Shown: positions 1-64,000 of the stretch, one piece after another | Layout: every line of letters starts with the position of its first letter | Position numbering within the stretch: the first letter of the stretch is position 1 | Assembly (NCBI GenBank): GCA_018656555.1 | Contig: JABHZQ010000024.1 | Location: 1-64,000 of the forward strand | DNA length: 64,000 bases | DNA from: an archaeon | GTDB lineage: Archaea > Nanobdellota > Nanobdellia > SCGC-AAA011-G17 > GW2011-AR17 | Direction of reading: 5' to 3' | Notes under the pieces: generated by a model | Told to the model about the DNA's origin: nothing | Databases searched by the model: none | Seen by the model: only the letters and a program-made list of their open reading frames with translations | Program-made: the position numbers and the translations under genes

Positions 1-2640
1 TCAATCATTTATTGTTGTAGGAAACGCAACCCTCTGTACAACAAGTGTAAACACAAATACTTTAGCTGACAACCAAGCAGCCTGGCACGCCACATCAAAT
101 GCAATTCTGGACTGTAATCAAAGTACTTTCACTGGCACTACTGGTAATAATAATAGAGCCGGTATGCAACTCCTTTATTCTTGGGACAACACAACCATAA
201 AAAACTGTAAATTTAACACCTATGGTTTTGGAATTAAAGTTGATGGGGACAGTACAAGTAACAATGCATCTCACCATAAACTAATAGGTAATACTCTAAC
301 CAGTAACACTTATGGAATATACCACGACGAGGGAACATACTATAACCAATTCATCAACAACACCTTATCTTCAAATAATTATAATATTTATTTTGATGAT
401 AACAATGACTACAACCAATACATTAACAATTCAATTAAAAACTCAAATGTAGATGGAATCTGGTTTGATCGTTCTAGCAACAACTACAACAATTTCACTG
501 GAAATAACATATCAAATAATGGTAATGCTGGTGATGAATATGGGGTTCAAATTGATAGTAGTTCAAATAACAATAATAAATTCTTTGGAAATTATTTCAG
601 TGGTAACTATGACCTAGATGTGTCTGATTTCAATGGGGGCAATACTTACTCTGTCACACCATTTGATGGTGGAAACATCATGGGTGGTAATAAAATTGGT
701 GGAAACTATTGGGAGAATGTACAATGTGTAGATCATGGTATGGGTCCAGGCCCATACTATAATACCTCCGGAGATGGAATCTGTGATGGTCTGGGCTATA
801 CAGTCACAGACGATGGTGGAGTCGTTAGAAGCTATGATAGCTATGCAATGAATGATGACACAACTGGCTGTGCTAAAATAACAGACGATTCAAATCATAA
901 TGATCAATCATTTATTGTTGTAGGAAACGCAACCCTCTGTACAACAAGTGTAAACACAAATACTTTAACTGACAACTATCATGCTTGGAGAGGAATATCA
1001 AATGCAATTCTAGATTGTAACCAATCAACATTCACAGGAACAACTAATAATAATAATAGATTTGGCTTCCGTTTATACCAAAGTACAGACAATATAACAA
1101 TAAAGAATTGTAAATTTAACACCTACGGAAGAGGAATTTATGTTGATGGTGATAGCACATCAAACAATGCATCCCATAATAAACTAATAGGTAATACTCT
1201 AACCAGTAACACTTATGGAATATACCACGAAGATGGAACCTACTATAACCAATTCATCAACAACACCTTATCTTCAAATAATTATAATATTTATTTTGAT
1301 GATAACAATGACTACAACCAATACATTAACAATTCAATTAAAAACTCAAATATACAGGGAATACATTTTGATCGTTCTAGCAACAACTACAACAATTTCA
1401 CTGGAAACAACATCTCAAATAATGGTAATGCAGATAATGAATATGGTGTTTTAATTGATAATGACAACAATAATAATAATAAATTCTTTGGAAATTATTT
1501 CAGTGGTAACTATGACTTAGAAGTATCCGACTATAATGGAGGTAATAGTTACTCTGTCACACCATTTGATGGTGGAAACATTATGGGTGGAAATAAAATT
1601 GGTGGAAACTATTGGGATCATGTACAATGTGTAGATCATGGAATGGGTCCAGGCCCATACTATAATACATCTGGAGATGGAATCTGTGATGGCCTAGGTT
1701 ATACAGTCACAGACGATATTGGTTATGTTCAGGGCTATGATTACTATGCAATGAATGATGACACAACTGGCTGTGCTAAAATAACAGACGATTCATATCA
1801 TAATGATCAATCATTTATGGTTGTAGGAAACGCAACCCTCTGTACAACAAGTGTAAACACAAATACTTTAGCTGATAACTATCATGCTTGGAGAGGAATA
1901 TCAAATGCAATTCTAGATTGTAACCAATCAACATTCACAGGAACAACAGCAAATAGTAATAGATTTGGCTTCCGTTTATACCAAAGTACAGACAATATAA
2001 CAATAAAGAATTGTAAATTTAACACCTACGGAAGAGGAATTTATGTTGATGGTGATAGCCTAGGAAACAATGCATCTCATAATAAACTAATAGGTAATAC
2101 TATAACTAGTAACACATATGGAACTTATGAGGAATTTAGTTATTATAATCAATACATCAACAACACATTTTCTTCAAATAATTATAATCTTTATCTTTAT
2201 GAGGATAATTACTACAATAAATACATTAACAATTCAATTAAAGATTCAACAGTCATGGGAGTTTTCCTTGATAAAGACTATAATAAATGGAATAATTTCA
2301 CTGGAAACAATATTTCAGGTAATGGGGATGGAGATAATGAATATAATGTAAGAATAGATAACAGCAACAATCTATATAATTACTTTACAAATAATTATTT
2401 CAGTGCCAAATCAGATGATCTATATCATATTTATGATGATAATGCAAACAACTATTTTTCTGTAGCTCCTTATTCCACAAGAAGTATTATTAATGGACCA
2501 AAAACTGGTGGAAACTATTGGGATGATTACACTGGAGTAGATAGTGATGGTGATGGAATCGGCCAAACAAGTTATAATTCAGGAATATACTTGGCAACAG
2601 ATAGTAATCCTCTTGCTAGATATGATGGGTGTATGAACCT
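1..2640 (+). repeat. Three tandem ~903-bp (301-aa) repeats encoding right-handed beta-helix (NosD-like) units; third copy diverged
   Basis: 'tcaatcatttattgttgtaggaaacgcaaccctctgtacaacaagtgtaaacacaaatacttt' occurs at 1 and 904, and a near copy at 1807; spacing 903 bp, in frame. Confidence 0.9.
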
Positions 2641-5600
2641 ATCTAATTATTACACTTGGGGAAATAACATAACTCAAGTAGGAGAAGATTTCTATATACA
2701 AGGAAGTATAAACCTCTGTTATGGTGAATATAACTTAACTGATTCAGAAAACAATGGAGCAATAATAATCAATGCAGATAATATCTACCTAGATTTCAAT
2801 GGTTCAAAAATATTGGGAAATACAACTGGAACCTTTATCTACTCAAATAAAACAAATCTAACTCTCTTCAATGCATCAATAGATAATTTTTCAAAAGCAA
2901 TACACTTTGAAGATGCTAATAACACATTAATAGAATATTTCAAAATAAAAAATAACTCAATTTACTTAACAAACTCACAAATAGATTTCTCCTTCTTTGA
3001 AATCTTCACAGAGTATGTAAATATAGAGTACTCTGCCCTAAACATAACAAAAGAACAAAACACAACCAATAATATTAGACTAATACAAAACTTCACAATA
3101 TTAGAGTCAAATAATATAGATGAATTCAACTCCTCTGCAAAACTAACATTTTACAATATATCTGGAGTAGATGTACCTTCTGGTTTCAGAAACGGGGCAA
3201 AATGTGGGGCAAAATGTACAAATGTAGTAACTCTTGGTGGAAATAACTACACAATGAATGTAACTGGATTCACAAACTACACAATAACTCAAGGAAATGC
3301 AGCACCAGTAGTAAACACAGTAGAAAATGTACCCTCTCCCTACTACAAAGTCACAATGGCTCTAAGAGCAAACATAACTGATTCAAATGGCCAAGCAGAT
3401 ATAGTCTATGCAAACTACACAGTAACAGCTCAAGATAATACTAAACTATTAGAAAACTTCAATGCAACTACAGACTTAACATTCTGGAATTCTAGTACAT
3501 TTACTCTAAATCAAAATTCAACCTATAACTATACCTTAATTGTAAAAGATACAGATGATAATTTTGTTACAGAAACAGGAACTTTAGAGTTCTTAATAAT
3601 CCCAGAAACACTAAGTCCACAAATTGCTTACACAAACAATCCATATACTACCTATGGATCTGTAAACTTCACAAATGGAACATCAATTGAAAATAGTTCA
3701 GTTAATGTATTCTTAGATGATCAAATGAAAATAAAAAAATGGTGGGATAGTGATTGGAAATACAGAAAAGAAATAGTACTAACAGAAGAATCCGGTTCAA
3801 ATCTTAGTGATTACCAGGTACAAATAGATATTTCAGATTTAATCTATAACAATTCAGGCCTTGTTGCAAGCTGGCATTTTAATGAGGGAACTGGAACAAG
3901 ATATATTGGTTCAAGTAAATACCAAAGGGAAAATTATAGTATTGGAGGAGATCCCTCTTATGTGGCAGGAGTTTCAGGAACAGCATTAGATTTTGATGGA
4001 AATGATCGTTTAATCGTAGCATATGATTCAAGTATAGGGTTTAGTCAATACACTATCTCTGTATGGATGAAACCTGATGCTTCAAATACCGGATGGAGAG
4101 GAATTTTTGGAAAAAAAGGAAGAAATTATAATTTCTGGTATAATAGCGATGATGATTATGTTCACCATAGATATTGTGATGATGCAAATTATAACTCTGG
4201 AGCAGATAACACTCCCTCTGGTTCTATCATAAAGGGTGAATGGAATTTTGTAACTCTAACAAATGATGGAGTTAATTCTTCAACCTATCTTAATGGAGTA
4301 CTTAACACAACTGGAATAACAACTGGGAGCTTGTGTATAAATTCCACAGTATTAAACATAGCTAGAAATTTAGATGAAGCCGATAGTGCCTATTTCATCG
4401 GAGCTCTAGATGAGATGAAAATGCATAATATCTCTCTTCAACCAGAGGAAATTAAACATGAGTTTTGTATGGGTGCACATAATTTATACTTACTCGGAGA
4501 TATTTCAGAAGCAACATTTGACTCTTATAATTGTGAAATAAAATCCTATAACTATACTCATCAAGATCTTAGAGTTGTAGATCAATCAGGAAATGAGTTA
4601 CCTTTCTATCTAGAAGGAGATACAAATTTATGGGTAAAAACAGATCTAACAGCAAATATTAACACTTCAATATTTGTATACTATGGTAATCCTTCTGCAG
4701 CTCCCTCAAGTAATGGTGATGATGTATTCCTCCTCTTTGATGATTTTAACTCTGGAACACTAGATGAAACTAAATGGAATGTAACAGTGAATGGTAATGG
4801 AAATGTAACAGTTAATCATCAACAAGCAGAAATTGATGATGGAAGTAATACTGGAGCAAAACTTAGATCCTATGCAAATGTTTCACATGGAGTTTTGGAA
4901 TCAAGATTAAAATGGACAGATAGTTATGAATTAGATTTAGATATGTCTTATGGATGGAATGGTACTATAGCTGGAAGAATGGGCATGGATCTTCAAGCTT
5001 GGGAATCTCCTCATGGAGTGTATAATGGGACAACTTGGACAAATGGAACTAAATATCTTTCAAATACCTATAAAGATCTTAAATTAATAAGTGCAGTAGG
5101 AAACCAAACAAGTATTTATGATGGAGAAATTGTACAGGGATTTAATACCACAGTAAACTTAGATCCAGTTCCAATATATTTTAATATGGGCAATAATCTT
5201 CCAACATTAATCCTAGATTATGTAAGAGTAAGAGAATTTGCATCAACAGAACCTAGTTTTACATTCAATACTCAACAAAATAGTTCAACCTATCTAACAG
5301 TTAATGGAGAATATAATTACACTCTAACTGCTCCTTCAGATGGAGGATCCTACACTATTAAAGTAAATACTTCAGTGAGTGGAATCTATGGACAAAATTC
5401 ACAAGTATTAACAGTCTACCAAATTCCAACAGTAGACACAGTTTCTTTCTTTAATAGGGGTTGGATGAAAAACCTAACAATACAAGCAAACATAACTGAT
5501 GATAATTTAGATAAGGTTAATTTCACAATCACAAGAATCTCCGATAACACTAAACTTATAGATAACCAAGCAGGAACAAACCTAGCAAACGCATGGAACT

Positions 5601-8600
5601 CAACATCTACAAACATAACAGATTGTACAGAACACAATTACACAATATTTGCTTATGATACTGATAACTTCAACACAACCTCAACTGGTAACATAACTTT
5701 TTTATGTATGACTGTTAATCTAAATCCTTCAAGTCTAAATCTTAATGATTCATTTGATATAACTGGATATACAAACCTGACTAATGGTACTGTGGTTACT
5801 GATGCAGCTATTTTCGTACACTATGATGAAAATTCTTATGGATCAAGTGGGTGGTGGAATTCTAGTTGGGAATATAGAACAAATCTTACTGTAGACACGG
5901 GTTATGCACCAAGAGGTAATAACTCAGTTACAAAGATGATAATTAATTTCACACAGCTTATGTCTGATAATTCAATTACTGGTAATTTTGATCCAAATTC
6001 AATAAGAGTAACAGATAGTAATGGCAATTTAGTAGACTCTGAGATTACAAGATGGTTTGGTGTAAACAGAACTGGAATGCTAAGATGGAAGATGTCAACT
6101 AGAGATACAATTACAAAAGAAACCAATTATTCATACTATTTATACTTTGATACTTTTACAAATGGAGTAAAACAACCAGCAAATGCAAGTCTGCCAAAAG
6201 AGTTTTTCATTTGTTCAGCAGCAGATGCTGGAAATGATCATTACTATGCCTACTCAACATACAATAGATCACTACCTAGTACTTGGACAAAATGGGATCC
6301 AGAAAGTAGTAATCAAAAAGATGAGTCTACTATTGCTGATTTTGACAATGATGGAGATTTAGATATTGTTTATACCTCCGACAATGCAAATTCAGCCTAT
6401 GTCTATTCCAATGATGGAGATGCAAGTTGGAGCTTCACATTAGCCCAGACAATTACAAGTATTGATGGAGATTGGAATGGTATTTGTGAAGGAGACTTTA
6501 ATGAAGATGGTTGGTTAGATCTGGTTATCAATGAAGATGATTGTGTATTAAGATATTATGAAAATGATGGAGATGGAACTTTTACTTATGTTTCAAGTCC
6601 AGGAGATTGTGGAGGAGAAGCAAGAAAGATTGCTTGTGGAGAAATAGATGGAGATAATAATGTGGATATTGTGGCTGGAGCATATAGCAATGGTTGTTTA
6701 TATTTAATTAAAGGAGATGGAGATGGAACTTTTACAGACAGTGGATGTATTTCTGATTCACAAGGAGATGGAGATGATCAACATGGTGTATGGATTGTTG
6801 ATGCAGACCTTGATGGAGATATGGATGTTTATGGACAATCAAGTAGTTCCTATTCTGATTACTTTGAAAATAAAGGAGATGGAACCTTTGAAAATGGGGT
6901 AAGACAGACAGATGGAGGAATAGTTGATTCAAGTCCTATTCAAAACCAATGGGGTTCTGGTACTGTAGGAGATTATGATCATGATGGTTCAATGGATATA
7001 ATTGAAGGGAGTTGGACTTCTGGAACTTCTTATATGGCAGTATATTGGGGGGATAATAGTTTATCTAATATATACAATAATGGAAATCCAAGTGATAAAG
7101 ATGCAGTAGCTGGTATGGTAGATTATTCCATGTTTTGTGGAGGGGCAGACTTCCTACAAGATATAAAAGTTTGGGCTGAAAACAATTCTGAAAGTCCAGC
7201 AGTAATTTTAAACTCTTCTGGTTGGTATGAAGGATCTTTTACTGCACCTTCAGCAGGTGGACCATATAATGTAAAGTTAAACACAACTTACCAAGGAATC
7301 TATGGAGAAAACTCTCAAACCCTAACAGTATATCAAGCACCAACAATAGAGACAGTAGCTTTTTTTAACAAGTTAGAGAATCAAAACCTAACAATTCAAG
7401 TAAACATAACAGATGATAATATACAAAATGTAAATTTCACAATCACAAAAATCTCAGATAATACTAAAATTATAGATAACCAAGCAGGAACAAACATCTC
7501 AGATTCATGGAACTCCACTCGGGCAAAACTAGATGGTTGTACAGATCATAACTATACTATATTTGCCTATGATAAAGATAATTTTAATGCAACAGAATCA
7601 GGAAACCTAACTTTAATCTGTATGACACTTAATGTAAATCCTTCTCCAGCCCAACTTGAAAATACTATATTAATTTCAGGTTACCTTAATTATACAAACA
7701 GTTCAATGACTACCGGAGCAGGAGTAAATGTATTTGTTGATGGAACTTTACAAGCTGGTTTAGGGAATGGAAGTGATGGAGCTTTAACAGTAACTGCAGC
7801 AGAAACAATAATCAATAATTATACTCATTTAACTGGAAATGAAACTTCTGGAAATACATCAATAGCTGTAGGAGATTCAAGTGAATTTGCAGCAAATGAT
7901 GAAGTATTAATCATCCAAATGCAAAATGCTTCTGGTGGAAATTTTGGGGTATATGAATTTGCAAGAATCTCCTCAGTAGAGGCTACTAGAGTAAATTTCA
8001 CAAAACCATTGAATAACAGTTACTATTCTGGAAGATTTAACACAACTTATTCAACAGTAAGTCAAATAGTAAAGGTACCCCAATATACTAATGTAACAAT
8101 AGATGATGGGGCAACAATTACAGCAAAATTATGGGATAGGTGGAGTGGAGGGATTGTAGTTTTCAAAGCAACAGATGGTGTGAATATAACTGGAAGTGTT
8201 GATGCAGAAGGAAAAGGATTTAGGGGAGGAGAAGCAAGACAGGCTGGAGCAGGTAATGGAACAGCAGGAGAATCTTATTATGGTTTAGGTATTGCAACAG
8301 CAGATCCTAATGAGGCTGGTGGGGGAGGAGGAGCAGGAAGAGATGCTTGTAGTCAAAATTGTGGTGCTGGGGGAGGAGGAGGTTATGGAACAGCCGGAAC
8401 AGTAGGAATTGGAAGTGGAAATTTGCAACCTGGAGATCCTGGTGCGAATTATAATATACCTAATTTAGATAGTTTAATTTTTGGTTCTGCTGGTGGGGGG
8501 GGAGGCTCAGGATGGAGTGGAAGTGGTTGTGCAAATCATAGGGGGGGACATGGTGGAGGAATAGTATTTATTTCAGCTCAAGAGATCTTAGTTTCAGGAA

Positions 8601-11600
8601 ACTTAACTGTTGCAGGAAAATTTTATGGAACTGGTTGGCATGGTGGATGTTGTGATTGTGCTGCATCTGGTTCTGGAGCAGGAGGAACAGTATATCTAAG
8701 ATCTTCAGTAATGGATTTCTCAAATGGTATTGTCAATGCAAGTGGAGGAAATGGTGTAAACTCTACTGCTGCAGGTTATAAACATGAACAAGGAGGAAAT
8801 GGAGGAGTAGGAAGAATAAGGTTAGATGTTACAACTCTATCTGGTACAACTCATCCAGGTTCTGGTTATAATGGTACTTTTGCAACAACTGTAGTAAATG
8901 AGAGTGGATATTATGACTATAATTTAAGTGCATTTTCAGAGGGGGGAGTTTACACAATAAAAGTTAATACTACTCATTCTGGAATATATTCAGAAAAGAC
9001 TGAAGCATTAACAGTATACCAATCCCCATCAATACAAACTGTATCTTTCCTTAATAGAATCTGGGGCCAAAATATAACAATACAAGTAAATCTAACTGAT
9101 GACAATTTAGATAAATCAAATTTCACAATCACAAGAATCTCAGATAACATCAAAGTATTAGATAACCAAGCAGGAACAAACCTATCTAACTCTTGGAACT
9201 CAACATCTACAAACATAACAGATTGTACAGAACATAATTACTCAATATATGCCTATGATAAAGACAACTTCAATGCAACTTCCTCCGGAAATATAACTTT
9301 TATGTGTATAGATATAAATTTTAATACTACCATCATAGCAATTAATGATTCATTTGAAAGTTATGGGACTGTAAATTTAACAAATGGAACTAATGTAGCA
9401 AACACAGATGTGGATATATACATAAATCTAACAAAACAATCAACCTCAACACCTGCAAACTGGGATAATCTTAATTTTACTTACAGATTACCAATAAATC
9501 TAACTCAACCAAATACCTTTTCAAGTGGAAGAACACAAGAACACATATTACTAAATCTTACTTTAGCTGAAAGTAGGTTAAGAAATGAATCTGGTCCATC
9601 ATTCTATTGTAATGGAACTCAAATGCCTTACGAAGGATACGCAATAAATATTACAGATGGATGGGTAACTCAACTACAAGCTTTAGTAGAAATTAACTTT
9701 TCACAATATGATAACAAATCCTGTTATCTTTATTATGATACTGGATATAATGGAACAAATCCAACTATGAGAAGAACTGGTTGGCATTATGTATCAGATG
9801 GAGATCAAGGTGGTGCTAATCCTCCTGCAGACTTGACTCCAGCAAATATTGATTGTAATAGTAATGATGCAAATGGAGAATGGACAGTCTACCCTTGTAC
9901 AGGTTCAACAAGTGACACATATACTGTAAATGAATGGTGTTATTTCAAAGGTCAAGTTACTGGAACACAAACTTTCTGGAGACAGTCAGATGATGCTTCT
10001 TATTTGATAATTGATGGAACAACAGTAACTAGTGGGCCTTGTTGTGGGGCAACTACTGGAACTTATACTACTGCAACTGGAAGATTTTATAACATGGAAA
10101 CTGACTGGACAGAAGGAGGAGGAGGAGAATATGTTTACTTGGCTCATGCTGGTTCAAATTCAAATGATATAGACACTGAATGTTATCCTTATTATGGTGA
10201 TGAATGGACAATAGATATAACTAATAGTAGTGAAGAATCAAAAGGTAATCCTGCGCAAACAAATGCTACTGGCCAATATAGTCACACCTTAACATCCCCC
10301 TCTTCAACTGGAGAGTATCCTGTTAAATTTAACACTACATATAGTGGGATTTATGGAGAGAGAACAGTAAGTAGTACAGTAAAAGCAAGACCAAGTGTTA
10401 CATTAACAAGTCCAATAAATGCAAACTACTCTGTAATATTAGAGAGTATTAAATTCAACTGTACAGTAACAGATACAGATGGAGATTTAAGTAATATTAC
10501 TCTCTATCATGATCTAAGTGGAACTTGGGCTAGTGATGGCACTGCAAGTGTTACTGGTTCCTCAAACTCAACAGTCTTCACAAGAGATGTAAGAGATTAT
10601 ATTGGATACAAGTTCACAGATTCAAGATACACTTGGAATTGTAAAGCAACCGATGAATTTAACTTAGATTCCCAGGCTTCAACAAATGTAACTTTTGGTT
10701 CTTGGAATGTAGGGAATTATTCTGATACATTACTAAATGTCTCTAGTGGGTACCTAGGACTAGATGATTCAGATTCAATACAAGAACTAAATAGTACTTG
10801 GTTTAACTTAAGTGGAAATGGTCTATTGTTGCACATGAATGAAGCTTCTGGAACAATAATTGACTCTTCTGGAAATGGTAATGATGGTTCAGACTCAGGG
10901 GGAATAAATTATAGTGCTGAAGGTAAATTAAACACTGCTATTGGATTTGATGGAGATAATGATTATATTAATATAGGAGACATAACAGATTTTGATGATC
11001 TATCTGAACTAACTCTTAGTGCATGGTTTTATCTTGAAGGTAATTCTTCCACATCCACCCCTGGAGGGATAATTGACAAATTTGATGTTTCCGGAGATGA
11101 AAGAAATATTTTATTCACTGAAACTGGAGGAAATCTTAGAATTAGTGTTGGTGAAACTGGAGGAGTAGGAGATTATTGTTATGTTATCACACCACTAAAA
11201 TTAAATAGGTGGTATCATGGTGCTGCGACATTTGATTCAGGAGATTGTAGTCTTTATTTAGATGGGGCTTTGACTGGATCTGCAAGTGCACCAGAAGGAG
11301 AAACTACCACTGGTTCAAATTCAGCCCCTTTAAGAATTGGTAGTTCAAATGATTTTGCAGGTTCAGGTTCAGGTTATTTCAATGGTTCTATAGATGAAGT
11401 AGCAGTTTGGACTAGAACATTATCAGCTAATGAAATTACTGAATTGTACAATAGACAAAAAGGAACATACCTATCAAGAGGAAACTACACTTCAAGAGTC
11501 TTTGATGCAGGAAGACCGGCTATGTGGAAAAATATGACTTGGGATGAAAATGCTCCTTATTATGAAGAACTTCCAGATAATCAAGAAGTAGAAACAGCAA

Positions 11601-14600
11601 CTGGTGGAGTAAATATGACTGGTAATGTTCTTCTAATGCATTTTAATAATGATAGTACTTATGGAGAGAATAACACTAATGCTTTTGATTTTAGTGGAAA
11701 TAAAATTAATGGTACACTAGGAAATCTTAGTCAGAATACTATTCCCTCTTGGACTAGTTCTGGAAAGCTATTTGGTGCTTTAGATTTTGATGGAGAGGAT
11801 TATGTGTCATTTGGAGATAGCTTAGATAGTACTACAACTGGAGAAGATAAGAAATTTAGTTATTCAGTATGGATAAAGCCTGAGTCTCCTCTATCTACTT
11901 GTTTTATTATTGGGAAAGTTGCAGATAGTAGTTGTAGTGAAAGCCAAAGACAGTATTTTTTGAGGCTTTCTTCATCAGGTGTACTAGACTTTTTATGGTA
12001 TGGGGCCCTAGATGCATCTTCATATAGGGGAGTTAAGGGAACAACATATATAACTGATCTTTCAAAATGGCACCATGTTGTAGTAAATTATGATGGATCT
12101 ATTGATACAAATGATGGATTAGATAGAGTAGAAATTTATCTAGATGGTGTTGAAGAATCAAAGGAGCTTTGGCTTTCTTCAGGATCCTTGTTGGGAATTC
12201 AAGATAGTACAGCTCATTTAGGTATTGGTAAGGCATTAGATCCTTCAGGATCAGCTTGTGGAGGAACCAACTTTTTTAACGGAACAATAGATGAAGTAGC
12301 AATTTGGAACAGAACACTATCAGAAGAAGAAATTCTAAACATCTACAAAAGAGGAGCTCTAAGATTAAACTTCTCAGCAAGATCTTGTGATGATACAATT
12401 TGTGATACAGAACTCTTAGTTCCTTTTGGAAGCAATGTATCTTACACAAACATATCTCTACTAAACAACACACAATACTTCCAATATCAATTAAATTACC
12501 AAGCAGATGGCACAGATTTCAGTCCAGAAATATCAATGGATTCAGTAGTTGTGGCTTATGAACCAATAAACAATCCGCCAAATGTAACTAATGTAACTCT
12601 AACTTCAACTTCAAGCTTGAACTATTCAAATGGAACCCTAATTACTGCTTGGGCAATACAAGATCCTGAAGGTGATACAGAAACAGACAATGAAACAAGA
12701 TGGTGGGTAGATGGAATTTTAAATACTACATTCACAAACAATTCAAGAATAGAAGCTGCAAATATAACTAAAGGAGAAGTCTGGAACTTCTCAGTAAGAA
12801 TTTATGATGGAGGTTACTGGAGTGATTGGAGTGAAAACATATCCTTAACAACAGTAAACGCACCACCAAGTATTTCCTTAAATGATCCAACAGATGGAGA
12901 AAAACTATATAGGAATACCTCTCCAACATTAAACATTTCAATTTCAGATGCAGATTCAGATAGTGTAGATGTAACTTTCCTAAATTCCACACTAAACAAC
13001 ACCATATGTGATCTAGACAATGTAAATTCAACAGTAACTTGTACTTGGAGTGGACTAACAGCAAACCAAGTATACTCTTGGCTAGCAAATGCAACAGATG
13101 GAGAAGATACAGTAGTAAGTCCAGTATGGAACTTTACTCCCAACGATGAACCTGGAGTTAACAACATGAGAGCGGATTTCATAAACACCTCTTCAGTATT
13201 ATTCAAATGGCAAAACCAAGCAGATATGCAGTGGGTTTCATTAAGAGTTGGAAGCGAAATAATGGAAATAAGAAGTATAACTAGTGTTGAAGATAACTGG
13301 ACTGTAAATAATATCTATCCAAATCAAGACTACACTTTTGAATGGCAAGTAGGTGATAGCCTATTAGCAATGAGTGATTACCACAATTTCACAATAAAAA
13401 CAATAGGCTGGAATGCTGAACTAGCTAATTATAGTTACAGAAGACTATTTACAGTAAACTCTTCAGAAATAGCATCAGACCAAGATAATTTTGCAGTAAA
13501 CATAAGTCTAACAGAAGATGGTTTCCAATATTATGATTCAGCTAATTGGGTATGGTATCCTTCATTTGGAAGATTAAACTACACAAATAAAAATGACATA
13601 AGATTCGTTGATTACTATGACTCAAAATATCTACAGTTTAATGTCTCATATTGGAATGTTCCAGGAGAGGGTTGTCTTTACCAACAAACAGGACCAAATG
13701 AAACAGCTTACAGTGGAGATTTCATAGAGGTTTACAAAGCTAATGATTCAGATTGGGACACACAAACAACACCTTCACCAACAGGAACTTTCCTATACAA
13801 CTATACAATACCAACAGGAGCAAAAACATCAAGTAAATATAGAATTTATGATGGGGGTTGGGGTTGGGACTTAACTCTGCCAAGTAGTTGTTATGGTGGA
13901 GATAAACTACAATTCAAATCAGTAGCAGATTACAACATACCTGCAGTAGATACTTATTGTTGGAACCAATCAAGTGATGAATGGGCTAAATTCAGAAACA
14001 ATGGAAATGTTTCAGCTTATATTTATGAAACAATGATGACTTGGCAATATGATTGTCAAGCCTATATATCTGTAATCCCTGAACATTATGATGATGAAAC
14101 TCAAACAAACATAGCCGGACTTGATGGAGATTATGATGTTAAGTTCTGGATGTATTATGGTAATACTGGAGATGTTAACAACGAAACATATTTCAACCAA
14201 TCTGGAACAGAACAGGATTCATATAGTTTTGGAGCTGAAATAGAACAAGTTCTTGGGGCACCAACTATATCCAATGTTAATATCACAAAAGGAAGAACAA
14301 CAACAGGAACAAACATTAGTTGGGCAATAGACCAATCAGTAGATAATAGAGTAAGATATGCAACAAACCTCTGGATGTTGGATTCAGTTTGGACTTATAA
14401 AATAAGAAATAATAGTGAAACTTTTGAACACTTATATGGAGATCAAAATAACACCATATTATTAATACCTCATGCTAGTCAGTATGTAGAAACATTAAAT
14501 GTAACTTGTAGTAATTCAACTTTTAGTCCTAATTATACAATAAACACTACTGCAAATCCTGTGTCGATTGTATTCAATGATATAAATATAGCCGAGTATT

Positions 14601-17600
14601 TCAATTGGACAGTAAATTACACTTGGAATAAGTCTTGGATAAGAAATGCAAGAAATGCCGAATTCCAATTAGAAAGTTTAGCAACAAACACAACCTATTA
14701 CTATGAAATAAATGCTTATGGTCAAAATGGAAACTCAACAACTACTGGAAATTTCACACTAGGAAATCTTTCCTCAACACCAACTTTAGAAATATTAAAT
14801 TACACGGAAGATCGTCCAAATAAACAATTAACTATTTGTGCAAATCTAAGCAATATGAGTGATAGCCCAAGAATTAATAGTTCAATTCAATATTGGAATA
14901 CATCCTCGACGACATTCATGGAAACAACATCCACAGAACTAAGTGCAATAGGCACATTCTGTAAAACAATAACTGTTGAGTATGATACAAATAATACCTT
15001 TAGAGCAAAAGGAGTAGGTACAACAACAGGATATAGTGATTCATACAATAATGAATATCTAGCAATACAACCTTTCTTTGCAGGAAGTTATGTTGAAGAT
15101 GACAATGATGATAGAGATAGACAATTTTGCCCTAATGGACCAAATATACTTCCTTGTTATGAACAAAAAGGTTACCTAGAAGGTTCTTTACAAGAAGAGG
15201 ATTGGATCTGGATAGAGTCTAATTTTACTGAATATGGAATACTGAAAGCAAATTGGTGGGATGGTTCAACTTGGACAGAATACAATTTAACTAATGATAC
15301 AGATTCAGATATGCAGTACTTAAAATTAACTGGATTAGATGGAGAGTTCCATACTTTCTACATAACTAACCAAACAGATGATTTAATCTTAAATTGGACT
15401 AAACCAGGAAGAATACATTTGAATAATCAAAATAGAACAGAAGAATACAAGTATGTAGGATTCAATGGTTCAAAAACAGCAATCAATTACTCATTACTTT
15501 ACATGGATGCTATTTATTACAATTCAAGTGCATATCAATGGTGTATGGCTTCTCCAGGTGGAAATTTATATGATTGTATGTCTGTTGAATATTTTGGGGG
15601 AGGAACTGAAAGTGGGTTAACAGAAATAAATGGTGGAACAGCATATGATAGGGGTAGATTATTCAGAGGCGGAATAACAAATGGAGAGATGAACGATACT
15701 GGAGTATTAACACCAGAAAGAAGATCCTTTGATAATACTGGAGAGGGTTATAGATTCTGCTTTGCATACACAGCTTATTGGTGGAACCAATCTATAGTAC
15801 CTGACAATAACATAACTAATTATTATTATAGATACTGGTCTCAAGATGATTGGTGGTCAAACTACTTTGGCTATACTCAATCTAAAAGATTTGATTATAT
15901 AAATTTATTCAGCTGGGCTTACGATGAATTATCATATACAAGAGATTGGACTGAAGTAGATGACACAAGAGTCTCTACAGAAACAGCAGTCCTAAATACA
16001 TTAAATTCAACATTTAATTCACAATATAATCAAAGTTTAGTAGTTGGCTACTTAAATGATTTTGAATTTGATACTGGAGATGACAATATATACAACTTTG
16101 GATTCTACACTGATGGTAGATGGACAAATCAGCAATTTGGAAAATACCAACAAGCATTTGTAATATTCAACCTACCAGACAACACTACTTTGTTAGGGAT
16201 GGACACTGATGGAGATTCATTAAATGATTATGAAGAATTATTTACTTATTATACAAATCCAATGAGTAATGATACTGATGAAGATGGAAGATTAGATGCA
16301 GATGAAATTAATTTAAGTTACGATGCAAATCTCTACACTCTATCAAACACAGCTCCAAATCTAACTGCAATGACATTTAATGCAAGTATTTATTATTCAG
16401 CTACATCAATGGCATTTAATTCAACATACACAGATTATGATGGAGATTCAGCAACAGTATACTTAATTTGGTTTAAGAATGGTGTAAATATATACAATAG
16501 AACATATTCTAATGTTGCTAATGGCACATTAATAGAATCCACATTACAATATCCAAACTTTACTAGGGCTGATCAAATAAACTTAACTCTATATGCAGTA
16601 GATACCTTAAGTGGAACTTCTCCAACAGTAAGAGCAAATATAACAATATCAAATTATCCACCTAGTTTCAATGAAACTTTAGCAAATCAAACAGTAAATT
16701 CAGGACAAGCATTTACTTATGATATTAATTGTAGTGATTCAGATGGAGACAATATAAATTATTATGATAACACCTCATTGTTTAATATTAATGAGACAAC
16801 TGGAATAATAGCTGATACACCTTCACAAACAGAATTTGGTAATAACTCAGTAGAAATTTCCTGTGGAGATGGGACTGAAAACACAACACAAAATATTATC
16901 TATCATATAAATGATAATGAAGATCCAGTTATTACCCTAACAGGACCAGATGTTTTCACAACAGATACAACTCCAACATTTACTCTAACAACTGATGAAG
17001 TTTCAAGTTGTAAGTATAGAAATAGAACATCAAATTTCACTTGGATGGACACATCTGGAGGTACATTACACTATAAAAATCTAAATCTAAACTATGGTCT
17101 GTATGAGTATTCAATAGAGTGTAATGATAGTTCAAGTAATACCGGAAAGAATAAATCAAGATTTTATGTAGCAAAACTAATGCCTACCGAATATTCATTT
17201 AATACAATTGAATTTACAGCAAATGAAACAAATTATAATTATTTAGAAAATGCAAATATAACTATAAACCTTTCAAAAGCAACAAGTAGTTTCTTCCTAT
17301 TAGCTGAGTTTGCTGAAACTCCTGCTGAAGACTTTGAAATAGAAGGACAAACAACAACAGAATATAAATTCTTTAGTATTAACACTGGAAATACAGTAGA
17401 AGGCAATATCAGTGAAGTAACATTAAGATTTGAGTATGATCCAGCAGCTTTAATCGCAGCTGGAATAGCAGAGTCAGAACTTACAGTATTCTATTATAAC
17501 GGAACAACTTGGGCTGAAGAATCTGGAACTGTAAATGAAGCAGAAGATTACATAGAAATAACCATAGCTCACCTAAGTGACTTTGTTATGGGTAAATCAG

Positions 17601-18466
17601 TGCCTACAGCAGCCCCAGTAACAGAAGAAGCAGCAGCTGGTGGCGGAGGAGGAGGAGGCGGATTTAGAGCACCAGCAGAAGTAGAAGAAGAACTAGATGA
17701 AGTGGACGAAATAGAAAATATAGAAATTTCAGTAGATTCAATAACTCTAGATGCAGTAGAAGGCTTTATTTCAGGAGATTCATTTAGAATAACCAATAGA
17801 GGAAACACAGTAGTAGATCTAGAATTAACTGTAACAACAATAAGTGATATTTTACATCTCTCAGATACAGACCTAACTCTAGAACCTGGAGAATCCCAAC
17901 TAATAGAAATAGATGTTATTCCAAAACAAGCAGGTATTTACACCGGTAAAATAAATGTATTCTACAAAAATCAAGTATTACAAATCCCAGTAACAATAAA
18001 CATAAACACAGAAAGAAGTCTTTTTGATATCTCTGTAAATGTACTTGGTGCTTTCAAGAATATAAGGCCTGGTCAAAAAATAACCGCAAGTATGTTCTTA
18101 TTACAAGCAGGATTAGAACAAGAAGAAGATGTAACATTAAATTATATAATTAAGGACTTTGATGGTAACATATACTTAACAGAAAGTGAAACAATAGCAG
18201 TATACCAACAAACATCATTCAATAAACAACTACCTACACAAGATCTACCTCCTGGAGAATATGTTCTTGGTGCAGAAGTCGTCTATGGTGGGGGAATAGC
18301 AACATCAAGTTCACAATTTATTGTTACTGAAACAGAATTAGATAGCTCACAAAAACTACTACTAGGAGTTTTAATTGCAGCAGCTCTTACATTTATATCC
18401 TTAGTTATAATAATAGAAAGATATAAAAAGTTGCGTAGGCCATATATTAAAAAAAGAGGAAGATGA
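2..18466 (+). CDS. Giant secreted/cell-surface multidomain protein, 5' partial (frame open from window start); beta-helix repeats, DUF2341-like, LamG-like, FG-GAP/VCBS-like, Gly-rich, PA14-like, Ig/FN3-like, TSP3/EF-hand-like and PGF-pre-PGF-like segments, C-terminal TM anchor
   Basis: Frame 2 is open from base 2 through the listed ORF to TGA at 18466. Motifs read in the translation: WWDSDWKYRKEIVL, WWNSSWEYRTNL, SWHFNEGTGT, DFDNDGDLDIVYTSD, GGGGGAGRDACSQNCGAGGGGG, DTDGDSLNDYEEL, a PGF-pre-PGF-like tail, and TM LLLGVLIAAALTFISLVIIIERYKK. Confidence 0.9.
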   Translation, partial: QSFIVVGNATLCTTSVNTNTLADNQAAWHATSNAILDCNQSTFTGTTGNNNRAGMQLLYSWDNTTIKNCKFNTYGFGIKVDGDSTSNNASHHKLIGNTLTSNTYGIYHDEGTYYNQFINNTLSSNNYNIYFDDNNDYNQYINNSIKNSNVDGIWFDRSSNNYNNFTGNNISNNGNAGDEYGVQIDSSSNNNNKFFGNYFSGNYDLDVSDFNGGNTYSVTPFDGGNIMGGNKIGGNYWENVQCVDHGMGPGPYYNTSGDGICDGLGYTVTDDGGVVRSYDSYAMNDDTTGCAKITDDSNHNDQSFIVVGNATLCTTSVNTNTLTDNYHAWRGISNAILDCNQSTFTGTTNNNNRFGFRLYQSTDNITIKNCKFNTYGRGIYVDGDSTSNNASHNKLIGNTLTSNTYGIYHEDGTYYNQFINNTLSSNNYNIYFDDNNDYNQYINNSIKNSNIQGIHFDRSSNNYNNFTGNNISNNGNADNEYGVLIDNDNNNNNKFFGNYFSGNYDLEVSDYNGGNSYSVTPFDGGNIMGGNKIGGNYWDHVQCVDHGMGPGPYYNTSGDGICDGLGYTVTDDIGYVQGYDYYAMNDDTTGCAKITDDSYHNDQSFMVVGNATLCTTSVNTNTLADNYHAWRGISNAILDCNQSTFTGTTANSNRFGFRLYQSTDNITIKNCKFNTYGRGIYVDGDSLGNNASHNKLIGNTITSNTYGTYEEFSYYNQYINNTFSSNNYNLYLYEDNYYNKYINNSIKDSTVMGVFLDKDYNKWNNFTGNNISGNGDGDNEYNVRIDNSNNLYNYFTNNYFSAKSDDLYHIYDDNANNYFSVAPYSTRSIINGPKTGGNYWDDYTGVDSDGDGIGQTSYNSGIYLATDSNPLARYDGCMNLSNYYTWGNNITQVGEDFYIQGSINLCYGEYNLTDSENNGAIIINADNIYLDFNGSKILGNTTGTFIYSNKTNLTLFNASIDNFSKAIHFEDANNTLIEYFKIKNNSIYLTNSQIDFSFFEIFTEYVNIEYSALNITKEQNTTNNIRLIQNFTILESNNIDEFNSSAKLTFYNISGVDVPSGFRNGAKCGAKCTNVVTLGGNNYTMNVTGFTNYTITQGNAAPVVNTVENVPSPYYKVTMALRANITDSNGQADIVYANYTVTAQDNTKLLENFNATTDLTFWNSSTFTLNQNSTYNYTLIVKDTDDNFVTETGTLEFLIIPETLSPQIAYTNNPYTTYGSVNFTNGTSIENSSVNVFLDDQMKIKKWWDSDWKYRKEIVLTEESGSNLSDYQVQIDISDLIYNNSGLVASWHFNEGTGTRYIGSSKYQRENYSIGGDPSYVAGVSGTALDFDGNDRLIVAYDSSIGFSQYTISVWMKPDASNTGWRGIFGKKGRNYNFWYNSDDDYVHHRYCDDANYNSGADNTPSGSIIKGEWNFVTLTNDGVNSSTYLNGVLNTTGITTGSLCINSTVLNIARNLDEADSAYFIGALDEMKMHNISLQPEEIKHEFCMGAHNLYLLGDISEATFDSYNCEIKSYNYTHQDLRVVDQSGNELPFYLEGDTNLWVKTDLTANINTSIFVYYGNPSAAPSSNGDDVFLLFDDFNSGTLDETKWNVTVNGNGNVTVNHQQAEIDDGSNTGAKLRSYANVSHGVLESRLKWTDSYELDLDMSYGWNGTIAGRMGMDLQAWESPHGVYNGTTWTNGTKYLSNTYKDLKLISAVGNQTSIYDGEIVQGFNTTVNLDPVPIYFNMGNNLPTLILDYVRVREFASTEPSFTFNTQQNSSTYLTVNGEYNYTLTAPSDGGSYTIKVNTSVSGIYGQNSQVLTVYQIPTVDTVSFFNRGWMKNLTIQANITDDNLDKVNFTITRISDNTKLIDNQAGTNLANAWNSTSTNITDCTEHNYTIFAYDTDNFNTTSTGNITFLCMTVNLNPSSLNLNDSFDITGYTNLTNGTVVTDAAIFVHYDENSYGSSGWWNSSWEYRTNLTVDTGYAPRGNNSVTKMIINFTQLMSDNSITGNFDPNSIRVTDSNGNLVDSEITRWFGVNRTGMLRWKMSTRDTITKETNYSYYLYFDTFTNGVKQPANASLPKEFFICSAADAGNDHYYAYSTYNRSLPSTWTKWDPESSNQKDESTIADFDNDGDLDIVYTSDNANSAYVYSNDGDASWSFTLAQTITSIDGDWNGICEGDFNEDGWLDLVINEDDCVLRYYENDGDGTFTYVSSPGDCGGEARKIACGEIDGDNNVDIVAGAYSNGCLYLIKGDGDGTFTDSGCISDSQGDGDDQHGVWIVDADLDGDMDVYGQSSSSYSDYFENKGDGTFENGVRQTDGGIVDSSPIQNQWGSGTVGDYDHDGSMDIIEGSWTSGTSYMAVYWGDNSLSNIYNNGNPSDKDAVAGMVDYSMFCGGADFLQDIKVWAENNSESPAVILNSSGWYEGSFTAPSAGGPYNVKLNTTYQGIYGENSQTLTVYQAPTIETVAFFNKLENQNLTIQVNITDDNIQNVNFTITKISDNTKIIDNQAGTNISDSWNSTRAKLDGCTDHNYTIFAYDKDNFNATESGNLTLICMTLNVNPSPAQLENTILISGYLNYTNSSMTTGAGVNVFVDGTLQAGLGNGSDGALTVTAAETIINNYTHLTGNETSGNTSIAVGDSSEFAANDEVLIIQMQNASGGNFGVYEFARISSVEATRVNFTKPLNNSYYSGRFNTTYSTVSQIVKVPQYTNVTIDDGATITAKLWDRWSGGIVVFKATDGVNITGSVDAEGKGFRGGEARQAGAGNGTAGESYYGLGIATADPNEAGGGGGAGRDACSQNCGAGGGGGYGTAGTVGIGSGNLQPGDPGANYNIPNLDSLIFGSAGGGGGSGWSGSGCANHRGGHGGGIVFISAQEILVSGNLTVAGKFYGTGWHGGCCDCAASGSGAGGTVYLRSSVMDFSNGIVNASGGNGVNSTAAGYKHEQGGNGGVGRIRLDVTTLSGTTHPGSGYNGTFATTVVNESGYYDYNLSAFSEGGVYTIKVNTTHSGIYSEKTEALTVYQSPSIQTVSFLNRIWGQNITIQVNLTDDNLDKSNFTITRISDNIKVLDNQAGTNLSNSWNSTSTNITDCTEHNYSIYAYDKDNFNATSSGNITFMCIDINFNTTIIAINDSFESYGTVNLTNGTNVANTDVDIYINLTKQSTSTPANWDNLNFTYRLPINLTQPNTFSSGRTQEHILLNLTLAESRLRNESGPSFYCNGTQMPYEGYAINITDGWVTQLQALVEINFSQYDNKSCYLYYDTGYNGTNPTMRRTGWHYVSDGDQGGANPPADLTPANIDCNSNDANGEWTVYPCTGSTSDTYTVNEWCYFKGQVTGTQTFWRQSDDASYLIIDGTTVTSGPCCGATTGTYTTATGRFYNMETDWTEGGGGEYVYLAHAGSNSNDIDTECYPYYGDEWTIDITNSSEESKGNPAQTNATGQYSHTLTSPSSTGEYPVKFNTTYSGIYGERTVSSTVKARPSVTLTSPINANYSVILESIKFNCTVTDTDGDLSNITLYHDLSGTWASDGTASVTGSSNSTVFTRDVRDYIGYKFTDSRYTWNCKATDEFNLDSQASTNVTFGSWNVGNYSDTLLNVSSGYLGLDDSDSIQELNSTWFNLSGNGLLLHMNEASGTIIDSSGNGNDGSDSGGINYSAEGKLNTAIGFDGDNDYINIGDITDFDDLSELTLSAWFYLEGNSSTSTPGGIIDKFDVSGDERNILFTETGGNLRISVGETGGVGDYCYVITPLKLNRWYHGAATFDSGDCSLYLDGALTGSASAPEGETTTGSNSAPLRIGSSNDFAGSGSGYFNGSIDEVAVWTRTLSANEITELYNRQKGTYLSRGNYTSRVFDAGRPAMWKNMTWDENAPYYEELPDNQEVETATGGVNMTGNVLLMHFNNDSTYGENNTNAFDFSGNKINGTLGNLSQNTIPSWTSSGKLFGALDFDGEDYVSFGDSLDSTTTGEDKKFSYSVWIKPESPLSTCFIIGKVADSSCSESQRQYFLRLSSSGVLDFLWYGALDASSYRGVKGTTYITDLSKWHHVVVNYDGSIDTNDGLDRVEIYLDGVEESKELWLSSGSLLGIQDSTAHLGIGKALDPSGSACGGTNFFNGTIDEVAIWNRTLSEEEILNIYKRGALRLNFSARSCDDTICDTELLVPFGSNVSYTNISLLNNTQYFQYQLNYQADGTDFSPEISMDSVVVAYEPINNPPNVTNVTLTSTSSLNYSNGTLITAWAIQDPEGDTETDNETRWWVDGILNTTFTNNSRIEAANITKGEVWNFSVRIYDGGYWSDWSENISLTTVNAPPSISLNDPTDGEKLYRNTSPTLNISISDADSDSVDVTFLNSTLNNTICDLDNVNSTVTCTWSGLTANQVYSWLANATDGEDTVVSPVWNFTPNDEPGVNNMRADFINTSSVLFKWQNQADMQWVSLRVGSEIMEIRSITSVEDNWTVNNIYPNQDYTFEWQVGDSLLAMSDYHNFTIKTIGWNAELANYSYRRLFTVNSSEIASDQDNFAVNISLTEDGFQYYDSANWVWYPSFGRLNYTNKNDIRFVDYYDSKYLQFNVSYWNVPGEGCLYQQTGPNETAYSGDFIEVYKANDSDWDTQTTPSPTGTFLYNYTIPTGAKTSSKYRIYDGGWGWDLTLPSSCYGGDKLQFKSVADYNIPAVDTYCWNQSSDEWAKFRNNGNVSAYIYETMMTWQYDCQAYISVIPEHYDDETQTNIAGLDGDYDVKFWMYYGNTGDVNNETYFNQSGTEQDSYSFGAEIEQVLGAPTISNVNITKGRTTTGTNISWAIDQSVDNRVRYATNLWMLDSVWTYKIRNNSETFEHLYGDQNNTILLIPHASQYVETLNVTCSNSTFSPNYTINTTANPVSIVFNDINIAEYFNWTVNYTWNKSWIRNARNAEFQLESLATNTTYYYEINAYGQNGNSTTTGNFTLGNLSSTPTLEILNYTEDRPNKQLTICANLSNMSDSPRINSSIQYWNTSSTTFMETTSTELSAIGTFCKTITVEYDTNNTFRAKGVGTTTGYSDSYNNEYLAIQPFFAGSYVEDDNDDRDRQFCPNGPNILPCYEQKGYLEGSLQEEDWIWIESNFTEYGILKANWWDGSTWTEYNLTNDTDSDMQYLKLTGLDGEFHTFYITNQTDDLILNWTKPGRIHLNNQNRTEEYKYVGFNGSKTAINYSLLYMDAIYYNSSAYQWCMASPGGNLYDCMSVEYFGGGTESGLTEINGGTAYDRGRLFRGGITNGEMNDTGVLTPERRSFDNTGEGYRFCFAYTAYWWNQSIVPDNNITNYYYRYWSQDDWWSNYFGYTQSKRFDYINLFSWAYDELSYTRDWTEVDDTRVSTETAVLNTLNSTFNSQYNQSLVVGYLNDFEFDTGDDNIYNFGFYTDGRWTNQQFGKYQQAFVIFNLPDNTTLLGMDTDGDSLNDYEELFTYYTNPMSNDTDEDGRLDADEINLSYDANLYTLSNTAPNLTAMTFNASIYYSATSMAFNSTYTDYDGDSATVYLIWFKNGVNIYNRTYSNVANGTLIESTLQYPNFTRADQINLTLYAVDTLSGTSPTVRANITISNYPPSFNETLANQTVNSGQAFTYDINCSDSDGDNINYYDNTSLFNINETTGIIADTPSQTEFGNNSVEISCGDGTENTTQNIIYHINDNEDPVITLTGPDVFTTDTTPTFTLTTDEVSSCKYRNRTSNFTWMDTSGGTLHYKNLNLNYGLYEYSIECNDSSSNTGKNKSRFYVAKLMPTEYSFNTIEFTANETNYNYLENANITINLSKATSSFFLLAEFAETPAEDFEIEGQTTTEYKFFSINTGNTVEGNISEVTLRFEYDPAALIAAGIAESELTVFYYNGTTWAEESGTVNEAEDYIEITIAHLSDFVMGKSVPTAAPVTEEAAAGGGGGGGGFRAPAEVEEELDEVDEIENIEISVDSITLDAVEGFISGDSFRITNRGNTVVDLELTVTTISDILHLSDTDLTLEPGESQLIEIDVIPKQAGIYTGKINVFYKNQVLQIPVTININTERSLFDISVNVLGAFKNIRPGQKITASMFLLQAGLEQEEDVTLNYIIKDFDGNIYLTESETIAVYQQTSFNKQLPTQDLPPGEYVLGAEVVYGGGIATSSSQFIVTETELDSSQKLLLGVLIAAALTFISLVIIIERYKKLRRPYIKKRGR
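5411..5710 (+). repeat. Ig/FN3-like ~100-aa repeat, copy 1 (VYQIPTVDTVSFFNR...ITDDNLDKVNFTITRISDNTK...DNQAGTN...)
   Basis: Strong similarity at DNA and protein level to 7325-7627 and 9011-9310. Confidence 0.8.
7325..7627 (+). repeat. Ig/FN3-like repeat, copy 2
   Basis: VYQAPTIETVAFFNK...ITDDNIQNVNFTITKISDNTKIIDNQAGTN... Confidence 0.8.
9011..9310 (+). repeat. Ig/FN3-like repeat, copy 3
   Basis: VYQSPSIQTVSFLNR...LTDDNLDKSNFTITRISDNIKVLDNQAGTN... Confidence 0.8.
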
Positions 18467-19647
18467 AAAAAAGACTAATAATACCCATAATAATAGGTAT
18501 AATTATTGTAGCTTTAGTAGCCTATTTTCTTTCAAATGGAGATGAAACCTTTACAGTTGATAATCTTTTAATCAAATCTGCAATAAAAGAAAGTGAAAGA
18601 ACCACACAAGTAGTAACTGTCACAAGCATAATTGGTTCAGAATACACATTAAACTTACAAGGCTTAGAGGGGGTGGCAGGACTTGATCAATACGCTTTTG
18701 CACTAAGTCAAGGAGATACAAAAGAACTAACTCTAACCTTTGATGCTTCAGCTTATGGTCCAGGAATATATATTGGGTACTTAGAAATAACAACAGAAAC
18801 ACAAACAGAGACAATACCTATAATCTTAGAAGTGCATTCAAGAGATGTTTTCTTTGCAACTAACCTAGAAATATCTTCACACTACAAAGAAATTGCACCT
18901 GGAGATTCATTCTCACCTTCAATAAGAGTCTATAACCTAAAAGATACAGAACAACACACACTAGAGATGAATTATATAATTAAGGACTTAGATTCCAATT
19001 CTATCTATTCTGAAGTAGAAAACCTAATTATTGGAACAGATTCAACAGTTAGTAAAATTATATACCTTCCAGAAGAACTTCCAGAAGAAGATTATGTTTT
19101 TATTGTAACAACAGAATCGGACACATCTTATTCCACTTCTACCTATTATTTCACCGTAACAAAAGAAGCAAAACAATTCTTCTCAGGTATTGAATCATTT
19201 ACATTTATCTTTGCAACTGCAATTGTAATCTTATTATTTGCAATAGTTGTTCTAATGTTTCACACCCTAAAAGACAGAAATGAGCTATTTAGGCAATTAG
19301 ATCAATTACAAAGAGCACAATTAAGTGGAACAATCAGAAAAATAGAGAAAAAAGAAAAAACTATTTTATCAAAAGCAAAAACAAAGAAAACCAAAGAAAA
19401 AATACTAAAAGAATACAAAACCTTAATTAAAAAAGAGAAAGGTATAATCAAAAGAAAACAGAAAAAACAAAAAGAAGAGTTTAAGAAATTAGGTTCAAAA
19501 GATGATATGAAGAAAAAATTATCTCAATGGAAAAACCAAGGATTTAATCTCAATATCTTCAAAAAAGTAAAAAAGAATAAAAATTCAAAGAAAGACAAAT
19601 TAAAGAAGTGGAAAAAACAAGGGTATGATACTTCAATACTTAAATAG
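18463..19647 (+). CDS. Membrane protein with two extracytoplasmic beta domains, TM and Lys-rich cytoplasmic tail; paralogous to the C-terminus of the giant protein
   Basis: 4-bp ATGA overlap with the giant gene; N-terminal hydrophobic segment; TM FTFIFATAIVILLFAIVVLMF; LEMNYIIKDLDSNSIY vs LNYIIKDFDGNIYL in the giant protein. Confidence 0.8.
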   Translation: MKKRLIIPIIIGIIIVALVAYFLSNGDETFTVDNLLIKSAIKESERTTQVVTVTSIIGSEYTLNLQGLEGVAGLDQYAFALSQGDTKELTLTFDASAYGPGIYIGYLEITTETQTETIPIILEVHSRDVFFATNLEISSHYKEIAPGDSFSPSIRVYNLKDTEQHTLEMNYIIKDLDSNSIYSEVENLIIGTDSTVSKIIYLPEELPEEDYVFIVTTESDTSYSTSTYYFTVTKEAKQFFSGIESFTFIFATAIVILLFAIVVLMFHTLKDRNELFRQLDQLQRAQLSGTIRKIEKKEKTILSKAKTKKTKEKILKEYKTLIKKEKGIIKRKQKKQKEEFKKLGSKDDMKKKLSQWKNQGFNLNIFKKVKKNKNSKKDKLKKWKKQGYDTSILK

Positions 19648-19682
19648 AAACATTTAAAAGAATAAAAGGGGTATATCTAAGC

Positions 19683-21350
19683 ATGGCGAAAAAGAAAAAG
19701 AGAAAAAGTGCGCCTAAAAAGAAAACTGATATTTCTAAAAAAGAATTCCAAGCTTTTGCAAGGGGAGTAGATAGATTAAAAGAATTAGAAAAAGAATTAA
19801 AATCCCTAGATACAAGAGGTTTCTATAAAGATGAACAATACATTAGATCAAGATTAAAATCTGTTTCAGAGATTCCAAATATAGAAAAAGCAGTTAAAAA
19901 ACTAAAACTAAAAATAAAACATAAGTATAAACCAAGAAGAAAGAAAACAAGTAGAACTTCAAGAGATATACACAAACTTACCGAAGAACTACCTAAAATT
20001 AAGAGAAAAATAAGTTCTATTACAAGTATAAAAGATGATGTTCCTAAAATTGAAAAAGAATTAAAAATCCTTTCAAGAAAATTTGATGCTATTAAAGATA
20101 AAAGTAAATTAAAGATAGATTCTGGTGTTGGGATTGTAGTAGACAACGATTTTAACTATTTCCTAAATACAATAAAATCAACGCTTTCTGAAAGAATTAA
20201 TGAAAAAGAAGCTGAATTGCATGAAAGATTAGAGATTGAGCTAAATTCCAAAGAAAAGAAAAGTAAAGAGAGATATATGAAATTACTAGCTGAATATAAT
20301 AGAAAAAGAAAGGCTTATGAATCAAAATTAAAGAGACAATATCTAGCAAAAGTTAAAAGTAGACTACAATCAGAAGTAGATGAAAGGTTTAATGATCTAT
20401 TAAAAAGAAGGCTTGATGAAAAGAAAGTAGTCTTATCTAGAAGTTATAAGAAAAAATTAAAATCACAAAACAATGGGTTGTTGGATAGGCATAAATCTAA
20501 GATTACTAAATCATTAAAAAATGAATTAGCTAGTAAAATTAGAAAATTACATCTTGAAGAGCAAAAAGCTAAAGCAAAGTTAAAACAAAGGGCAGATGAG
20601 GTCACTAGAAAGAGAAAAAATCTAGCCCAAGAAAAGGAAAAGATTAGAAAAAGGTATGAAAGAGAGTTAAAATCAAAATTATCTAAACTATCAAAGAAAG
20701 AAAAAGAAATCTTCTCAAATATGACTGCTAGAACTAAAGCAAAGTTCTCAAATAAAACTACTAAATCTAAGGAAAAGTTCTCAAATATGACTGCTAGAGC
20801 TAAAGCAAAATTATCAAAGATGAATTTAAATGCTAAAATTAAGTTTGAGAAACAGAAAAAAGAATTAGAACTTTTGAAGAAAAAAACAATACAGGATATA
20901 GAGAAAAGTATTAATGCAGCATATTCTAGACTAGCAAAACATGAGAGAAAAGTTAAAGAAGATGAAATTATGATCCAAATGGAAGAAGAAACTCTGTCTG
21001 GAGAAGAAGTAAATCTAAAGAAAAAAGAGACTAATTGGTTAAAAAATGATAAGTTAAGGATGAATAAAGCCAAATCTAGGCTAACAAAAGCTCTTAATTT
21101 CAAATTACAATATGAAGTATCTAAAAAAGATAAAGAAGTTCATGATCTTAAAGAAAAAATAATCAAAGAGTACAATAAGAGATTAGAAGATGAAATAAAG
21201 AAAAAAGAGAAAACAATTAGAGACAAACTAAAGAAAGAGTATGAGATGATACTAAAGAATAAAATATCTCAACACGAAGCAGATTTAAAACAGAAAAAAC
21301 TAGCTTTAGAAGCACAAATCCAACAAAGATTAAAGAAAATTCTAAATTAA
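19683..21350 (+). CDS. Lys/Glu-rich coiled-coil protein
   Basis: Long heptad-like K/E-rich sequence with internal repeats (FSNMTARTKAKFSNKTTKSKEKFSNMTARAKAK). Confidence 0.75.
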   Translation: MAKKKKRKSAPKKKTDISKKEFQAFARGVDRLKELEKELKSLDTRGFYKDEQYIRSRLKSVSEIPNIEKAVKKLKLKIKHKYKPRRKKTSRTSRDIHKLTEELPKIKRKISSITSIKDDVPKIEKELKILSRKFDAIKDKSKLKIDSGVGIVVDNDFNYFLNTIKSTLSERINEKEAELHERLEIELNSKEKKSKERYMKLLAEYNRKRKAYESKLKRQYLAKVKSRLQSEVDERFNDLLKRRLDEKKVVLSRSYKKKLKSQNNGLLDRHKSKITKSLKNELASKIRKLHLEEQKAKAKLKQRADEVTRKRKNLAQEKEKIRKRYERELKSKLSKLSKKEKEIFSNMTARTKAKFSNKTTKSKEKFSNMTARAKAKLSKMNLNAKIKFEKQKKELELLKKKTIQDIEKSINAAYSRLAKHERKVKEDEIMIQMEEETLSGEEVNLKKKETNWLKNDKLRMNKAKSRLTKALNFKLQYEVSKKDKEVHDLKEKIIKEYNKRLEDEIKKKEKTIRDKLKKEYEMILKNKISQHEADLKQKKLALEAQIQQRLKKILN

Positions 21351-22076
21351 AGGTCTTAATACTAATTTATTTCCATAATCTCTTAAACTATCAAGAGTAT
21401 CATTCACAACAATAGCAATAACATCCTCTTCTTTACCCTCTTTCAAACTAAAACCATATCTATACTTATTTAATTCACTTATATCAACATCATTTTCTTT
21501 TATCAAGAGTAAATTACAACCTCTTTTCATTAGTTTTAAACCAGCATCAATTGAAGTTTCATCCTGTAATAAAAGCCCCACTCTTCCTTGGATTCCAACT
21601 GGTAAACCTCCCAAGCCCTTCTCTTTATTATTATACATATAAGCAGTTTTATGAAATATCTCAATAAAAATAGTACAGTTTGGTTTTGTTAGATTAACCT
21701 TAGCTCCATTGTTATCAACAACATAAGCCCCTAATTCTCTTTCAATCTCAGGAGAGGTCATAAATATCTTTTCACCTCTCTTACAAGAAACCCTAAAACT
21801 TCCTTCAGTATACAAGTTTAAAGCAACCTCTTTCATTTTATCTAAGTTTAATTCTACTTCTTGAACATTAGAAAAAGAAACAATACCAAAAACATAAGCC
21901 AATTCCTTACATTCTTTATCACAATCAATTAAAATCCTGCCCCTATACCTAGTAACTGTTCTAAAAGGAACATTATTCTTTTTCAAGCAATCCTTGATAT
22001 TATGCTGTAATTTCTTCTCAAAGAGACCTCTATTACCTCCTTTCAAAGCAATTTCTCCATATTTGACAATTATCAT
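21342..22076 (-). CDS. ThiI-like THUMP-domain protein with truncated/degenerate PP-loop region
   Basis: MIIVKYGEIALKGGNRGLFEKKL and GLGGLPVGIQGRVGLLL match ThiI N-terminus/linker, but the expected SGGxDS is replaced by QDETSIDAG. Confidence 0.7.
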   Translation of the reverse strand: MIIVKYGEIALKGGNRGLFEKKLQHNIKDCLKKNNVPFRTVTRYRGRILIDCDKECKELAYVFGIVSFSNVQEVELNLDKMKEVALNLYTEGSFRVSCKRGEKIFMTSPEIERELGAYVVDNNGAKVNLTKPNCTIFIEIFHKTAYMYNNKEKGLGGLPVGIQGRVGLLLQDETSIDAGLKLMKRGCNLLLIKENDVDISELNKYRYGFSLKEGKEEDVIAIVVNDTLDSLRDYGNKLVLRPLI

Positions 22077-22099
22077 AGTAAGAAAAAGTAAAGTTCTGT

Positions 22100-23104
22100 T
22101 TATATTATTTCTGTTTCAATCTCATCAAGCTCACAAAAATTAGTAGTAAAGTTATAAGCACCAGCATTCAGGAACACAAGTTTGTCCCCAATTTTAGGAT
22201 TCTCCAAATAAACCTTATACCTAAACAAATCCATAGAACAAGGTGTAACGCCCTTAATCACATAAGCCTCACCTTTTCCTTCCCCTTCAACTAATAATTT
22301 AACAGGAACAACCAAGGCATCTAGATCAGAATTATACACTGAAGCATTAACAATAATGTTATTCTCATGAATACCAATTATATTGGTTTCTAATTTAATG
22401 GCTGGAGCAGAAATAAACCTTCCTGGTTCAATAATTAACTTACATTTCAATTCCTCTTTCAACTCTTTAATCTTATTCAAAATAACATCAATAACTTTTA
22501 CATTGGTATTAGCATACTCTGAAGGTAAACCCCCACCTATATTCAAATACTCAATACTATCTAACACTTCTTCTTTCAACATATACCTCATCTCATAAGC
22601 AAGATTCCACTCAGCCATATTCTGTGTTTTTCTATGGAAATGAACTCCTAATTTCAAATTGGGGTTATCTTTTAACTCCATCACTCTTTTGTTAATCACA
22701 TCAGAACCCATACCAAACACAAAATACCTCTCAGTACGCAGAGTATTCTCTTTTAATTTTAATCTTAAAAATAAATTAATTTTTATATCCTTACCTTCTA
22801 AATAACCTAACAAAATATCTAAATCAGATTCATTATCAACAACAAAGAATTTTATTCCTAGATCTAACAATTTCTTAATCTCTTCTTCATTCCAAGCTTG
22901 AGCTAAAAATAACACTCTAGATTTATCCTTAATGTGCTTCAATTCATTAACAAAGTGGATACTAAACATAGAATTGGTATTCTCTTCTAATATCTTAGTA
23001 ACTAAAGGATTAGTCTTAGAGCTGTAAGAAACAATACCTAAATCTTTTATTTTATTATACTGCTCAATTACTTTTGATTTTGACAACAAAAACCTTGGTT
23101 TCAT
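22100..23104 (-). CDS. PLP-dependent decarboxylase, Orn/DAP/Arg decarboxylase (group IV) or carboxynorspermidine decarboxylase-like
   Basis: SSKTNP (PLP Lys region), LNIGGGLPSEY, IEPGRFISAPA, GVTPCSMDLF, NAGAYNFTT. Confidence 0.8.
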   Translation of the reverse strand: MKPRFLLSKSKVIEQYNKIKDLGIVSYSSKTNPLVTKILEENTNSMFSIHFVNELKHIKDKSRVLFLAQAWNEEEIKKLLDLGIKFFVVDNESDLDILLGYLEGKDIKINLFLRLKLKENTLRTERYFVFGMGSDVINKRVMELKDNPNLKLGVHFHRKTQNMAEWNLAYEMRYMLKEEVLDSIEYLNIGGGLPSEYANTNVKVIDVILNKIKELKEELKCKLIIEPGRFISAPAIKLETNIIGIHENNIIVNASVYNSDLDALVVPVKLLVEGEGKGEAYVIKGVTPCSMDLFRYKVYLENPKIGDKLVFLNAGAYNFTTNFCELDEIETEII

Positions 23105-24033
23105 AATAATCCTTCCTCATCTAGTTCTTCTAAAGCATTAATCATAGCTAAAGGAAAAGTAAAAGTAACATCTCCAATAACTGTAGCAATATCTGAGTCA
23201 TCCTTAACCTTTCCCCAAGACTTTGCTTCATTTGTAGTAGCTCCACTCATACTTCCTGATGTTTTGTGGGCAGTAGTCATGTAAACGGCGTACTCTGCAC
23301 CACCATTCAATAAAGTACAGAGGATTGCATGATGCTTTGAAATACTTCCACCTAAAGCAATAACTCCTTTTTTCTCATCATGAGAAGTACATAATAATAT
23401 TTTCCCAAAGTCTTGAACAACATCAACTATAAAGTCAGGATGATTCTGTTGAAATAAATACAAATGGAACCCAAAAGCACCATCTGTAATAGCTGGACAA
23501 AATATTGGCACATCCTTTCTAGCTGCTTGGTATAAAATAGAATCTTCATCTTCAAGCATTAATCCAATCTCTTTAAACAAATCAGAACAAGTCCATCTTT
23601 TCTTCTTTAGGTACAATTTATGTAAAATCGGATTAATATAATCTTCAAAATTCATATAAGCCTCAGTATTAATATACAAATTACCTACCCTATTAACACC
23701 TTGCTCATGTAATTCTACATCATCTGCTTCAAATTTACCAATTTCAAACTTTTCACCAATACCTTTCATTATATCCTCTTCCAAACCACCAACAGTTGTA
23801 ACAATAACATCTGCCATCCCCAATTTAATAATCTGAGCAAAGAAACCTCTTAACCCAGAAGTAACCATGTTTGAGGTAAATGTAAGAAATACCTTGGCAT
23901 TATTTTTCTTCATCTTCACAATAACTTCAGAAGCACGACTTAACTCAATACTTTGGAATCCTAGATGCTTAAAGCTTCCAACCATTTCCTTTACAGTTAT
24001 ACCTTTTTTCCATTTAAAATCTTGAACTTTCAT
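23101..24033 (-). CDS. dys: Deoxyhypusine synthase
   Basis: TSGLRGFFAQIIKLGMADVIVTTVGGLEEDI, ITDGAFGFHLY, EAKSWGKVKDDSD (catalytic Lys context), IGDVTFTFPL. Confidence 0.9.
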   Translation of the reverse strand: MKVQDFKWKKGITVKEMVGSFKHLGFQSIELSRASEVIVKMKKNNAKVFLTFTSNMVTSGLRGFFAQIIKLGMADVIVTTVGGLEEDIMKGIGEKFEIGKFEADDVELHEQGVNRVGNLYINTEAYMNFEDYINPILHKLYLKKKRWTCSDLFKEIGLMLEDEDSILYQAARKDVPIFCPAITDGAFGFHLYLFQQNHPDFIVDVVQDFGKILLCTSHDEKKGVIALGGSISKHHAILCTLLNGGAEYAVYMTTAHKTSGSMSGATTNEAKSWGKVKDDSDIATVIGDVTFTFPLAMINALEELDEEGLL

Positions 24034-24189
24034 TTTAGTCTCCTTACTAATATAATCAAAGAAATTCTAACTTCCGGACTTTCTAACTGAATCCATAACA
24101 AGCAAAAACTAGACTCTCTTTAAAAATCTTGTGGTTATAATAAAAAATTATATAAACCTTCTAATCCTAGCTAACTCTGTGGGGTAAAC

Positions 24190-26235
24190 ATGTTCTCTAA
24201 AATTAAGAAAAGAAGTGGTAGAATTGTAAGATTTCAAAGAAGTAAAGTAAAAGATTCTATTCTTAAGGCTATGAAGGACATAGACCATGTTGATGCACAT
24301 ACAGCAGAGGAAGTAACAAAAGAGATTATAAGAAGATTAAATGCAAAATTTGAGAAGATAACACCCACTGTAGAAGACATACAAGATATAGTGGAAGATG
24401 CACTGATTTCTTATGATTTAGCTGACCTGGCTAAGGAATATATACTTTACAGGGCCCGGCACAAGGATCTTCAAGACATGAAGAGGTTAATTGGGATAAG
24501 AAAAGATGAGTTAGAGTTAACAGTTAATGCAATTACTGTTTTGGAAAAAAGGTATTTATTGAGAAATAAGAAAGGAGAAATAAAAGAGAGCCCGAAACAG
24601 ATGTTTCAAAGGGTTGCGAAGCATGCTGCTTCTATTGAAAAAGTAAAACTAAAGAAAAAATTCGAAAGTGAATTTTATGGAATAATGAGTAATTTGGAGT
24701 TCCTGCCGAATACCCCCTGTTTAGTAAACTCAAATACTAAATTAGGGCAATTAAGTGCTTGTTTTGTTCTGCCTATGGATGATTCAATAGAGAGCATATA
24801 TTCAACACTTAAAACATCTGCTTCAATCTTCCAATCTGGTGGGGGAGTGGGTTATTCATTCTCAAATCTTAGACCTAAAGGGAGTATTATAGAAAGTATA
24901 AACCGATTCTCTTCTGGTCCAGTATCATTTATGGAAATATTTGACAAGTCTTCAGAAGTAATAAAACAAGGTGGAATTAGAAGAGGAGCATCTCTTGGAG
25001 TTCTAAGAGTAGACCATCCAGATATTTTAGATTTTATAAGTTCAAAACCAAAATTAAAAAATTTTAACATTTCAGTAGCAGTAACTAATGATTTTATGAA
25101 TAAAGTAATAGCAAATGAATCTTACTATCTAACAGATCATAAAAATAAGAGAATTAGAAAAATAAGAGCAAGAGATGTATTTGAAATGATCTGCTCAAAT
25201 GCTTGGAGCAATGGAGATCCTGGATTAATCTTTATCGACGAAATAAACAAAAAAAATACCTTAAAAAAATTGGGTAGGATTAAAACAACAAACCCTTGTG
25301 GTGAAACCACTCTTCTAGACAATGAATCCTGTGTTCTTGGTTCTATAAACCTATCAAAAATGGTAAGAAATGGAAGAGTTGATTGGGTTAAATTAAACAA
25401 AACATCCAGGCTTGGAGTAAGATTCCTAGATAATTTAATTGATGCTAATAAATATCCTTCAAAAGAAATAGAAATAATCACAAAGGCAAATAGAAAAATA
25501 GGTTTAGGAGTAATGGGTTGGGCAGACATGTTAATAGAACTAGGAGTAAAATATGATTCTTATAATGCTTTAGAATTAGCAAAGAAAGTAATGAAATTTA
25601 TAAAAGAAAAAGCAGAAGATGAGTCAAAGAGAATAGGAAGAGAAAAAGGGGTGTTCAAAAACTACAAAAAATCAAACCTAAAAACTAGAAGAAGAAATGC
25701 TACATTATTTGCAATAGCACCAACAGGCAGTATAAGTTTAATTGCTAACTGTTCATCTGGTATAGAACCTTTATTCGGATTATCCTATGTAAGAAACACT
25801 TTACAAACCAAGCTCTTTGAAGTTAATGAATCATTTAAACAACAATTAAGATTCTATGGATTATATTCAAAAGATTTAATTCTAAATGTAGCAAAACAAG
25901 GGTCAATAAAGAAAATTGATCTACCAAGAGAACTAAAATCTCTATATGTTACTGCATTTGATATCAAACCCGAATGGCATGTAAAAATGCAATCAACTTT
26001 CCAAAAATATGTTGATAATTCAGTATCCAAAACAGTAAACTTACCTAAAAATGCAACTGTCGAGGATATTAAAAAAATATTTGTTCAGGCTTATAGATTA
26101 AAATGTAAAGGGATTACTCTATACCGATATGGAAGTCAGGATAAACAAGTACTTTATTTAGGAGAAAAAAAGGAACCCACTAAAGTTTGTAGCGAATATA
26201 GTGGGGGATGTTTAATTAGAAATTGTAATTTTTGA
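24190..26235 (+). CDS. nrdJ: Adenosylcobalamin-dependent (class II) ribonucleotide reductase with N-terminal ATP-cone
   Basis: ATP-cone at N-terminus; NTPCLVNS, SGGGVGYSFSNLRPKG, NPCGETTLLDNESCVLGSINLS, APTGSISLIANCSSGIEP. Confidence 0.9.
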   Translation: MFSKIKKRSGRIVRFQRSKVKDSILKAMKDIDHVDAHTAEEVTKEIIRRLNAKFEKITPTVEDIQDIVEDALISYDLADLAKEYILYRARHKDLQDMKRLIGIRKDELELTVNAITVLEKRYLLRNKKGEIKESPKQMFQRVAKHAASIEKVKLKKKFESEFYGIMSNLEFLPNTPCLVNSNTKLGQLSACFVLPMDDSIESIYSTLKTSASIFQSGGGVGYSFSNLRPKGSIIESINRFSSGPVSFMEIFDKSSEVIKQGGIRRGASLGVLRVDHPDILDFISSKPKLKNFNISVAVTNDFMNKVIANESYYLTDHKNKRIRKIRARDVFEMICSNAWSNGDPGLIFIDEINKKNTLKKLGRIKTTNPCGETTLLDNESCVLGSINLSKMVRNGRVDWVKLNKTSRLGVRFLDNLIDANKYPSKEIEIITKANRKIGLGVMGWADMLIELGVKYDSYNALELAKKVMKFIKEKAEDESKRIGREKGVFKNYKKSNLKTRRRNATLFAIAPTGSISLIANCSSGIEPLFGLSYVRNTLQTKLFEVNESFKQQLRFYGLYSKDLILNVAKQGSIKKIDLPRELKSLYVTAFDIKPEWHVKMQSTFQKYVDNSVSKTVNLPKNATVEDIKKIFVQAYRLKCKGITLYRYGSQDKQVLYLGEKKEPTKVCSEYSGGCLIRNCNF

Positions 26236-26248
26236 GGAGGTGATTCAA

Positions 26249-26314
26249 ATGCCATGTGGATGCTGTTCAACTAAAAAAACTAAAAAAAAGGTTGTAAAGA
26301 AAAAAAAGAAATAA
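26249..26314 (+). CDS. 21-aa microprotein MPCGCCSTKKTKKKVVKKKKK
   Basis: ATG preceded by GAGGAGGTGAT (extensive complementarity to the 16S 3' end) immediately after the class II RNR stop; clean stop at 26312-26314. Confidence 0.6.
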   Translation: MPCGCCSTKKTKKKVVKKKKK

Positions 26315-26315
26315 A

Positions 26316-26576
26316 CTATCTTTTTCTTTTCTTAATTTTATTCTTATAAATATTATAAAACCCATAAATTGCAATAAAAAACCATATAATATTAATAACC
26401 AAAGAAGGATAAGCTTTGTTAAAAAATAAGTTTATAGCAAGTAAAACAGCCCCTATTAAATTCATTCCCTGATATATTCTAGATCTACTTGTTAAATCAT
26501 GGTGAGTTAATAGAAAGAATGCTGCAAGAATCAAAATTGCTCCAATCCAACCAAGGATTTCTATGACGAGAACCAT
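26316..26576 (-). CDS. Small membrane protein (CBU_0592-like)
   Basis: EILGWIGAILILAAFFLLT...SRIYQGMNLIGAVLLAINLFFNKAYPSLVINIIWFFIAIYG. Confidence 0.6.
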   Translation of the reverse strand: MVLVIEILGWIGAILILAAFFLLTHHDLTSRSRIYQGMNLIGAVLLAINLFFNKAYPSLVINIIWFFIAIYGFYNIYKNKIKKRKR

Positions 26577-26604
26577 TTAAAATAATAAAAAATAAGAAAA
26601 AGAT

Positions 26605-26997
26605 TTATCTTTTCTTCTTCTTAGCAACTTTTTTCTTTTTGGCTTTTTTCTTCACTTTCTTCTTAACTGCTTTTTTCTTCACTTTCTTTTTCACTACTTT
26701 CTTTTTCACTTTTCTTTTCACTGCTTTTTTCTTCACTTTCTTCTTCTTAGCCTTTTTCTTCCGCTTTCGACCGCCTCTAGCCATCTTAGCTTCACAAACA
26801 TCACCTTTTTTGTCGATGTAATATAAGCATCCTTCTTTTCTTTTAATGCCTGATTTGTATACGACTTGTTGTTTGAAAGATCCTTTCATTCCAGGTCTTT
26901 TCATTTTTACCCTAGCTACATTTCCTTTCTTATCTAGAAAGTATAAATAACCAGGCTCTCTTTTTATTCCGCATTTGCATACTACTTTTGCCATCAA
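26605..26997 (-). CDS. Lys-rich histone H1-like protein with duplicated N-terminal motif
   Basis: VVCKCGIKREPGYLYFLDKKGNVARVKM / VVYKSGIKRKEGCLYYIDKKGDVCEAKM duplication, then a KKxAKKK/VKKK tail. Confidence 0.7.
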   Translation of the reverse strand: MMAKVVCKCGIKREPGYLYFLDKKGNVARVKMKRPGMKGSFKQQVVYKSGIKRKEGCLYYIDKKGDVCEAKMARGGRKRKKKAKKKKVKKKAVKRKVKKKVVKKKVKKKAVKKKVKKKAKKKKVAKKKKR

Positions 26998-27104
26998 AAT
27001 TCACCTCATAGGTTTGATATTGTTTTATGTGTCTAATAAGTTTATAAACTTTATGTTTTCTCGTCGAGATAGCTTTATATATTCTTTAGTATTCCATAGT
27101 AGTT

Positions 27105-27869
27105 ATGTGGATTCACAATCTCAATCCAGTACTACTTGATCTGGGACCTTTGGAAATTAGGTACTATGGTTTGGTCTATGTTCTTGGATTTCTATTTGCT
27201 TTATGGTGGCTAACTAGATATAGAGATAAAATTGGATTCACAAAGGATCAAGTCTATGATCTTATTTTCTACTTAATTGTAGGTGGGGTAGTTGGTGCAA
27301 GACTATTCCATATCATCTTCTGGGAGCCTTCTTATTACTTGGCTAACCCTCTAAAAATACTCTTCTTTTGGGAAGGGGGGATGGCTTTCCATGGAGGGAT
27401 AGTTGGGGGATTAATAGCTGCCTGGTTCTATAAGAAGAAAAAGGATTTCAATTTGTGGAAAGTAGCTGATCTATTGTCAATACCTATGGCTTTGGTATTC
27501 GCTCTAGGTAGGATAGCTAATTTTATCAATGGTGAATTACCTGGAACAATAACAAATCTCTCTTGGTGTGTAGACTTTGGTGATGGTCAATGTAGACACC
27601 CAGTACAAATCTATGCTACAATTAAGAGGTTGTTGATAGCTGGAGTTTTAGTTTTACTCTCAAGAAAGAAACACAAAGATGGATTCTTATTCTTCATAAT
27701 GATCACTCTTCTAGGTATTGGAAGATTCTTTATAGACTTCTTAAGAGAGGACATATTATACTTAGGATTAAGCATGGGTCAATGGACTTCTCTAGTTATG
27801 TTCTTAGTTGGATTAGGAATATTACTAAAATGGTATAGAAAAGATATTAAAAAAATAATTAAAGTTTAG
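27105..27869 (+). CDS. lgt: Prolipoprotein diacylglyceryl transferase
   Basis: LGPLEIRYYGLVYVLGF, GARLFHIIF, MAFHGGIVGG, LGRIANFINGELPG, HPVQIYA, GIGRFFIDFLRED. Confidence 0.93.
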   Translation: MWIHNLNPVLLDLGPLEIRYYGLVYVLGFLFALWWLTRYRDKIGFTKDQVYDLIFYLIVGGVVGARLFHIIFWEPSYYLANPLKILFFWEGGMAFHGGIVGGLIAAWFYKKKKDFNLWKVADLLSIPMALVFALGRIANFINGELPGTITNLSWCVDFGDGQCRHPVQIYATIKRLLIAGVLVLLSRKKHKDGFLFFIMITLLGIGRFFIDFLREDILYLGLSMGQWTSLVMFLVGLGILLKWYRKDIKKIIKV

Positions 27870-28245
27870 GGTTTCTAGCTTTTGCAACTGCAAGATACCA
27901 ATCTCCAATATTACCACTATAATCTTCTACTGCAAAGAATTCTTGTCTATCTCCAAATACCATATCAGTTGGTGCTTTAAATGATATACTAGATCCTCTT
28001 ACATCTGCTCCATTTATCAAGAGAAGATGATCTGCAAGTGCCTCTAAATCAGTTTCAGCACGAAGTACATCAAATTTTCTATTCACTCTATCCGGTCTTC
28101 CACTTGCACAATTAGGTAATATCGCTTCTGAAACTCCTATAAGTCCATAAAGATGCTGGTCTTGTGTATGGTCACCAGCTATCAAACTCAATTCTCCATC
28201 CTGAGTATCATACATTCTTAAATCTACTAAATGATAATTTGCCAT
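27859..28245 (-). CDS. Hypothetical protein, 128 aa (start re-assigned to MANYHLVDLRMYD)
   Basis: The upstream ORF extension overlaps the divergent gene at 28322; internal ATG at 28245 is the more plausible start. Confidence 0.5.
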   Translation of the reverse strand: MANYHLVDLRMYDTQDGELSLIAGDHTQDQHLYGLIGVSEAILPNCASGRPDRVNRKFDVLRAETDLEALADHLLLINGADVRGSSISFKAPTDMVFGDRQEFFAVEDYSGNIGDWYLAVAKARNPKL

Positions 28246-28321
28246 CTTAAGAGAGGTATTTATATGGTAATATCTAAGAATTTGGGAAAACTTTTTAAAT
28301 GAATAATTCTCAAAAACACAG

Positions 28322-28699
28322 ATGATAAATTGCGATAGTTGTAATGGAGAATGCTGTAGAGATGTTACAGTAGAGCTAGATGAGCCAGAAGACATGGAGG
28401 ATTGGCAAGACATCAGATGGATGGTTGCCCATGAGAATGTTTCAGTCTATCTTGATGATGAAGGAGATTGGGTTGTTGAATTTAGAACCCCTTGTTCAAA
28501 ATTAGACAAAGATAACAAATGCACAATGTATGGAGTTAGACCTACAATGTGTAGAAATCATGAATTAGATTCTTGTGTTAAAAATGGAGAAGGTGATCTT
28601 CATAAAGTTAGGTTTGATACTATAGAAGAAATAGATGAATATATAGAAAAAGTAGCAAAACCTAAAATGGATTACGAAGCTTCTAAGAAATCCCAGTAG
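28322..28699 (+). CDS. YkgJ-like cysteine-cluster protein
   Basis: CDSCNGECC...TPCSKLDKDNKCTMYGVRPTMCRNHELDSC. Confidence 0.75.
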   Translation: MINCDSCNGECCRDVTVELDEPEDMEDWQDIRWMVAHENVSVYLDDEGDWVVEFRTPCSKLDKDNKCTMYGVRPTMCRNHELDSCVKNGEGDLHKVRFDTIEEIDEYIEKVAKPKMDYEASKKSQ

Positions 28700-29114
28700 A
28701 CCCTAAACCATTTTCATTTCTTTTTGTTTCACCTAAATCTTCTACTGGATCCCACTCTATTGTTTCATGTTTATTAACTAGTAATTGGGCAATTCTATCT
28801 CCTTTTTTTATTGCAAAAGATTCTTCTCCCCAATTAATTAAAATAACTTTGATCTCTCCCCTAAAATCAGAATCAATAGTTCCAACTCCATTAACACAAC
28901 CAACCCCTTTTTTAAAAGCATGTCCAGATCTAGCTCTAACTTGTGCTTCATAACCTCTAGGAATTGCAAGTTTAATTCCAGTAGGAACTCCCTTAAACTT
29001 TCCAGGTTCTATAACACAATCCTCTCTAGATCTTAAATCCAAGGCAGCAGAACCATCTGTCTCATATCTAGGCAAAGGTAAATTCTTATCCACTTGAACA
29101 ACTTTAACTATCAT
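28683..29114 (-). CDS. dut: dUTP diphosphatase
   Basis: ALDLRS, RARSGHAFKKGVGCVNGVGTIDSDFRGEIKVILIN, GDRIAQLLV, C-terminal NGLGSTG. Confidence 0.93.
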   Translation of the reverse strand: MIVKVVQVDKNLPLPRYETDGSAALDLRSREDCVIEPGKFKGVPTGIKLAIPRGYEAQVRARSGHAFKKGVGCVNGVGTIDSDFRGEIKVILINWGEESFAIKKGDRIAQLLVNKHETIEWDPVEDLGETKRNENGLGSTGIS

Positions 29115-30873
29115 AGTAATACATCCCCTTACTTCTTTGAGTCTTATCTAATTGTGAATCTAATTTATTTATCCTTGGTCTTTGAGTTTCCTTATCCAAT
29201 CTATAAGTAATATCCAACATTTTCAAAACCTCATTCATTCCTTCTTTCTTACTTAATGGACCCATAACATGACCTTCTTTTCCAGGCTCTCCTTTGAAAA
29301 CAAGCATTGAATCTCCTACAAAATCAATGAACTGCACATCGTGATCTACTATAATTGCACACTTCTCTCTTTTAATCATAAAATCCTTAATAATTTCAGC
29401 AACCTTTAGCCTATCTTCTACATCAATAAAAGCAGAAGGCTCATCAAAAGCATAAACATCTGCATCTTTAGATAAAGTTACAGCAACATACAACTTTTGC
29501 AATTCCCCTCCAGACAATTTAGATGCATCATTATCTAACAAGTTCTTCAAATTTAATTTTTCCAATATATTTTGCTTATACCATCCAGAAGAAAACAAAT
29601 CTTTAGCAGCTTCCATTAAAACCTGTCTAACAGTACCATGAATAGGTTCAATATACTGGGGCTTATAAGAAATATTAACACCCTTAATCTCTCCTTTAGT
29701 GGGCTTCTCAATTCCTGCCAATAATTTCAAAAAAGTGGTCTTACCTAGACCATTAGCTCCCATTATTGCTAACAACTCTCCCTTCCTAATCTCTCCAGCA
29801 TTAATCTTCAACTTAAAAGATTCAAACTCCTTTTCCAAAGCTGGAAACTCAAATAAAATCTCTTGATCAACACTTCTCTCTACCGCCCCACTAAACTTTA
29901 TTGCATAATCTCGAAACCTAATATTATCATCGGGTAAATAACCATCAAGATATTCATTAATTCCTCTTCTAACTGATTTAGATTGAGAAATAACTCCAAA
30001 AGCAGCTGGCTTTCCATAAACAATTTGAATTTCATCAGAAATATAATCTAAAGTAGCCAAGTCGTGTTCAACAACCATAACTGCAACCCCTTCTTTAGCT
30101 AAAGAAGCAATTAATTTAGCAACCTTAATTCTTGAAGTAATATCTAAAAAAGAAGCAGGCTCATCAAAGAATAAGAAATTAGCATCTTTTATTGCAGTAG
30201 CAATTATAGCTAACTTTTGCAACTCCCCTCCGGACAACTTAGCAATCTCCCTTTCTCTTAAAGCATACAACCCTAACTCCTTTAACAATTCATTCCCTCT
30301 ACCCTTTGTATCAATTCTATCAATCAAACCACCAACTGTTCCTTTGTAAATCTGAGGAATCAATTCAATTCTCTGAGGTTTATATGCAATTTTAACTTCT
30401 TTATTATATAATTTTTTAAAATATTCTCCTAAAGTGACTGTAGAATAATGACCAATAACTTGTTCTTTAAGCCCATCTAATTCAGTATGTCCTAAGTTGG
30501 GAACATACGCACTAGATAAAATTTGTAAAGCAGTAGTCTTACCAATACCATTCCTTCCTAAGATTCCAACAACCTTTCCCTCTTTGGGAATTGGCAACCT
30601 AAATAACTCAAAAGCATTCTTACCATATCTATGAATAGGATCTTCTTTTAATTCTTCAGGCAAATTAATAATACCAATACATCCAACCGGGCATCTTTTA
30701 GGACAAATACCACACCCATTACAAAGTCCTTCATCAACAATTGGCTTTTCCTTCTCATCCAAAACAATGCATTCTCCACCAGTCCGATTTACTGGACAAT
30801 ACTTCCCACAGATAAAATCACAACCAGTACCTTGAATACACTTTGATTTATCTAAAATAGCTAATCTTGACAT
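29104..30873 (-). CDS. Ribosome recycling ATPase ABCE1/Rli1
   Basis: N-terminal Fe-S Cys pattern (DKSKCIQGTGCDFICGKYCPVN, CNGCGICPKRCPVGCI) and two ABC modules (GRNGIGKTT, GANGLGKTT, LSGGELQK twice). Confidence 0.95.
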   Translation of the reverse strand: MSRLAILDKSKCIQGTGCDFICGKYCPVNRTGGECIVLDEKEKPIVDEGLCNGCGICPKRCPVGCIGIINLPEELKEDPIHRYGKNAFELFRLPIPKEGKVVGILGRNGIGKTTALQILSSAYVPNLGHTELDGLKEQVIGHYSTVTLGEYFKKLYNKEVKIAYKPQRIELIPQIYKGTVGGLIDRIDTKGRGNELLKELGLYALREREIAKLSGGELQKLAIIATAIKDANFLFFDEPASFLDITSRIKVAKLIASLAKEGVAVMVVEHDLATLDYISDEIQIVYGKPAAFGVISQSKSVRRGINEYLDGYLPDDNIRFRDYAIKFSGAVERSVDQEILFEFPALEKEFESFKLKINAGEIRKGELLAIMGANGLGKTTFLKLLAGIEKPTKGEIKGVNISYKPQYIEPIHGTVRQVLMEAAKDLFSSGWYKQNILEKLNLKNLLDNDASKLSGGELQKLYVAVTLSKDADVYAFDEPSAFIDVEDRLKVAEIIKDFMIKREKCAIIVDHDVQFIDFVGDSMLVFKGEPGKEGHVMGPLSKKEGMNEVLKMLDITYRLDKETQRPRINKLDSQLDKTQRSKGMYYYDS

Positions 30874-30946
30874 GGGGATTAAGGAGAAATTGGGATTTAT
30901 AGGTTTTGTGGTAAATTATTTAAATCACTCTTTATTCTCTCTACTA

Positions 30947-31081
30947 ATGAAATGTGCAATCTGTAAAGAAAAAATAGAAAATACCTTCTTAGGAAAGATT
31001 AAAGGTACACATGTTGGTAAAAAGGTAGTCTGCCCAGCTTGCCAGAAAAAACATAAAAACAATTTTAAAGAATTCTTATAA
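30947..31081 (+). CDS. Small zinc-ribbon-like protein, 44 aa (start re-assigned to MKCAICKEK)
   Basis: CxxC...CxxC; the longer ORF start overlaps the ABCE1 start. Confidence 0.55.
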   Translation: MKCAICKEKIENTFLGKIKGTHVGKKVVCPACQKKHKNNFKEFL

Positions 31082-31082
31082 T

Positions 31083-31154
31083 GCCATTGTAGCTTAAAGG
31101 TAGAGCACTAGTCTCGTAAACTAGAGGTTCCAGGTTCAAGTCCTGGCAATGGCT
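31083..31154 (+). tRNA. tRNA-Thr(CGT)
   Basis: Cloverleaf GCCATTG...CTAGT CTCGTAA ACTAG...CCAGG TTCAAGT CCTGG CAATGGC; anticodon CGT; no intron. Confidence 0.93.
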
Positions 31155-31193
31155 TTAATAAATTTTATAAATAGATAGTAAAAAACATATATT

Positions 31194-31745
31194 ATGGCTA
31201 CTATATATGATCTAATTGAACCAGGAGTAGATTATCTTTCATTTACACATAATGAATTTGGAGGAATAGTTGGAAGTTGTGATATTTTAGTTGGAAAGGT
31301 GTTAAAAGCAAATGAAGCAGGGATAAGGCTTGATGCTTTTAGAGTAACTGACATATCTGGAAGAGAAGTTAATGATCGGGATATAATTCATGCCTTGCTT
31401 TATCGTCTCTATTCAAAAGATAGTCATGAAGTTGAAGTTTTAAAATATAACCGAGATATGCATATATCTGACGATGGTAGTCATTACTGGTGTTTAAGGG
31501 CTTTTGAACATTCTGGGTTAAGGTCTGTGATATCAGAAGCAAAAGAAAGACAAGATCCTACAGAAGTATTCAGAAGATTAGACAAATTAGAGGGAAGCTT
31601 AGAAGAAGTTCCTGGAGAATTAAGACAAGGATATTTAGATATGTTAGCTGTTATGAGATCATTCAAATTTAATTTTAGACCCGAAGGAGATCCTCTTTTA
31701 TTGGCAGCAAGAGAAGAAGTGGAACAAACTCTCCAAAGACCCTAA
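31194..31745 (+). CDS. Hypothetical protein, 183 aa
   Basis: ORF directly after tRNA-Thr; no recognised motif. Confidence 0.6.
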   Translation: MATIYDLIEPGVDYLSFTHNEFGGIVGSCDILVGKVLKANEAGIRLDAFRVTDISGREVNDRDIIHALLYRLYSKDSHEVEVLKYNRDMHISDDGSHYWCLRAFEHSGLRSVISEAKERQDPTEVFRRLDKLEGSLEEVPGELRQGYLDMLAVMRSFKFNFRPEGDPLLLAAREEVEQTLQRP

Positions 31746-31892
31746 TATAGAAACATATAAAAACCATTATTTTTTTCTAAATATTAACCTTTAGGACTGA
31801 ATAGTGCAATAACCTACTTGTTTATCGGAACTACATTAAATGTGTTTCCTAACTTTAAACTTCAACGGTTTGCGCTCAGAGTTCCCGAAAGG

Positions 31893-31900
31893 TTTATATA
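31893..31900 (+). promoter_or_regulatory. TATA box (cgaaaggTTTATATA) for the leader ORF/326-aa gene
   Basis: BRE-like cgaaa plus TTTATATA ~29 nt upstream of ATG 31929; similar arrangements precede 27105 and 45308. Confidence 0.55.
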
Positions 31901-31928
31901 TTATTAGTACCCCTGTAGAAGTAACAAA

Positions 31929-31997
31929 ATGGTAGAAAATAGCTTAACCAATATTACGTCTTTAAATCTAGTCTTAGCTATTACAATCTACTACTAA
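31929..31997 (+). CDS. Putative 22-aa leader peptide MVENSLTNITSLNLVLAITIYY
   Basis: ATG at near-leaderless distance from the TATA box, followed by a structured SD-containing region upstream of the next gene. Confidence 0.35.
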   Translation: MVENSLTNITSLNLVLAITIYY

Positions 31998-32000
31998 ACT

Positions 32001-32048
32001 CAGGTCAATCCCGAGGAGGAGGGACCTGAAAGAATTCTTTTAGGTTCC
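32001..32048 (+). promoter_or_regulatory. Mutually exclusive RNA hairpins around an SD-like GAGGAGGAGGG
   Basis: CAGGTC(32001-32006)/GACCTG(32023-32028) versus GGACCTGAAAGAA(32022-32034)/TTCTTTTAGGTTCC(32035-32048). Confidence 0.45.
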
Positions 32049-32058
32049 AAGATATGAA

Positions 32059-33039
32059 ATGCAGAGAATAATCCCCGAAACAAGATGTAACAGATTAGAC
32101 ATGATATTCCAAGAAACAGAGAGATATCTCTCTTTTATGGAAAGTCAAGGTTATAGTCTGTTAAAACCTGCACTAGCAATGGCTCAACTAAAAATACCTA
32201 TACCCTTTCTTCAAAAAACAGAAGCAAGAGTACAAGAAGAAATAGCCAATCACCGGGAATTTGTAAGACACCAATTAGATGTAGCTCAAATAGCTCTTGA
32301 TGAAACCCTTAGTTATGTTTTTGAAGAACTAAGGGTGCAACCTGAAAGAGTACAAGATTCTCTTGCTATATACGATCCAAGAGAAAGAACAACTCCCCTT
32401 GCAAAGTTAGTTGTTGATCCAAACCAACCTTTAGATAATTTTCACTATGAACCTACAGATATAATTTATATGAAAAAAGATGAAAATATATTCTTAAGTG
32501 ATGGAAGAGCTATGAGGGATGAAAGAGAAGAACTAATGGTTGCAAGAATAGGGAAAGTTTACTATCTTTCAGATGGAACTGTGGTTCTAGCAAGAACAAA
32601 AAAGAATTGGGCTGAAAAAATAATCAGAGTTATGTACGCAGATGCCTTAGGCCAAAGAAAAGGATTTAGAGATCTAGCAGCATGTATGATTTTAGATAAA
32701 GGAGATAGAAGAGTAGAAAGAGATATAGCAAGTCTTTTAGAATTAGAATTAAGAAAAGATGGAAGAGATAATGGTGGAAAACCATTAAATCAATATTATA
32801 CAAGTAAACTTCCAGTCCCTCTTGAAGTTCTAACATTATCTTTTGATACCTTTGAGAGAATGGAAACAGGAGATCTCTCCCACGAAAGAGTTTTCAAACA
32901 AAGAATAGGAAAAGAAATTGAAACAGCTGCATTAACCCACCGAGAGATTGCCCTAGCTTGGATAATTTTAAACAAAACTTGTGACATGAGACATATAGCT
33001 CCCCAAGATGTTCATATGCCGCTTTCACCAATAAACTAG
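32059..33039 (+). CDS. Hypothetical protein, 326 aa
   Basis: Long ORF; no recognised motif. Confidence 0.65.
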   Translation: MQRIIPETRCNRLDMIFQETERYLSFMESQGYSLLKPALAMAQLKIPIPFLQKTEARVQEEIANHREFVRHQLDVAQIALDETLSYVFEELRVQPERVQDSLAIYDPRERTTPLAKLVVDPNQPLDNFHYEPTDIIYMKKDENIFLSDGRAMRDEREELMVARIGKVYYLSDGTVVLARTKKNWAEKIIRVMYADALGQRKGFRDLAACMILDKGDRRVERDIASLLELELRKDGRDNGGKPLNQYYTSKLPVPLEVLTLSFDTFERMETGDLSHERVFKQRIGKEIETAALTHREIALAWIILNKTCDMRHIAPQDVHMPLSPIN

Positions 33040-34356
33040 ATCTGCCATATGCTTAACAGCAGCTTGTTGATATTTTAAAGAATCAACATTTTCAGGAATA
33101 CAATAAGCTTCAATATCATCCCAATCAGAAGGAGCAACATTTGGTTCATTTCTTGGTAACTCTTCTATTCTAACAAAAGCATCAACTTCAGTAATATATT
33201 CTGGATCAGGATTTATTTGAATCCAAGCACCATTATCATTCCATCCATCAAAGGCCTGTCTTACATGAGACTTATGTGGATTAGATTGAACATGGTCTTC
33301 AACATTAGCTAAAAACATTGCTTTTAGATCTGGCATATTATTCATAGCAGCACTATATAATTGAACAGACTCTCTAATTTTCCAATAATCTTCAGCCTCT
33401 TCAACAGTTGCAATATTTTCTGGCCATTCCTTAAACACTCCAAAATCCAACAAAGCTTGAGTCACAGGAAGAGAATAATATCTTTTCTCTCCATCCGGAA
33501 AATAATCAAGAGGAAAATCTTCATCCATAGAAAGCTCACCATTACCATTCAAATCAGGATTAGGTTTACCATCAACCATTTCATAAGTATATTTACCATC
33601 CATATTCCCATCATGGAAAATCTCAAATAAAGAATTTTCATTATAAGTCAAATCAAAATAATCAACATCTATACTTTTCTTACCATAACCTAAATACCGA
33701 GGATTAAAAAATTCACCTCTTCTTGGACTATCGGTTAACTCTAAAGGTTCTAAAACAATCTCTCCTAAATCTCTTGCAGCTACCTGGCTTGAAATGGGAG
33801 TTTCCCACTGAATTATATAATCTAAATAACCATTAAGTTCATCCCCATACAAAGCAGCAGAAGCAACTGGCAAATTTCCACCATTAGAAACACCAATAGC
33901 ACCAACATTTGAAGTCAAAGCATAATCCAGAACATCATTTATTTTCTTCCCATCATCATCTTCAATCTCACCAACACTATAAAGAATAACATACTTCAAA
34001 GCTTCTATTGAGTCCTCTCCTCTATAATCATAAACCCCTTCAGATTCCCTTCCCATTTTATCATCCTCAACTCCAGGAAAGAGAAAAGTAACAACAATAG
34101 TATCATGCAATTGTAAATCATCATAAAGATCCTTCTCCTCATATCCACCCTTAATTAATACAACAATAGGAGCACCTTCCTCATACCGGGGATCATCAGT
34201 AGTATACAACCTAACAGCTATCCCATCAACAGTTACATCAACATACTGTCCTACAATCTCTTCAGAAGCAGAAAAAAATAATCCAGTAGTAATCACCCCA
34301 GCCAACAAGACTAATAGGAGAGGTAACAATAATTTCTTCTTCATAACACTATTCAA
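33025..34356 (-). CDS. Secreted/membrane-anchored alpha/beta-hydrolase-like protein with EF-hand-like insertion
   Basis: N-terminal signal/TM; GVSNGG nucleophile-elbow-like motif; NPDLNGNGELSMDED Ca-binding-like loop. Start may be at internal MKKKLLLP. Confidence 0.6.
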   Translation of the reverse strand: MNSVMKKKLLLPLLLVLLAGVITTGLFFSASEEIVGQYVDVTVDGIAVRLYTTDDPRYEEGAPIVVLIKGGYEEKDLYDDLQLHDTIVVTFLFPGVEDDKMGRESEGVYDYRGEDSIEALKYVILYSVGEIEDDDGKKINDVLDYALTSNVGAIGVSNGGNLPVASAALYGDELNGYLDYIIQWETPISSQVAARDLGEIVLEPLELTDSPRRGEFFNPRYLGYGKKSIDVDYFDLTYNENSLFEIFHDGNMDGKYTYEMVDGKPNPDLNGNGELSMDEDFPLDYFPDGEKRYYSLPVTQALLDFGVFKEWPENIATVEEAEDYWKIRESVQLYSAAMNNMPDLKAMFLANVEDHVQSNPHKSHVRQAFDGWNDNGAWIQINPDPEYITEVDAFVRIEELPRNEPNVAPSDWDDIEAYCIPENVDSLKYQQAAVKHMADLVYW

Positions 34357-34377
34357 ATCTTTAAATTATTTAAACCT

Positions 34378-34650
34378 TTAGAAACCAAAACTATCTGTAA
34401 ACTCTCTAATTTGTTGATATTGGGTTAAGAACTTCAAACCTCTGTCTGTAATAACATACTTCTTAGATTTTTTTTCCTCATTCTCATCAACCATCCCCTT
34501 TTCCATTAACTCAGAAACATACCTCTTCATAGAATCATGAGATAGATTAGATTTATACAATAAATGAGTCGGCTTAATAGTCCCACCTTTAGCTCGAATA
34601 GCTTCCAAGATGTCCTTAATTATTTCAAGCCTTTCTCTTCTTTCGCCCAT
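34378..34650 (-). CDS. Winged-helix transcriptional regulator (archaeal HTH_45-like)
   Basis: IIKDILEAIRAKGGTIKPTHLLYKSNLSHDSMKRYVSELMEKGMV...YVITDRGLKFL. Confidence 0.75.
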   Translation of the reverse strand: MGERRERLEIIKDILEAIRAKGGTIKPTHLLYKSNLSHDSMKRYVSELMEKGMVDENEEKKSKKYVITDRGLKFLTQYQQIREFTDSFGF

Positions 34651-35278
34651 TGTATACCACTAACCTCATTAACATAAAAAACAATAAAATGAACCCAATC
34701 ATCTGTAAAACCTCTCCAGCTACATATAGAGCAACACTAGTTTGTATTGCAGCAAAGAATATGTGTGAACAAGCTAAAAGGAAAAATGAAACATACACAA
34801 ATTTAGTATTTATATTCCTCTTATTCTGATAATTCCTAAAGAACTGCCAAGTTAAAAAAACTAACAATACAAAAGAAATAATATGGAATTTGATAAAATA
34901 TTGGTAAGAAAACAACACCATCAATAAGATTAAAGCAAAAATCAAAGATGTTACTTTTTTATTCTCAATCTTAAGAATAACAATTAACAATATAGTATAA
35001 GCTAACAACATTAATAATATATGAATTAAAAATATGAAATCAAAGGGTTCAATAAGAAAACCTACATAATTTCTAAACAAGGCAAACACAACAAATATTA
35101 GGTGGGCAATAGCAATAAGTAAGAATGCAGACCCAAAAAAAGAGTATTTTTTCTCTTTTGTCACCATTTTAGCCTTATAGCTTAGAACAGCAATAAAAAG
35201 AGTAACAATAGCAAACACAATATTAAATAGAATATCATATCCTTGAAACCACTGTGGCCCAATATTTAGTATCGCCAT
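34625..35278 (-). CDS. Polytopic (about 7-TM) membrane protein
   Basis: Seven hydrophobic segments; 26-nt overlap with the downstream winged-helix gene. Confidence 0.65.
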   Translation of the reverse strand: MAILNIGPQWFQGYDILFNIVFAIVTLFIAVLSYKAKMVTKEKKYSFFGSAFLLIAIAHLIFVVFALFRNYVGFLIEPFDFIFLIHILLMLLAYTILLIVILKIENKKVTSLIFALILLMVLFSYQYFIKFHIISFVLLVFLTWQFFRNYQNKRNINTKFVYVSFFLLACSHIFFAAIQTSVALYVAGEVLQMIGFILLFFMLMRLVVYNGRKKRKA

Positions 35279-35377
35279 GTTGTCACTAAAAAATTATTTG
35301 CTTTATAAGTTTTGTGTAACTCTATTAACAAGTGAATTTTCTCGTCTTTTATAAACAAGTTTTACCCTCTATTTTTT

Positions 35378-35500
35378 AGGTGATGCCCATGCTATAAGCT
35401 TAGCATATTCAAGGTGAGCTTCCCTCTCTTTAGTCTCCTCTTTCTCTTTGGAGAGGCTCACCAGTTTTTTACTTGTGACAAGGCATATGTGCACGTGAGA
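35378..35500 (+). ncRNA. Candidate structured ncRNA: three hairpins, pyrimidine-rich loop, U-tract
   Basis: ATGCTA/TAGCAT (35389-35394/35401-35406); GGTGAG+CCTCTC / GAGAGG+CTCACC (35413-35428/35451-35462); possible closing ATGCC/GGCAT; TTTTTT at 35465-35470; TATA-like element ~35347. Confidence 0.45.
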
Positions 35501-35529
35501 TTTATAAGTCTATTTGGTATTAAGATATT

Positions 35530-36288
35530 ATGGATATTTTAAGTGTAGAAAAATTTGTTAAGAGTTATAAATCCAAAAAATATGCTCAAAAAGCAGTTAA
35601 ATATCTTATTTCAAAAGACTTATTACCTTTGGAAGCTAATGAAGATACTGCTGCTTTGGTGGGCCATTTAATGGGAGATGGAAGTCTTAGTAAGGACTGT
35701 TATGTTGGAGAATTTAGATTCTTTGGTTCAGAAACTAAACTAAAAATAATTAAATCAAAAATAACTCAAATATTTAATGTTGAACCTAAAAGATTTTATC
35801 AAAGGAAGGGTGGTTTTGTTTTGAGGTATAATAATTGTATAATTGCAAGATTATTTAATTTAATTGGAGTTCCTAGGGGAAATAAAGTAAGAACTCCTTT
35901 TGGGGTGCCCAGATGGATTAAATCATCTAACTCTTCAGTTAAAAGATCTTTTCTTATTGCATTATGTGATGATGAATTATCAAGCCCAAGGAAAGATAAG
36001 AGAGGATATATTGAACCTTTGAGACTTAAGTTCAACAAAACAGAGAAATTATTAGAGGAAGGAAAATCTTTTTTACACGAAATTAAGTATTTGTTCAATG
36101 AATTTGGAATTTTATGTAATCCCATAAAAGTTAATAATGATAAATATAAAAATAAATATGGAGAAATAACAAGGAGTATTTATTTTAATATTAGTTCTAA
36201 GAAGAATAATTTAAAAAAATTTGAGGAAAAAGTAGGGTTTGAATCAGAATTAATTAAAAAATTTAAACTCCAAAGTCTACTAAATTAA
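35530..36288 (+). CDS. Free-standing LAGLIDADG homing endonuclease
   Basis: LVGHLMGDGSL and degenerate second motif FLIALCDDEL. Confidence 0.75.
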   Translation: MDILSVEKFVKSYKSKKYAQKAVKYLISKDLLPLEANEDTAALVGHLMGDGSLSKDCYVGEFRFFGSETKLKIIKSKITQIFNVEPKRFYQRKGGFVLRYNNCIIARLFNLIGVPRGNKVRTPFGVPRWIKSSNSSVKRSFLIALCDDELSSPRKDKRGYIEPLRLKFNKTEKLLEEGKSFLHEIKYLFNEFGILCNPIKVNNDKYKNKYGEITRSIYFNISSKKNNLKKFEEKVGFESELIKKFKLQSLLN

Positions 36289-36329
36289 TCCAAACATTTA
36301 TAAGTTAGAATTTTTTCTGTGAAGAATAT

Positions 36330-36485
36330 GTCGGGGTAGCAAAGTCTGGTCAAATGAGGTCAAGGAAACTTATCTCAGACTATATGCGCAGGACTTAAGT
36401 TACTCATGATAGACATACAAGCAAGGGTTTGTATAAGATATCCTGTCTCTTAGTGAGTTCGAGGGTTCAAATCCCTTCCCCGACA
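36330..36485 (+). tRNA. tRNA-Leu(TAA) with two introns: 36354-36383 (D-arm) and 36400-36439 (37/38)
   Basis: Spliced: GTCGGGG TA GCA AAGTCTGGTCAAA TGC G CAGGA CTTAAGA TCCTG TCTCTTAGTGAGTTC GAGGG TTCAAAT CCCTT CCCCGAC A. Both introns show BHB elements (H helices GGTC/GACT and CTTA/TAAG, 3-nt bulges). Confidence 0.88.
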
Positions 36486-36489
36486 TTTA

Positions 36490-36861
36490 TTATCTTGATT
36501 CCCAAATAGGGAGTCCTTCTAACTTTAGAATTGCCACAACTCCTCCGGCCCTATATAAATACTCATTATCGCCATGAGGTTCTATTTCAAACTTAACATC
36601 ACTAACACCTTTATCATCAAAAGTAAAATGAACTCTGACTTTAATACTATTGAAATTATCTTGAAGATAACCTGTGTTAATTATCTTATTATCAATACAT
36701 CTTTTTATCTCAATCTTGCCCTCACCCCAAACATCCCTAGCACCAGGAGGCAACTCTTTAGGCTTATAGAATTCTCCTTGTAAACCCCTAACTCTAAAAA
36801 AAGTAGTATAAAGTCTTGGAACAAAATTATCCCATAGGTTCATAACTTGTTGCTCTTCCAT
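36490..36861 (-). CDS. Hypothetical protein, 123 aa
   Basis: ORF between tRNA genes; no recognised motif. Confidence 0.55.
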   Translation of the reverse strand: MEEQQVMNLWDNFVPRLYTTFFRVRGLQGEFYKPKELPPGARDVWGEGKIEIKRCIDNKIINTGYLQDNFNSIKVRVHFTFDDKGVSDVKFEIEPHGDNEYLYRAGGVVAILKLEGLPIWESR

Positions 36862-36946
36862 GCAATTACTCTTATTTTACTAATTAAAAACATTTTCTAT
36901 TCTAGAGTTAATTTTATAAAGAGAAAGTGAAATTAAATCAATTACT

Positions 36947-37020
36947 GCCTCGGTGGCTTAGCCTGGTATAGCACTTGCTTGGTAAGCAAGAGGTCCCGTG
37001 TTCAAATCACGGCCGAGGCT
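36947..37020 (+). tRNA. tRNA-Thr(GGT)
   Basis: GCCTCGG TG GCTTAGCCTGGTATAGC A CTTGC TTGGTAA GCAAG AGGTC CCGTG TTCAAAT CACGG CCGAGGC T. Confidence 0.94.
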
Positions 37021-37022
37021 TA

Positions 37023-38237
37023 TTATATTGCTGCCCAAGTGTATCTACCACCATTGTACATACACATATAAGACTCACCATCACTAAGCTCGCCAGTTTC
37101 TACATTAGAAGAATCATCATCATCTGCCCCACATTTATCCCAATTGTTTCTATCTCCACAAATATAATACCCATTACCTGCCCCAGTTTCATAAAAAGTA
37201 TCATGATCAATACATTCTCCATCAATATTTACACATTGAGTTTCTCCACAACAAGCAATTCTTCTTTCGCCGAATTTATTAATTGGAGGAGGATATCTTT
37301 GATCATTTCCATAGATATAACTCCAAATCCAAGATCCACCTTCTGAACAAGGCATACCAAAACAATCAATATCTAACTCATCAGTATAATCATCACCATC
37401 ATTATTGAAATTATCTTCACAAAAAAGTTCTCTACTATAAGTACAAGCTGCTTCAGAATCTCCTCTTTCAGGTCCATAAAAACCATAAACTAAATTACAT
37501 TCTGGATCTTCACATCCAAACATCCAATCTCCATCCTCATCCCATTCTTCTAAACAATTTTCAATACCTTCAGTATGAATAATAATTTCTAAAAGTCCCT
37601 CCATGATTATTGGAGAAATATCTCCTGTTTCCATATCAGCATATAATGGTTTCATCTGCAAGTCAGCTTCACCATCTCCATCAATATCATATAGATTAAC
37701 TCTTCCATGCATTAAAAGTCCATCCTCATCCTCACCATATTCATGTTCTATTGTAGGAACTTCCATTCCATCATCTAATGTACCTAAACTTGATAATATT
37801 CTAACAGCACCTAATTCCCATTCTACAAATAATGTATACTCTCTACCTAGATATACAAAAGAAAGATTACCTTCATTTTCTACAATCTCTTTGTAAGGAA
37901 ATTCAGAATCTTCTAAAGGAACAATCTCTTCTATTATTTCATCTCCTTCATCTGAACCACCATCATCCCCTCCTCCAGTAGTACTTCCTCCACCCGCTCC
38001 CCCACCAACACTAGAACCTCCTCCACCAACAGTAGTAGTCTCTTCCTCTTCTTCCTCTACTTCTGGTTCCTCTTCTTCCTCTAGCTCAGCCTCTACTTCT
38101 TCTTCAACTTCTTCTTCAACTTCTTCTGGCTCAGGAACATCAACTTCTTCTTCAGTAGAAAAAGAAAAAATTACAGCAAGAATAACAACAATTAGAATAA
38201 TTCCACCAATAAGAAACTTCCACCAATCTTTTTTCAT
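37023..38237 (-). CDS. Membrane-anchored protein with Glu-rich and Gly-rich linkers and Cys-rich C-terminal domain
   Basis: N-terminal TM, E-rich stretch, GGGGSSVGGGAGGGS linker, CEDNFNNDGDDYTDELDIDC-type motif. Confidence 0.7.
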   Translation of the reverse strand: MKKDWWKFLIGGIILIVVILAVIFSFSTEEEVDVPEPEEVEEEVEEEVEAELEEEEEPEVEEEEEETTTVGGGGSSVGGGAGGGSTTGGGDDGGSDEGDEIIEEIVPLEDSEFPYKEIVENEGNLSFVYLGREYTLFVEWELGAVRILSSLGTLDDGMEVPTIEHEYGEDEDGLLMHGRVNLYDIDGDGEADLQMKPLYADMETGDISPIIMEGLLEIIIHTEGIENCLEEWDEDGDWMFGCEDPECNLVYGFYGPERGDSEAACTYSRELFCEDNFNNDGDDYTDELDIDCFGMPCSEGGSWIWSYIYGNDQRYPPPINKFGERRIACCGETQCVNIDGECIDHDTFYETGAGNGYYICGDRNNWDKCGADDDDSSNVETGELSDGESYMCMYNGGRYTWAAI

Positions 38238-38319
38238 ACTCTATAACCTATGCTTTTTACTATTTAAATTCTTCTAATCCCTTAAAAAAACTTATAAAGA
38301 TAGATAGCAAAAAATTATT

Positions 38320-39099
38320 ATGGAAAAAATAGTTATTTTTAGATTTCATAAACATCCTTCTATTTGTTTGAATAGATTAGAACTATTGAATAAATTAAAT
38401 CCTGGTATTGAAATATATGGCATTTATGGTGGAGAGGAAAAGGATCTTTCTAAATTTGAAGAAACATTAAGGGGCCATCTCAAACATATTTGGGTTATAA
38501 AAAATAAAACTAATGATTGGAAATGGCAAAATTTTGATTTAGCTTTGAGAGATTGGTATAAAGAAATAGGAAAAGACATTACTTTTGATCGAGCTTATAT
38601 TGTTGAATGGGATTTAATATTAACAGATAGCTTAGATAATATTTATGCACATATCCCAAAAGAGGAACTAGGTTTGACTGGATTTAATAAATTAAGTTTA
38701 GTTGAAAAAGAGTGGGATTGGGTAGCTGAAGAACCATCTAGAAGTGACTGGTTAAAATTATTAGAGTTTGTTAAAAAGAAATATAATTATTCTCTTGAAC
38801 CTAATGCTTCATTAGGCCCTGGTTTATGTTTACCTAGAGAATTTTTAGAAAAATACAGTGAAGCTGAAGTTCCAGAGTTGTGTCATGATGAATTAAGAGT
38901 TCCATTATACTCTCAAATCTTCAATTTGAAATGTAAAGATACTGGATTTTATAAGAAATGGTTTGATGATGATGAAAAAAAGTACTTTAATTGTGTGAAT
39001 AGAGACATTGATATAGAAATTATTAAAACAGAAATTAAAAACAATGGAAGAAAAGCTTTTCACCCTTTTAGAAAACTATTTCACCTTAAACTCTCATAA
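38320..39099 (+). CDS. Hypothetical, possibly glycosyltransferase-like protein
   Basis: YIVEWDLILTDS and GPGLCLPREFLEKY context; weak. Confidence 0.4.
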   Translation: MEKIVIFRFHKHPSICLNRLELLNKLNPGIEIYGIYGGEEKDLSKFEETLRGHLKHIWVIKNKTNDWKWQNFDLALRDWYKEIGKDITFDRAYIVEWDLILTDSLDNIYAHIPKEELGLTGFNKLSLVEKEWDWVAEEPSRSDWLKLLEFVKKKYNYSLEPNASLGPGLCLPREFLEKYSEAEVPELCHDELRVPLYSQIFNLKCKDTGFYKKWFDDDEKKYFNCVNRDIDIEIIKTEIKNNGRKAFHPFRKLFHLKLS

Positions 39100-40187
39100 T
39101 CCACTTGTGATCCATATTTAGAAAACACAATCTGCCAAAGTTGATTCTCATGTGCTCTAAAAGAACCTGCACAAGATAGCAAGTAATAATTCCACATTCT
39201 TTTGAATCCTTTATCATAATTTCTTTTAATTTTATCCCAATTTTTGTTAAAGTTTTTATGCCAAGCCATTAAGGTCTTATCATAATAAGTTCCAAAATTA
39301 TGCCAGTCTTCAAGTATGAATAAACCTTCATAAGCTCTTGTTACCTGTTTTGCTGAAGGAAGCAATCCATTTGGAAAAATATACTTATCAATCCAAGGTT
39401 CCACACTTGTTTGTGATCTATTCCCCCCAATTGTATGTAATAAGAACAATCCATCATTCTTTAAACAAGAATTAGCAACTTTAAAGAAAGTTTTGTAATT
39501 CTTTTGTCCCACATGCTCAAACATACCAACAGATACAATTCTGTCAAACGGTTCATCAAGATCTCTATAATCTTGTAATCTTATTTCAACATCAAGTCCT
39601 TTGCATCTTTTTTTAGCTAAATCTACCTGTTCTTGAGATACAGTAATCCCTACAACCTTTACTTTATACTTTTCAGCTGCAAACTTAGCAAAGCTTCCCC
39701 AACCACAACCAATATCTAGAACTTTTAATCCTGGTTTTAATTTTAGTTTTTTACATAGTAAGTCTAATTTTTCATCTTGTGCTTGATTTAGAGTTTTTGC
39801 TTTTTTCCAATAGCCACAGGTATAGGTTAATCTTTTATCCAGCATATGTTTGTAAAGGTCATTACCAATATCATAATGTTTCTTCCCAATTTCATGAGCT
39901 TTTGATTTTCTTTGTTGATTTGTTAATTTTGCTTTTATTACAGAAAGAACCATCTTTCCTTTAATTTTAGTATCTAACTTTGCTCTAAGTACTCGATCTA
40001 TAAATTGATCTAAATGTTTACAATCCCACCATCCATCCATATAAGACTCTCCTAATGCCAATGTTCCTCCAGATAGAACTCTTGCATAGAATTTAGGATT
40101 TTTAACTTTAATATCCCAAGGTCTTTTCCCATTTATCTTTACATCTGCATGATTCAAGAGTTCTTGAGTAGTTTGTTTTAAATCCAT
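39081..40187 (-). CDS. cfa: Cyclopropane-fatty-acyl-phospholipid synthase family methyltransferase
   Basis: ALGESYMDGWWDC, HYDIGNDLYKHMLDKRLTYTCGYW, VLDIGCGWGSFAKFAAEKY, GMFEHVGQKNYKTFF, DWHNFGTYYDKTLMAWHKNF. Confidence 0.92.
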   Translation of the reverse strand: MDLKQTTQELLNHADVKINGKRPWDIKVKNPKFYARVLSGGTLALGESYMDGWWDCKHLDQFIDRVLRAKLDTKIKGKMVLSVIKAKLTNQQRKSKAHEIGKKHYDIGNDLYKHMLDKRLTYTCGYWKKAKTLNQAQDEKLDLLCKKLKLKPGLKVLDIGCGWGSFAKFAAEKYKVKVVGITVSQEQVDLAKKRCKGLDVEIRLQDYRDLDEPFDRIVSVGMFEHVGQKNYKTFFKVANSCLKNDGLFLLHTIGGNRSQTSVEPWIDKYIFPNGLLPSAKQVTRAYEGLFILEDWHNFGTYYDKTLMAWHKNFNKNWDKIKRNYDKGFKRMWNYYLLSCAGSFRAHENQLWQIVFSKYGSQVDYESLR

Positions 40188-40273
40188 GAAATAAAGAAAA
40201 GAATATTTACATATAAATGTTACTACTTGAACTAATAGGAATATTTACATATTTTTCAATGTAGTAATTAAAT

Positions 40274-41125
40274 ATGAAACATAGGTTGGATCTCCATGAA
40301 GGAGTGATTATCTCAGTGATTGTATTCACATTAGTAGCTATATTCCTTCCTGGAAAAGGAATGGATGAATTAGTACTTGCATTATTATCTGTATCTTCCT
40401 TCTTGTTTGGTATATTCATGGCTTTCTCAGTATCAGATAGGCACTCTAGACAGAAAGAAGTAAGGGCTACATTAAAATATGGGGATGCTTATGTTGTTAA
40501 CCTCTATAAACTGGCTGAAGCTTATAGTGGGGAAGTAGGTAAAAAAACACAAAAACTACTAGATAATTGGTTAGTTGATACATTTGATTATTTTTTACAT
40601 GATTTCCATAAAACTTTACCTAAATTCTATAAATTATTTGATTATATAATTAACTTAAATCCTCAAACAAAAAAACAACATGCACTTTATGATGAAATGA
40701 TAACAAATCTACAAAATCAAGTTATATCCAATAAAAAAGTAAGATACTTAGTCCATGATAAAATATCAAGACCAGAATGGATTAGCATTTTAACCTTGGC
40801 CGGAGTTATAATATTCTGTTTATTTTTTATCAACACAAATACATTTTTTTCAATTTTACTTGTCGTATTATTATCAACAACTCTAGTAACTATTGTAATG
40901 GTACTTAGGGATCTTGATTCATTATTCTGGAAAGAACAAAAATGGGTATGGGACCCAGCAATAGATATGTTTAATGAAATTGGTACTCTTCCATATATCC
41001 CCCAAGTATGTATTGATATAAAAAGAGTAAAAGTTGAAAAGGGATTAAAGTACAGATCAGCAGATTATCCTCACCCTTATCCTAATATGAAAGGAAAGAA
41101 AGTAAAAATAAGAATTGCTAAATAA
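40274..41125 (+). CDS. Membrane protein, bestrophin/DUF4239-like
   Basis: N- and C-terminal TM pairs with a soluble loop; tentative family assignment. Confidence 0.45.
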   Translation: MKHRLDLHEGVIISVIVFTLVAIFLPGKGMDELVLALLSVSSFLFGIFMAFSVSDRHSRQKEVRATLKYGDAYVVNLYKLAEAYSGEVGKKTQKLLDNWLVDTFDYFLHDFHKTLPKFYKLFDYIINLNPQTKKQHALYDEMITNLQNQVISNKKVRYLVHDKISRPEWISILTLAGVIIFCLFFINTNTFFSILLVVLLSTTLVTIVMVLRDLDSLFWKEQKWVWDPAIDMFNEIGTLPYIPQVCIDIKRVKVEKGLKYRSADYPHPYPNMKGKKVKIRIAK

Positions 41126-41711
41126 GATTGGTCTGTACATCCATATCAATAATTTTTCTAGCCATATATTGGGCTTGTCTCATAGCATAATCAATTATAT
41201 CTTCTTTTTTATCTGTGGGTACAGTTGGCAAAGAATAATACTTTATCTCTTTCTCTCTAAGAAACTTTAACAACATTTTGTCAATCTTTTCTTGCCATTC
41301 ATATTCAGTATTCCTAATTCCATCTTGAACTAAACCAATTCTAGTCAAAGGAGTCTTAAATATAAAATTATAAGATTTAGCATGACTTAAGGTAAATGGC
41401 TCCATCCATTCTGGTGCAGGTATACCTGCAGACCCATATAAATCTAAAGTATAAATAAAATTATCAACAATACTTCTATCACAAACAACATATTCATTAA
41501 GATCTTGTTTCTCTCTCTCCCTTTGGACTTGAGTTAACATAATCCAGTTTTGAGCTAGAAAGTCCCCTTTTCCTTGTTTTAAGTATGGACAAGAACCAGC
41601 AACTTCACTAACCAAACCCACTGTTCTAGCCCTAGATTTCAAAACACCTGCAAGAAAATAGGTTAAAGTGGTCTTAAATGTACCATGGGAACCTATTATT
41701 GCAATCTTCAT
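41118..41711 (-). CDS. P-loop NTPase (AAA_28/NadR-like)
   Basis: MKIAIIGSHGTFKTTLTYFLA Walker A; EYVVCDRSIVDNFIYTLD. Confidence 0.65.
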   Translation of the reverse strand: MKIAIIGSHGTFKTTLTYFLAGVLKSRARTVGLVSEVAGSCPYLKQGKGDFLAQNWIMLTQVQREREKQDLNEYVVCDRSIVDNFIYTLDLYGSAGIPAPEWMEPFTLSHAKSYNFIFKTPLTRIGLVQDGIRNTEYEWQEKIDKMLLKFLREKEIKYYSLPTVPTDKKEDIIDYAMRQAQYMARKIIDMDVQTNLI

Positions 41712-41823
41712 GATCTTTTGGTTATCTCTTTTATTTATAATGAATTATATCTCAAAAAATAATCATTAAAGAACTATAACAAAAATCGAAAAGATTATAA
41801 ACAATATTTACTAGTAGATAATT

Positions 41824-42102
41824 ATGGCTCAACAAGTAACACCTCAAAGAAATCCTTTTTTTGCTGGTCCACAATCTGGTGCTCCAGCTCAACCTGCACC
41901 GCCAGTTCAACCAGCTAGACCTGGTATGCAACCAAAACCAGGAGTTCAACCTAAACCAACTCCAAAAGCAGGAGGAAATTTCTTTCAGAAAAACAAACCT
42001 TTGCTAATAGTTGCAGCAGCAATAGTATTCTTAGTTGTAGTCGGAGTAATTGTATTTTTATTAATTGGCATATTAGGTACAGAAGTAAGTACTAAAATAT
42101 AA
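41824..42102 (+). CDS. Pro/Gln-rich single-TM protein
   Basis: Low-complexity PAQPAPPVQPARPGMQPKP followed by one TM helix. Confidence 0.6.
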   Translation: MAQQVTPQRNPFFAGPQSGAPAQPAPPVQPARPGMQPKPGVQPKPTPKAGGNFFQKNKPLLIVAAAIVFLVVVGVIVFLLIGILGTEVSTKI

Positions 42103-42103
42103 A

Positions 42104-42550
42104 ATGAAAAAAATTATTGGTAAAGTCATCTTAACATCAATTCTATTCTTAATAGTTGCCCAAATAGTTCATAGTTTGGGTGCAATGGCAACAATGAACT
42201 ACTACCTGTTAGAAGAATTCTTCCCTGTTTGGAGTTCAATAATGATGCCAACTGAAGGCCCACCTGGAACTAATTTCTTTGTTTTATCGGCAGTATTCAA
42301 TTTTATAACTGGTTTAATCTTTTCATTAGTATATTTAGCTGTTAACAAGGGATTAAAACCTAAACAAGCAACAAAAAAAGGAGTGTTATATGGTGTTTTA
42401 TTTTTCTGTGTTGCAGGGATTCCAACCACTCTATCTCTGATCCTATTAATTAACTTGCCTTTAACATTATTACTTGTCTGGGCATTAGAATCTTTTATCA
42501 TCTACTTAATTGCGGGTGGAATAGTTAGTAAGTTCTTAACAAAGCCATAA
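42104..42550 (+). CDS. Polytopic membrane protein
   Basis: Four hydrophobic segments. Confidence 0.6.
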   Translation: MKKIIGKVILTSILFLIVAQIVHSLGAMATMNYYLLEEFFPVWSSIMMPTEGPPGTNFFVLSAVFNFITGLIFSLVYLAVNKGLKPKQATKKGVLYGVLFFCVAGIPTTLSLILLINLPLTLLLVWALESFIIYLIAGGIVSKFLTKP

Positions 42551-42949
42551 ACCCTTATCTTTGTTCTCAAGTTCTTTTAAGTCTAAATAATACTTAGTAG
42601 TAGCATTATACTTGTCATACACTTTTGCATACCCTTCTTGTACTAAATAAGCATTAATCATATTCCCATCCAAATGAATATATCTTAACAACCGACCATA
42701 CTTCCCTCTATTATCAACATCTCTTTCCAAATAAACCTCTTTTCCTAGCACTAAATCACTTAAAGCTTCCTTAGCCTCAGAATAATAACATTCATCTGTC
42801 TCGGGAGTATTGATCCCTGATAGCCTAATCCTATCTCCTGTTTCAATATCTAGAGTATCACCATCTATTACATTGGTAACCAAGTAAGGCCCCTCTAAGG
42901 GAGTACAAGCACTCAAAAAAAGCAATAACAAAATTAGTATTTTTCTCAT
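42536..42949 (-). CDS. Thermonuclease (SNase-like) lipoprotein
   Basis: Lipobox LSAC in MRKILILLLLFLSACTP; VIDGDTLDIETGDRIRLSGINTPET, DNRGKYGRLLRYI. Confidence 0.9.
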   Translation of the reverse strand: MRKILILLLLFLSACTPLEGPYLVTNVIDGDTLDIETGDRIRLSGINTPETDECYYSEAKEALSDLVLGKEVYLERDVDNRGKYGRLLRYIHLDGNMINAYLVQEGYAKVYDKYNATTKYYLDLKELENKDKGLWLC

Positions 42950-43023
42950 AATCTCCTAAGACTAAGAGTTTTAATAAAACTTAACAAAGAAATGTTGAAA
43001 ATCTTTCAAAAAAAATAAAAAAA

Positions 43024-43215
43024 TTATTTTAGTAAATCTTGACATGATTTACAATTAGATTGAAGCAAAAAAACAAGACCGAACAACAAAAAGACAGCAG
43101 TCCACCAATTTATGCCCCAAAAAGTCCACAATCCTAAATCAGCTAAAAGAAAGGCAATACCAAAAAGAATTGCCACTCCAGCTGTTAACATTGCACATTT
43201 TTTACATAATAACAT
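43024..43215 (-). CDS. Two-TM small protein with terminal CxxC motifs
   Basis: MLLCKKCAML...NCKSCQDLLK. Confidence 0.5.
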   Translation of the reverse strand: MLLCKKCAMLTAGVAILFGIAFLLADLGLWTFWGINWWTAVFLLFGLVFLLQSNCKSCQDLLK

Positions 43216-43256
43216 TTTATTATTAGAAAAACATAATCTTATTTATTTCTTTCTAT

Positions 43257-43523
43257 TCAAGGAAACTCAGTTCTTTTAACCCAAAGAGGTAATACTATAA
43301 AATGATGAATTGCATCAGAAAAAAACAAAGAAAGCCCAATTATCAGTACAATATCTAATGTAATATAAAAATAGAAAAAACAAATAAAAATTCCAACATA
43401 CATATGGTGCATATGACCAACCTTTTTACCTTTATGTCTCTGCTTCCAAGAACCAAAACCAATTCTTCCAATAATTGTCCCTAACTCAATCGCAAGAGTT
43501 AGTAAAATTACAAAACCCCACAT
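43257..43523 (-). CDS. Small membrane protein
   Basis: Two hydrophobic segments; hydrophobic ORF. Confidence 0.5.
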   Translation of the reverse strand: MWGFVILLTLAIELGTIIGRIGFGSWKQRHKGKKVGHMHHMYVGIFICFFYFYITLDIVLIIGLSLFFSDAIHHFIVLPLWVKRTEFP

Positions 43524-43760
43524 CTAATCTTCCTCTTTTTTACCATTAACTTTTGTTTCAGCCTTACCAACATAGTAGATAACAACTACAGCTACAATAG
43601 TGACAACAATTGCATAAATAATCATCCCTATAATATTTGCAGTACTATCAAAGAAATGTGCAAAGATTGCTTTGATTGTATCATTCCAGGCAAGAGCAGC
43701 AACAAGACCAAAAGCAGCTGTTAACAAAGCAGCTAATTTTTCAATAATTGCCTTTTTCAT
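43524..43760 (-). CDS. DUF5654-like membrane protein
   Basis: FGLVAALAWNDTIKAIF followed by TM; recognised pattern. Confidence 0.6.
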   Translation of the reverse strand: MKKAIIEKLAALLTAAFGLVAALAWNDTIKAIFAHFFDSTANIIGMIIYAIVVTIVAVVVIYYVGKAETKVNGKKEED

Positions 43761-43835
43761 AGATTAATCCAAGATTAATTACTATAAAAACCTTCTCAAA
43801 AAATTTATAAAGCTTCTAGCCTTGTATATTTTACA

Positions 43836-44438
43836 ATGGTATCATTGAACTTTACGGATGCACTGGCTGTTATCAAACCATTATTCTTTTTTATAATCGG
43901 AATGGTAATCTATACTGTATTTGTTTTTAAGTTCTATAAGTTCATTGCAAGAAAGGATATCTTTGAATTAAATTTAAATCAATATAATTCAGCTGAACAA
44001 GGTTTGTTTAAACAAGCAATAAGTGTATTCTTTTACATCATAGAATATATATTAATATTCCCTATCTTTGTATTCTTTTGGTTTGGCATTTTAACAATCC
44101 TTTTAGCATTCCTAGCAGAAGGTCAACCACTAACTGCAATCCTTTTAGTATCCATGGCTTTGATTGGTACAGTAAGAGTAGCAGCTTACTATAGTGAAGA
44201 CCTTTCAAGGGATGTGGCAAAAATGTTACCCTTTGCTCTATTGGGTGTGTTTCTAATCAACATAACCAATTTTTCATACATAGCTGCTTTTGAATTACTT
44301 AGTGATCTTCCTTCACACTGGGAAATAATTCCTTATTATTTAATTTTCATAATACTTCTAGAATTTATTCTAAGAATAATAACTCTTCTAGCTGGTTGGA
44401 TTATTCCAAATGAAGAACCTGAACCAGAAGAAATGTAA
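43836..44438 (+). CDS. Polytopic membrane protein
   Basis: Multiple TM segments; TATA box ~30 nt upstream. Confidence 0.6.
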   Translation: MVSLNFTDALAVIKPLFFFIIGMVIYTVFVFKFYKFIARKDIFELNLNQYNSAEQGLFKQAISVFFYIIEYILIFPIFVFFWFGILTILLAFLAEGQPLTAILLVSMALIGTVRVAAYYSEDLSRDVAKMLPFALLGVFLINITNFSYIAAFELLSDLPSHWEIIPYYLIFIILLEFILRIITLLAGWIIPNEEPEPEEM

Positions 44439-44440
44439 AT

Positions 44441-44625
44441 GCGCGGGACAGGTCTTTCGTAAAACTTTTTGATTAAACTTTTTAAAAAGTTTATTTCGAA
44501 CCTGCGTAGGCACTAAGCCACTGGATATCTTACTTTAGATAGACAGGTTGTCATCTATGGTCTTGAGTTTAGCCAAGTATTGGTATATACTTACCAGCCC
44601 GTTTGACCACTCCGGCACCCGCGCA
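44441..44625 (-). tRNA. tRNA-Leu(CAA) with three introns: 44594-44570 (25 nt), 44562-44528 (35 nt, 37/38), 44495-44455 (41 nt, T-loop)
   Basis: Spliced 84 nt: GCGCGGG TG CCG GAGTGGTCAAA CGG G CTGGA CTCAAGA TCCAG TGGCTTAGTGCCTAC GCAGG TTCGAAA CCTGT CCCGCGC A. BHB H helices: GGCT/GGCT (with GU), CTCA/TAAG (one mismatch), TTCG/CGAA. Confidence 0.87.
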
Positions 44626-44664
44626 TAAACTATCAAGAAAAAATATGTCTTTATAAAAGTTCCT

Positions 44665-45228
44665 CTAAGTGAATGTAGTCTTATCTGAAAGATCAATCAC
44701 AACATCACACAATTGAGACAATTCATTAATAATTTTCTTATTTGTATGTTCATGTATTCCTAAAATAATCCCATTCTTACTATGATTTCTCAATTTAGTT
44801 ATCAAGAAGTGTGTAAACTTAATCGCAGAGTCTAAACCATTATACAATGCAAGAGTATTCAATGAATCAAGATAAACAAATGATAGTTCCTCCTTAGCAA
44901 CTAATGAACTTAAAGCAATACCCAACCTTGTCAAACTATTTTCAGTACCAATAAAGATACAATTCCCTATATCTTCTTCCTCTCTTTTAGTAACACAATC
45001 AACAAAAAATAATCTAGAAGTATCTACATCTTTTCTTTGTAAGGTAGTTACTAAATTATTAAATGGCCTATTCAAAGAAATATATGTCCCTCTATGTCCT
45101 GGATTAATCTCCAACCAGTGCTTAACCATAAACATGTTAATCTCTTGATAATGTTCAGTTGGAATAATGGTCAAGATAACAGAATCAGGAGGAATACCTT
45201 CTAACTTGCTTTTAATTAGCTCAATCAT
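44665..45228 (-). CDS. KaiC/RecA-like fold protein lacking a Walker A (tentative)
   Basis: SLVAKEELSFVYLDSLNTLALYNG Walker-B-like context; no GxxGxGKT. Confidence 0.4.
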   Translation of the reverse strand: MIELIKSKLEGIPPDSVILTIIPTEHYQEINMFMVKHWLEINPGHRGTYISLNRPFNNLVTTLQRKDVDTSRLFFVDCVTKREEEDIGNCIFIGTENSLTRLGIALSSLVAKEELSFVYLDSLNTLALYNGLDSAIKFTHFLITKLRNHSKNGIILGIHEHTNKKIINELSQLCDVVIDLSDKTTFT

Positions 45229-45307
45229 ATCTAATCTAAACCATACTCTATTTAAAATCTTTTTGATTTTCGAAAGCTTTATATTTATTTAAATAGTTAG
45301 TATAAAC

Positions 45308-46459
45308 ATGAATTTTGAAAAGAGGATTGTTATAGCTTTTAGTATAATTCTTGTCTTGATAGTCGGTCTTTCATTCTTAGATGGGTTTACAGGGTTTGTG
45401 GTGAATAGTTATGGTGGGGCTGTAGAATACCAAGATGCATTACCTGGAAACACAATCAAAGGAGATTTACTAGTTAATGTAGAAGGAGAAGGGATAATCA
45501 AAGAGGTTGTTGATGTTACTGGAGAGGTTGCAGATTGGGTAATACTTGAAGATACTAACTACATCTTTGTTCCAAATGTAGACAATAAAATCCCTTACAA
45601 AATTGTAGTACCTGAAGACGTTGAACCTGGAACTTACAAATTAAGATTCTCTGTAAGGTCTGTTCAAGATTTTGAAAAAGAGTCTATTCTTTCCAATCAA
45701 GTTGTGTCTAGCTTAGATGTATTAATCAGTATAGGTGAAGAAGAAGAAAATAGATTTACAATTAAGGAATTTGAAGTTTATGATTTTGAAGAAACAAACC
45801 AACTTGATTTCTTGTTAGAGATAGAAAATAAAGGGAATAATGAAGAAGACTTAGAAATAAGTGTGATCCTAACAGATTTAGAAGGAAACTACCTAACTGA
45901 AAAGAGATTTAGTGGAAAAATGTATGCTTTTGAAACTCAAGAGATAAAGTATGGATTTGCTCCAGAACTTGAAGCTGGAGATTATATCGCAGAGGCTTAT
46001 GTTCAAGTAGGTGATTTAAGAAAAAAAGAAACATCATTTTTCAAAGTTTACAAAGATGGACAAATGATTAAAAAAGCATCAATCTTAGGTACTGGAATCT
46101 ATGTAAAAAATGAGGAAGTGTTTGTCACAACAATTGTTAAAAATACTGGAGAGAGTGTCTTAGAACTATCTCTAACTGGAACAATAGAAGGAAGAGAAAC
46201 ACAAACAAGTACAGAGAGAATACATCCTGGAGATTATGAAACATTTGAGTATCAATATGGTGCATTTGAAGCAGGAGACTACCTTCTAACAACAGAAATA
46301 CTCGCTCATTCTGTGGTTTTAGGAGATCAACTAACAAATTTATATGTTTCAGATGAAGGTGTAGTAACTTTAGAAATAGGGTTTATCGGAATATTAATAT
46401 TAATTATTATCTCTCTAATCTCTTCCCATTTTTTATTAAAGAAGAGGTTAAAAAAATGA
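45308..46459 (+). CDS. Surface protein with N- and C-terminal TM and beta-sandwich (COG1470-like) domains
   Basis: LPGNTIKGDLLVNVEGEG, LEAGDYIAEAYVQVGDLRKKETSFFKVY, C-terminal TM. Confidence 0.65.
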   Translation: MNFEKRIVIAFSIILVLIVGLSFLDGFTGFVVNSYGGAVEYQDALPGNTIKGDLLVNVEGEGIIKEVVDVTGEVADWVILEDTNYIFVPNVDNKIPYKIVVPEDVEPGTYKLRFSVRSVQDFEKESILSNQVVSSLDVLISIGEEEENRFTIKEFEVYDFEETNQLDFLLEIENKGNNEEDLEISVILTDLEGNYLTEKRFSGKMYAFETQEIKYGFAPELEAGDYIAEAYVQVGDLRKKETSFFKVYKDGQMIKKASILGTGIYVKNEEVFVTTIVKNTGESVLELSLTGTIEGRETQTSTERIHPGDYETFEYQYGAFEAGDYLLTTEILAHSVVLGDQLTNLYVSDEGVVTLEIGFIGILILIIISLISSHFLLKKRLKK

Positions 46460-46575
46460 ATGACCTATTTATGTTGGGGGTTGGATTGGGAACATCAGCA
46501 TTAGGAACTATTTTTCTTGTCTATGCAAGAATAATAAAGAAAAAACTAAGAAGAAGAGTTCTACGGGGTGATTAA
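46456..46575 (+). CDS. 39-aa single-TM microprotein MNDLFMLGVGLGTSALGTIFLVYARIIKKKLRRRVLRGD
   Basis: ATGA overlap with upstream gene, overlaps GTG start of downstream gene. Confidence 0.6.
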   Translation: MNDLFMLGVGLGTSALGTIFLVYARIIKKKLRRRVLRGD

Positions 46576-47134
46576 TATTAAAAAATTGATAGTACTCTTA
46601 ATAACATTTCTTGTTACCATTGTAGCTATATTTGTAGCATTACCAAGTGCAGTCAATTTACTTGGGTTCTCAGGAGAACAATTCTTTGGTGGGGAATTAT
46701 GGCGAATTCTAACTTTTCCATTAACTCACGCTACTAGTGCACATCTAATTGAAAATGTTGTGGCTTTATTCATAGTCTCTCTCTTAATGCTAGAATTTAA
46801 ATTAAGTACAAAGGATACAGCATACCTCTTCATGGGCTCTTCTGTGTTAGTTGCATTTGTTGTTGGACTAATTTTACCCTCTGTGATTATAGTTGGTGCA
46901 TCATTAGGACTTTATGCTTTGTATGGGGGGTTAACAATAAGGGGGAAAGAATATGTGCCATTATACATAACTTGGGGTTTAATAGGAATAGTAATCTTTT
47001 TAAATTTCGTTTACTGCATTAAGTATGGGACTGGTTTGGAACAACCCATATTTCACACTATTGGGTTTGTAGCGGGTGTTACATTTTTAGGTGTAAAAGA
47101 TAAATTAAAAAGAAAAAAGAGGATCTTTAAATGA
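46568..47134 (+). CDS. Rhomboid-family intramembrane protease-like protein (GTG start)
   Basis: ELWRILTFPLTHATSAHLIENVVALF, GASLGLYALYGG, FHTIGFVAGV. Confidence 0.7.
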   Translation: MINIKKLIVLLITFLVTIVAIFVALPSAVNLLGFSGEQFFGGELWRILTFPLTHATSAHLIENVVALFIVSLLMLEFKLSTKDTAYLFMGSSVLVAFVVGLILPSVIIVGASLGLYALYGGLTIRGKEYVPLYITWGLIGIVIFLNFVYCIKYGTGLEQPIFHTIGFVAGVTFLGVKDKLKRKKRIFK

Positions 47135-47871
47135 AAAAAGTAAGTGTCGGAGTAAAGGGTGTTGATGCACTCTTATTTGGTGGATTTCCCGAGAGAAAAA
47201 GTATTTTAGTTACTGGAAATTGTGGTACTGGAAAAACAATTTTTGCATCACATTTCATGAACTATGGTGGAGGTGTTTACATTTCTTTTGAACAAGATAA
47301 AGAAAAATTATTTGGTGATTTAAAAGAAATAGGAATAGATTTTAAAAAATTAGAAGATCAAGATAAGTTAAGGGTTTTGGGTGGAAATTTAGTTGGAATA
47401 CAAAAACTAAAAGAAAAAAGAAGAGCAAGTGCTGAAGATATAATTGAAGAAATTCTAGAGGTTGTTGAAGAAATTGGTGCAAAAAGAGTGGTTATTGACT
47501 CAATCAACCTATTCCTTATGTTATTTGATACTGATAAAGAAAGAAGAAACGTACTCTATGAATTAAATTATGCTCTACAACAGGTTGGCTGTACAATTGT
47601 AATGACTTGTGAACTTCCTGAACACAGTCAAAAATTAAGTTGGTTTGGATTTGAAGAATTTATAGCTGATGGTGTAGTTGTACTAAAAAGAGATTATAAA
47701 AAAGATTTAAATTTAAACAAAAGGTACTTAGAGATAGTAAAATTAAGAGGGAGTGATTTCAAGGAAGGAAATTTTCCATTAAGAATTACTAATGAAGGTC
47801 TTAAGGTTTATATGAATGATCCAAATGATGAATTTTTTTACAATGAGGTGAAAGAAAATGGGAAAAGTTGA
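47131..47871 (+). CDS. KaiC-like RecA-superfamily ATPase
   Basis: VKGVDALLFGGFPERKSILVTGNCGTGKTIFASHF, RVVIDSINLF. Confidence 0.85.
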   Translation: MKKVSVGVKGVDALLFGGFPERKSILVTGNCGTGKTIFASHFMNYGGGVYISFEQDKEKLFGDLKEIGIDFKKLEDQDKLRVLGGNLVGIQKLKEKRRASAEDIIEEILEVVEEIGAKRVVIDSINLFLMLFDTDKERRNVLYELNYALQQVGCTIVMTCELPEHSQKLSWFGFEEFIADGVVVLKRDYKKDLNLNKRYLEIVKLRGSDFKEGNFPLRITNEGLKVYMNDPNDEFFYNEVKENGKS

Positions 47872-48556
47872 AAGAGTAGCTACAAATATTCCAGGTTTCG
47901 ATAAAATGATAGATGGGGGGTTTGTAAAAAACTCACTAAATCTAGTTTCTGGAGGACCAGGAACAGGAAAGACCATATTTGCTATGCAATTTTTATTAGA
48001 AGGTGTGAAAGTAGGACAAAAAGGCCTATTTATTTCTTTTGAAGAAGAATTTGATAATCTAATGGGGGATGCAATGGTTTTTGGTTGGGATTTTAGAAAA
48101 CTAGAGAAACAAGAAAAATGTTTTTTCTTCACCTGTAAACCTATGGAAGAACCAAATCTCCAAATGAAAATATCTGAGATTATCAAAGGAAACAAAATAA
48201 CCAGAGTAGTAATAGATTCTATTTCTGTATTCGCAATGATGTTTAAGGAGGATGCATATAGAATTAGAAAAGAATTCTATAAACTAGCAGATTTCTTAAA
48301 AAAAATGGGGTGTACTGTTTTATTGACATCAGAGATCCCAGGAGAAGCACCTCTGGATATTTCATCTGGTGGAGGATCATTGAGTAGAGATGGAATTATA
48401 GAGTTCATAGCAGACAGTATAATCACTGTACACAACTCAGGTATTGGTGGAGAAGGTGATCGAGCTATAAGAGTTCTAAAAATGAGAAGAACAGATCACA
48501 CTAAAGGTCCAGTACCCATGAATATAACAAAAAAAGGAATGCAAATTCTAGATTAA
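47858..48556 (+). CDS. KaiC-like RecA-superfamily ATPase (tandem paralogue)
   Basis: IPGFDKMIDGGFVKNSLNLVSGGPGTGKTIFAMQFL, RVVIDSISVFAMM. Confidence 0.9.
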   Translation: MGKVERVATNIPGFDKMIDGGFVKNSLNLVSGGPGTGKTIFAMQFLLEGVKVGQKGLFISFEEEFDNLMGDAMVFGWDFRKLEKQEKCFFFTCKPMEEPNLQMKISEIIKGNKITRVVIDSISVFAMMFKEDAYRIRKEFYKLADFLKKMGCTVLLTSEIPGEAPLDISSGGGSLSRDGIIEFIADSIITVHNSGIGGEGDRAIRVLKMRRTDHTKGPVPMNITKKGMQILD

Positions 48557-49008
48557 TTTCTTATATCTTTTATTTTATTCCAATCATCAACACCTAGAGA
48601 CTGATCTTGCTCATCATTAACTTCTAAAGAGTCTAAGAACATATCTGTTTGTGGGCCTGTAGGTAGTATCTTTTTCATTGTTAGCTTTAGGGCTTCACAG
48701 AAATCATTTGCTCTTTTCCTCTGTGGAAAATGGGCAGTCAATGCAACCGGAGCCTCTACCATTATTTCAAAAAATCCAGACTTCTTAAACATAAACCTTT
48801 CATAAGACTTCTCCCCAATAACATCCATTCCCAAATAAGAGATATCTTCTTTAAAATTTTTCTCAAGCAAGTTAACAAACTTTTCAAGTTCTTTTTTTGC
48901 TCTATCTTGCTCTTTAAAATTGTCTTGTAAATTCTTTGTTGTCTTTATCACAAATGGCAGTTGCTCATTTATATCTAACGCCGATATGAAAATATGTTTT
49001 GTATTCAT
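48553..49008 (-). CDS. Hypothetical protein, 151 aa
   Basis: 4-bp overlap with the upstream reductase-like gene. Confidence 0.55.
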   Translation of the reverse strand: MNTKHIFISALDINEQLPFVIKTTKNLQDNFKEQDRAKKELEKFVNLLEKNFKEDISYLGMDVIGEKSYERFMFKKSGFFEIMVEAPVALTAHFPQRKRANDFCEALKLTMKKILPTGPQTDMFLDSLEVNDEQDQSLGVDDWNKIKDIRN

Positions 49009-50342
49009 GCTTCAACACCTCTTAATTCTCTTTGCATATCAATTCCTTGATGCTCATCTCCTTCTACAAACATAGGAGACCTATTAACATGTAGGTGGTA
49101 AACTAATCCACCAAATGTTTCCTCTATTCTACCACTCTCTAATTGATCCCCTCTTGCAAAAACACTTCCAGCCATATGTCTACTATATCTACCATCAGTA
49201 TCTGCCATCATTGCCATCTGGGCCTTTCCTAAACCCTTTATTGCAGCATCAACATCTTCAAAAACAGTAATAGCTGTAATATAGGCTTCTGGAACAGGTC
49301 TCCAAAAAAATGGATTTGGTTTAACATTAAAAGCACCAGTACTCAATCTTAATACTACGCCTCTTTCAAAATCTACAAGTTTCAATCTTTGATTTTCAGG
49401 ATGTAAAAGACTTGTATTACCCCACATTAAACCCATATTTACCCTATCTCTTGCATCTCTTAAAACATCTCTTGCAAATAGACTTCCTGTTGTTCCTTCT
49501 TCTAAAATATTTCCATGAACTAGTGAATCATATTCCTCAATAACTGCAGCTGCTAATTTTGCATATTCTGCTTCACCAATAACCACATAGTTTCTTGCAG
49601 CTAAACAAGAATCTGGTGCCATTATAGAATCTCTTAAATGCGGTAGAGCTGCTTCAACATCTAAAACTAAGGCCCTAGATCTATCTGCATGGAATTCTAT
49701 CTTATGTTCCAATCTTAGATCAGTAGCCCCCATTAGAATAGGGCATTGAACTCTTTCCATAGCACCTAACAACTCTGGAGATTCTCTTTCAGTATCCCCA
49801 TAAATAAGATGTACAAACTTACCCAAGTCTGGAACGCTTGCCATTACTTGAGTATAAATATCATAAGTTAACAAGGGTTCTCTACCACTAACTTTAATTG
49901 TTGTAGGAGAACCAGCTAAAACAGCATGAGCTAAGAAAAATAAAGGTTCCATTGGATCATTTGGGGGTAAGGAAACAAAAGTAGTTTTACCTTTTCCATT
50001 AAAATCATATTGTCTTTTTAATCTTTGTACCATATCTAATCCATCTTGTAGTCTACTACCAATCCATGAAACTGGTTTTCCAGTCATTGCAGCATATGCT
50101 TGTAAAACCCGTTCAGAAACTTCATAATTCCCAAGCGCATCCAAGATATCAGATCTAGTTTCATCACTTGGTATTTCAGCCCTGTCCATAACATCACCCA
50201 GTCTTTGTCTTACATTTCCAGGAAATCTTGGAAGTTCAAATCCAACATTATAACCTCTATCTCTAAATGGTCCACTAACTTCAAAACTCTCTCCATTTAT
50301 TCTTTCCCCACCAATCATATGATATAATTTCATTTTAAACAC
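49005..50342 (-). CDS. Acyl-CoA reductase (LuxC-like)/ALDH-superfamily protein
   Basis: VSLPPNDPMEPLFFLAHAVLAGSPTTIKVSGREP, PDSCLAARNYVVIGE; tentative. Confidence 0.5.
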   Translation of the reverse strand: MFKMKLYHMIGGERINGESFEVSGPFRDRGYNVGFELPRFPGNVRQRLGDVMDRAEIPSDETRSDILDALGNYEVSERVLQAYAAMTGKPVSWIGSRLQDGLDMVQRLKRQYDFNGKGKTTFVSLPPNDPMEPLFFLAHAVLAGSPTTIKVSGREPLLTYDIYTQVMASVPDLGKFVHLIYGDTERESPELLGAMERVQCPILMGATDLRLEHKIEFHADRSRALVLDVEAALPHLRDSIMAPDSCLAARNYVVIGEAEYAKLAAAVIEEYDSLVHGNILEEGTTGSLFARDVLRDARDRVNMGLMWGNTSLLHPENQRLKLVDFERGVVLRLSTGAFNVKPNPFFWRPVPEAYITAITVFEDVDAAIKGLGKAQMAMMADTDGRYSRHMAGSVFARGDQLESGRIEETFGGLVYHLHVNRSPMFVEGDEHQGIDMQRELRGVEA

Positions 50343-51717
50343 TCAGTGCATCAGCTGCACATGAATTACCTCCCACAATACCTTTACTACTTGGAAATCT
50401 ATGGATATTTAAGTAACCACCATCAGTTCTTGTTGTTAAATCCATAGCATTACCTAAATACATTGAACCTGTACCATGTAATCCAAAAATACTCATTATT
50501 CCCTCTTCCCCAACAGCCACTTTTTGAACACCAGGATTTAAATATTTAAACACTAATCCTGCAGTTGGATAATGTAATGAAGTTAAGTTATTAACATTTC
50601 CAGGAAAAATATGTCCAGAAGTTGCTAGGGCCATACATTCAGTAGACCCCCAAGTTGTTGAAACCACAATACCTGCATTCTGTAACTCTTCATAAGCAAA
50701 TTCGGGAACAGTATAACCTGTCAGGAAAGCATGCTGTACTTCATTAAATCTTTCTGGATCTTCTCTAAATATTCTCATAAAAGATAGACCCATTCCTTTA
50801 GCACCACTTGCCCCTCCCTCTTCAACTGGTTGCACTGCTTCTATTATTGCAATATTATGATATTTAATATAAGACCTAATTCCTTCTCTTAGAGTTCCAG
50901 CAAATCTATCTGCAGCCTCAAAGTCTTTTCTATCACTAGCTTTTTTAAATTCAGAAACTGCAGTAGCATATTTTCTACCTTGACTTCTAATCCAAGTAAA
51001 AATATCTTCTTTAGAATGGAATGGCATTCCCATAAGAGAGGCTGCTCTTTGTAATTGTAATCCACCTTTGTGAGTAGGTGCATACATACAAGCAATATGT
51101 TGTCCTTCTCTAAAACCATTCATATACAAACCCCTTACTAAGGCCCAAGTTTCCATCTCTACAGTTAGGTAAGATAGTTTTGTAAATGTAGAATCACCTT
51201 CACTAGCACCAGAACCAAAGACCAACATCCTATCTGCAAGTACATCTGGGCCACCATACCAATGTAGAATTTCTTCATGATTAGGATTAGCTCTTTCTTG
51301 TCTTGCAATTAATTCTTGAATATTGCCTGGAACTAATAAGTCTGGATTTTTCAATAATGATTTTCTAAATCCTTGTAATCCATCTGTACCATTCCCTCCT
51401 GAACCTTCAATATCATCTTTTACAATAACAGGTAATTGATCAAATTGTTCAAGAGATTCAATTGTTCCAGGTTGAACTCTAGACCACAAAGGATGATCTC
51501 TATAGTATTCAACCTCTTTAACTGCAGTAGTAATAACATTTCTTAAGACTCCACCTAAAACTCTATCTCTTTCACTAGGATCCATAAGATCCCATTCAGG
51601 AGACCCAGCTAAATGTACTGGAATATCTCTTGGGTCAATGTTATATTTGTCAGCCTGTCGTCTAAGAAAATCTTCTAATGTTCCTTTTCCTCTTAAATAA
51701 AATGGTAATTCATTCAT
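50335..51717 (-). CDS. Adenylate-forming enzyme, PaaK/LuxE-like
   Basis: VFGSGASEGDSTFTKLSYLTVE, VVSTTWGSTECMALATSG, LTTRTDGGYLNI; tentative. Confidence 0.5.
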   Translation of the reverse strand: MNELPFYLRGKGTLEDFLRRQADKYNIDPRDIPVHLAGSPEWDLMDPSERDRVLGGVLRNVITTAVKEVEYYRDHPLWSRVQPGTIESLEQFDQLPVIVKDDIEGSGGNGTDGLQGFRKSLLKNPDLLVPGNIQELIARQERANPNHEEILHWYGGPDVLADRMLVFGSGASEGDSTFTKLSYLTVEMETWALVRGLYMNGFREGQHIACMYAPTHKGGLQLQRAASLMGMPFHSKEDIFTWIRSQGRKYATAVSEFKKASDRKDFEAADRFAGTLREGIRSYIKYHNIAIIEAVQPVEEGGASGAKGMGLSFMRIFREDPERFNEVQHAFLTGYTVPEFAYEELQNAGIVVSTTWGSTECMALATSGHIFPGNVNNLTSLHYPTAGLVFKYLNPGVQKVAVGEEGIMSIFGLHGTGSMYLGNAMDLTTRTDGGYLNIHRFPSSKGIVGGNSCAADALSV

Positions 51718-53021
51718 TTAGACAACAACCTATTGTAGATGTTAAACACATTTGTACACAAATGATGGAAATGACAAGTTTCGGCTGGCTTTGAACCAAT
51801 CTCTCCAAAACTACAAAAACCAAACAATGGTGCCTTGTGCAATCCACTTAACTGTTTCAATTCTTTACTGTAACTTTTCTTGTCTAATACTCTTCTTCTT
51901 GAAGAACAAGAAACAAGGAACCTAAATGCAGGTTCTTCTTTAATTTTTACATGCTTACTCAAATCACTACTTAATTCCTTATTAGCTTGCATCAATTGTT
52001 TATTATCTTCAAGATTCATAACAAAAATTGGAGTATTTCTCGTGAAAGGAGCAATATATGCAAGTCCTTCAGGATGAGGTACTCCTCCTGCTCTCATAAC
52101 AATGTTTCCATAACCATCTGGGAAACCAAGAGGATACTTCTGTGTATAAAATAAAAGTTTGTCAGTAAACTCTTTTTTTGTAACTCCAATGTTTTTTGCA
52201 TACCAATCAATAATTGGTGTTTCATTAATTTCTTGTACAACAAAGCCACCACCTGTAACTTTAGAGATATACCCTAAGTGATTCAATGGTTTTGCTCCGT
52301 GTGCAATAGATCCGGCATAACTTAAACCAGTACATGCAAAAGCAGTCACTAATCCATCTTTCATTATTTTTCCAGAATGGAATGTAACAATTTCATATGG
52401 AATGTTCTTGAAAACATTATCCATGTCAGAACCAAGACTTCCACCAAACACAGGGATATAATGTCCAATTCTTTCACCAATTCCATCAATGATCAAATCT
52501 TCATTACCCATTCTTGTTGGTTGATACCCTCTTGTCAGCGCAAAGACAAAGAAAGAAGGAGTTCTAATCAACTCAGTAACATTTCCTTTCTTAACTCTTG
52601 AAAACGCCATGTAAGAATCAATATATGTGTCTAGCTTAATCTTTTGCACAGCTTTCTCAATAGTAGCTGAAGCTAATTTCTTTGGATTTTTTGAAATATT
52701 ATCCACAGAAGATACTCCAAAGTGCAAATAGTTTGAATAAAATGAAGTTATAACAATTCCTTCAGGATACATACCATCTTTGTAGATTACAGCGTCTGTA
52801 GATCCACCAATGAATTCAGTTCCTTTAAATTTCTCCATCAAGACTTTATTTATCTCTTTTGGATTATAGTTACCTGCATAAAAAATTAAAGTTAAATCTG
52901 GGGCTTTCCCCTTTAGTTCTTTTAGTGCTTTTTCAGCTGCTTCAGTTGTTGCTTTATATGAATCAGTATTTTTTGAGAAGCCAACTCCTGTTTGCATTAA
53001 ATTTTTTACCATTTCTTTCAC
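51714..53021 (-). CDS. FIST-domain sensor protein
   Basis: DLTLIFYAGNYNPKEI...FIGGSTDAVIYKDGMYPEGIVI...VFGGSLGSD...PLFGFCSFGEIG. Confidence 0.8.
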   Translation of the reverse strand: MKEMVKNLMQTGVGFSKNTDSYKATTEAAEKALKELKGKAPDLTLIFYAGNYNPKEINKVLMEKFKGTEFIGGSTDAVIYKDGMYPEGIVITSFYSNYLHFGVSSVDNISKNPKKLASATIEKAVQKIKLDTYIDSYMAFSRVKKGNVTELIRTPSFFVFALTRGYQPTRMGNEDLIIDGIGERIGHYIPVFGGSLGSDMDNVFKNIPYEIVTFHSGKIMKDGLVTAFACTGLSYAGSIAHGAKPLNHLGYISKVTGGGFVVQEINETPIIDWYAKNIGVTKKEFTDKLLFYTQKYPLGFPDGYGNIVMRAGGVPHPEGLAYIAPFTRNTPIFVMNLEDNKQLMQANKELSSDLSKHVKIKEEPAFRFLVSCSSRRRVLDKKSYSKELKQLSGLHKAPLFGFCSFGEIGSKPAETCHFHHLCTNVFNIYNRLLSK

Positions 53022-53500
53022 CTCTTGTTAATTATGAATTGTGTTGAGCCCATCCTACAAGGCTTTGTTTCAACTTTTACGTCTGCTTTGAATAAAAATG
53101 TGAACATACCATCCAATGCAGCCTCTAATAGACAAGGGTTACTTTTTTCTTTTGCACACCCATTACACATTGGCGAATTAGAAACATTAAGAATAGCTAT
53201 TTTTTTACTATTATCTAACTTTAAAATCTGAAACTGTCCTAATCCAAATGTTTCAAATATATCTTGGCTTGATTTAACAATTCCAGAACTAGTAGAACCC
53301 ATCTTTTTAGCATAGGTTTTCATAGTATCATGAATATTGGTTTTTACAATATTATAGACCTTATCATGATCAATAAGTTGGAGTTCAGCCATCAAATTAG
53401 AAGGGAGCATTATCTGTGTTTGTCCCAGAATTTCAATTTTTCCTTTATCTATTGCAAATTGTCTAACAAACAACAATTTCTTTAAAAATGGTGATAACAT
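53018..53500 (-). CDS. V4R (4-vinyl reductase)-domain protein
   Basis: CNGCAKEKSNPCLLEAALDGMFTFLFKADVKVETKPCRMGSTQFII. Confidence 0.65.
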   Translation of the reverse strand: MLSPFLKKLLFVRQFAIDKGKIEILGQTQIMLPSNLMAELQLIDHDKVYNIVKTNIHDTMKTYAKKMGSTSSGIVKSSQDIFETFGLGQFQILKLDNSKKIAILNVSNSPMCNGCAKEKSNPCLLEAALDGMFTFLFKADVKVETKPCRMGSTQFIINKR

Positions 53501-53630
53501 AGTCCTTCTTACTATAATTGTAATTATTTATATATAAATATTTGTATAAATCCAAAATTTAGGTTCTTTATTACAATAAACCTTATAAACCACTTAATAT
53601 ACGATATGTTGTGGGTCAAATAGATCCAAC

Positions 53631-53646
53631 ACACAACGGGTTGTGT
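53631..53646. promoter_or_regulatory. 16-bp palindrome ACACAACGGGTTGTGT, candidate NrdR box
   Basis: Perfect inverted repeat (ACACAAC/GTTGTGT) 10 nt upstream of the nrdR-like start. Confidence 0.55.
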
Positions 53647-53656
53647 TCACTGAACA

Positions 53657-54106
53657 ATGAAATGTCCATTTTGTCATCACACAGAAAGTAAAGTTATGGA
53701 TAAAAGGGAAACCGAAGCAGATATGGCTACAAGAAGACGTAGAGAGTGCTTAAATTGTGAAAAAAGATACACAACTTATGAAAGAATTGATGACATTCCT
53801 TTGGTAGTGATTAAGAAAAATGGGAGAAAGGAGTCCTACAGTAGAGAAAAGTTAAAAAAAGGAATGGTCCTAGCTTGTGAGAAAAGAGAGGTTGATTGCG
53901 AAAAAATAGACAGAGCAGTTGATCAAATCGAAGCAAAATTAAGAGACTATAAAACACCAGAAATTAAGTCTGAAGTTGTTGGAAAATATGTTCTAACAAA
54001 GTTAAAAGGTCTTGATAAAGTTGCCTACATTCGTTTTGCCTCAGTCCACAAAGAATTCAAAGATATTGAGGAAATGAGAGCAGAAGTAAAAAAATTGTCT
54101 AAATAG
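53657..54106 (+). CDS. nrdR: NrdR-like transcriptional regulator
   Basis: MKCPFCHHTESKVMDKRETEADMATRRRRECLNCEKRYTTYER plus ATP-cone. Confidence 0.92.
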   Translation: MKCPFCHHTESKVMDKRETEADMATRRRRECLNCEKRYTTYERIDDIPLVVIKKNGRKESYSREKLKKGMVLACEKREVDCEKIDRAVDQIEAKLRDYKTPEIKSEVVGKYVLTKLKGLDKVAYIRFASVHKEFKDIEEMRAEVKKLSK

Positions 54107-54117
54107 GGGGGATTATT

Positions 54118-56121
54118 ATGGTTTCTCAGGTAAAAAAGAGAAATGGAACAGTAGTTTTATTTAATAAGGATAAAGTAATAAATGCAATATTCAGGGCTGC
54201 AACAGCAGTCGGTGGTAAAGACAAAGATACTGCTAGGGAACTAGCTGATGAGATTGTAAAAAAAGTTGATGAAACTTTTAATGATGAAATACCTTCTGTT
54301 GAAAATATTCAAGATATCATTGAAGATGTCCTAATTGATAATCGTCATAGTCAAACAGCAAAAGCTTACATTAGATATAGACAGAGAAGAAAAGAAGTAA
54401 GAGATGCTAAAAGAACAATTCTTGATGTTGATAAAACAATGCAAGAATACCTTGGAAGATTAGATTGGAGAGTAAATGAAAATAGTAATGTTGGATTTTC
54501 TCTTGGAGGATTAATCCTTTATGTTTCTGGTAAAATTACCGCAAACTACTGGTTAAACAATATCTATCCTCCTGAAGTTAAAGAAGCACACAATAAAGGA
54601 GACTTCCATGTTCATGATCTAAGTATGTTTTGTGGTTACTGTGCAGGTTGGTCTCTAAAACAACTTTTATTCGAAGGTTTCGGAGGAGTTGCTGGACAAT
54701 TAAAAACAGTTCCACCAAGGCACTTTGATACTGTTATTGGTCAAATGGTTAATTTCTTAGGGACAATGCAGAATGAATGGGCAGGTGCTCAAGCTCTGAG
54801 TTCAGTAGATACTTACCTAGCTCCTTATGTTAGAAGGGACAACATGAGTTATACTCAAGTGAAACAACAGATGCAAAGATTATTGTTTAACATTGCAACA
54901 CCTAGTAGATGGGGAACACAAACACCATTTATCAATTTTACATTTGATTGGGTAGTTCCAGAAGATATGAAAGATCAAGGTGTTTTGATTGGTAATGAAA
55001 CATTAAACTCTACGTATAGCGACTATCAAAAAGAAATGGACATGATTAACAGAGCTTTCTTAGAATGTATGGTAGAAGGGGATGCAGCTGGAAGAATTTT
55101 TACATTTCCAATTCCAACCTACAATATAACTAAAGATTTTGATTGGGACTCTGAAAATACTAAGTTACTATTTGATGTTACTGCAAAATATGGAATACCT
55201 TACTTCCAGAACTTTATCAACTCTAGTCTAAAACCAAGTGATGTTAGATCAATGTGTTGTAGACTTCAACTAGAAGTAAGCCAGTTAAGAAAGAAAACTG
55301 GTGGTCTATTTGGTTCTGGTGAATTAACAGGAAGTATTGGTGTTGTTACCATAAACATACCAAGATTAGCCTACCTATCCAAAACAAAAGAAGAATTATT
55401 AGATAGATTAGGAAGATTAATGGACATCGCTAAGAACTCTTTAGAAATAAAAAGGAAAGTAGTTACAAAATATATGGATTCAGGTCTACTTCCTTACTCA
55501 AAAAGATATCTTGGAAATTTGGATAATCATTTTAGTACAATAGGACTTGTTGGAATGAATGATGCTTTACTAAATTTTATTGGTAAAGACATCGCAACTG
55601 ATGAAGGAAGAACATTATCTTTAGAGATATTGGACTTCATGAGAGAAAAATTACAAAAATATCAGAAAGATAGTAACAACATTTATAACTTAGAAGCCAC
55701 ACCTGCTGAAGGTACGTCATATAGACTGGCAAGAATTGACAAACAACTATATCCGGACATAATATCTAGTGGGCAAAAGGAACCATATTACACAAATTCC
55801 ACACAATTGCCTGTAAACTATACCGACGATATTTTTGAAGCATTAGACTTACAAGACGAACTACAAGGTAAATATACTGGGGGTACAGTCTTCCATGCAT
55901 TTATTGGTGAAAAAATCAGTGATGGTGAAGCTTGTAAGGAATTAGTAAAAAAGGTAGCATACAATTATAGACTTCCTTATTTTACAATTAGTCCAACATT
56001 TAGTGTCTGTCCAACACATGGCTATTTAGCTGGAGAGCACTTTTATTGTCCAAAATGTGACGCAGAAATCGAAGCAATAAATAATAAAGAGGTGGTACAA
56101 AATGCAACGAACCAAGTGTGA
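54118..56121 (+). CDS. nrdD: Anaerobic (class III) ribonucleoside-triphosphate reductase, main subunit lacking the glycyl-radical tail
   Basis: ATP-cone; GDFHVHDLSMFCGYCAGWSLKQLL; SVCPTHGYLAGEHFYCPKC; stop precedes the RVxGY-type motif. Confidence 0.92.
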   Translation: MVSQVKKRNGTVVLFNKDKVINAIFRAATAVGGKDKDTARELADEIVKKVDETFNDEIPSVENIQDIIEDVLIDNRHSQTAKAYIRYRQRRKEVRDAKRTILDVDKTMQEYLGRLDWRVNENSNVGFSLGGLILYVSGKITANYWLNNIYPPEVKEAHNKGDFHVHDLSMFCGYCAGWSLKQLLFEGFGGVAGQLKTVPPRHFDTVIGQMVNFLGTMQNEWAGAQALSSVDTYLAPYVRRDNMSYTQVKQQMQRLLFNIATPSRWGTQTPFINFTFDWVVPEDMKDQGVLIGNETLNSTYSDYQKEMDMINRAFLECMVEGDAAGRIFTFPIPTYNITKDFDWDSENTKLLFDVTAKYGIPYFQNFINSSLKPSDVRSMCCRLQLEVSQLRKKTGGLFGSGELTGSIGVVTINIPRLAYLSKTKEELLDRLGRLMDIAKNSLEIKRKVVTKYMDSGLLPYSKRYLGNLDNHFSTIGLVGMNDALLNFIGKDIATDEGRTLSLEILDFMREKLQKYQKDSNNIYNLEATPAEGTSYRLARIDKQLYPDIISSGQKEPYYTNSTQLPVNYTDDIFEALDLQDELQGKYTGGTVFHAFIGEKISDGEACKELVKKVAYNYRLPYFTISPTFSVCPTHGYLAGEHFYCPKCDAEIEAINNKEVVQNATNQV

Positions 56122-56287
56122 AGTTTTTACAAGAATAGTTGGTTACATTAGACCTGTTCAAAATTGGAACAAGGGTAAAAAAGAAGAATTTGGAGATAGA
56201 GTTACTTTCAGAGAGAAAGTTAGTCTGGAAAGTGCTCAAAAAATAGAAAAATGCAAACCATTGGAGGCTTTCAACGCTCAACATTAA
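56102..56287 (+). CDS. NrdD glycyl-radical domain encoded as a separate 61-aa protein
   Basis: CEVFTRIVGYIRPVQNWNKGKKEEFGDR; own SD gaggtgg 6 nt before ATG; 20-nt overlap with the main subunit in another frame. Confidence 0.85.
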   Translation: MQRTKCEVFTRIVGYIRPVQNWNKGKKEEFGDRVTFREKVSLESAQKIEKCKPLEAFNAQH

Positions 56288-56940
56288 TCGACTTTCCTGG
56301 GAAAGTTGCTTGTAGTGTATTTTTTAATGGATGCAATTTTAAATGTGGTTTTTGCCACAACCCTTTTTTAATTTTTAATTGTTCTGAATTAATTAGTAAG
56401 GAAGATGTTCTTAGTTTTTTAGATAAAAGAGTTGGTTTGTTAGATGGTGTTGTGTTGAGTGGTGGGGAACCTTGTATGAGTGAAGAGATAGTTGAGTTTG
56501 CTAGGAAAGTGAAGGAGAAGGGTTTTTTGGTAAAGCTTGACACAAATGGTGCATTTCCCGAAGTATTGGAGAAAGTATTACCTTATGTTGATTATGTTGC
56601 TATGGATATTAAAGGTTCTAAAGAGAACTATTCAAAAGTTATTGGTGTTGAAATAGATATTAGTAAGATTGAGAAGAGTGTTGAGTTGGTTCAGGAGAGT
56701 GGTGTTGAGTTTGAGTTTAGGATGACTTGTTTACCCAAATTTCATGATAAATTAGAAATTTTTAAAATTGGGCAATGGTTGGAGGGATCTTCTAGATTTG
56801 TAATACAACAGTTTATTTCTAAAGAAGAATTAATAGATCCTACTCTCATTTGTACAAAAGGATTTAGAGAAGAGGAATTGAAAAATTTTCAAGAAATTCT
56901 ACAAAAGGTTATTAAAAAGGTAGATATTAGATCTAATTGA
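56251..56940 (+). CDS. nrdG: Anaerobic RNR-activating radical SAM protein
   Basis: STLIDFPGKVACSVFFNGCNFKCGFCHNP, VVLSGGEPC, KLDTNGAFPEVL, YVAMDIKG. Confidence 0.9.
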   Translation: MQTIGGFQRSTLIDFPGKVACSVFFNGCNFKCGFCHNPFLIFNCSELISKEDVLSFLDKRVGLLDGVVLSGGEPCMSEEIVEFARKVKEKGFLVKLDTNGAFPEVLEKVLPYVDYVAMDIKGSKENYSKVIGVEIDISKIEKSVELVQESGVEFEFRMTCLPKFHDKLEIFKIGQWLEGSSRFVIQQFISKEELIDPTLICTKGFREEELKNFQEILQKVIKKVDIRSN

Positions 56941-56946
56941 TTCTTA

Positions 56947-57780
56947 ATGTTTAAAAAACCCACAAAAAAACAACTGTATTATTATTATATAAAAAAGAAA
57001 CTTTCTATAAGGCAGATTGCCAAAAAATTACAAATTGGAAGTACTTCTGTTGATAGATATCTAAAAAAATATAATATTCAAACAAGGAAATCTATTGAAG
57101 GACAAAAATTAAGATTACTTAAAATTGGAAAATTTGGTGGATATTTAAATGAAAAACTTAGTGAAGAACAAAATCAGTTTGTGTTTGGTACTTTATTGGG
57201 TGATGGTACTTTAGGTATTGGAAAAAGAAACACTCAAGCAAGATTAAAAATTGAACATAGTTCTAAAGATTCTAGTTATGTTGAGTATAAAGCTCGACTA
57301 TTAGGTAATTTTGTTACAGGAGGAATAAATACCTACTCCAAATATAATAAAAAAAATGATAAGAAATATACTTGCACTTATTTTATTACAAAAACCCATC
57401 CTGAATTTACAAAAATTCATAAAATATTTTATAAAAGAAAAATTAAGGTTCTAAAAAAAGAAGTTCTTGATATTATTGGTGAATTGGGGTTAGCTATATG
57501 GATTATGGATGATGGGTATTATAACAAAAAAAGTAGATTTATAGAAATTTATACTATGAATTTTGATTATCATGAACACTTAACAATCCAAAAGTGGTTT
57601 AAGGAAAAATATAATATTTATTCCAAAATTTGTTGGCATAAACAAAGTGAAAGATTTTATTTAAGATTTAATCAGAAAGACACAGCAGTTTTAATAGAAC
57701 ATATTAAGCCATATATTGTGGCTGGTATGGAAAGAAAGATGGGTAAAGAAATTGCTGAAAAATTTGTGGCAGGGGAGTAG
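56947..57780 (+). CDS. Free-standing LAGLIDADG homing endonuclease with N-terminal HTH
   Basis: SIRQIAKKLQIGSTSVDRYLKKYNI (HTH); FGTLLGDGTLGI and LAIWIMDDGYY. Confidence 0.85.
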   Translation: MFKKPTKKQLYYYYIKKKLSIRQIAKKLQIGSTSVDRYLKKYNIQTRKSIEGQKLRLLKIGKFGGYLNEKLSEEQNQFVFGTLLGDGTLGIGKRNTQARLKIEHSSKDSSYVEYKARLLGNFVTGGINTYSKYNKKNDKKYTCTYFITKTHPEFTKIHKIFYKRKIKVLKKEVLDIIGELGLAIWIMDDGYYNKKSRFIEIYTMNFDYHEHLTIQKWFKEKYNIYSKICWHKQSERFYLRFNQKDTAVLIEHIKPYIVAGMERKMGKEIAEKFVAGE

Positions 57781-57846
57781 TTTAGTTGTAAATCTTTCAA
57801 CAATCTCTAATTAACACTTATAAAAAGTATTTCTTAAAATTAATTC

Positions 57847-58506
57847 ATGAAAATAAAAGAGATGCACTTTTCTTGTAAACCTTCTTACAAATTAATCAAT
57901 AAAGGTTCTAAATACTTAGATACTGCTGAATTATTAGCTATTGTAATTGGAAATGGTGTGAAACATCAGAGTTCTTTGGAAATATCTCATAAACTGCTTA
58001 AAAAATATAATTTGAATGGGATTTCTCAATTGAATTTTAATGAATTAAGAAAGGAATTGGATCATGTGAAGGCTTTAAGGATATTAAGTTTGATTGAATT
58101 ATGTAAAAGATATAATAAATTGATTAGTAAAGGTTATAGTAAAGAGATTAATTCTCCTGAAGATATTTTTAATATCTATAAGTATAGGTTTGTAGATGCT
58201 AAAGAAGAACATTTTATTGTTGTTTTGTTAGATACTAAGAATAGGATTATTAAGGATAAGGAGATTAGTGTGGGTACTTTGAATGCTTGTGTTATTCATC
58301 CTAGAGAGGTGTTTAAGGAAGCTATTAAGGAAAGTGCTAATAGTATCATATTGGTGCATAATCATCCTTCTGGAGATTGTAGTCCTAGTGATGAGGATTT
58401 GGAGATTACTGAGAAGTTGAAAGAAGCTGGTGAAGTTTTAGATATTAAGTTATTGGATCATGTTATTGTTGGGAAAGAGAAGTTTTGGAGTTGGGGGGAG
58501 AGTTAA
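57847..58506 (+). CDS. radC: RadC-family JAB/MPN protein
   Basis: LDTAELLAIVIGNGVKHQSSLEIS; LVHNHPSGDCSPSDEDLEITEKLKEAG; LDHVIVG. Confidence 0.93.
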   Translation: MKIKEMHFSCKPSYKLINKGSKYLDTAELLAIVIGNGVKHQSSLEISHKLLKKYNLNGISQLNFNELRKELDHVKALRILSLIELCKRYNKLISKGYSKEINSPEDIFNIYKYRFVDAKEEHFIVVLLDTKNRIIKDKEISVGTLNACVIHPREVFKEAIKESANSIILVHNHPSGDCSPSDEDLEITEKLKEAGEVLDIKLLDHVIVGKEKFWSWGES

Positions 58507-59816
58507 TTTTTAATCTTAAATGCTTCTCTTAATACAGTGGCCATCAATGCTTCAGAAATATTTTGATTTCCTTTAACCTTATTTTCTAATTGATCACAAA
58601 GATTCATCAATTTATCCACTTTATCAACAATTCTTTTTTGTTCGTTTAATGGAGGAAGTCCAACTACTAATTTTTTTAATTTGTTGATATTTACTCTTTG
58701 TTGACCAGCAGTACCAGTATATGTCGATAACCCAAATTGTATAAACTCCTCAGATTTTACAAGATAGAGTATTAATTCAGGTAAAAATAATTCATTAAAT
58801 GGCCTTAAAATAATTATTTCAGTAGTCCCTGCACCACAACCACCTTCAAGATCAGTTAGAATTGTAGATTTCCTATTTTCGAAACAGGGTGTTATTTTAG
58901 CAAACGCAACATCTCTCTCTTTAAAATGAGTAAAACCTTTTTTTATATTTTTCCATTTATTTATTTCGAATGAATGTTGGTTATTATAACCGCATTTTAT
59001 TAATCTCATAGGGATAAATGAAACATTTGATTCATCATCAACTTTATTTCTAGGATTAAATTTCACTATATCATTTAATCTAACCCAGACCCATCCGTTA
59101 GGTAATTTGTAGGGAACTTCATCTTCTTTAATTTTGGGCAAGAGTTTATCCTTTTTGATCTTCTTCTCTTTGATTAGTTTCTCCTTCTCTGCTTTTATCT
59201 TTTCAATAAGTACGGAAGCAGGCTCATCATTATTGTCTTGAGGAATAAGTTTTCCTCGAATTGCTTCTGATAGAATTGCTTGTCGGAGTTTAATTAATAA
59301 TTTATCATTTTCATATTGGATATTTATAGTTTCATTAATCTCATTATTTACTGCATTGAGTTTATTTCTAATTTCTATTTGAGTATCAAGATCTGGAAGA
59401 TCAATTTTTAATGGTAGAAACTTCTTTGGTTTTAACTCAGTTTTGATCCCACCTTTTATTTGACTATTGATTGCTGCTCTGAATGCCTCACTCTTCAGAA
59501 ACCATTTAAAATATTCAACATCGATTTTCTTTTTATCAAAGTTATATGAGGAATAATGGATAGTAGCAAGCACATCTTCATCCCCCATGTAAACTGCAAC
59601 AGCACCTTTCTCTACATTAATTCCAGAAATAACAAGGTCCCCTTTCTTTACAAAGATCATACCAGTTCTTGTTGGTTTATTGTCATTCAAATGAATCTTT
59701 CCAGAGAAGTCTATTTTTTCTAACCTTTGTAATCCAAGCTCATTTGCTTGATCTGGTTTTATCCTATCTGATCTTTCTTTCAGAAATGAACTAATTGTTA
59801 CTCTATTCCAAACCAT
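58503..59816 (-). CDS. hsdS: Type I restriction-modification specificity subunit
   Basis: Two target-recognition-like domains; QAILSEAIRGKLIPQ, LPPLNEQKRIVDKVDKLMNLCDQLE. Confidence 0.92.
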   Translation of the reverse strand: MVWNRVTISSFLKERSDRIKPDQANELGLQRLEKIDFSGKIHLNDNKPTRTGMIFVKKGDLVISGINVEKGAVAVYMGDEDVLATIHYSSYNFDKKKIDVEYFKWFLKSEAFRAAINSQIKGGIKTELKPKKFLPLKIDLPDLDTQIEIRNKLNAVNNEINETINIQYENDKLLIKLRQAILSEAIRGKLIPQDNNDEPASVLIEKIKAEKEKLIKEKKIKKDKLLPKIKEDEVPYKLPNGWVWVRLNDIVKFNPRNKVDDESNVSFIPMRLIKCGYNNQHSFEINKWKNIKKGFTHFKERDVAFAKITPCFENRKSTILTDLEGGCGAGTTEIIILRPFNELFLPELILYLVKSEEFIQFGLSTYTGTAGQQRVNINKLKKLVVGLPPLNEQKRIVDKVDKLMNLCDQLENKVKGNQNISEALMATVLREAFKIKN

Positions 59817-61235
59817 TTAGAATTCCTCTTTTATTTTACCAAGCAGTTTTTTTGTTCTATCAAGATTTGATGAAATTTTCTCCATTAATTCATCTTTAGT
59901 CATATGTTCAGTTTCATCAATATTGTTGGTGTTATTGATGTCTAGATTGTAGTTTCTTTTCTTAATTTCATCTATAGTTACTTTCCAACAATGGGGTTTA
60001 AATTCTTTTTTATTCCTATTTTCCCACCATTTTTTTTCAAGATCGAACTCTTCTATTCTAATTGGCTTTGTTTTTCCATAAGTCTTATATCCTTCTGGAA
60101 GGGGATGTTCAAAATACCAAACCTCTTTAGTTTTTTCTCCTTTATTGAAGAATAATAAATTCGTTCTAATGTTGGTATATGGATTAAAAACTCCCTTAGG
60201 TAATCTTACAATAGTATGGAGATTAAACTCTTCTAATAATTTCTCTTTAATTCTTGTTTTTACCCCTTCCCCAAATAAAAATCCATCGGGAAGAACTAAT
60301 CCACACTTTCCATCTGATTTTAATAATTTCATAATTAAAACTAAAAATAGATCTGCAGTTTCTCTAGTACGATAAGCAGAAGGAAAATTTAATTCTATTC
60401 CTGTTTCTTCTGCTCCACCAAATGGGGGATTAGTTACTACAATATCTACTTTATCGGATGGACCATAATCTACTATTGGCCTAGATAAAGAATTATCATG
60501 TCTAATACTTGGAATTTCGATATCGTGAAGAATTAAATTAGTAGTACAAAGAAGATGGGGAAGAGGTTTCTTTTCAATTCCAATTATGTTTTCTTGTAAT
60601 TGTTTTCTTTCATCAACTGATTTAATTTGTTTTTTAAGATTTTCTAAAGTACAAATAAGAAAACCTCCAGTTCCACAAGCAGGGTCTAATATTTTTTTAC
60701 CTAATTGGGGATTAACCATATCTACAATAAATTGTGTTACGGCCCTAGGTGTATAATATTCTCCAGCATTTCCTGCACTTTGTAAATCTTTTAATATTTG
60801 CTCATAGATATCATTAAACAAATGTCTATCTTCAGTTTTATTAAAATCAATATCATTTAATTTGTTAACTACTTGTCTAATTAATGTTCCAGTCTTCATA
60901 TAGTTATAATTATCAGAAAACAATTCTTTTACTAAAAAACTCTTAGGGTCATTATCAACAGAAAGTTCTTCAAACTTTTTAAACATTTTTCCTATAAATC
61001 CTAATAACTCCTCTCCAGTTATCCCTTCTTTATCTGCTGCCCAATTTCTCCATCTAAACTTTTCTGGAATAGGTGATTTATAATTATTCTCTAATTCCCA
61101 TTCTTTTTCTTTATCATCGAATACTTTAAGAAAAATCATCCAAGTTATTTGAGATATTCTTTGAGCATCCCCATCTACTCCTGGATCTTTACGCATAATA
61201 TCTTGAATTGATTTAATTATTGTTGAAAGAGCCAA
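59817..61235 (-). CDS. hsdM: Type I restriction-modification methyltransferase subunit (probable TTG start)
   Basis: LDPACGTGGFL, VVTNPPFGG, GLVLPDGFLFGEG; SD ggaggtgag 4 nt before TTG. ORF track extends to 61307. Confidence 0.9.
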   Translation of the reverse strand: MALSTIIKSIQDIMRKDPGVDGDAQRISQITWMIFLKVFDDKEKEWELENNYKSPIPEKFRWRNWAADKEGITGEELLGFIGKMFKKFEELSVDNDPKSFLVKELFSDNYNYMKTGTLIRQVVNKLNDIDFNKTEDRHLFNDIYEQILKDLQSAGNAGEYYTPRAVTQFIVDMVNPQLGKKILDPACGTGGFLICTLENLKKQIKSVDERKQLQENIIGIEKKPLPHLLCTTNLILHDIEIPSIRHDNSLSRPIVDYGPSDKVDIVVTNPPFGGAEETGIELNFPSAYRTRETADLFLVLIMKLLKSDGKCGLVLPDGFLFGEGVKTRIKEKLLEEFNLHTIVRLPKGVFNPYTNIRTNLLFFNKGEKTKEVWYFEHPLPEGYKTYGKTKPIRIEEFDLEKKWWENRNKKEFKPHCWKVTIDEIKKRNYNLDINNTNNIDETEHMTKDELMEKISSNLDRTKKLLGKIKEEF

Positions 61236-63591
61236 ATTGCTCACCTCCTGAATAAATATGATTTTCCATTTTATTAATTGCTTCAAAATATTTTTGTCTT
61301 CCTCCAAAAGAAGTTATTATTTCTACAGGTGTTCCAAATTTACGTATAGGATTTACTTTTAAAACTTTTAAATCTTCAATATCTTCTATACCTTCATCAG
61401 AGTATTTATCAAGTAAAGCGTTTATGACTGCTTGAGCCTTTTTGTTATATTTTGTAAAATAATCTTTTTTCCTTACATTTTTTACTCTTTCTTTTCTGGT
61501 TAGGGGTTTTTTATCAAAAGCTACATGACAGATTAAATCAAATTCGTCAAAATCTTTACCGACTTCTTGCTTTAATTCATCGATTAATATTCCTTGTTCT
61601 CTTAATTCATTAATAATTATGGATTTTTTATCTGTTTTCTTCCATTTTTTTAAAAAATCATTTAGACAACGATATTCTTTTTTTAGAGTTTTTTTTGTAA
61701 AATCATTTAATGTTTCAGTAATTAACTTTCCATCTTTATCATAATATTGAACTCTTTCATTCAAAACAGTTACCTTCAGATTATTAATGTAATATTTTCT
61801 AGGTTTATCTAGTGATTCCTTTACTAAATAAACTTGAGATTTTACATCATGATAATAAGATTCTAACTCTTCTACTTTTTTAGCTTCCTTTATTTTTAAT
61901 TCTTTTTCTAATTTAGGTTCATAGATTTGAACTGGTTCCCCGTCAAAATCTGGATCTGCAAAAAGATCTGTAACTTGTCTAAAATCCATTATTGTGAAAT
62001 AGTATTTCCCATAATCTTCCCTGATTCTTGTACCTCTTCCTATTATTTGTTTAAATTCAGTCATTGATTTAATAGAACTGTCTAAAACAATTAGTTTACA
62101 AGTTTGGGCATCTACTCCAGTAGTCATTAGCTTTGAAGTGGTCGCAATAACTGGATATTTGCTAGCCGGATCAATAAAATTATCCAATTGGTCTTTACCA
62201 ATTTTATCATCTCCTGTTATTTTGAGGATATAATTAGAATTTTTTGCCATTAAATCTGAATTTTCATTAACTAGGGCCATTCTCATTCTTTCTGCATGAT
62301 CAATATCTACACAGAAGATTATAGATTTTGCAAATCTATCTCCACTATTTTTTAAAAACTCACTTACTTTTTTTGCAACTAATTGAGTTCTATCATCAAT
62401 GACAATATTTCTATCATGATCAGTCATATTATAAACTCTGTCAGGTATTTTATGACCATGTTTATCTTTCATCCCTTTTGTTGGTCTCCACCCTTCAGTA
62501 TCTTTATCTATTGAAATTCTTATCACTTTATAAGGAGCTAAAAAACCATCTTCAATTCCTTGTTTTAAAGAATATGTATAAATTGGATCATTGAAATAAT
62601 CAATATTTGATACTTCAGAGGTTTCTTTGGGTGTGGCAGTCATTCCTATTTGAGTTGCTGTTGAAAAATATTCTAAAATTTCTCTCCATGCAGAATTTTC
62701 TTTAGCGCTTCCACGGTGACACTCATCTATTACTATCAAATCAAAAAAATCTCTAGAAAATTGTCTGAATATATTTTTCCAGTCTTCATTCCCTGTCAAA
62801 CTTTGATATAGTGCAGTATATAATTCATAAGAAGTATCTATCTTTCTATGAGTTACTTTTGTACTTACTCCTTTAAATTTTTTAAAATCATTATTCATTG
62901 CTTGATCAACAAGAATATTTCTATCTGCCAAAAACAAAATTCTCTTTTTTGATTTTGATTTCCATAATTTATAAATAATTTGAGAAGCAACAAAAGTTTT
63001 TCCTGTCCCTGTAGCCATAACCAATAGGATCCTATCTTGCCCTTTAGCTACAGCTTCAACAGTCCTATTAATTGCTACTTCTTGATAATATCTAGGTGTC
63101 TTACCCCTTTCTTCAAGATGATATTCTTGCGTAATGATTTCTTCTTCATCTTCATTAATTCCTTTCCATTTTTTGTAGATATCCCATAATTCTACTGGAC
63201 TGGGAAAACCATCTATAGGTATTTCTCTTTCAATTTTTTTTGATTGCCCAGTTCTATCATGTAAAATAAATCCATCTCCATTAGAACTGAATATAAAAGG
63301 AATATCTAAAATTTCTCCATATTCTATACCTTGTTGTAAACCTGAACCAATTGAATGTTTATTATCTTTAGCCTCTATAACTGCCAGAGGGATATTTGGT
63401 TTATAATAAAGAATATAATCTGCAAATTTCTTTTTACCTCTTGTAATTTTATCTCCCTTGATAATAATCTTGCCACTAGTAAAATAAACTTCTTCTCTAA
63501 TTTGTTTTTTAAGATCCCATCCTGCTGTAACTATTGCAGGAGTAATATATTTAGTACAAATATCTCTTTCAGTCATAGTTTTTTTATTCAT
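61213..63591 (-). CDS. hsdR: Type I restriction endonuclease subunit R
   Basis: MATGTGKTFVASQI, DECHRGS, GMTATPKET, QIIGRGTRIREDYGK. Confidence 0.94.
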   Translation of the reverse strand: MNKKTMTERDICTKYITPAIVTAGWDLKKQIREEVYFTSGKIIIKGDKITRGKKKFADYILYYKPNIPLAVIEAKDNKHSIGSGLQQGIEYGEILDIPFIFSSNGDGFILHDRTGQSKKIEREIPIDGFPSPVELWDIYKKWKGINEDEEEIITQEYHLEERGKTPRYYQEVAINRTVEAVAKGQDRILLVMATGTGKTFVASQIIYKLWKSKSKKRILFLADRNILVDQAMNNDFKKFKGVSTKVTHRKIDTSYELYTALYQSLTGNEDWKNIFRQFSRDFFDLIVIDECHRGSAKENSAWREILEYFSTATQIGMTATPKETSEVSNIDYFNDPIYTYSLKQGIEDGFLAPYKVIRISIDKDTEGWRPTKGMKDKHGHKIPDRVYNMTDHDRNIVIDDRTQLVAKKVSEFLKNSGDRFAKSIIFCVDIDHAERMRMALVNENSDLMAKNSNYILKITGDDKIGKDQLDNFIDPASKYPVIATTSKLMTTGVDAQTCKLIVLDSSIKSMTEFKQIIGRGTRIREDYGKYYFTIMDFRQVTDLFADPDFDGEPVQIYEPKLEKELKIKEAKKVEELESYYHDVKSQVYLVKESLDKPRKYYINNLKVTVLNERVQYYDKDGKLITETLNDFTKKTLKKEYRCLNDFLKKWKKTDKKSIIINELREQGILIDELKQEVGKDFDEFDLICHVAFDKKPLTRKERVKNVRKKDYFTKYNKKAQAVINALLDKYSDEGIEDIEDLKVLKVNPIRKFGTPVEIITSFGGRQKYFEAINKMENHIYSGGEQFGSFNNN

Positions 63592-63647
63592 TTTTACCTT
63601 GGATTCTTAATAAAGGAAATAAACTCCCATCTTTTAACTCTTTTGCA

Positions 63648-63866
63648 TCATCTCCTTGAATGTTTTTTCTTCATGTGTTCAGATTGATTCTTAAATACAG
63701 TAAGATTACTTTTACTATTACATCCTTTTCCTTTTGAACCATGATGTACGACTTCACTTCTTTTTAATGGCCTACCAATCTTTTTCTCAGCAACCCACCT
63801 GGATACTTGTTTTCCACTATTGGAAAAACACCTATATCCATTTTCATTAACATATGTTTGTGCCAT
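63648..63866 (-). CDS. Small HNH-like endonuclease (start re-assigned to MAQTYVNENG)
   Basis: EVVHHGSKGKGCNSKSNLTVFKNQSEHMKKKH; SD aggag before ATG 63866. Confidence 0.6.
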   Translation of the reverse strand: MAQTYVNENGYRCFSNSGKQVSRWVAEKKIGRPLKRSEVVHHGSKGKGCNSKSNLTVFKNQSEHMKKKHSRR

Positions 63867-63870
63867 TTTT

Positions 63871-63999
63871 TTATCTCCTATGTTTTGCAACTCTTTTTTG
63901 TCTTGTTACGTTCCCTTTTCCACCTCTGCCATGACCTCTAGACTTAGGTCTATAGTCATAAGCTATTTTTGTTATATCTTCAGGTTTAGGTGGAACATG
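63871..63999 (-). CDS. C-terminal fragment of an Arg/Lys/Gly-rich protein (partial, 5' end outside window)
   Basis: Reads ...HVPPKPEDITKIAYDYRPKSRGHGRGGKGNVTRQKRVAKHRR* on the minus strand. Confidence 0.5.
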   Translation of the reverse strand, partial: HVPPKPEDITKIAYDYRPKSRGHGRGGKGNVTRQKRVAKHRR

Positions 64000-64000
64000 T

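Follow-up and report, generated by a model that had tools for sequence, protein, structure and literature searches.

A tRNA-Leu(UAA) gene of a woesearchaeal archaeon interrupted by a D-arm intron and a canonical intron

Introduction

Does a locus that common tRNA finders pass over encode a functional tRNA-Leu(UAA) interrupted by two introns, and which endonuclease would remove an intron that is bounded by a relaxed splicing motif? These questions are raised by a short stretch of a woesearchaeal (DPANN) metagenome-assembled genome, designated G000, which comprises about 1.08 Mb in 26 contigs and is 97.7% complete. The locus lies in a stretch of 64,000 nucleotides that was analysed as a whole (hereafter the window). 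The largest open reading frame of the window has 6100 codons (164-18466, plus strand).

In archaea, co-evolution is assumed between the positions of tRNA introns and the type of splicing endonuclease: few, canonical introns go with narrow alpha4 and alpha'2 enzymes, and many relaxed introns with (alpha-beta)2 and epsilon2 enzymes, which often have extra loops (PMC4090602, PMC6379350, PMC12397907). In the reviews, efficient removal of relaxed introns is ascribed only to the (alpha-beta)2 and epsilon2 enzymes, and the loops specific to Crenarchaea (CSL) or ARMAN (ASL) are described as tracking intron diversity (PMC6379350, PMC12397907, PMC4090602). Noncanonical introns of Crenarchaeota, Thaumarchaeota, Nanoarchaeum equitans and ARMAN are likewise small introns with BHB or relaxed BHB motifs outside position 37/38, and there, as in the gene described here, a noncanonical intron is sometimes found together with a canonical one. 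In contrast to these systems, the host is a member of the Woesearchaeota and its endonuclease lacks the loops, and has no detectable second subunit, of the kind tied to such introns. Since the neighbouring D-arm sites 20/21 and 22/23 have already been listed for archaea (PMC4090602), the finding is ordinary in kind; what gives it value is the lineage, together with an enzyme type that does not match the intron set. No report of tRNA introns in DPANN or woesearchaeal archaea was found in the open-licence literature.

Structure of the tRNA-Leu(UAA) gene

An initial annotation, made from the sequence alone, had described a tRNA-Leu(UAA) gene with a D-arm intron and a canonical intron, and its letters and coordinates for this locus proved correct on re-reading (Table 1). 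When the exons are joined without 36354-36383 and 36400-36439, the product is GTCGGGGTAGCAAAGTCTGGTCAAATGCGCAGGACTTAAGATCCTGTCTCTTAGTGAGTTCGAGGGTTCAAATCCCTTCCCCGACA, which forms a complete class II cloverleaf. The predicted mature tRNA has a 7-bp acceptor stem, a 3-bp D stem, UAA in a 7-nt anticodon loop, a 15-nt variable region, a T arm and A73, and all stems are intact. The same cloverleaf was recovered by an independent scorer, which enumerates BHB-bounded introns and ranks the solutions by cloverleaf quality: its top solution consists of exactly these two introns (score 63.6 vs 45.2 for the runner-up). Other cut points in the D loop, which were favoured by a looser scorer allowing a core mismatch, were excluded by the sequences of relatives. 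That the gene is interrupted by two introns is confirmed, and the assignment is backed by intronless relatives, by five introns at the same junction in other genomes and by the single-copy status of the gene. Homologues in G010, G011 and G284 also have AT-rich upstream boxes similar to the TATA-like box of the host.

Table 1. Features of the two interrupted tRNA-Leu genes, in window coordinates
Feature	Position	Strand	Basis or remark
Putative TATA-like box TTTATAAG	36297-36304	+	Sequence and relatives' boxes; about 26-33 nt upstream of the gene
tRNA-Leu(UAA) gene, two introns	36330-36485	+	Sequence; cloverleaf and BHB scoring
Exon 1, positions 1-21	36330-36353	+	Set against intronless relatives
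D-arm BHB core, 5' strand GGTC	36348-36351	+	Pairs with 36378-36381; conserved in six genomes
5' bulge AAA, predicted cut after second A	36352-36354	+	BHB rule
D-arm intron, 21/22, 30 nt	36354-36383	+	Scorer; same-junction introns in five other genomes
D-arm BHB core, 3' strand GACT	36378-36381	+	GGCT in G284 retains pairing
3' bulge ATA, predicted cut after T	36382-36384	+	BHB rule
Exon 2, positions 22-37	36384-36399	+	Anticodon TAA at 36396-36398
Canonical intron, 37/38, 40 nt	36400-36439	+	Core CTTA/TAAG; bulges AGT/ATA; outer helix CAGGA/TCCTG
Exon 3, positions 38-73	36440-36485	+	Cloverleaf comparison
tRNA-Leu(CAA) gene, three introns	44440-44624	-	
Leu(CAA) intron, 30/31	44569-44593	-	
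Leu(CAA) intron, 37/38	44527-44561	-	One core mismatch
Leu(CAA) intron, T loop, 59/60	44454-44494	-	

The motif around the canonical intron is as annotated and constitutes a full hBHBh' motif, with a 4-bp core, five outer and three inner pairs. With the boundaries fixed, a 4-bp core and three inner pairs arose in 260 of 200,000 shuffles (1.3e-3). The D-arm intron has a 4-bp core, GGTC/GACT, flanked at either exon-intron border by a 3-nt bulge, and a 4-bp core with four inner pairs was obtained in 81/200,000 shuffles with fixed boundaries (4e-4). The core, the bulges and the near-absent outer helix of this motif had been described correctly, there being no outer pair at all, but the inner helix, given as the 4-bp TGAG/CTCA, extends to 6 bp (TGAGGT/ATCTCA). 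Beyond the core follows an asymmetric internal loop, which is closed by the D stem. As judged by inspection, the five other genomes with an intron at this junction also lack the outer helix, because the exon bases that flank the core cannot pair. The predicted motif is the relaxed HBh' form.

The exact D-arm cut is ambiguous over four positions because both sites share the direct repeat ATG, and the four cut registers yield one identical product, in which GGTCAA is followed directly by ATGCGCAGG. From the BHB rule we infer cuts at AA^A and AT^A, which places the intron at position 21/22. When the pre-tRNA is folded without constraints, the minimum-energy structure (-49.5 kcal/mol) includes the D-arm hairpin and lacks the canonical BHB; a fold constrained to contain both motifs is less stable (-41.3). 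The weaker constrained fold is to be read as a caveat on in-silico folding and not as a test of splicing.

We consider it highly probable (about 0.9), judging from sequence comparisons, that the locus is a functional tRNA-Leu(UAA) gene, the sole one found, whose precursor would be cut by EndA at both BHB motifs before the exons are ligated. According to this proposal, 36330-36485 would be transcribed as a pre-tRNA and EndA would cut every 3-nt bulge behind its second nucleotide, at the full motif (37/38) as well as at the relaxed motif of the D loop (21/22), which has no outer helix. The exons would then be joined, presumably by RtcB.

The splicing endonuclease

The genome possesses a single EndA gene (L001 1474-2007, minus strand), which codes for a protein of 177 amino acids with the N-terminal domain PF02778 and the catalytic domain PF01974. 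Among GTDB genomes, the relatives of this EndA are mostly labelled Woesearchaeota or Nanoarchaeota. One gene, an N-terminal and a catalytic C-terminal domain and the Tyr/His/Lys triad are the gene-level features of an alpha4 enzyme, and the three catalytic residues are invariant in 88/88 aligned EndAs. The protein is nearly collinear with the alpha4 EndA of Methanocaldococcus jannaschii (1A79), which it resembles as a single short protein of nearly equal length through the CSL region with the same conserved triad. An alignment with the alpha subunit of Aeropyrum pernix revealed that the nine-residue loop of the CSL region is missing. Furthermore, no EndA in the alignment has a CSL or ASL insertion with a lysine: the segment comprises 11-13 residues in all 88 proteins, and the spacing from Tyr to His is constant.

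These features are difficult to reconcile with the introns. The alpha4 EndA characterised from M. jannaschii is described as having a narrow specificity (PMC6379350), whereas relaxed and noncanonical introns are present in G000. The best sequence match in the PDB is the alpha subunit of N. equitans EndA (3IEY; 5.5e-35), and the broad specificity of the (alpha-beta)2 enzyme to which it belongs (PMC6379350) is what the tRNA set of G000 requires. However, N. equitans has a beta subunit and none was found in G000. Two explanations would resolve this: an alpha4-type EndA acting alone has a wider specificity than assumed, or a diverged subunit escaped the searches.

The latter explanation, in which a highly diverged beta subunit makes EndA an ordinary heterotetrameric enzyme of broad specificity that cuts the relaxed motif, draws on the match to the N. 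equitans alpha subunit and appears unlikely. A heterotetrameric endonuclease had also been suggested as something to look for in the initial annotation, but neither a second structural subunit nor a fused three-unit protein, as in broad-specificity EndAs, was found. There was no second EndA gene in G000 in a search with PF01974 (E<=10), none in eight genomes with the same domain (E<=1), and none in six genomes, including the five relatives with D-arm introns, with the EndA protein as query (E<=10). Moreover, a search with G000 EndA detects NEQ261, the beta subunit of N. equitans, at 3e-13, and a beta subunit resembling NEQ261 should therefore have shown up.

As the searches yielded a single short EndA, which has neither CSL nor ASL, this protein, probably an alpha4 homotetramer, most likely makes both cuts and must therefore tolerate the relaxed motif. 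For the broader claim that loop-less, single-gene alpha4-type EndAs of woesearchaeal archaea remove relaxed introns at several noncanonical positions, with up to four introns per tRNA, we see an even chance. If true, it would contradict the opinion that efficient removal of introns with relaxed motifs is confined to (alpha-beta)2 and epsilon2 enzymes.

Introns at the same junction in relatives

Of 103 genomes of the order, 12 contain the exon string expected after splicing, GGTCAAAYGCGYNGGACTTAAG, without interruption; in three, G000, G010 and G011, an intron lies exactly at the 21/22 junction. A sample of the phylum adds G157, G284 and G334, so that the host and five other genomes of the class have this intron. 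These counts are not frequencies, as many genomes match neither strict pattern, owing to divergent exons or a missing contig. Three further matches to the D-arm pattern in the phylum (G188, G263 and G306) were set aside because a complete, uninterrupted 5' half of a tRNA lies within the gap. As intronless and intron-bearing genes mix within one family, the D-arm intron was probably gained or lost repeatedly.

In all six genomes, the exon sequence GGTC pairs with GACT at the intron end (GGCT in G284) and the bulges have 3 nt, the 5' bulge being AAA or AAT and the 3' bulge ending in A. The D-arm introns of the relatives are 17-31 nt long, and their hairpin sequences are unrelated yet self-complementary. 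Considering the first and the last four inner bases of the six introns, 22 of 24 pairs are formed within genomes. When the arms are swapped between genomes, the mean is 12.8 pairs, and 22/24 is reached by one of the 720 permutations, which is the observed one. At the level of sequence, this combination of core, bulges and covarying hairpins is the hallmark of a BHB intron that is spliced out. Retention of the D-arm insert, which would enlarge the D loop of the tRNA, is conceivable insofar as the inserted sequence forms a stable hairpin in the precursor; it is nonetheless very improbable, given that the inserts of five relatives differ in length and sequence but always have the core and 3-nt bulges and that the 12 genomes mentioned above have no insert at this junction.

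The tRNA-Leu(UAA) genes of G010 and G157 have three introns each. In G334, the gene (L231; C18, ~780-824, minus strand) apparently has four introns, at 8/9, 21/22, 37/38 and in the variable arm, and the BHB motif of every one has a 4-bp core. This would be one more than the maximum of three introns per archaeal tRNA gene given for tRNAscan-SE 2.0 (PMC8450103). Class II tRNAs with the anticodon TAA, the discriminator G and a Ser-like body occur in G002, G011 and G010 (L178, C9; L179, C4; L180, C11); they have an apparent T-arm insert and similar flanks in the three relatives, and are possibly located on a mobile element.

Copy number and detection of the gene

A covariance model of two tRNA-Leu sequences identified no second tRNA-Leu(UAA) gene in the 97.7% complete assembly, neither an intact one, which the initial annotation had named as evidence against its reading, nor any other. 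In 19 open reading frames of the window, TTA accounts for 543 of 1162 Leu codons and is the commonest of them. ARAGORN called just two tRNA-Thr genes in the window, and Rfam with its gathering score returned the same two; the locus at 36330-36485 was missed by both and also by Rfam at E<=1 on the stretch. Although a pseudogene would fit with its being missed by standard finders, there is scarcely any chance of this for the only tRNA-Leu(UAA) gene found, which serves the commonest Leu codon of the window and retains every stem after splicing. Common tRNA finders thus overlook essential tRNAs in DPANN genomes, and ARAGORN and Rfam are blind to this one.

Other interrupted tRNA genes of the genome

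Among 31 recognised tRNA genes of G000, 15 have introns; 11 of these introns lie at 37/38, and nine genes together hold 10 noncanonical ones. The census is based on tRNA matches and T-arm patterns and was made with a simple scorer in a single genome, only tRNA-Leu(UAA) having been checked against relatives. Most of the extra matches to the T-arm pattern resembled ordinary non-tRNA sequence. Besides the intron of tRNA-Leu(UAA) at 21/22, noncanonical introns are found at 15/16 (initiator Met), 18/19 (Phe), 29/30 (Ser(GCU) and Ser(GGA)), 30/31 (Arg(CCU), Leu(UAG) and Leu(CAA)) and 59/60 (Asp and Leu(CAA)). This woesearchaeal lineage pairs a lone, loop-less EndA with a tRNA set in which about half of the recognised genes are interrupted, so that a single recombinant protein and a single RNA would suffice to test the co-evolution rule.

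The tRNA-Leu(CAA) gene, which also lies in the window, is seen neither by ARAGORN nor by Rfam with its gathering score; the solution that a looser scorer gave for it was wrong and was corrected by a target-guided search (Table 1). ARAGORN is also blind to the tRNA-Asp gene (L126; G000:C7:41500-41830), which has a T-loop intron of 32 nt and is located directly upstream of a tRNA-Lys gene. Finally, a tRNA-like gene of 63 nt (L124; G000:C7:7371-7433, minus strand) has acceptor, D and T arms and carries an 11-nt mini-hairpin, GAGATTTTCTC, in place of the anticodon arm.

Follow-up and report, generated by a model that had tools for sequence, protein, structure and literature searches.

Transfer RNAs interrupted by several introns are best known from the Thermoproteales. 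Up to three BHB introns per tRNA are established there, T-loop introns included (PMC8450103, PMC4090602), and introns at 30/31 and at 59/60 have been described in archaea (PMC4090602; PMC8450103). Multi-intron tRNAs have also been reported from Nanoarchaeum equitans and from ARMAN-1/2 (PMC4033280). The passages of PMC4090602 and PMC4033280 that concern Fujishima 2010 describe similar introns at different positions and in different tRNAs of the Thermoproteales, and treat this as large-scale intron transposition. For the splicing endonuclease EndA, the alpha4 enzyme is reported to be restricted to canonical motifs (PMC4033280), and according to reviews it is CSL- or ASL-bearing EndA that accompany many relaxed introns (PMC6379350; PMC4033280; PMC12397907).

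We have analyzed a tRNA-Leu(CAA) gene in a stretch of archaeal DNA of 64,000 nucleotides (the window). The locus is very probably a functional, single-copy gene of a small, symbiont-type DPANN archaeon of Nanoarchaeota type, cut by three predicted BHB introns. An initial annotation made from the sequence alone had proposed the three introns and a probable DPANN genome.

Structure of the gene and its predicted introns

The gene occupies positions 44440-44624 of the minus strand and comprises four exons (31, 7, 32 and 14 nt) and three introns (25, 35 and 41 nt), which interrupt the tRNA at 30/31, 37/38 and 59/60 in tRNA numbering. The mature tRNA has 84 nt with A73 counted in. The initial annotation had the strand and the length of 185 nt right, but its coordinates (44441-44625) were one base off: A44440 is the discriminator A73, and T44625 lies outside the gene. 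The parts are as follows, in the direction of transcription.

44650 to 44657, minus strand: TATA-box-like sequence TTATAAAG, about 29 nt upstream of G1, read by eye
44594 to 44624, minus strand: exon 1, 31 nt, GCGCGGGTGCCGGAGTGGTCAAACGGGCTGG; positions 1-30, with the acceptor 5' strand, the D arm and the 5' part of the anticodon stem; 30 of its 31 bases are those of the intronless gene L117 of genome G001
44569 to 44593, minus strand: intron A, 25 nt, TAAGTATATACCAATACTTGGCTAA; at 30/31, inside the anticodon stem
44562 to 44568, minus strand: exon 2, 7 nt, ACTCAAG; positions 31-37, with the anticodon CAA
44527 to 44561, minus strand: intron B, 35 nt, ACCATAGATGACAACCTGTCTATCTAAAGTAAGAT; at 37/38
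44495 to 44526, minus strand: exon 3, 32 nt, ATCCAGTGGCTTAGTGCCTACGCAGGTTCGAA; positions 38-59, with the anticodon stem 3' strand, the variable arm, the T stem 5' strand and T loop TTCGAA
44454 to 44494, minus strand: intron C, 41 nt, ATAAACTTTTTAAAAAGTTTAATCAAAAAGTTTTACGAAAG; at 59/60, in the T loop
44468 to 44493, minus strand: copy of a hairpin element, TAAACTTTTTAAAAAGTTTAATCAAA, within intron C
44440 to 44453, minus strand: exon 4, 14 nt, ACCTGTCCCGCGCA; positions 60-73, with the T stem 3' strand, the acceptor 3' strand and discriminator A73

A BHB motif, with 3-nt bulges around a 4-bp core, can be drawn at each junction, and the three differ in quality. Intron C shows every part of the canonical motif (hBHBh'), with the T stem as outer helix, a core of TTCG/CGAA, bulges AAA/AGA and an inner helix TAAA/TTTA that is extended by CTTTTT/AAAAAG. 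Intron A has the core GGCT/GGCT, bulges GGT/AAA and the inner helix AAGTAT/ATACTT, and because its outer helix consists of a single base pair it is classed as relaxed (HBh'). Intron B has the core CTCA/TAAG with one C-A mismatch, i.e., three of four core pairs, and an offset inner helix ATAGA/TCTAT. Moving its splice points to 38/39 gave a worse core than at 37/38 and was rejected. The recurrence of the TAAG strand in the tRNA-Leu(CAA) introns of G022, G037 and G021 (L136, L145 and L146) argues that the imperfect core is real.

The elements that had been read for intron C, and the 7-nt exon carrying the anticodon, are thus all found in the sequence. The core, bulges and inner helix given for intron A stand as well, on a weaker motif than had been implied since its outer side is one base pair. 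Intron B was placed correctly; no structure had been offered for it, and the mismatched CTCA/TAAG core supplies one.

Removal of the three introns leaves a complete tRNA, as had been claimed: in ARAGORN the spliced 84-mer gave a complete cloverleaf of type II and was identified as tRNA-Leu(caa). Before splicing, the gene yielded no tRNA call from ARAGORN, even with introns allowed, and it was missed by the Rfam tRNA model, bearing out the warning that a standard one-intron search could overlook it. The precursor folds better than 200 of 200 shuffled sequences (z = -3.1), and the region of intron C in the T loop gives z = -3.0.

Intronless orthologues and gene copy number

Comparison with orthologues, which the initial annotation had recommended, revealed intronless copies in G001, G009, G011, G013 and G017. 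The closest, L117 (Rfam score 55.5 bits), comes from G001, which belongs to another genus of the same family. It shares 79 of 83 positions with the spliced product, and a match of this extent to an uninterrupted gene means that the tRNA reading is not due to chance; three other intronless orthologues differ at 13-16 positions. The anticodon stem is changed with compensation, being CTGGA/TCCAG in the window and ACAGA/TCTGT in G011.

Gene order is conserved too. In G001, L117 has a homologue of the window ORF 43836-44438 no more than about 0.9 kb away. In G009 and G011 the intronless gene is at the same place, adjoining homologues of ORFs 44665-45228, 45308-46459 and 46568-47134, and in G013 and G017 it is beside a homologue of ORF 44665-45228. 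Together, the match to L117 and the gene order in G009 and G011 provide independent confirmation of the exons.

A search of the window's own metagenome-assembled genome (MAG; 97.7% complete) with the spliced sequence returned the pieces in the window, tRNA-Leu(UAG) and one weak match of 18 nt. No second tRNA-Leu(CAA) was found by this search, so that the locus is the only recognizable CAA gene of the MAG. Neither of the findings that would have spoken against the initial proposal, another intact tRNA-Leu(CAA) gene or orthologous loci lacking the exon sequence, was therefore made. Should UUG be read by a tRNA-Leu(UAA), the cell may be able to do without the gene.

tRNA introns elsewhere in the genome and the order

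The tRNAs of the genome were surveyed in the stretches around search hits. ARAGORN called introns in tRNAs read as Ile, Gly, Val, Trp, Phe, Ser and Tyr. The tRNA-Leu(UAG) gene (L056) has an intron at 30/31, the same site as intron A and one used in other genomes too, and tRNA-Asp(GTC) (L061) has a T-loop intron with the core TTCG/CGAA of intron C. Three further tRNA-like stretches on contig C7 (L058, L059 and L060) have truncated or interrupted D arms and partial Rfam matches; they are probably further tRNAs with D-arm introns.

Of 29 tRNA-Leu(CAA) genes of the order read by eye, 18 have no intron, five have one and five have two; the window's alone has three. We scanned 104 genomes of the order for T-loop introns built like intron C, with its TTCG/CGAA core, by means of the pattern GGTTCGAAN{11,41}CGAANNNCC. 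There were 25 matches in 18 genomes, each in a tRNA-like context with five of five T-stem pairs. A looser pattern was dropped, as its backwards control gave more matches in the window's own genome than the real one. The tRNA-Leu(UAG) gene L165 of G066, which belongs to another, distant family, has introns at the same three sites and a 7-nt exon, GCTTAGG. Since T-loop introns and multi-intron tRNAs recur in this way, the window gene is an extreme case of an order-wide habit. A DPANN order is thus shown to be rich in multiple and non-canonical tRNA introns, and searches not allowing several introns will undercount the tRNA sets of its genomes.

Introns were also seen in D loops (L134 in G007, L175 in G055, L179 in G066, L184 in G056 and L181 in G031), four of the five genes having a T-loop intron in addition. 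Five genomes of the order have a tRNA-Leu with the loop CTAAGGA (L123, L128, L166 and L179) or CTAAGAA (L170). Both loops give the anticodon AAG with A34, a state that is, so far as we are aware, unusual in archaea.

The splicing endonuclease

The genome contains an EndA gene, a 177-aa ORF that is its one match to PF01974 (E = 3.6e-28). The protein is of alpha type. By sequence, its nearest solved structure is the alpha chain of N. equitans EndA (3IEY_A), followed, among single-subunit enzymes, by that of M. jannaschii (1A79). It does not carry the extra loop that marks a loop-bearing, broad-specificity EndA, some nine residues long with a conserved lysine and close to the active site: it reads YGEPLGKTKFQYS where the A. 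pernix enzyme (3P1Z) carries the Crenarchaea-specific loop, and the ASL is absent too. No long insertion at the loop position was found in 30 homologues from the order. Across 60 genomes there was exactly one match to the catalytic domain in 55, none in four and two in one (6% contamination). As a rule, then, the order appears to have one short EndA gene per genome, devoid of a Crenarchaea- or ARMAN-type loop, which goes beyond what was known.

A loopless alpha-type enzyme is in tension with the relaxed motifs of introns A and B. Either the restriction of alpha4 enzymes to canonical motifs does not hold in this order, or a divergent EndA partner was missed. In the second case introns A and B would be spliced by an ordinary (alpha-beta)2 enzyme as in N. 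equitans, whose beta subunit had escaped the profiles. We found no second, structural subunit with PF01974, a profile that a very divergent beta could escape; crenarchaeal beta chains were likewise absent from the sequence hits, and the nearest solved structure is after all the alpha chain of an enzyme of just this kind. On the other hand, the N. equitans beta chain is itself found from the alpha chain examined here (E = 3e-13), so a similar beta should have been seen, and a single family match is the state of 55 of the 60 genomes. A hidden beta subunit is an appreciable possibility. With a single-gene, alpha-type, loopless EndA, as it appears, alongside common non-canonical and multiple introns, the order offers a direct test case for the accepted link between EndA type and intron diversity.

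A dispersed hairpin within intron C

The body of intron C has the form TAAACTTTT-N-AAAAGTTTAATCAAA and matches a hairpin dispersed in related genomes. A strict pattern, AACTTTN{1,12}AAAGTTTAANCAAA, was found in 20 of the 104 genomes of the order, compared with one match for the same pattern read backwards as a control, and in 35 of 384 genomes of a class-level sample. No Rfam family matches the hairpin. Copy number reaches 40 in G031 and 17 in G047. Outside these two genomes the flanks of 30 copies were read by eye: tRNA introns, in the D, T or anticodon loop, account for 18 of them and 23S rRNA (confirmed by Rfam) for one, and one more is beside a tRNA. Others start at an ORF's stop codon. 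Compensatory changes occur in the stem (TAAAC/GTTTA and TAAGC/GCTTA), with which the tail covaries (AATC or AAAC vs AAGC).

Several copies deserve individual description. In L237, L238, L241, L243 and L249 (G047), L186 (G062), L194 (G076) and L201 (G044) the hairpin begins exactly at the TAA stop of the ORF. The 23S rRNA copy in G084 (L260:1783-1809) is in a region resembling a small intron, and a LAGLIDADG-like ORF was seen by eye further downstream in the same rRNA gene. G031 contains tandem arrays of a 34-nt unit carrying the hairpin, two to four units long (L215-L222, e.g., L215:201-330), within a larger intergenic repeat with the common flanks ATTCATCCCAGCTA ... ATAAGACTGAGTTTTCTTGCTTACTGATTCATAAA. 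A transposase origin of these arrays was considered and is unsupported, the ORFs around them, read by eye, being different and none common to all. In virus contigs 14 stretches match the hairpin, mostly at gene ends. A few chance matches are to be estimated in so large a collection, and therefore we do not claim a virus vector.

How did the hairpin come to be at so many sites? It could be immobile, a stable structure selected convergently as, for example, a binding site or a stability element. This would suit the copies that start exactly at stop codons (L186, L194, L201 and several in G047) and the similar hairpins at gene ends in some virus contigs, and also the concentration of differences between copies in the loop. 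Against it, the unpaired tail AATCAAA is as conserved as the stem, and copying fits better with contexts as unrelated as 23S rRNA and 34-nt tandem arrays. Convergent selection accordingly retains some plausibility, and it is on the conserved tail and the unrelated contexts that we consider spread by copying, through recombination or transposition, more likely.

Given that its body is a copy of this hairpin, intron C at least was probably not formed de novo but derived from a repeat or intron already present, through insertion or recombination. The wide recurrence of the hairpin on which intron C is built hints at how such introns spread, and the family is a specific candidate for the way in which archaea acquire tRNA introns.

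Probable function of the gene and likely history of its introns

The remaining alternative, that a former tRNA-Leu(CAA) gene has been broken by insertions and is decaying unprocessed while another tRNA-Leu reads UUG, might draw on the three insertions at once, the rejection of the gene by tRNA finders and the tying of relaxed introns to other forms of EndA than the loopless one, but is most improbable when the exons are intact (79 of 83 positions shared with the intronless relative), each insertion coincides precisely with a site of BHB formation and its removal leaves the cloverleaf perfect, several further tRNA genes of the order have introns at these sites, and a replacement CAA gene was not found in the MAG.

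In the functional gene that we prefer, each intron would be released by EndA cuts at its two bulges, and the four exons would then be joined by a ligase of RtcB type. Intron A would probably be removed before intron B, because it splits the anticodon stem, and the outer helix of B, which is that stem, can form only once A is gone. Intron C would be removed independently.

The distribution of introns suggests their relative ages. Introns A and C are absent at the locus in the sampled relatives of the family, and were most likely gained on the window lineage. Intron B may be older, since an intron at 37/38 is also present in two relatives within the family, G004 and G002. From about position 4 up to the intron, the 5' exons of tRNA-Leu(CAA) and tRNA-Leu(UAG) are the same; we have considered that intron A could stem from gene conversion by tRNA-Leu(UAG), or from an independent gain at a favored site.

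A broader proposal would be that the tRNA introns of this DPANN class were seeded by the hairpin (TAAACTTTT-loop-AAAAGTTTAATCAAA) moving among the loops of tRNAs (D, anticodon and T), 23S rRNA and gene ends, with the relaxed introns removed by a homotetrameric EndA that lacks a specificity loop. We regard this combination as speculative and rather unlikely as a whole. If true, it would go against the rule that relaxed introns co-evolve with loop-bearing enzymes.

Comparison with known systems

The literature searched, with partial coverage, yielded no account of the introns of this order or of the hairpin. A three-intron tRNA is as a kind already known, and the initial annotation overstated its rarity in calling it striking in a DPANN archaeon: the surprise is smaller, multi-intron tRNAs being known from N. 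equitans and ARMAN-1/2 and tRNA-Leu genes with two or three introns recurring in the order. What is new here, and worth testing, is the EndA context and the probably hairpin-derived intron.

The window gene resembles those of Thermoproteales such as Pyrobaculum in having up to three BHB introns per tRNA, at canonical and non-canonical sites. Unlike them it belongs to a DPANN order whose EndA is loopless and apparently alpha-only, and one of its intron bodies belongs to a hairpin that is also found outside introns. N. equitans and ARMAN-1/2 are, like the source of the window, small DPANN archaea with non-canonical introns, but the EndA of N. equitans is of (alpha-beta)2 type and that of ARMAN is an epsilon-2 enzyme bearing the ASL loop, and the one EndA gene found here, of 177 aa and alpha type, shows neither feature. 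As in the intron transposition of the Thermoproteales, similar introns occur at different positions in different tRNAs of the order; in contrast to that system, the shared sequence is a hairpin of 25-30 nt whose other sites include 23S rRNA, stop codons and tandem arrays.
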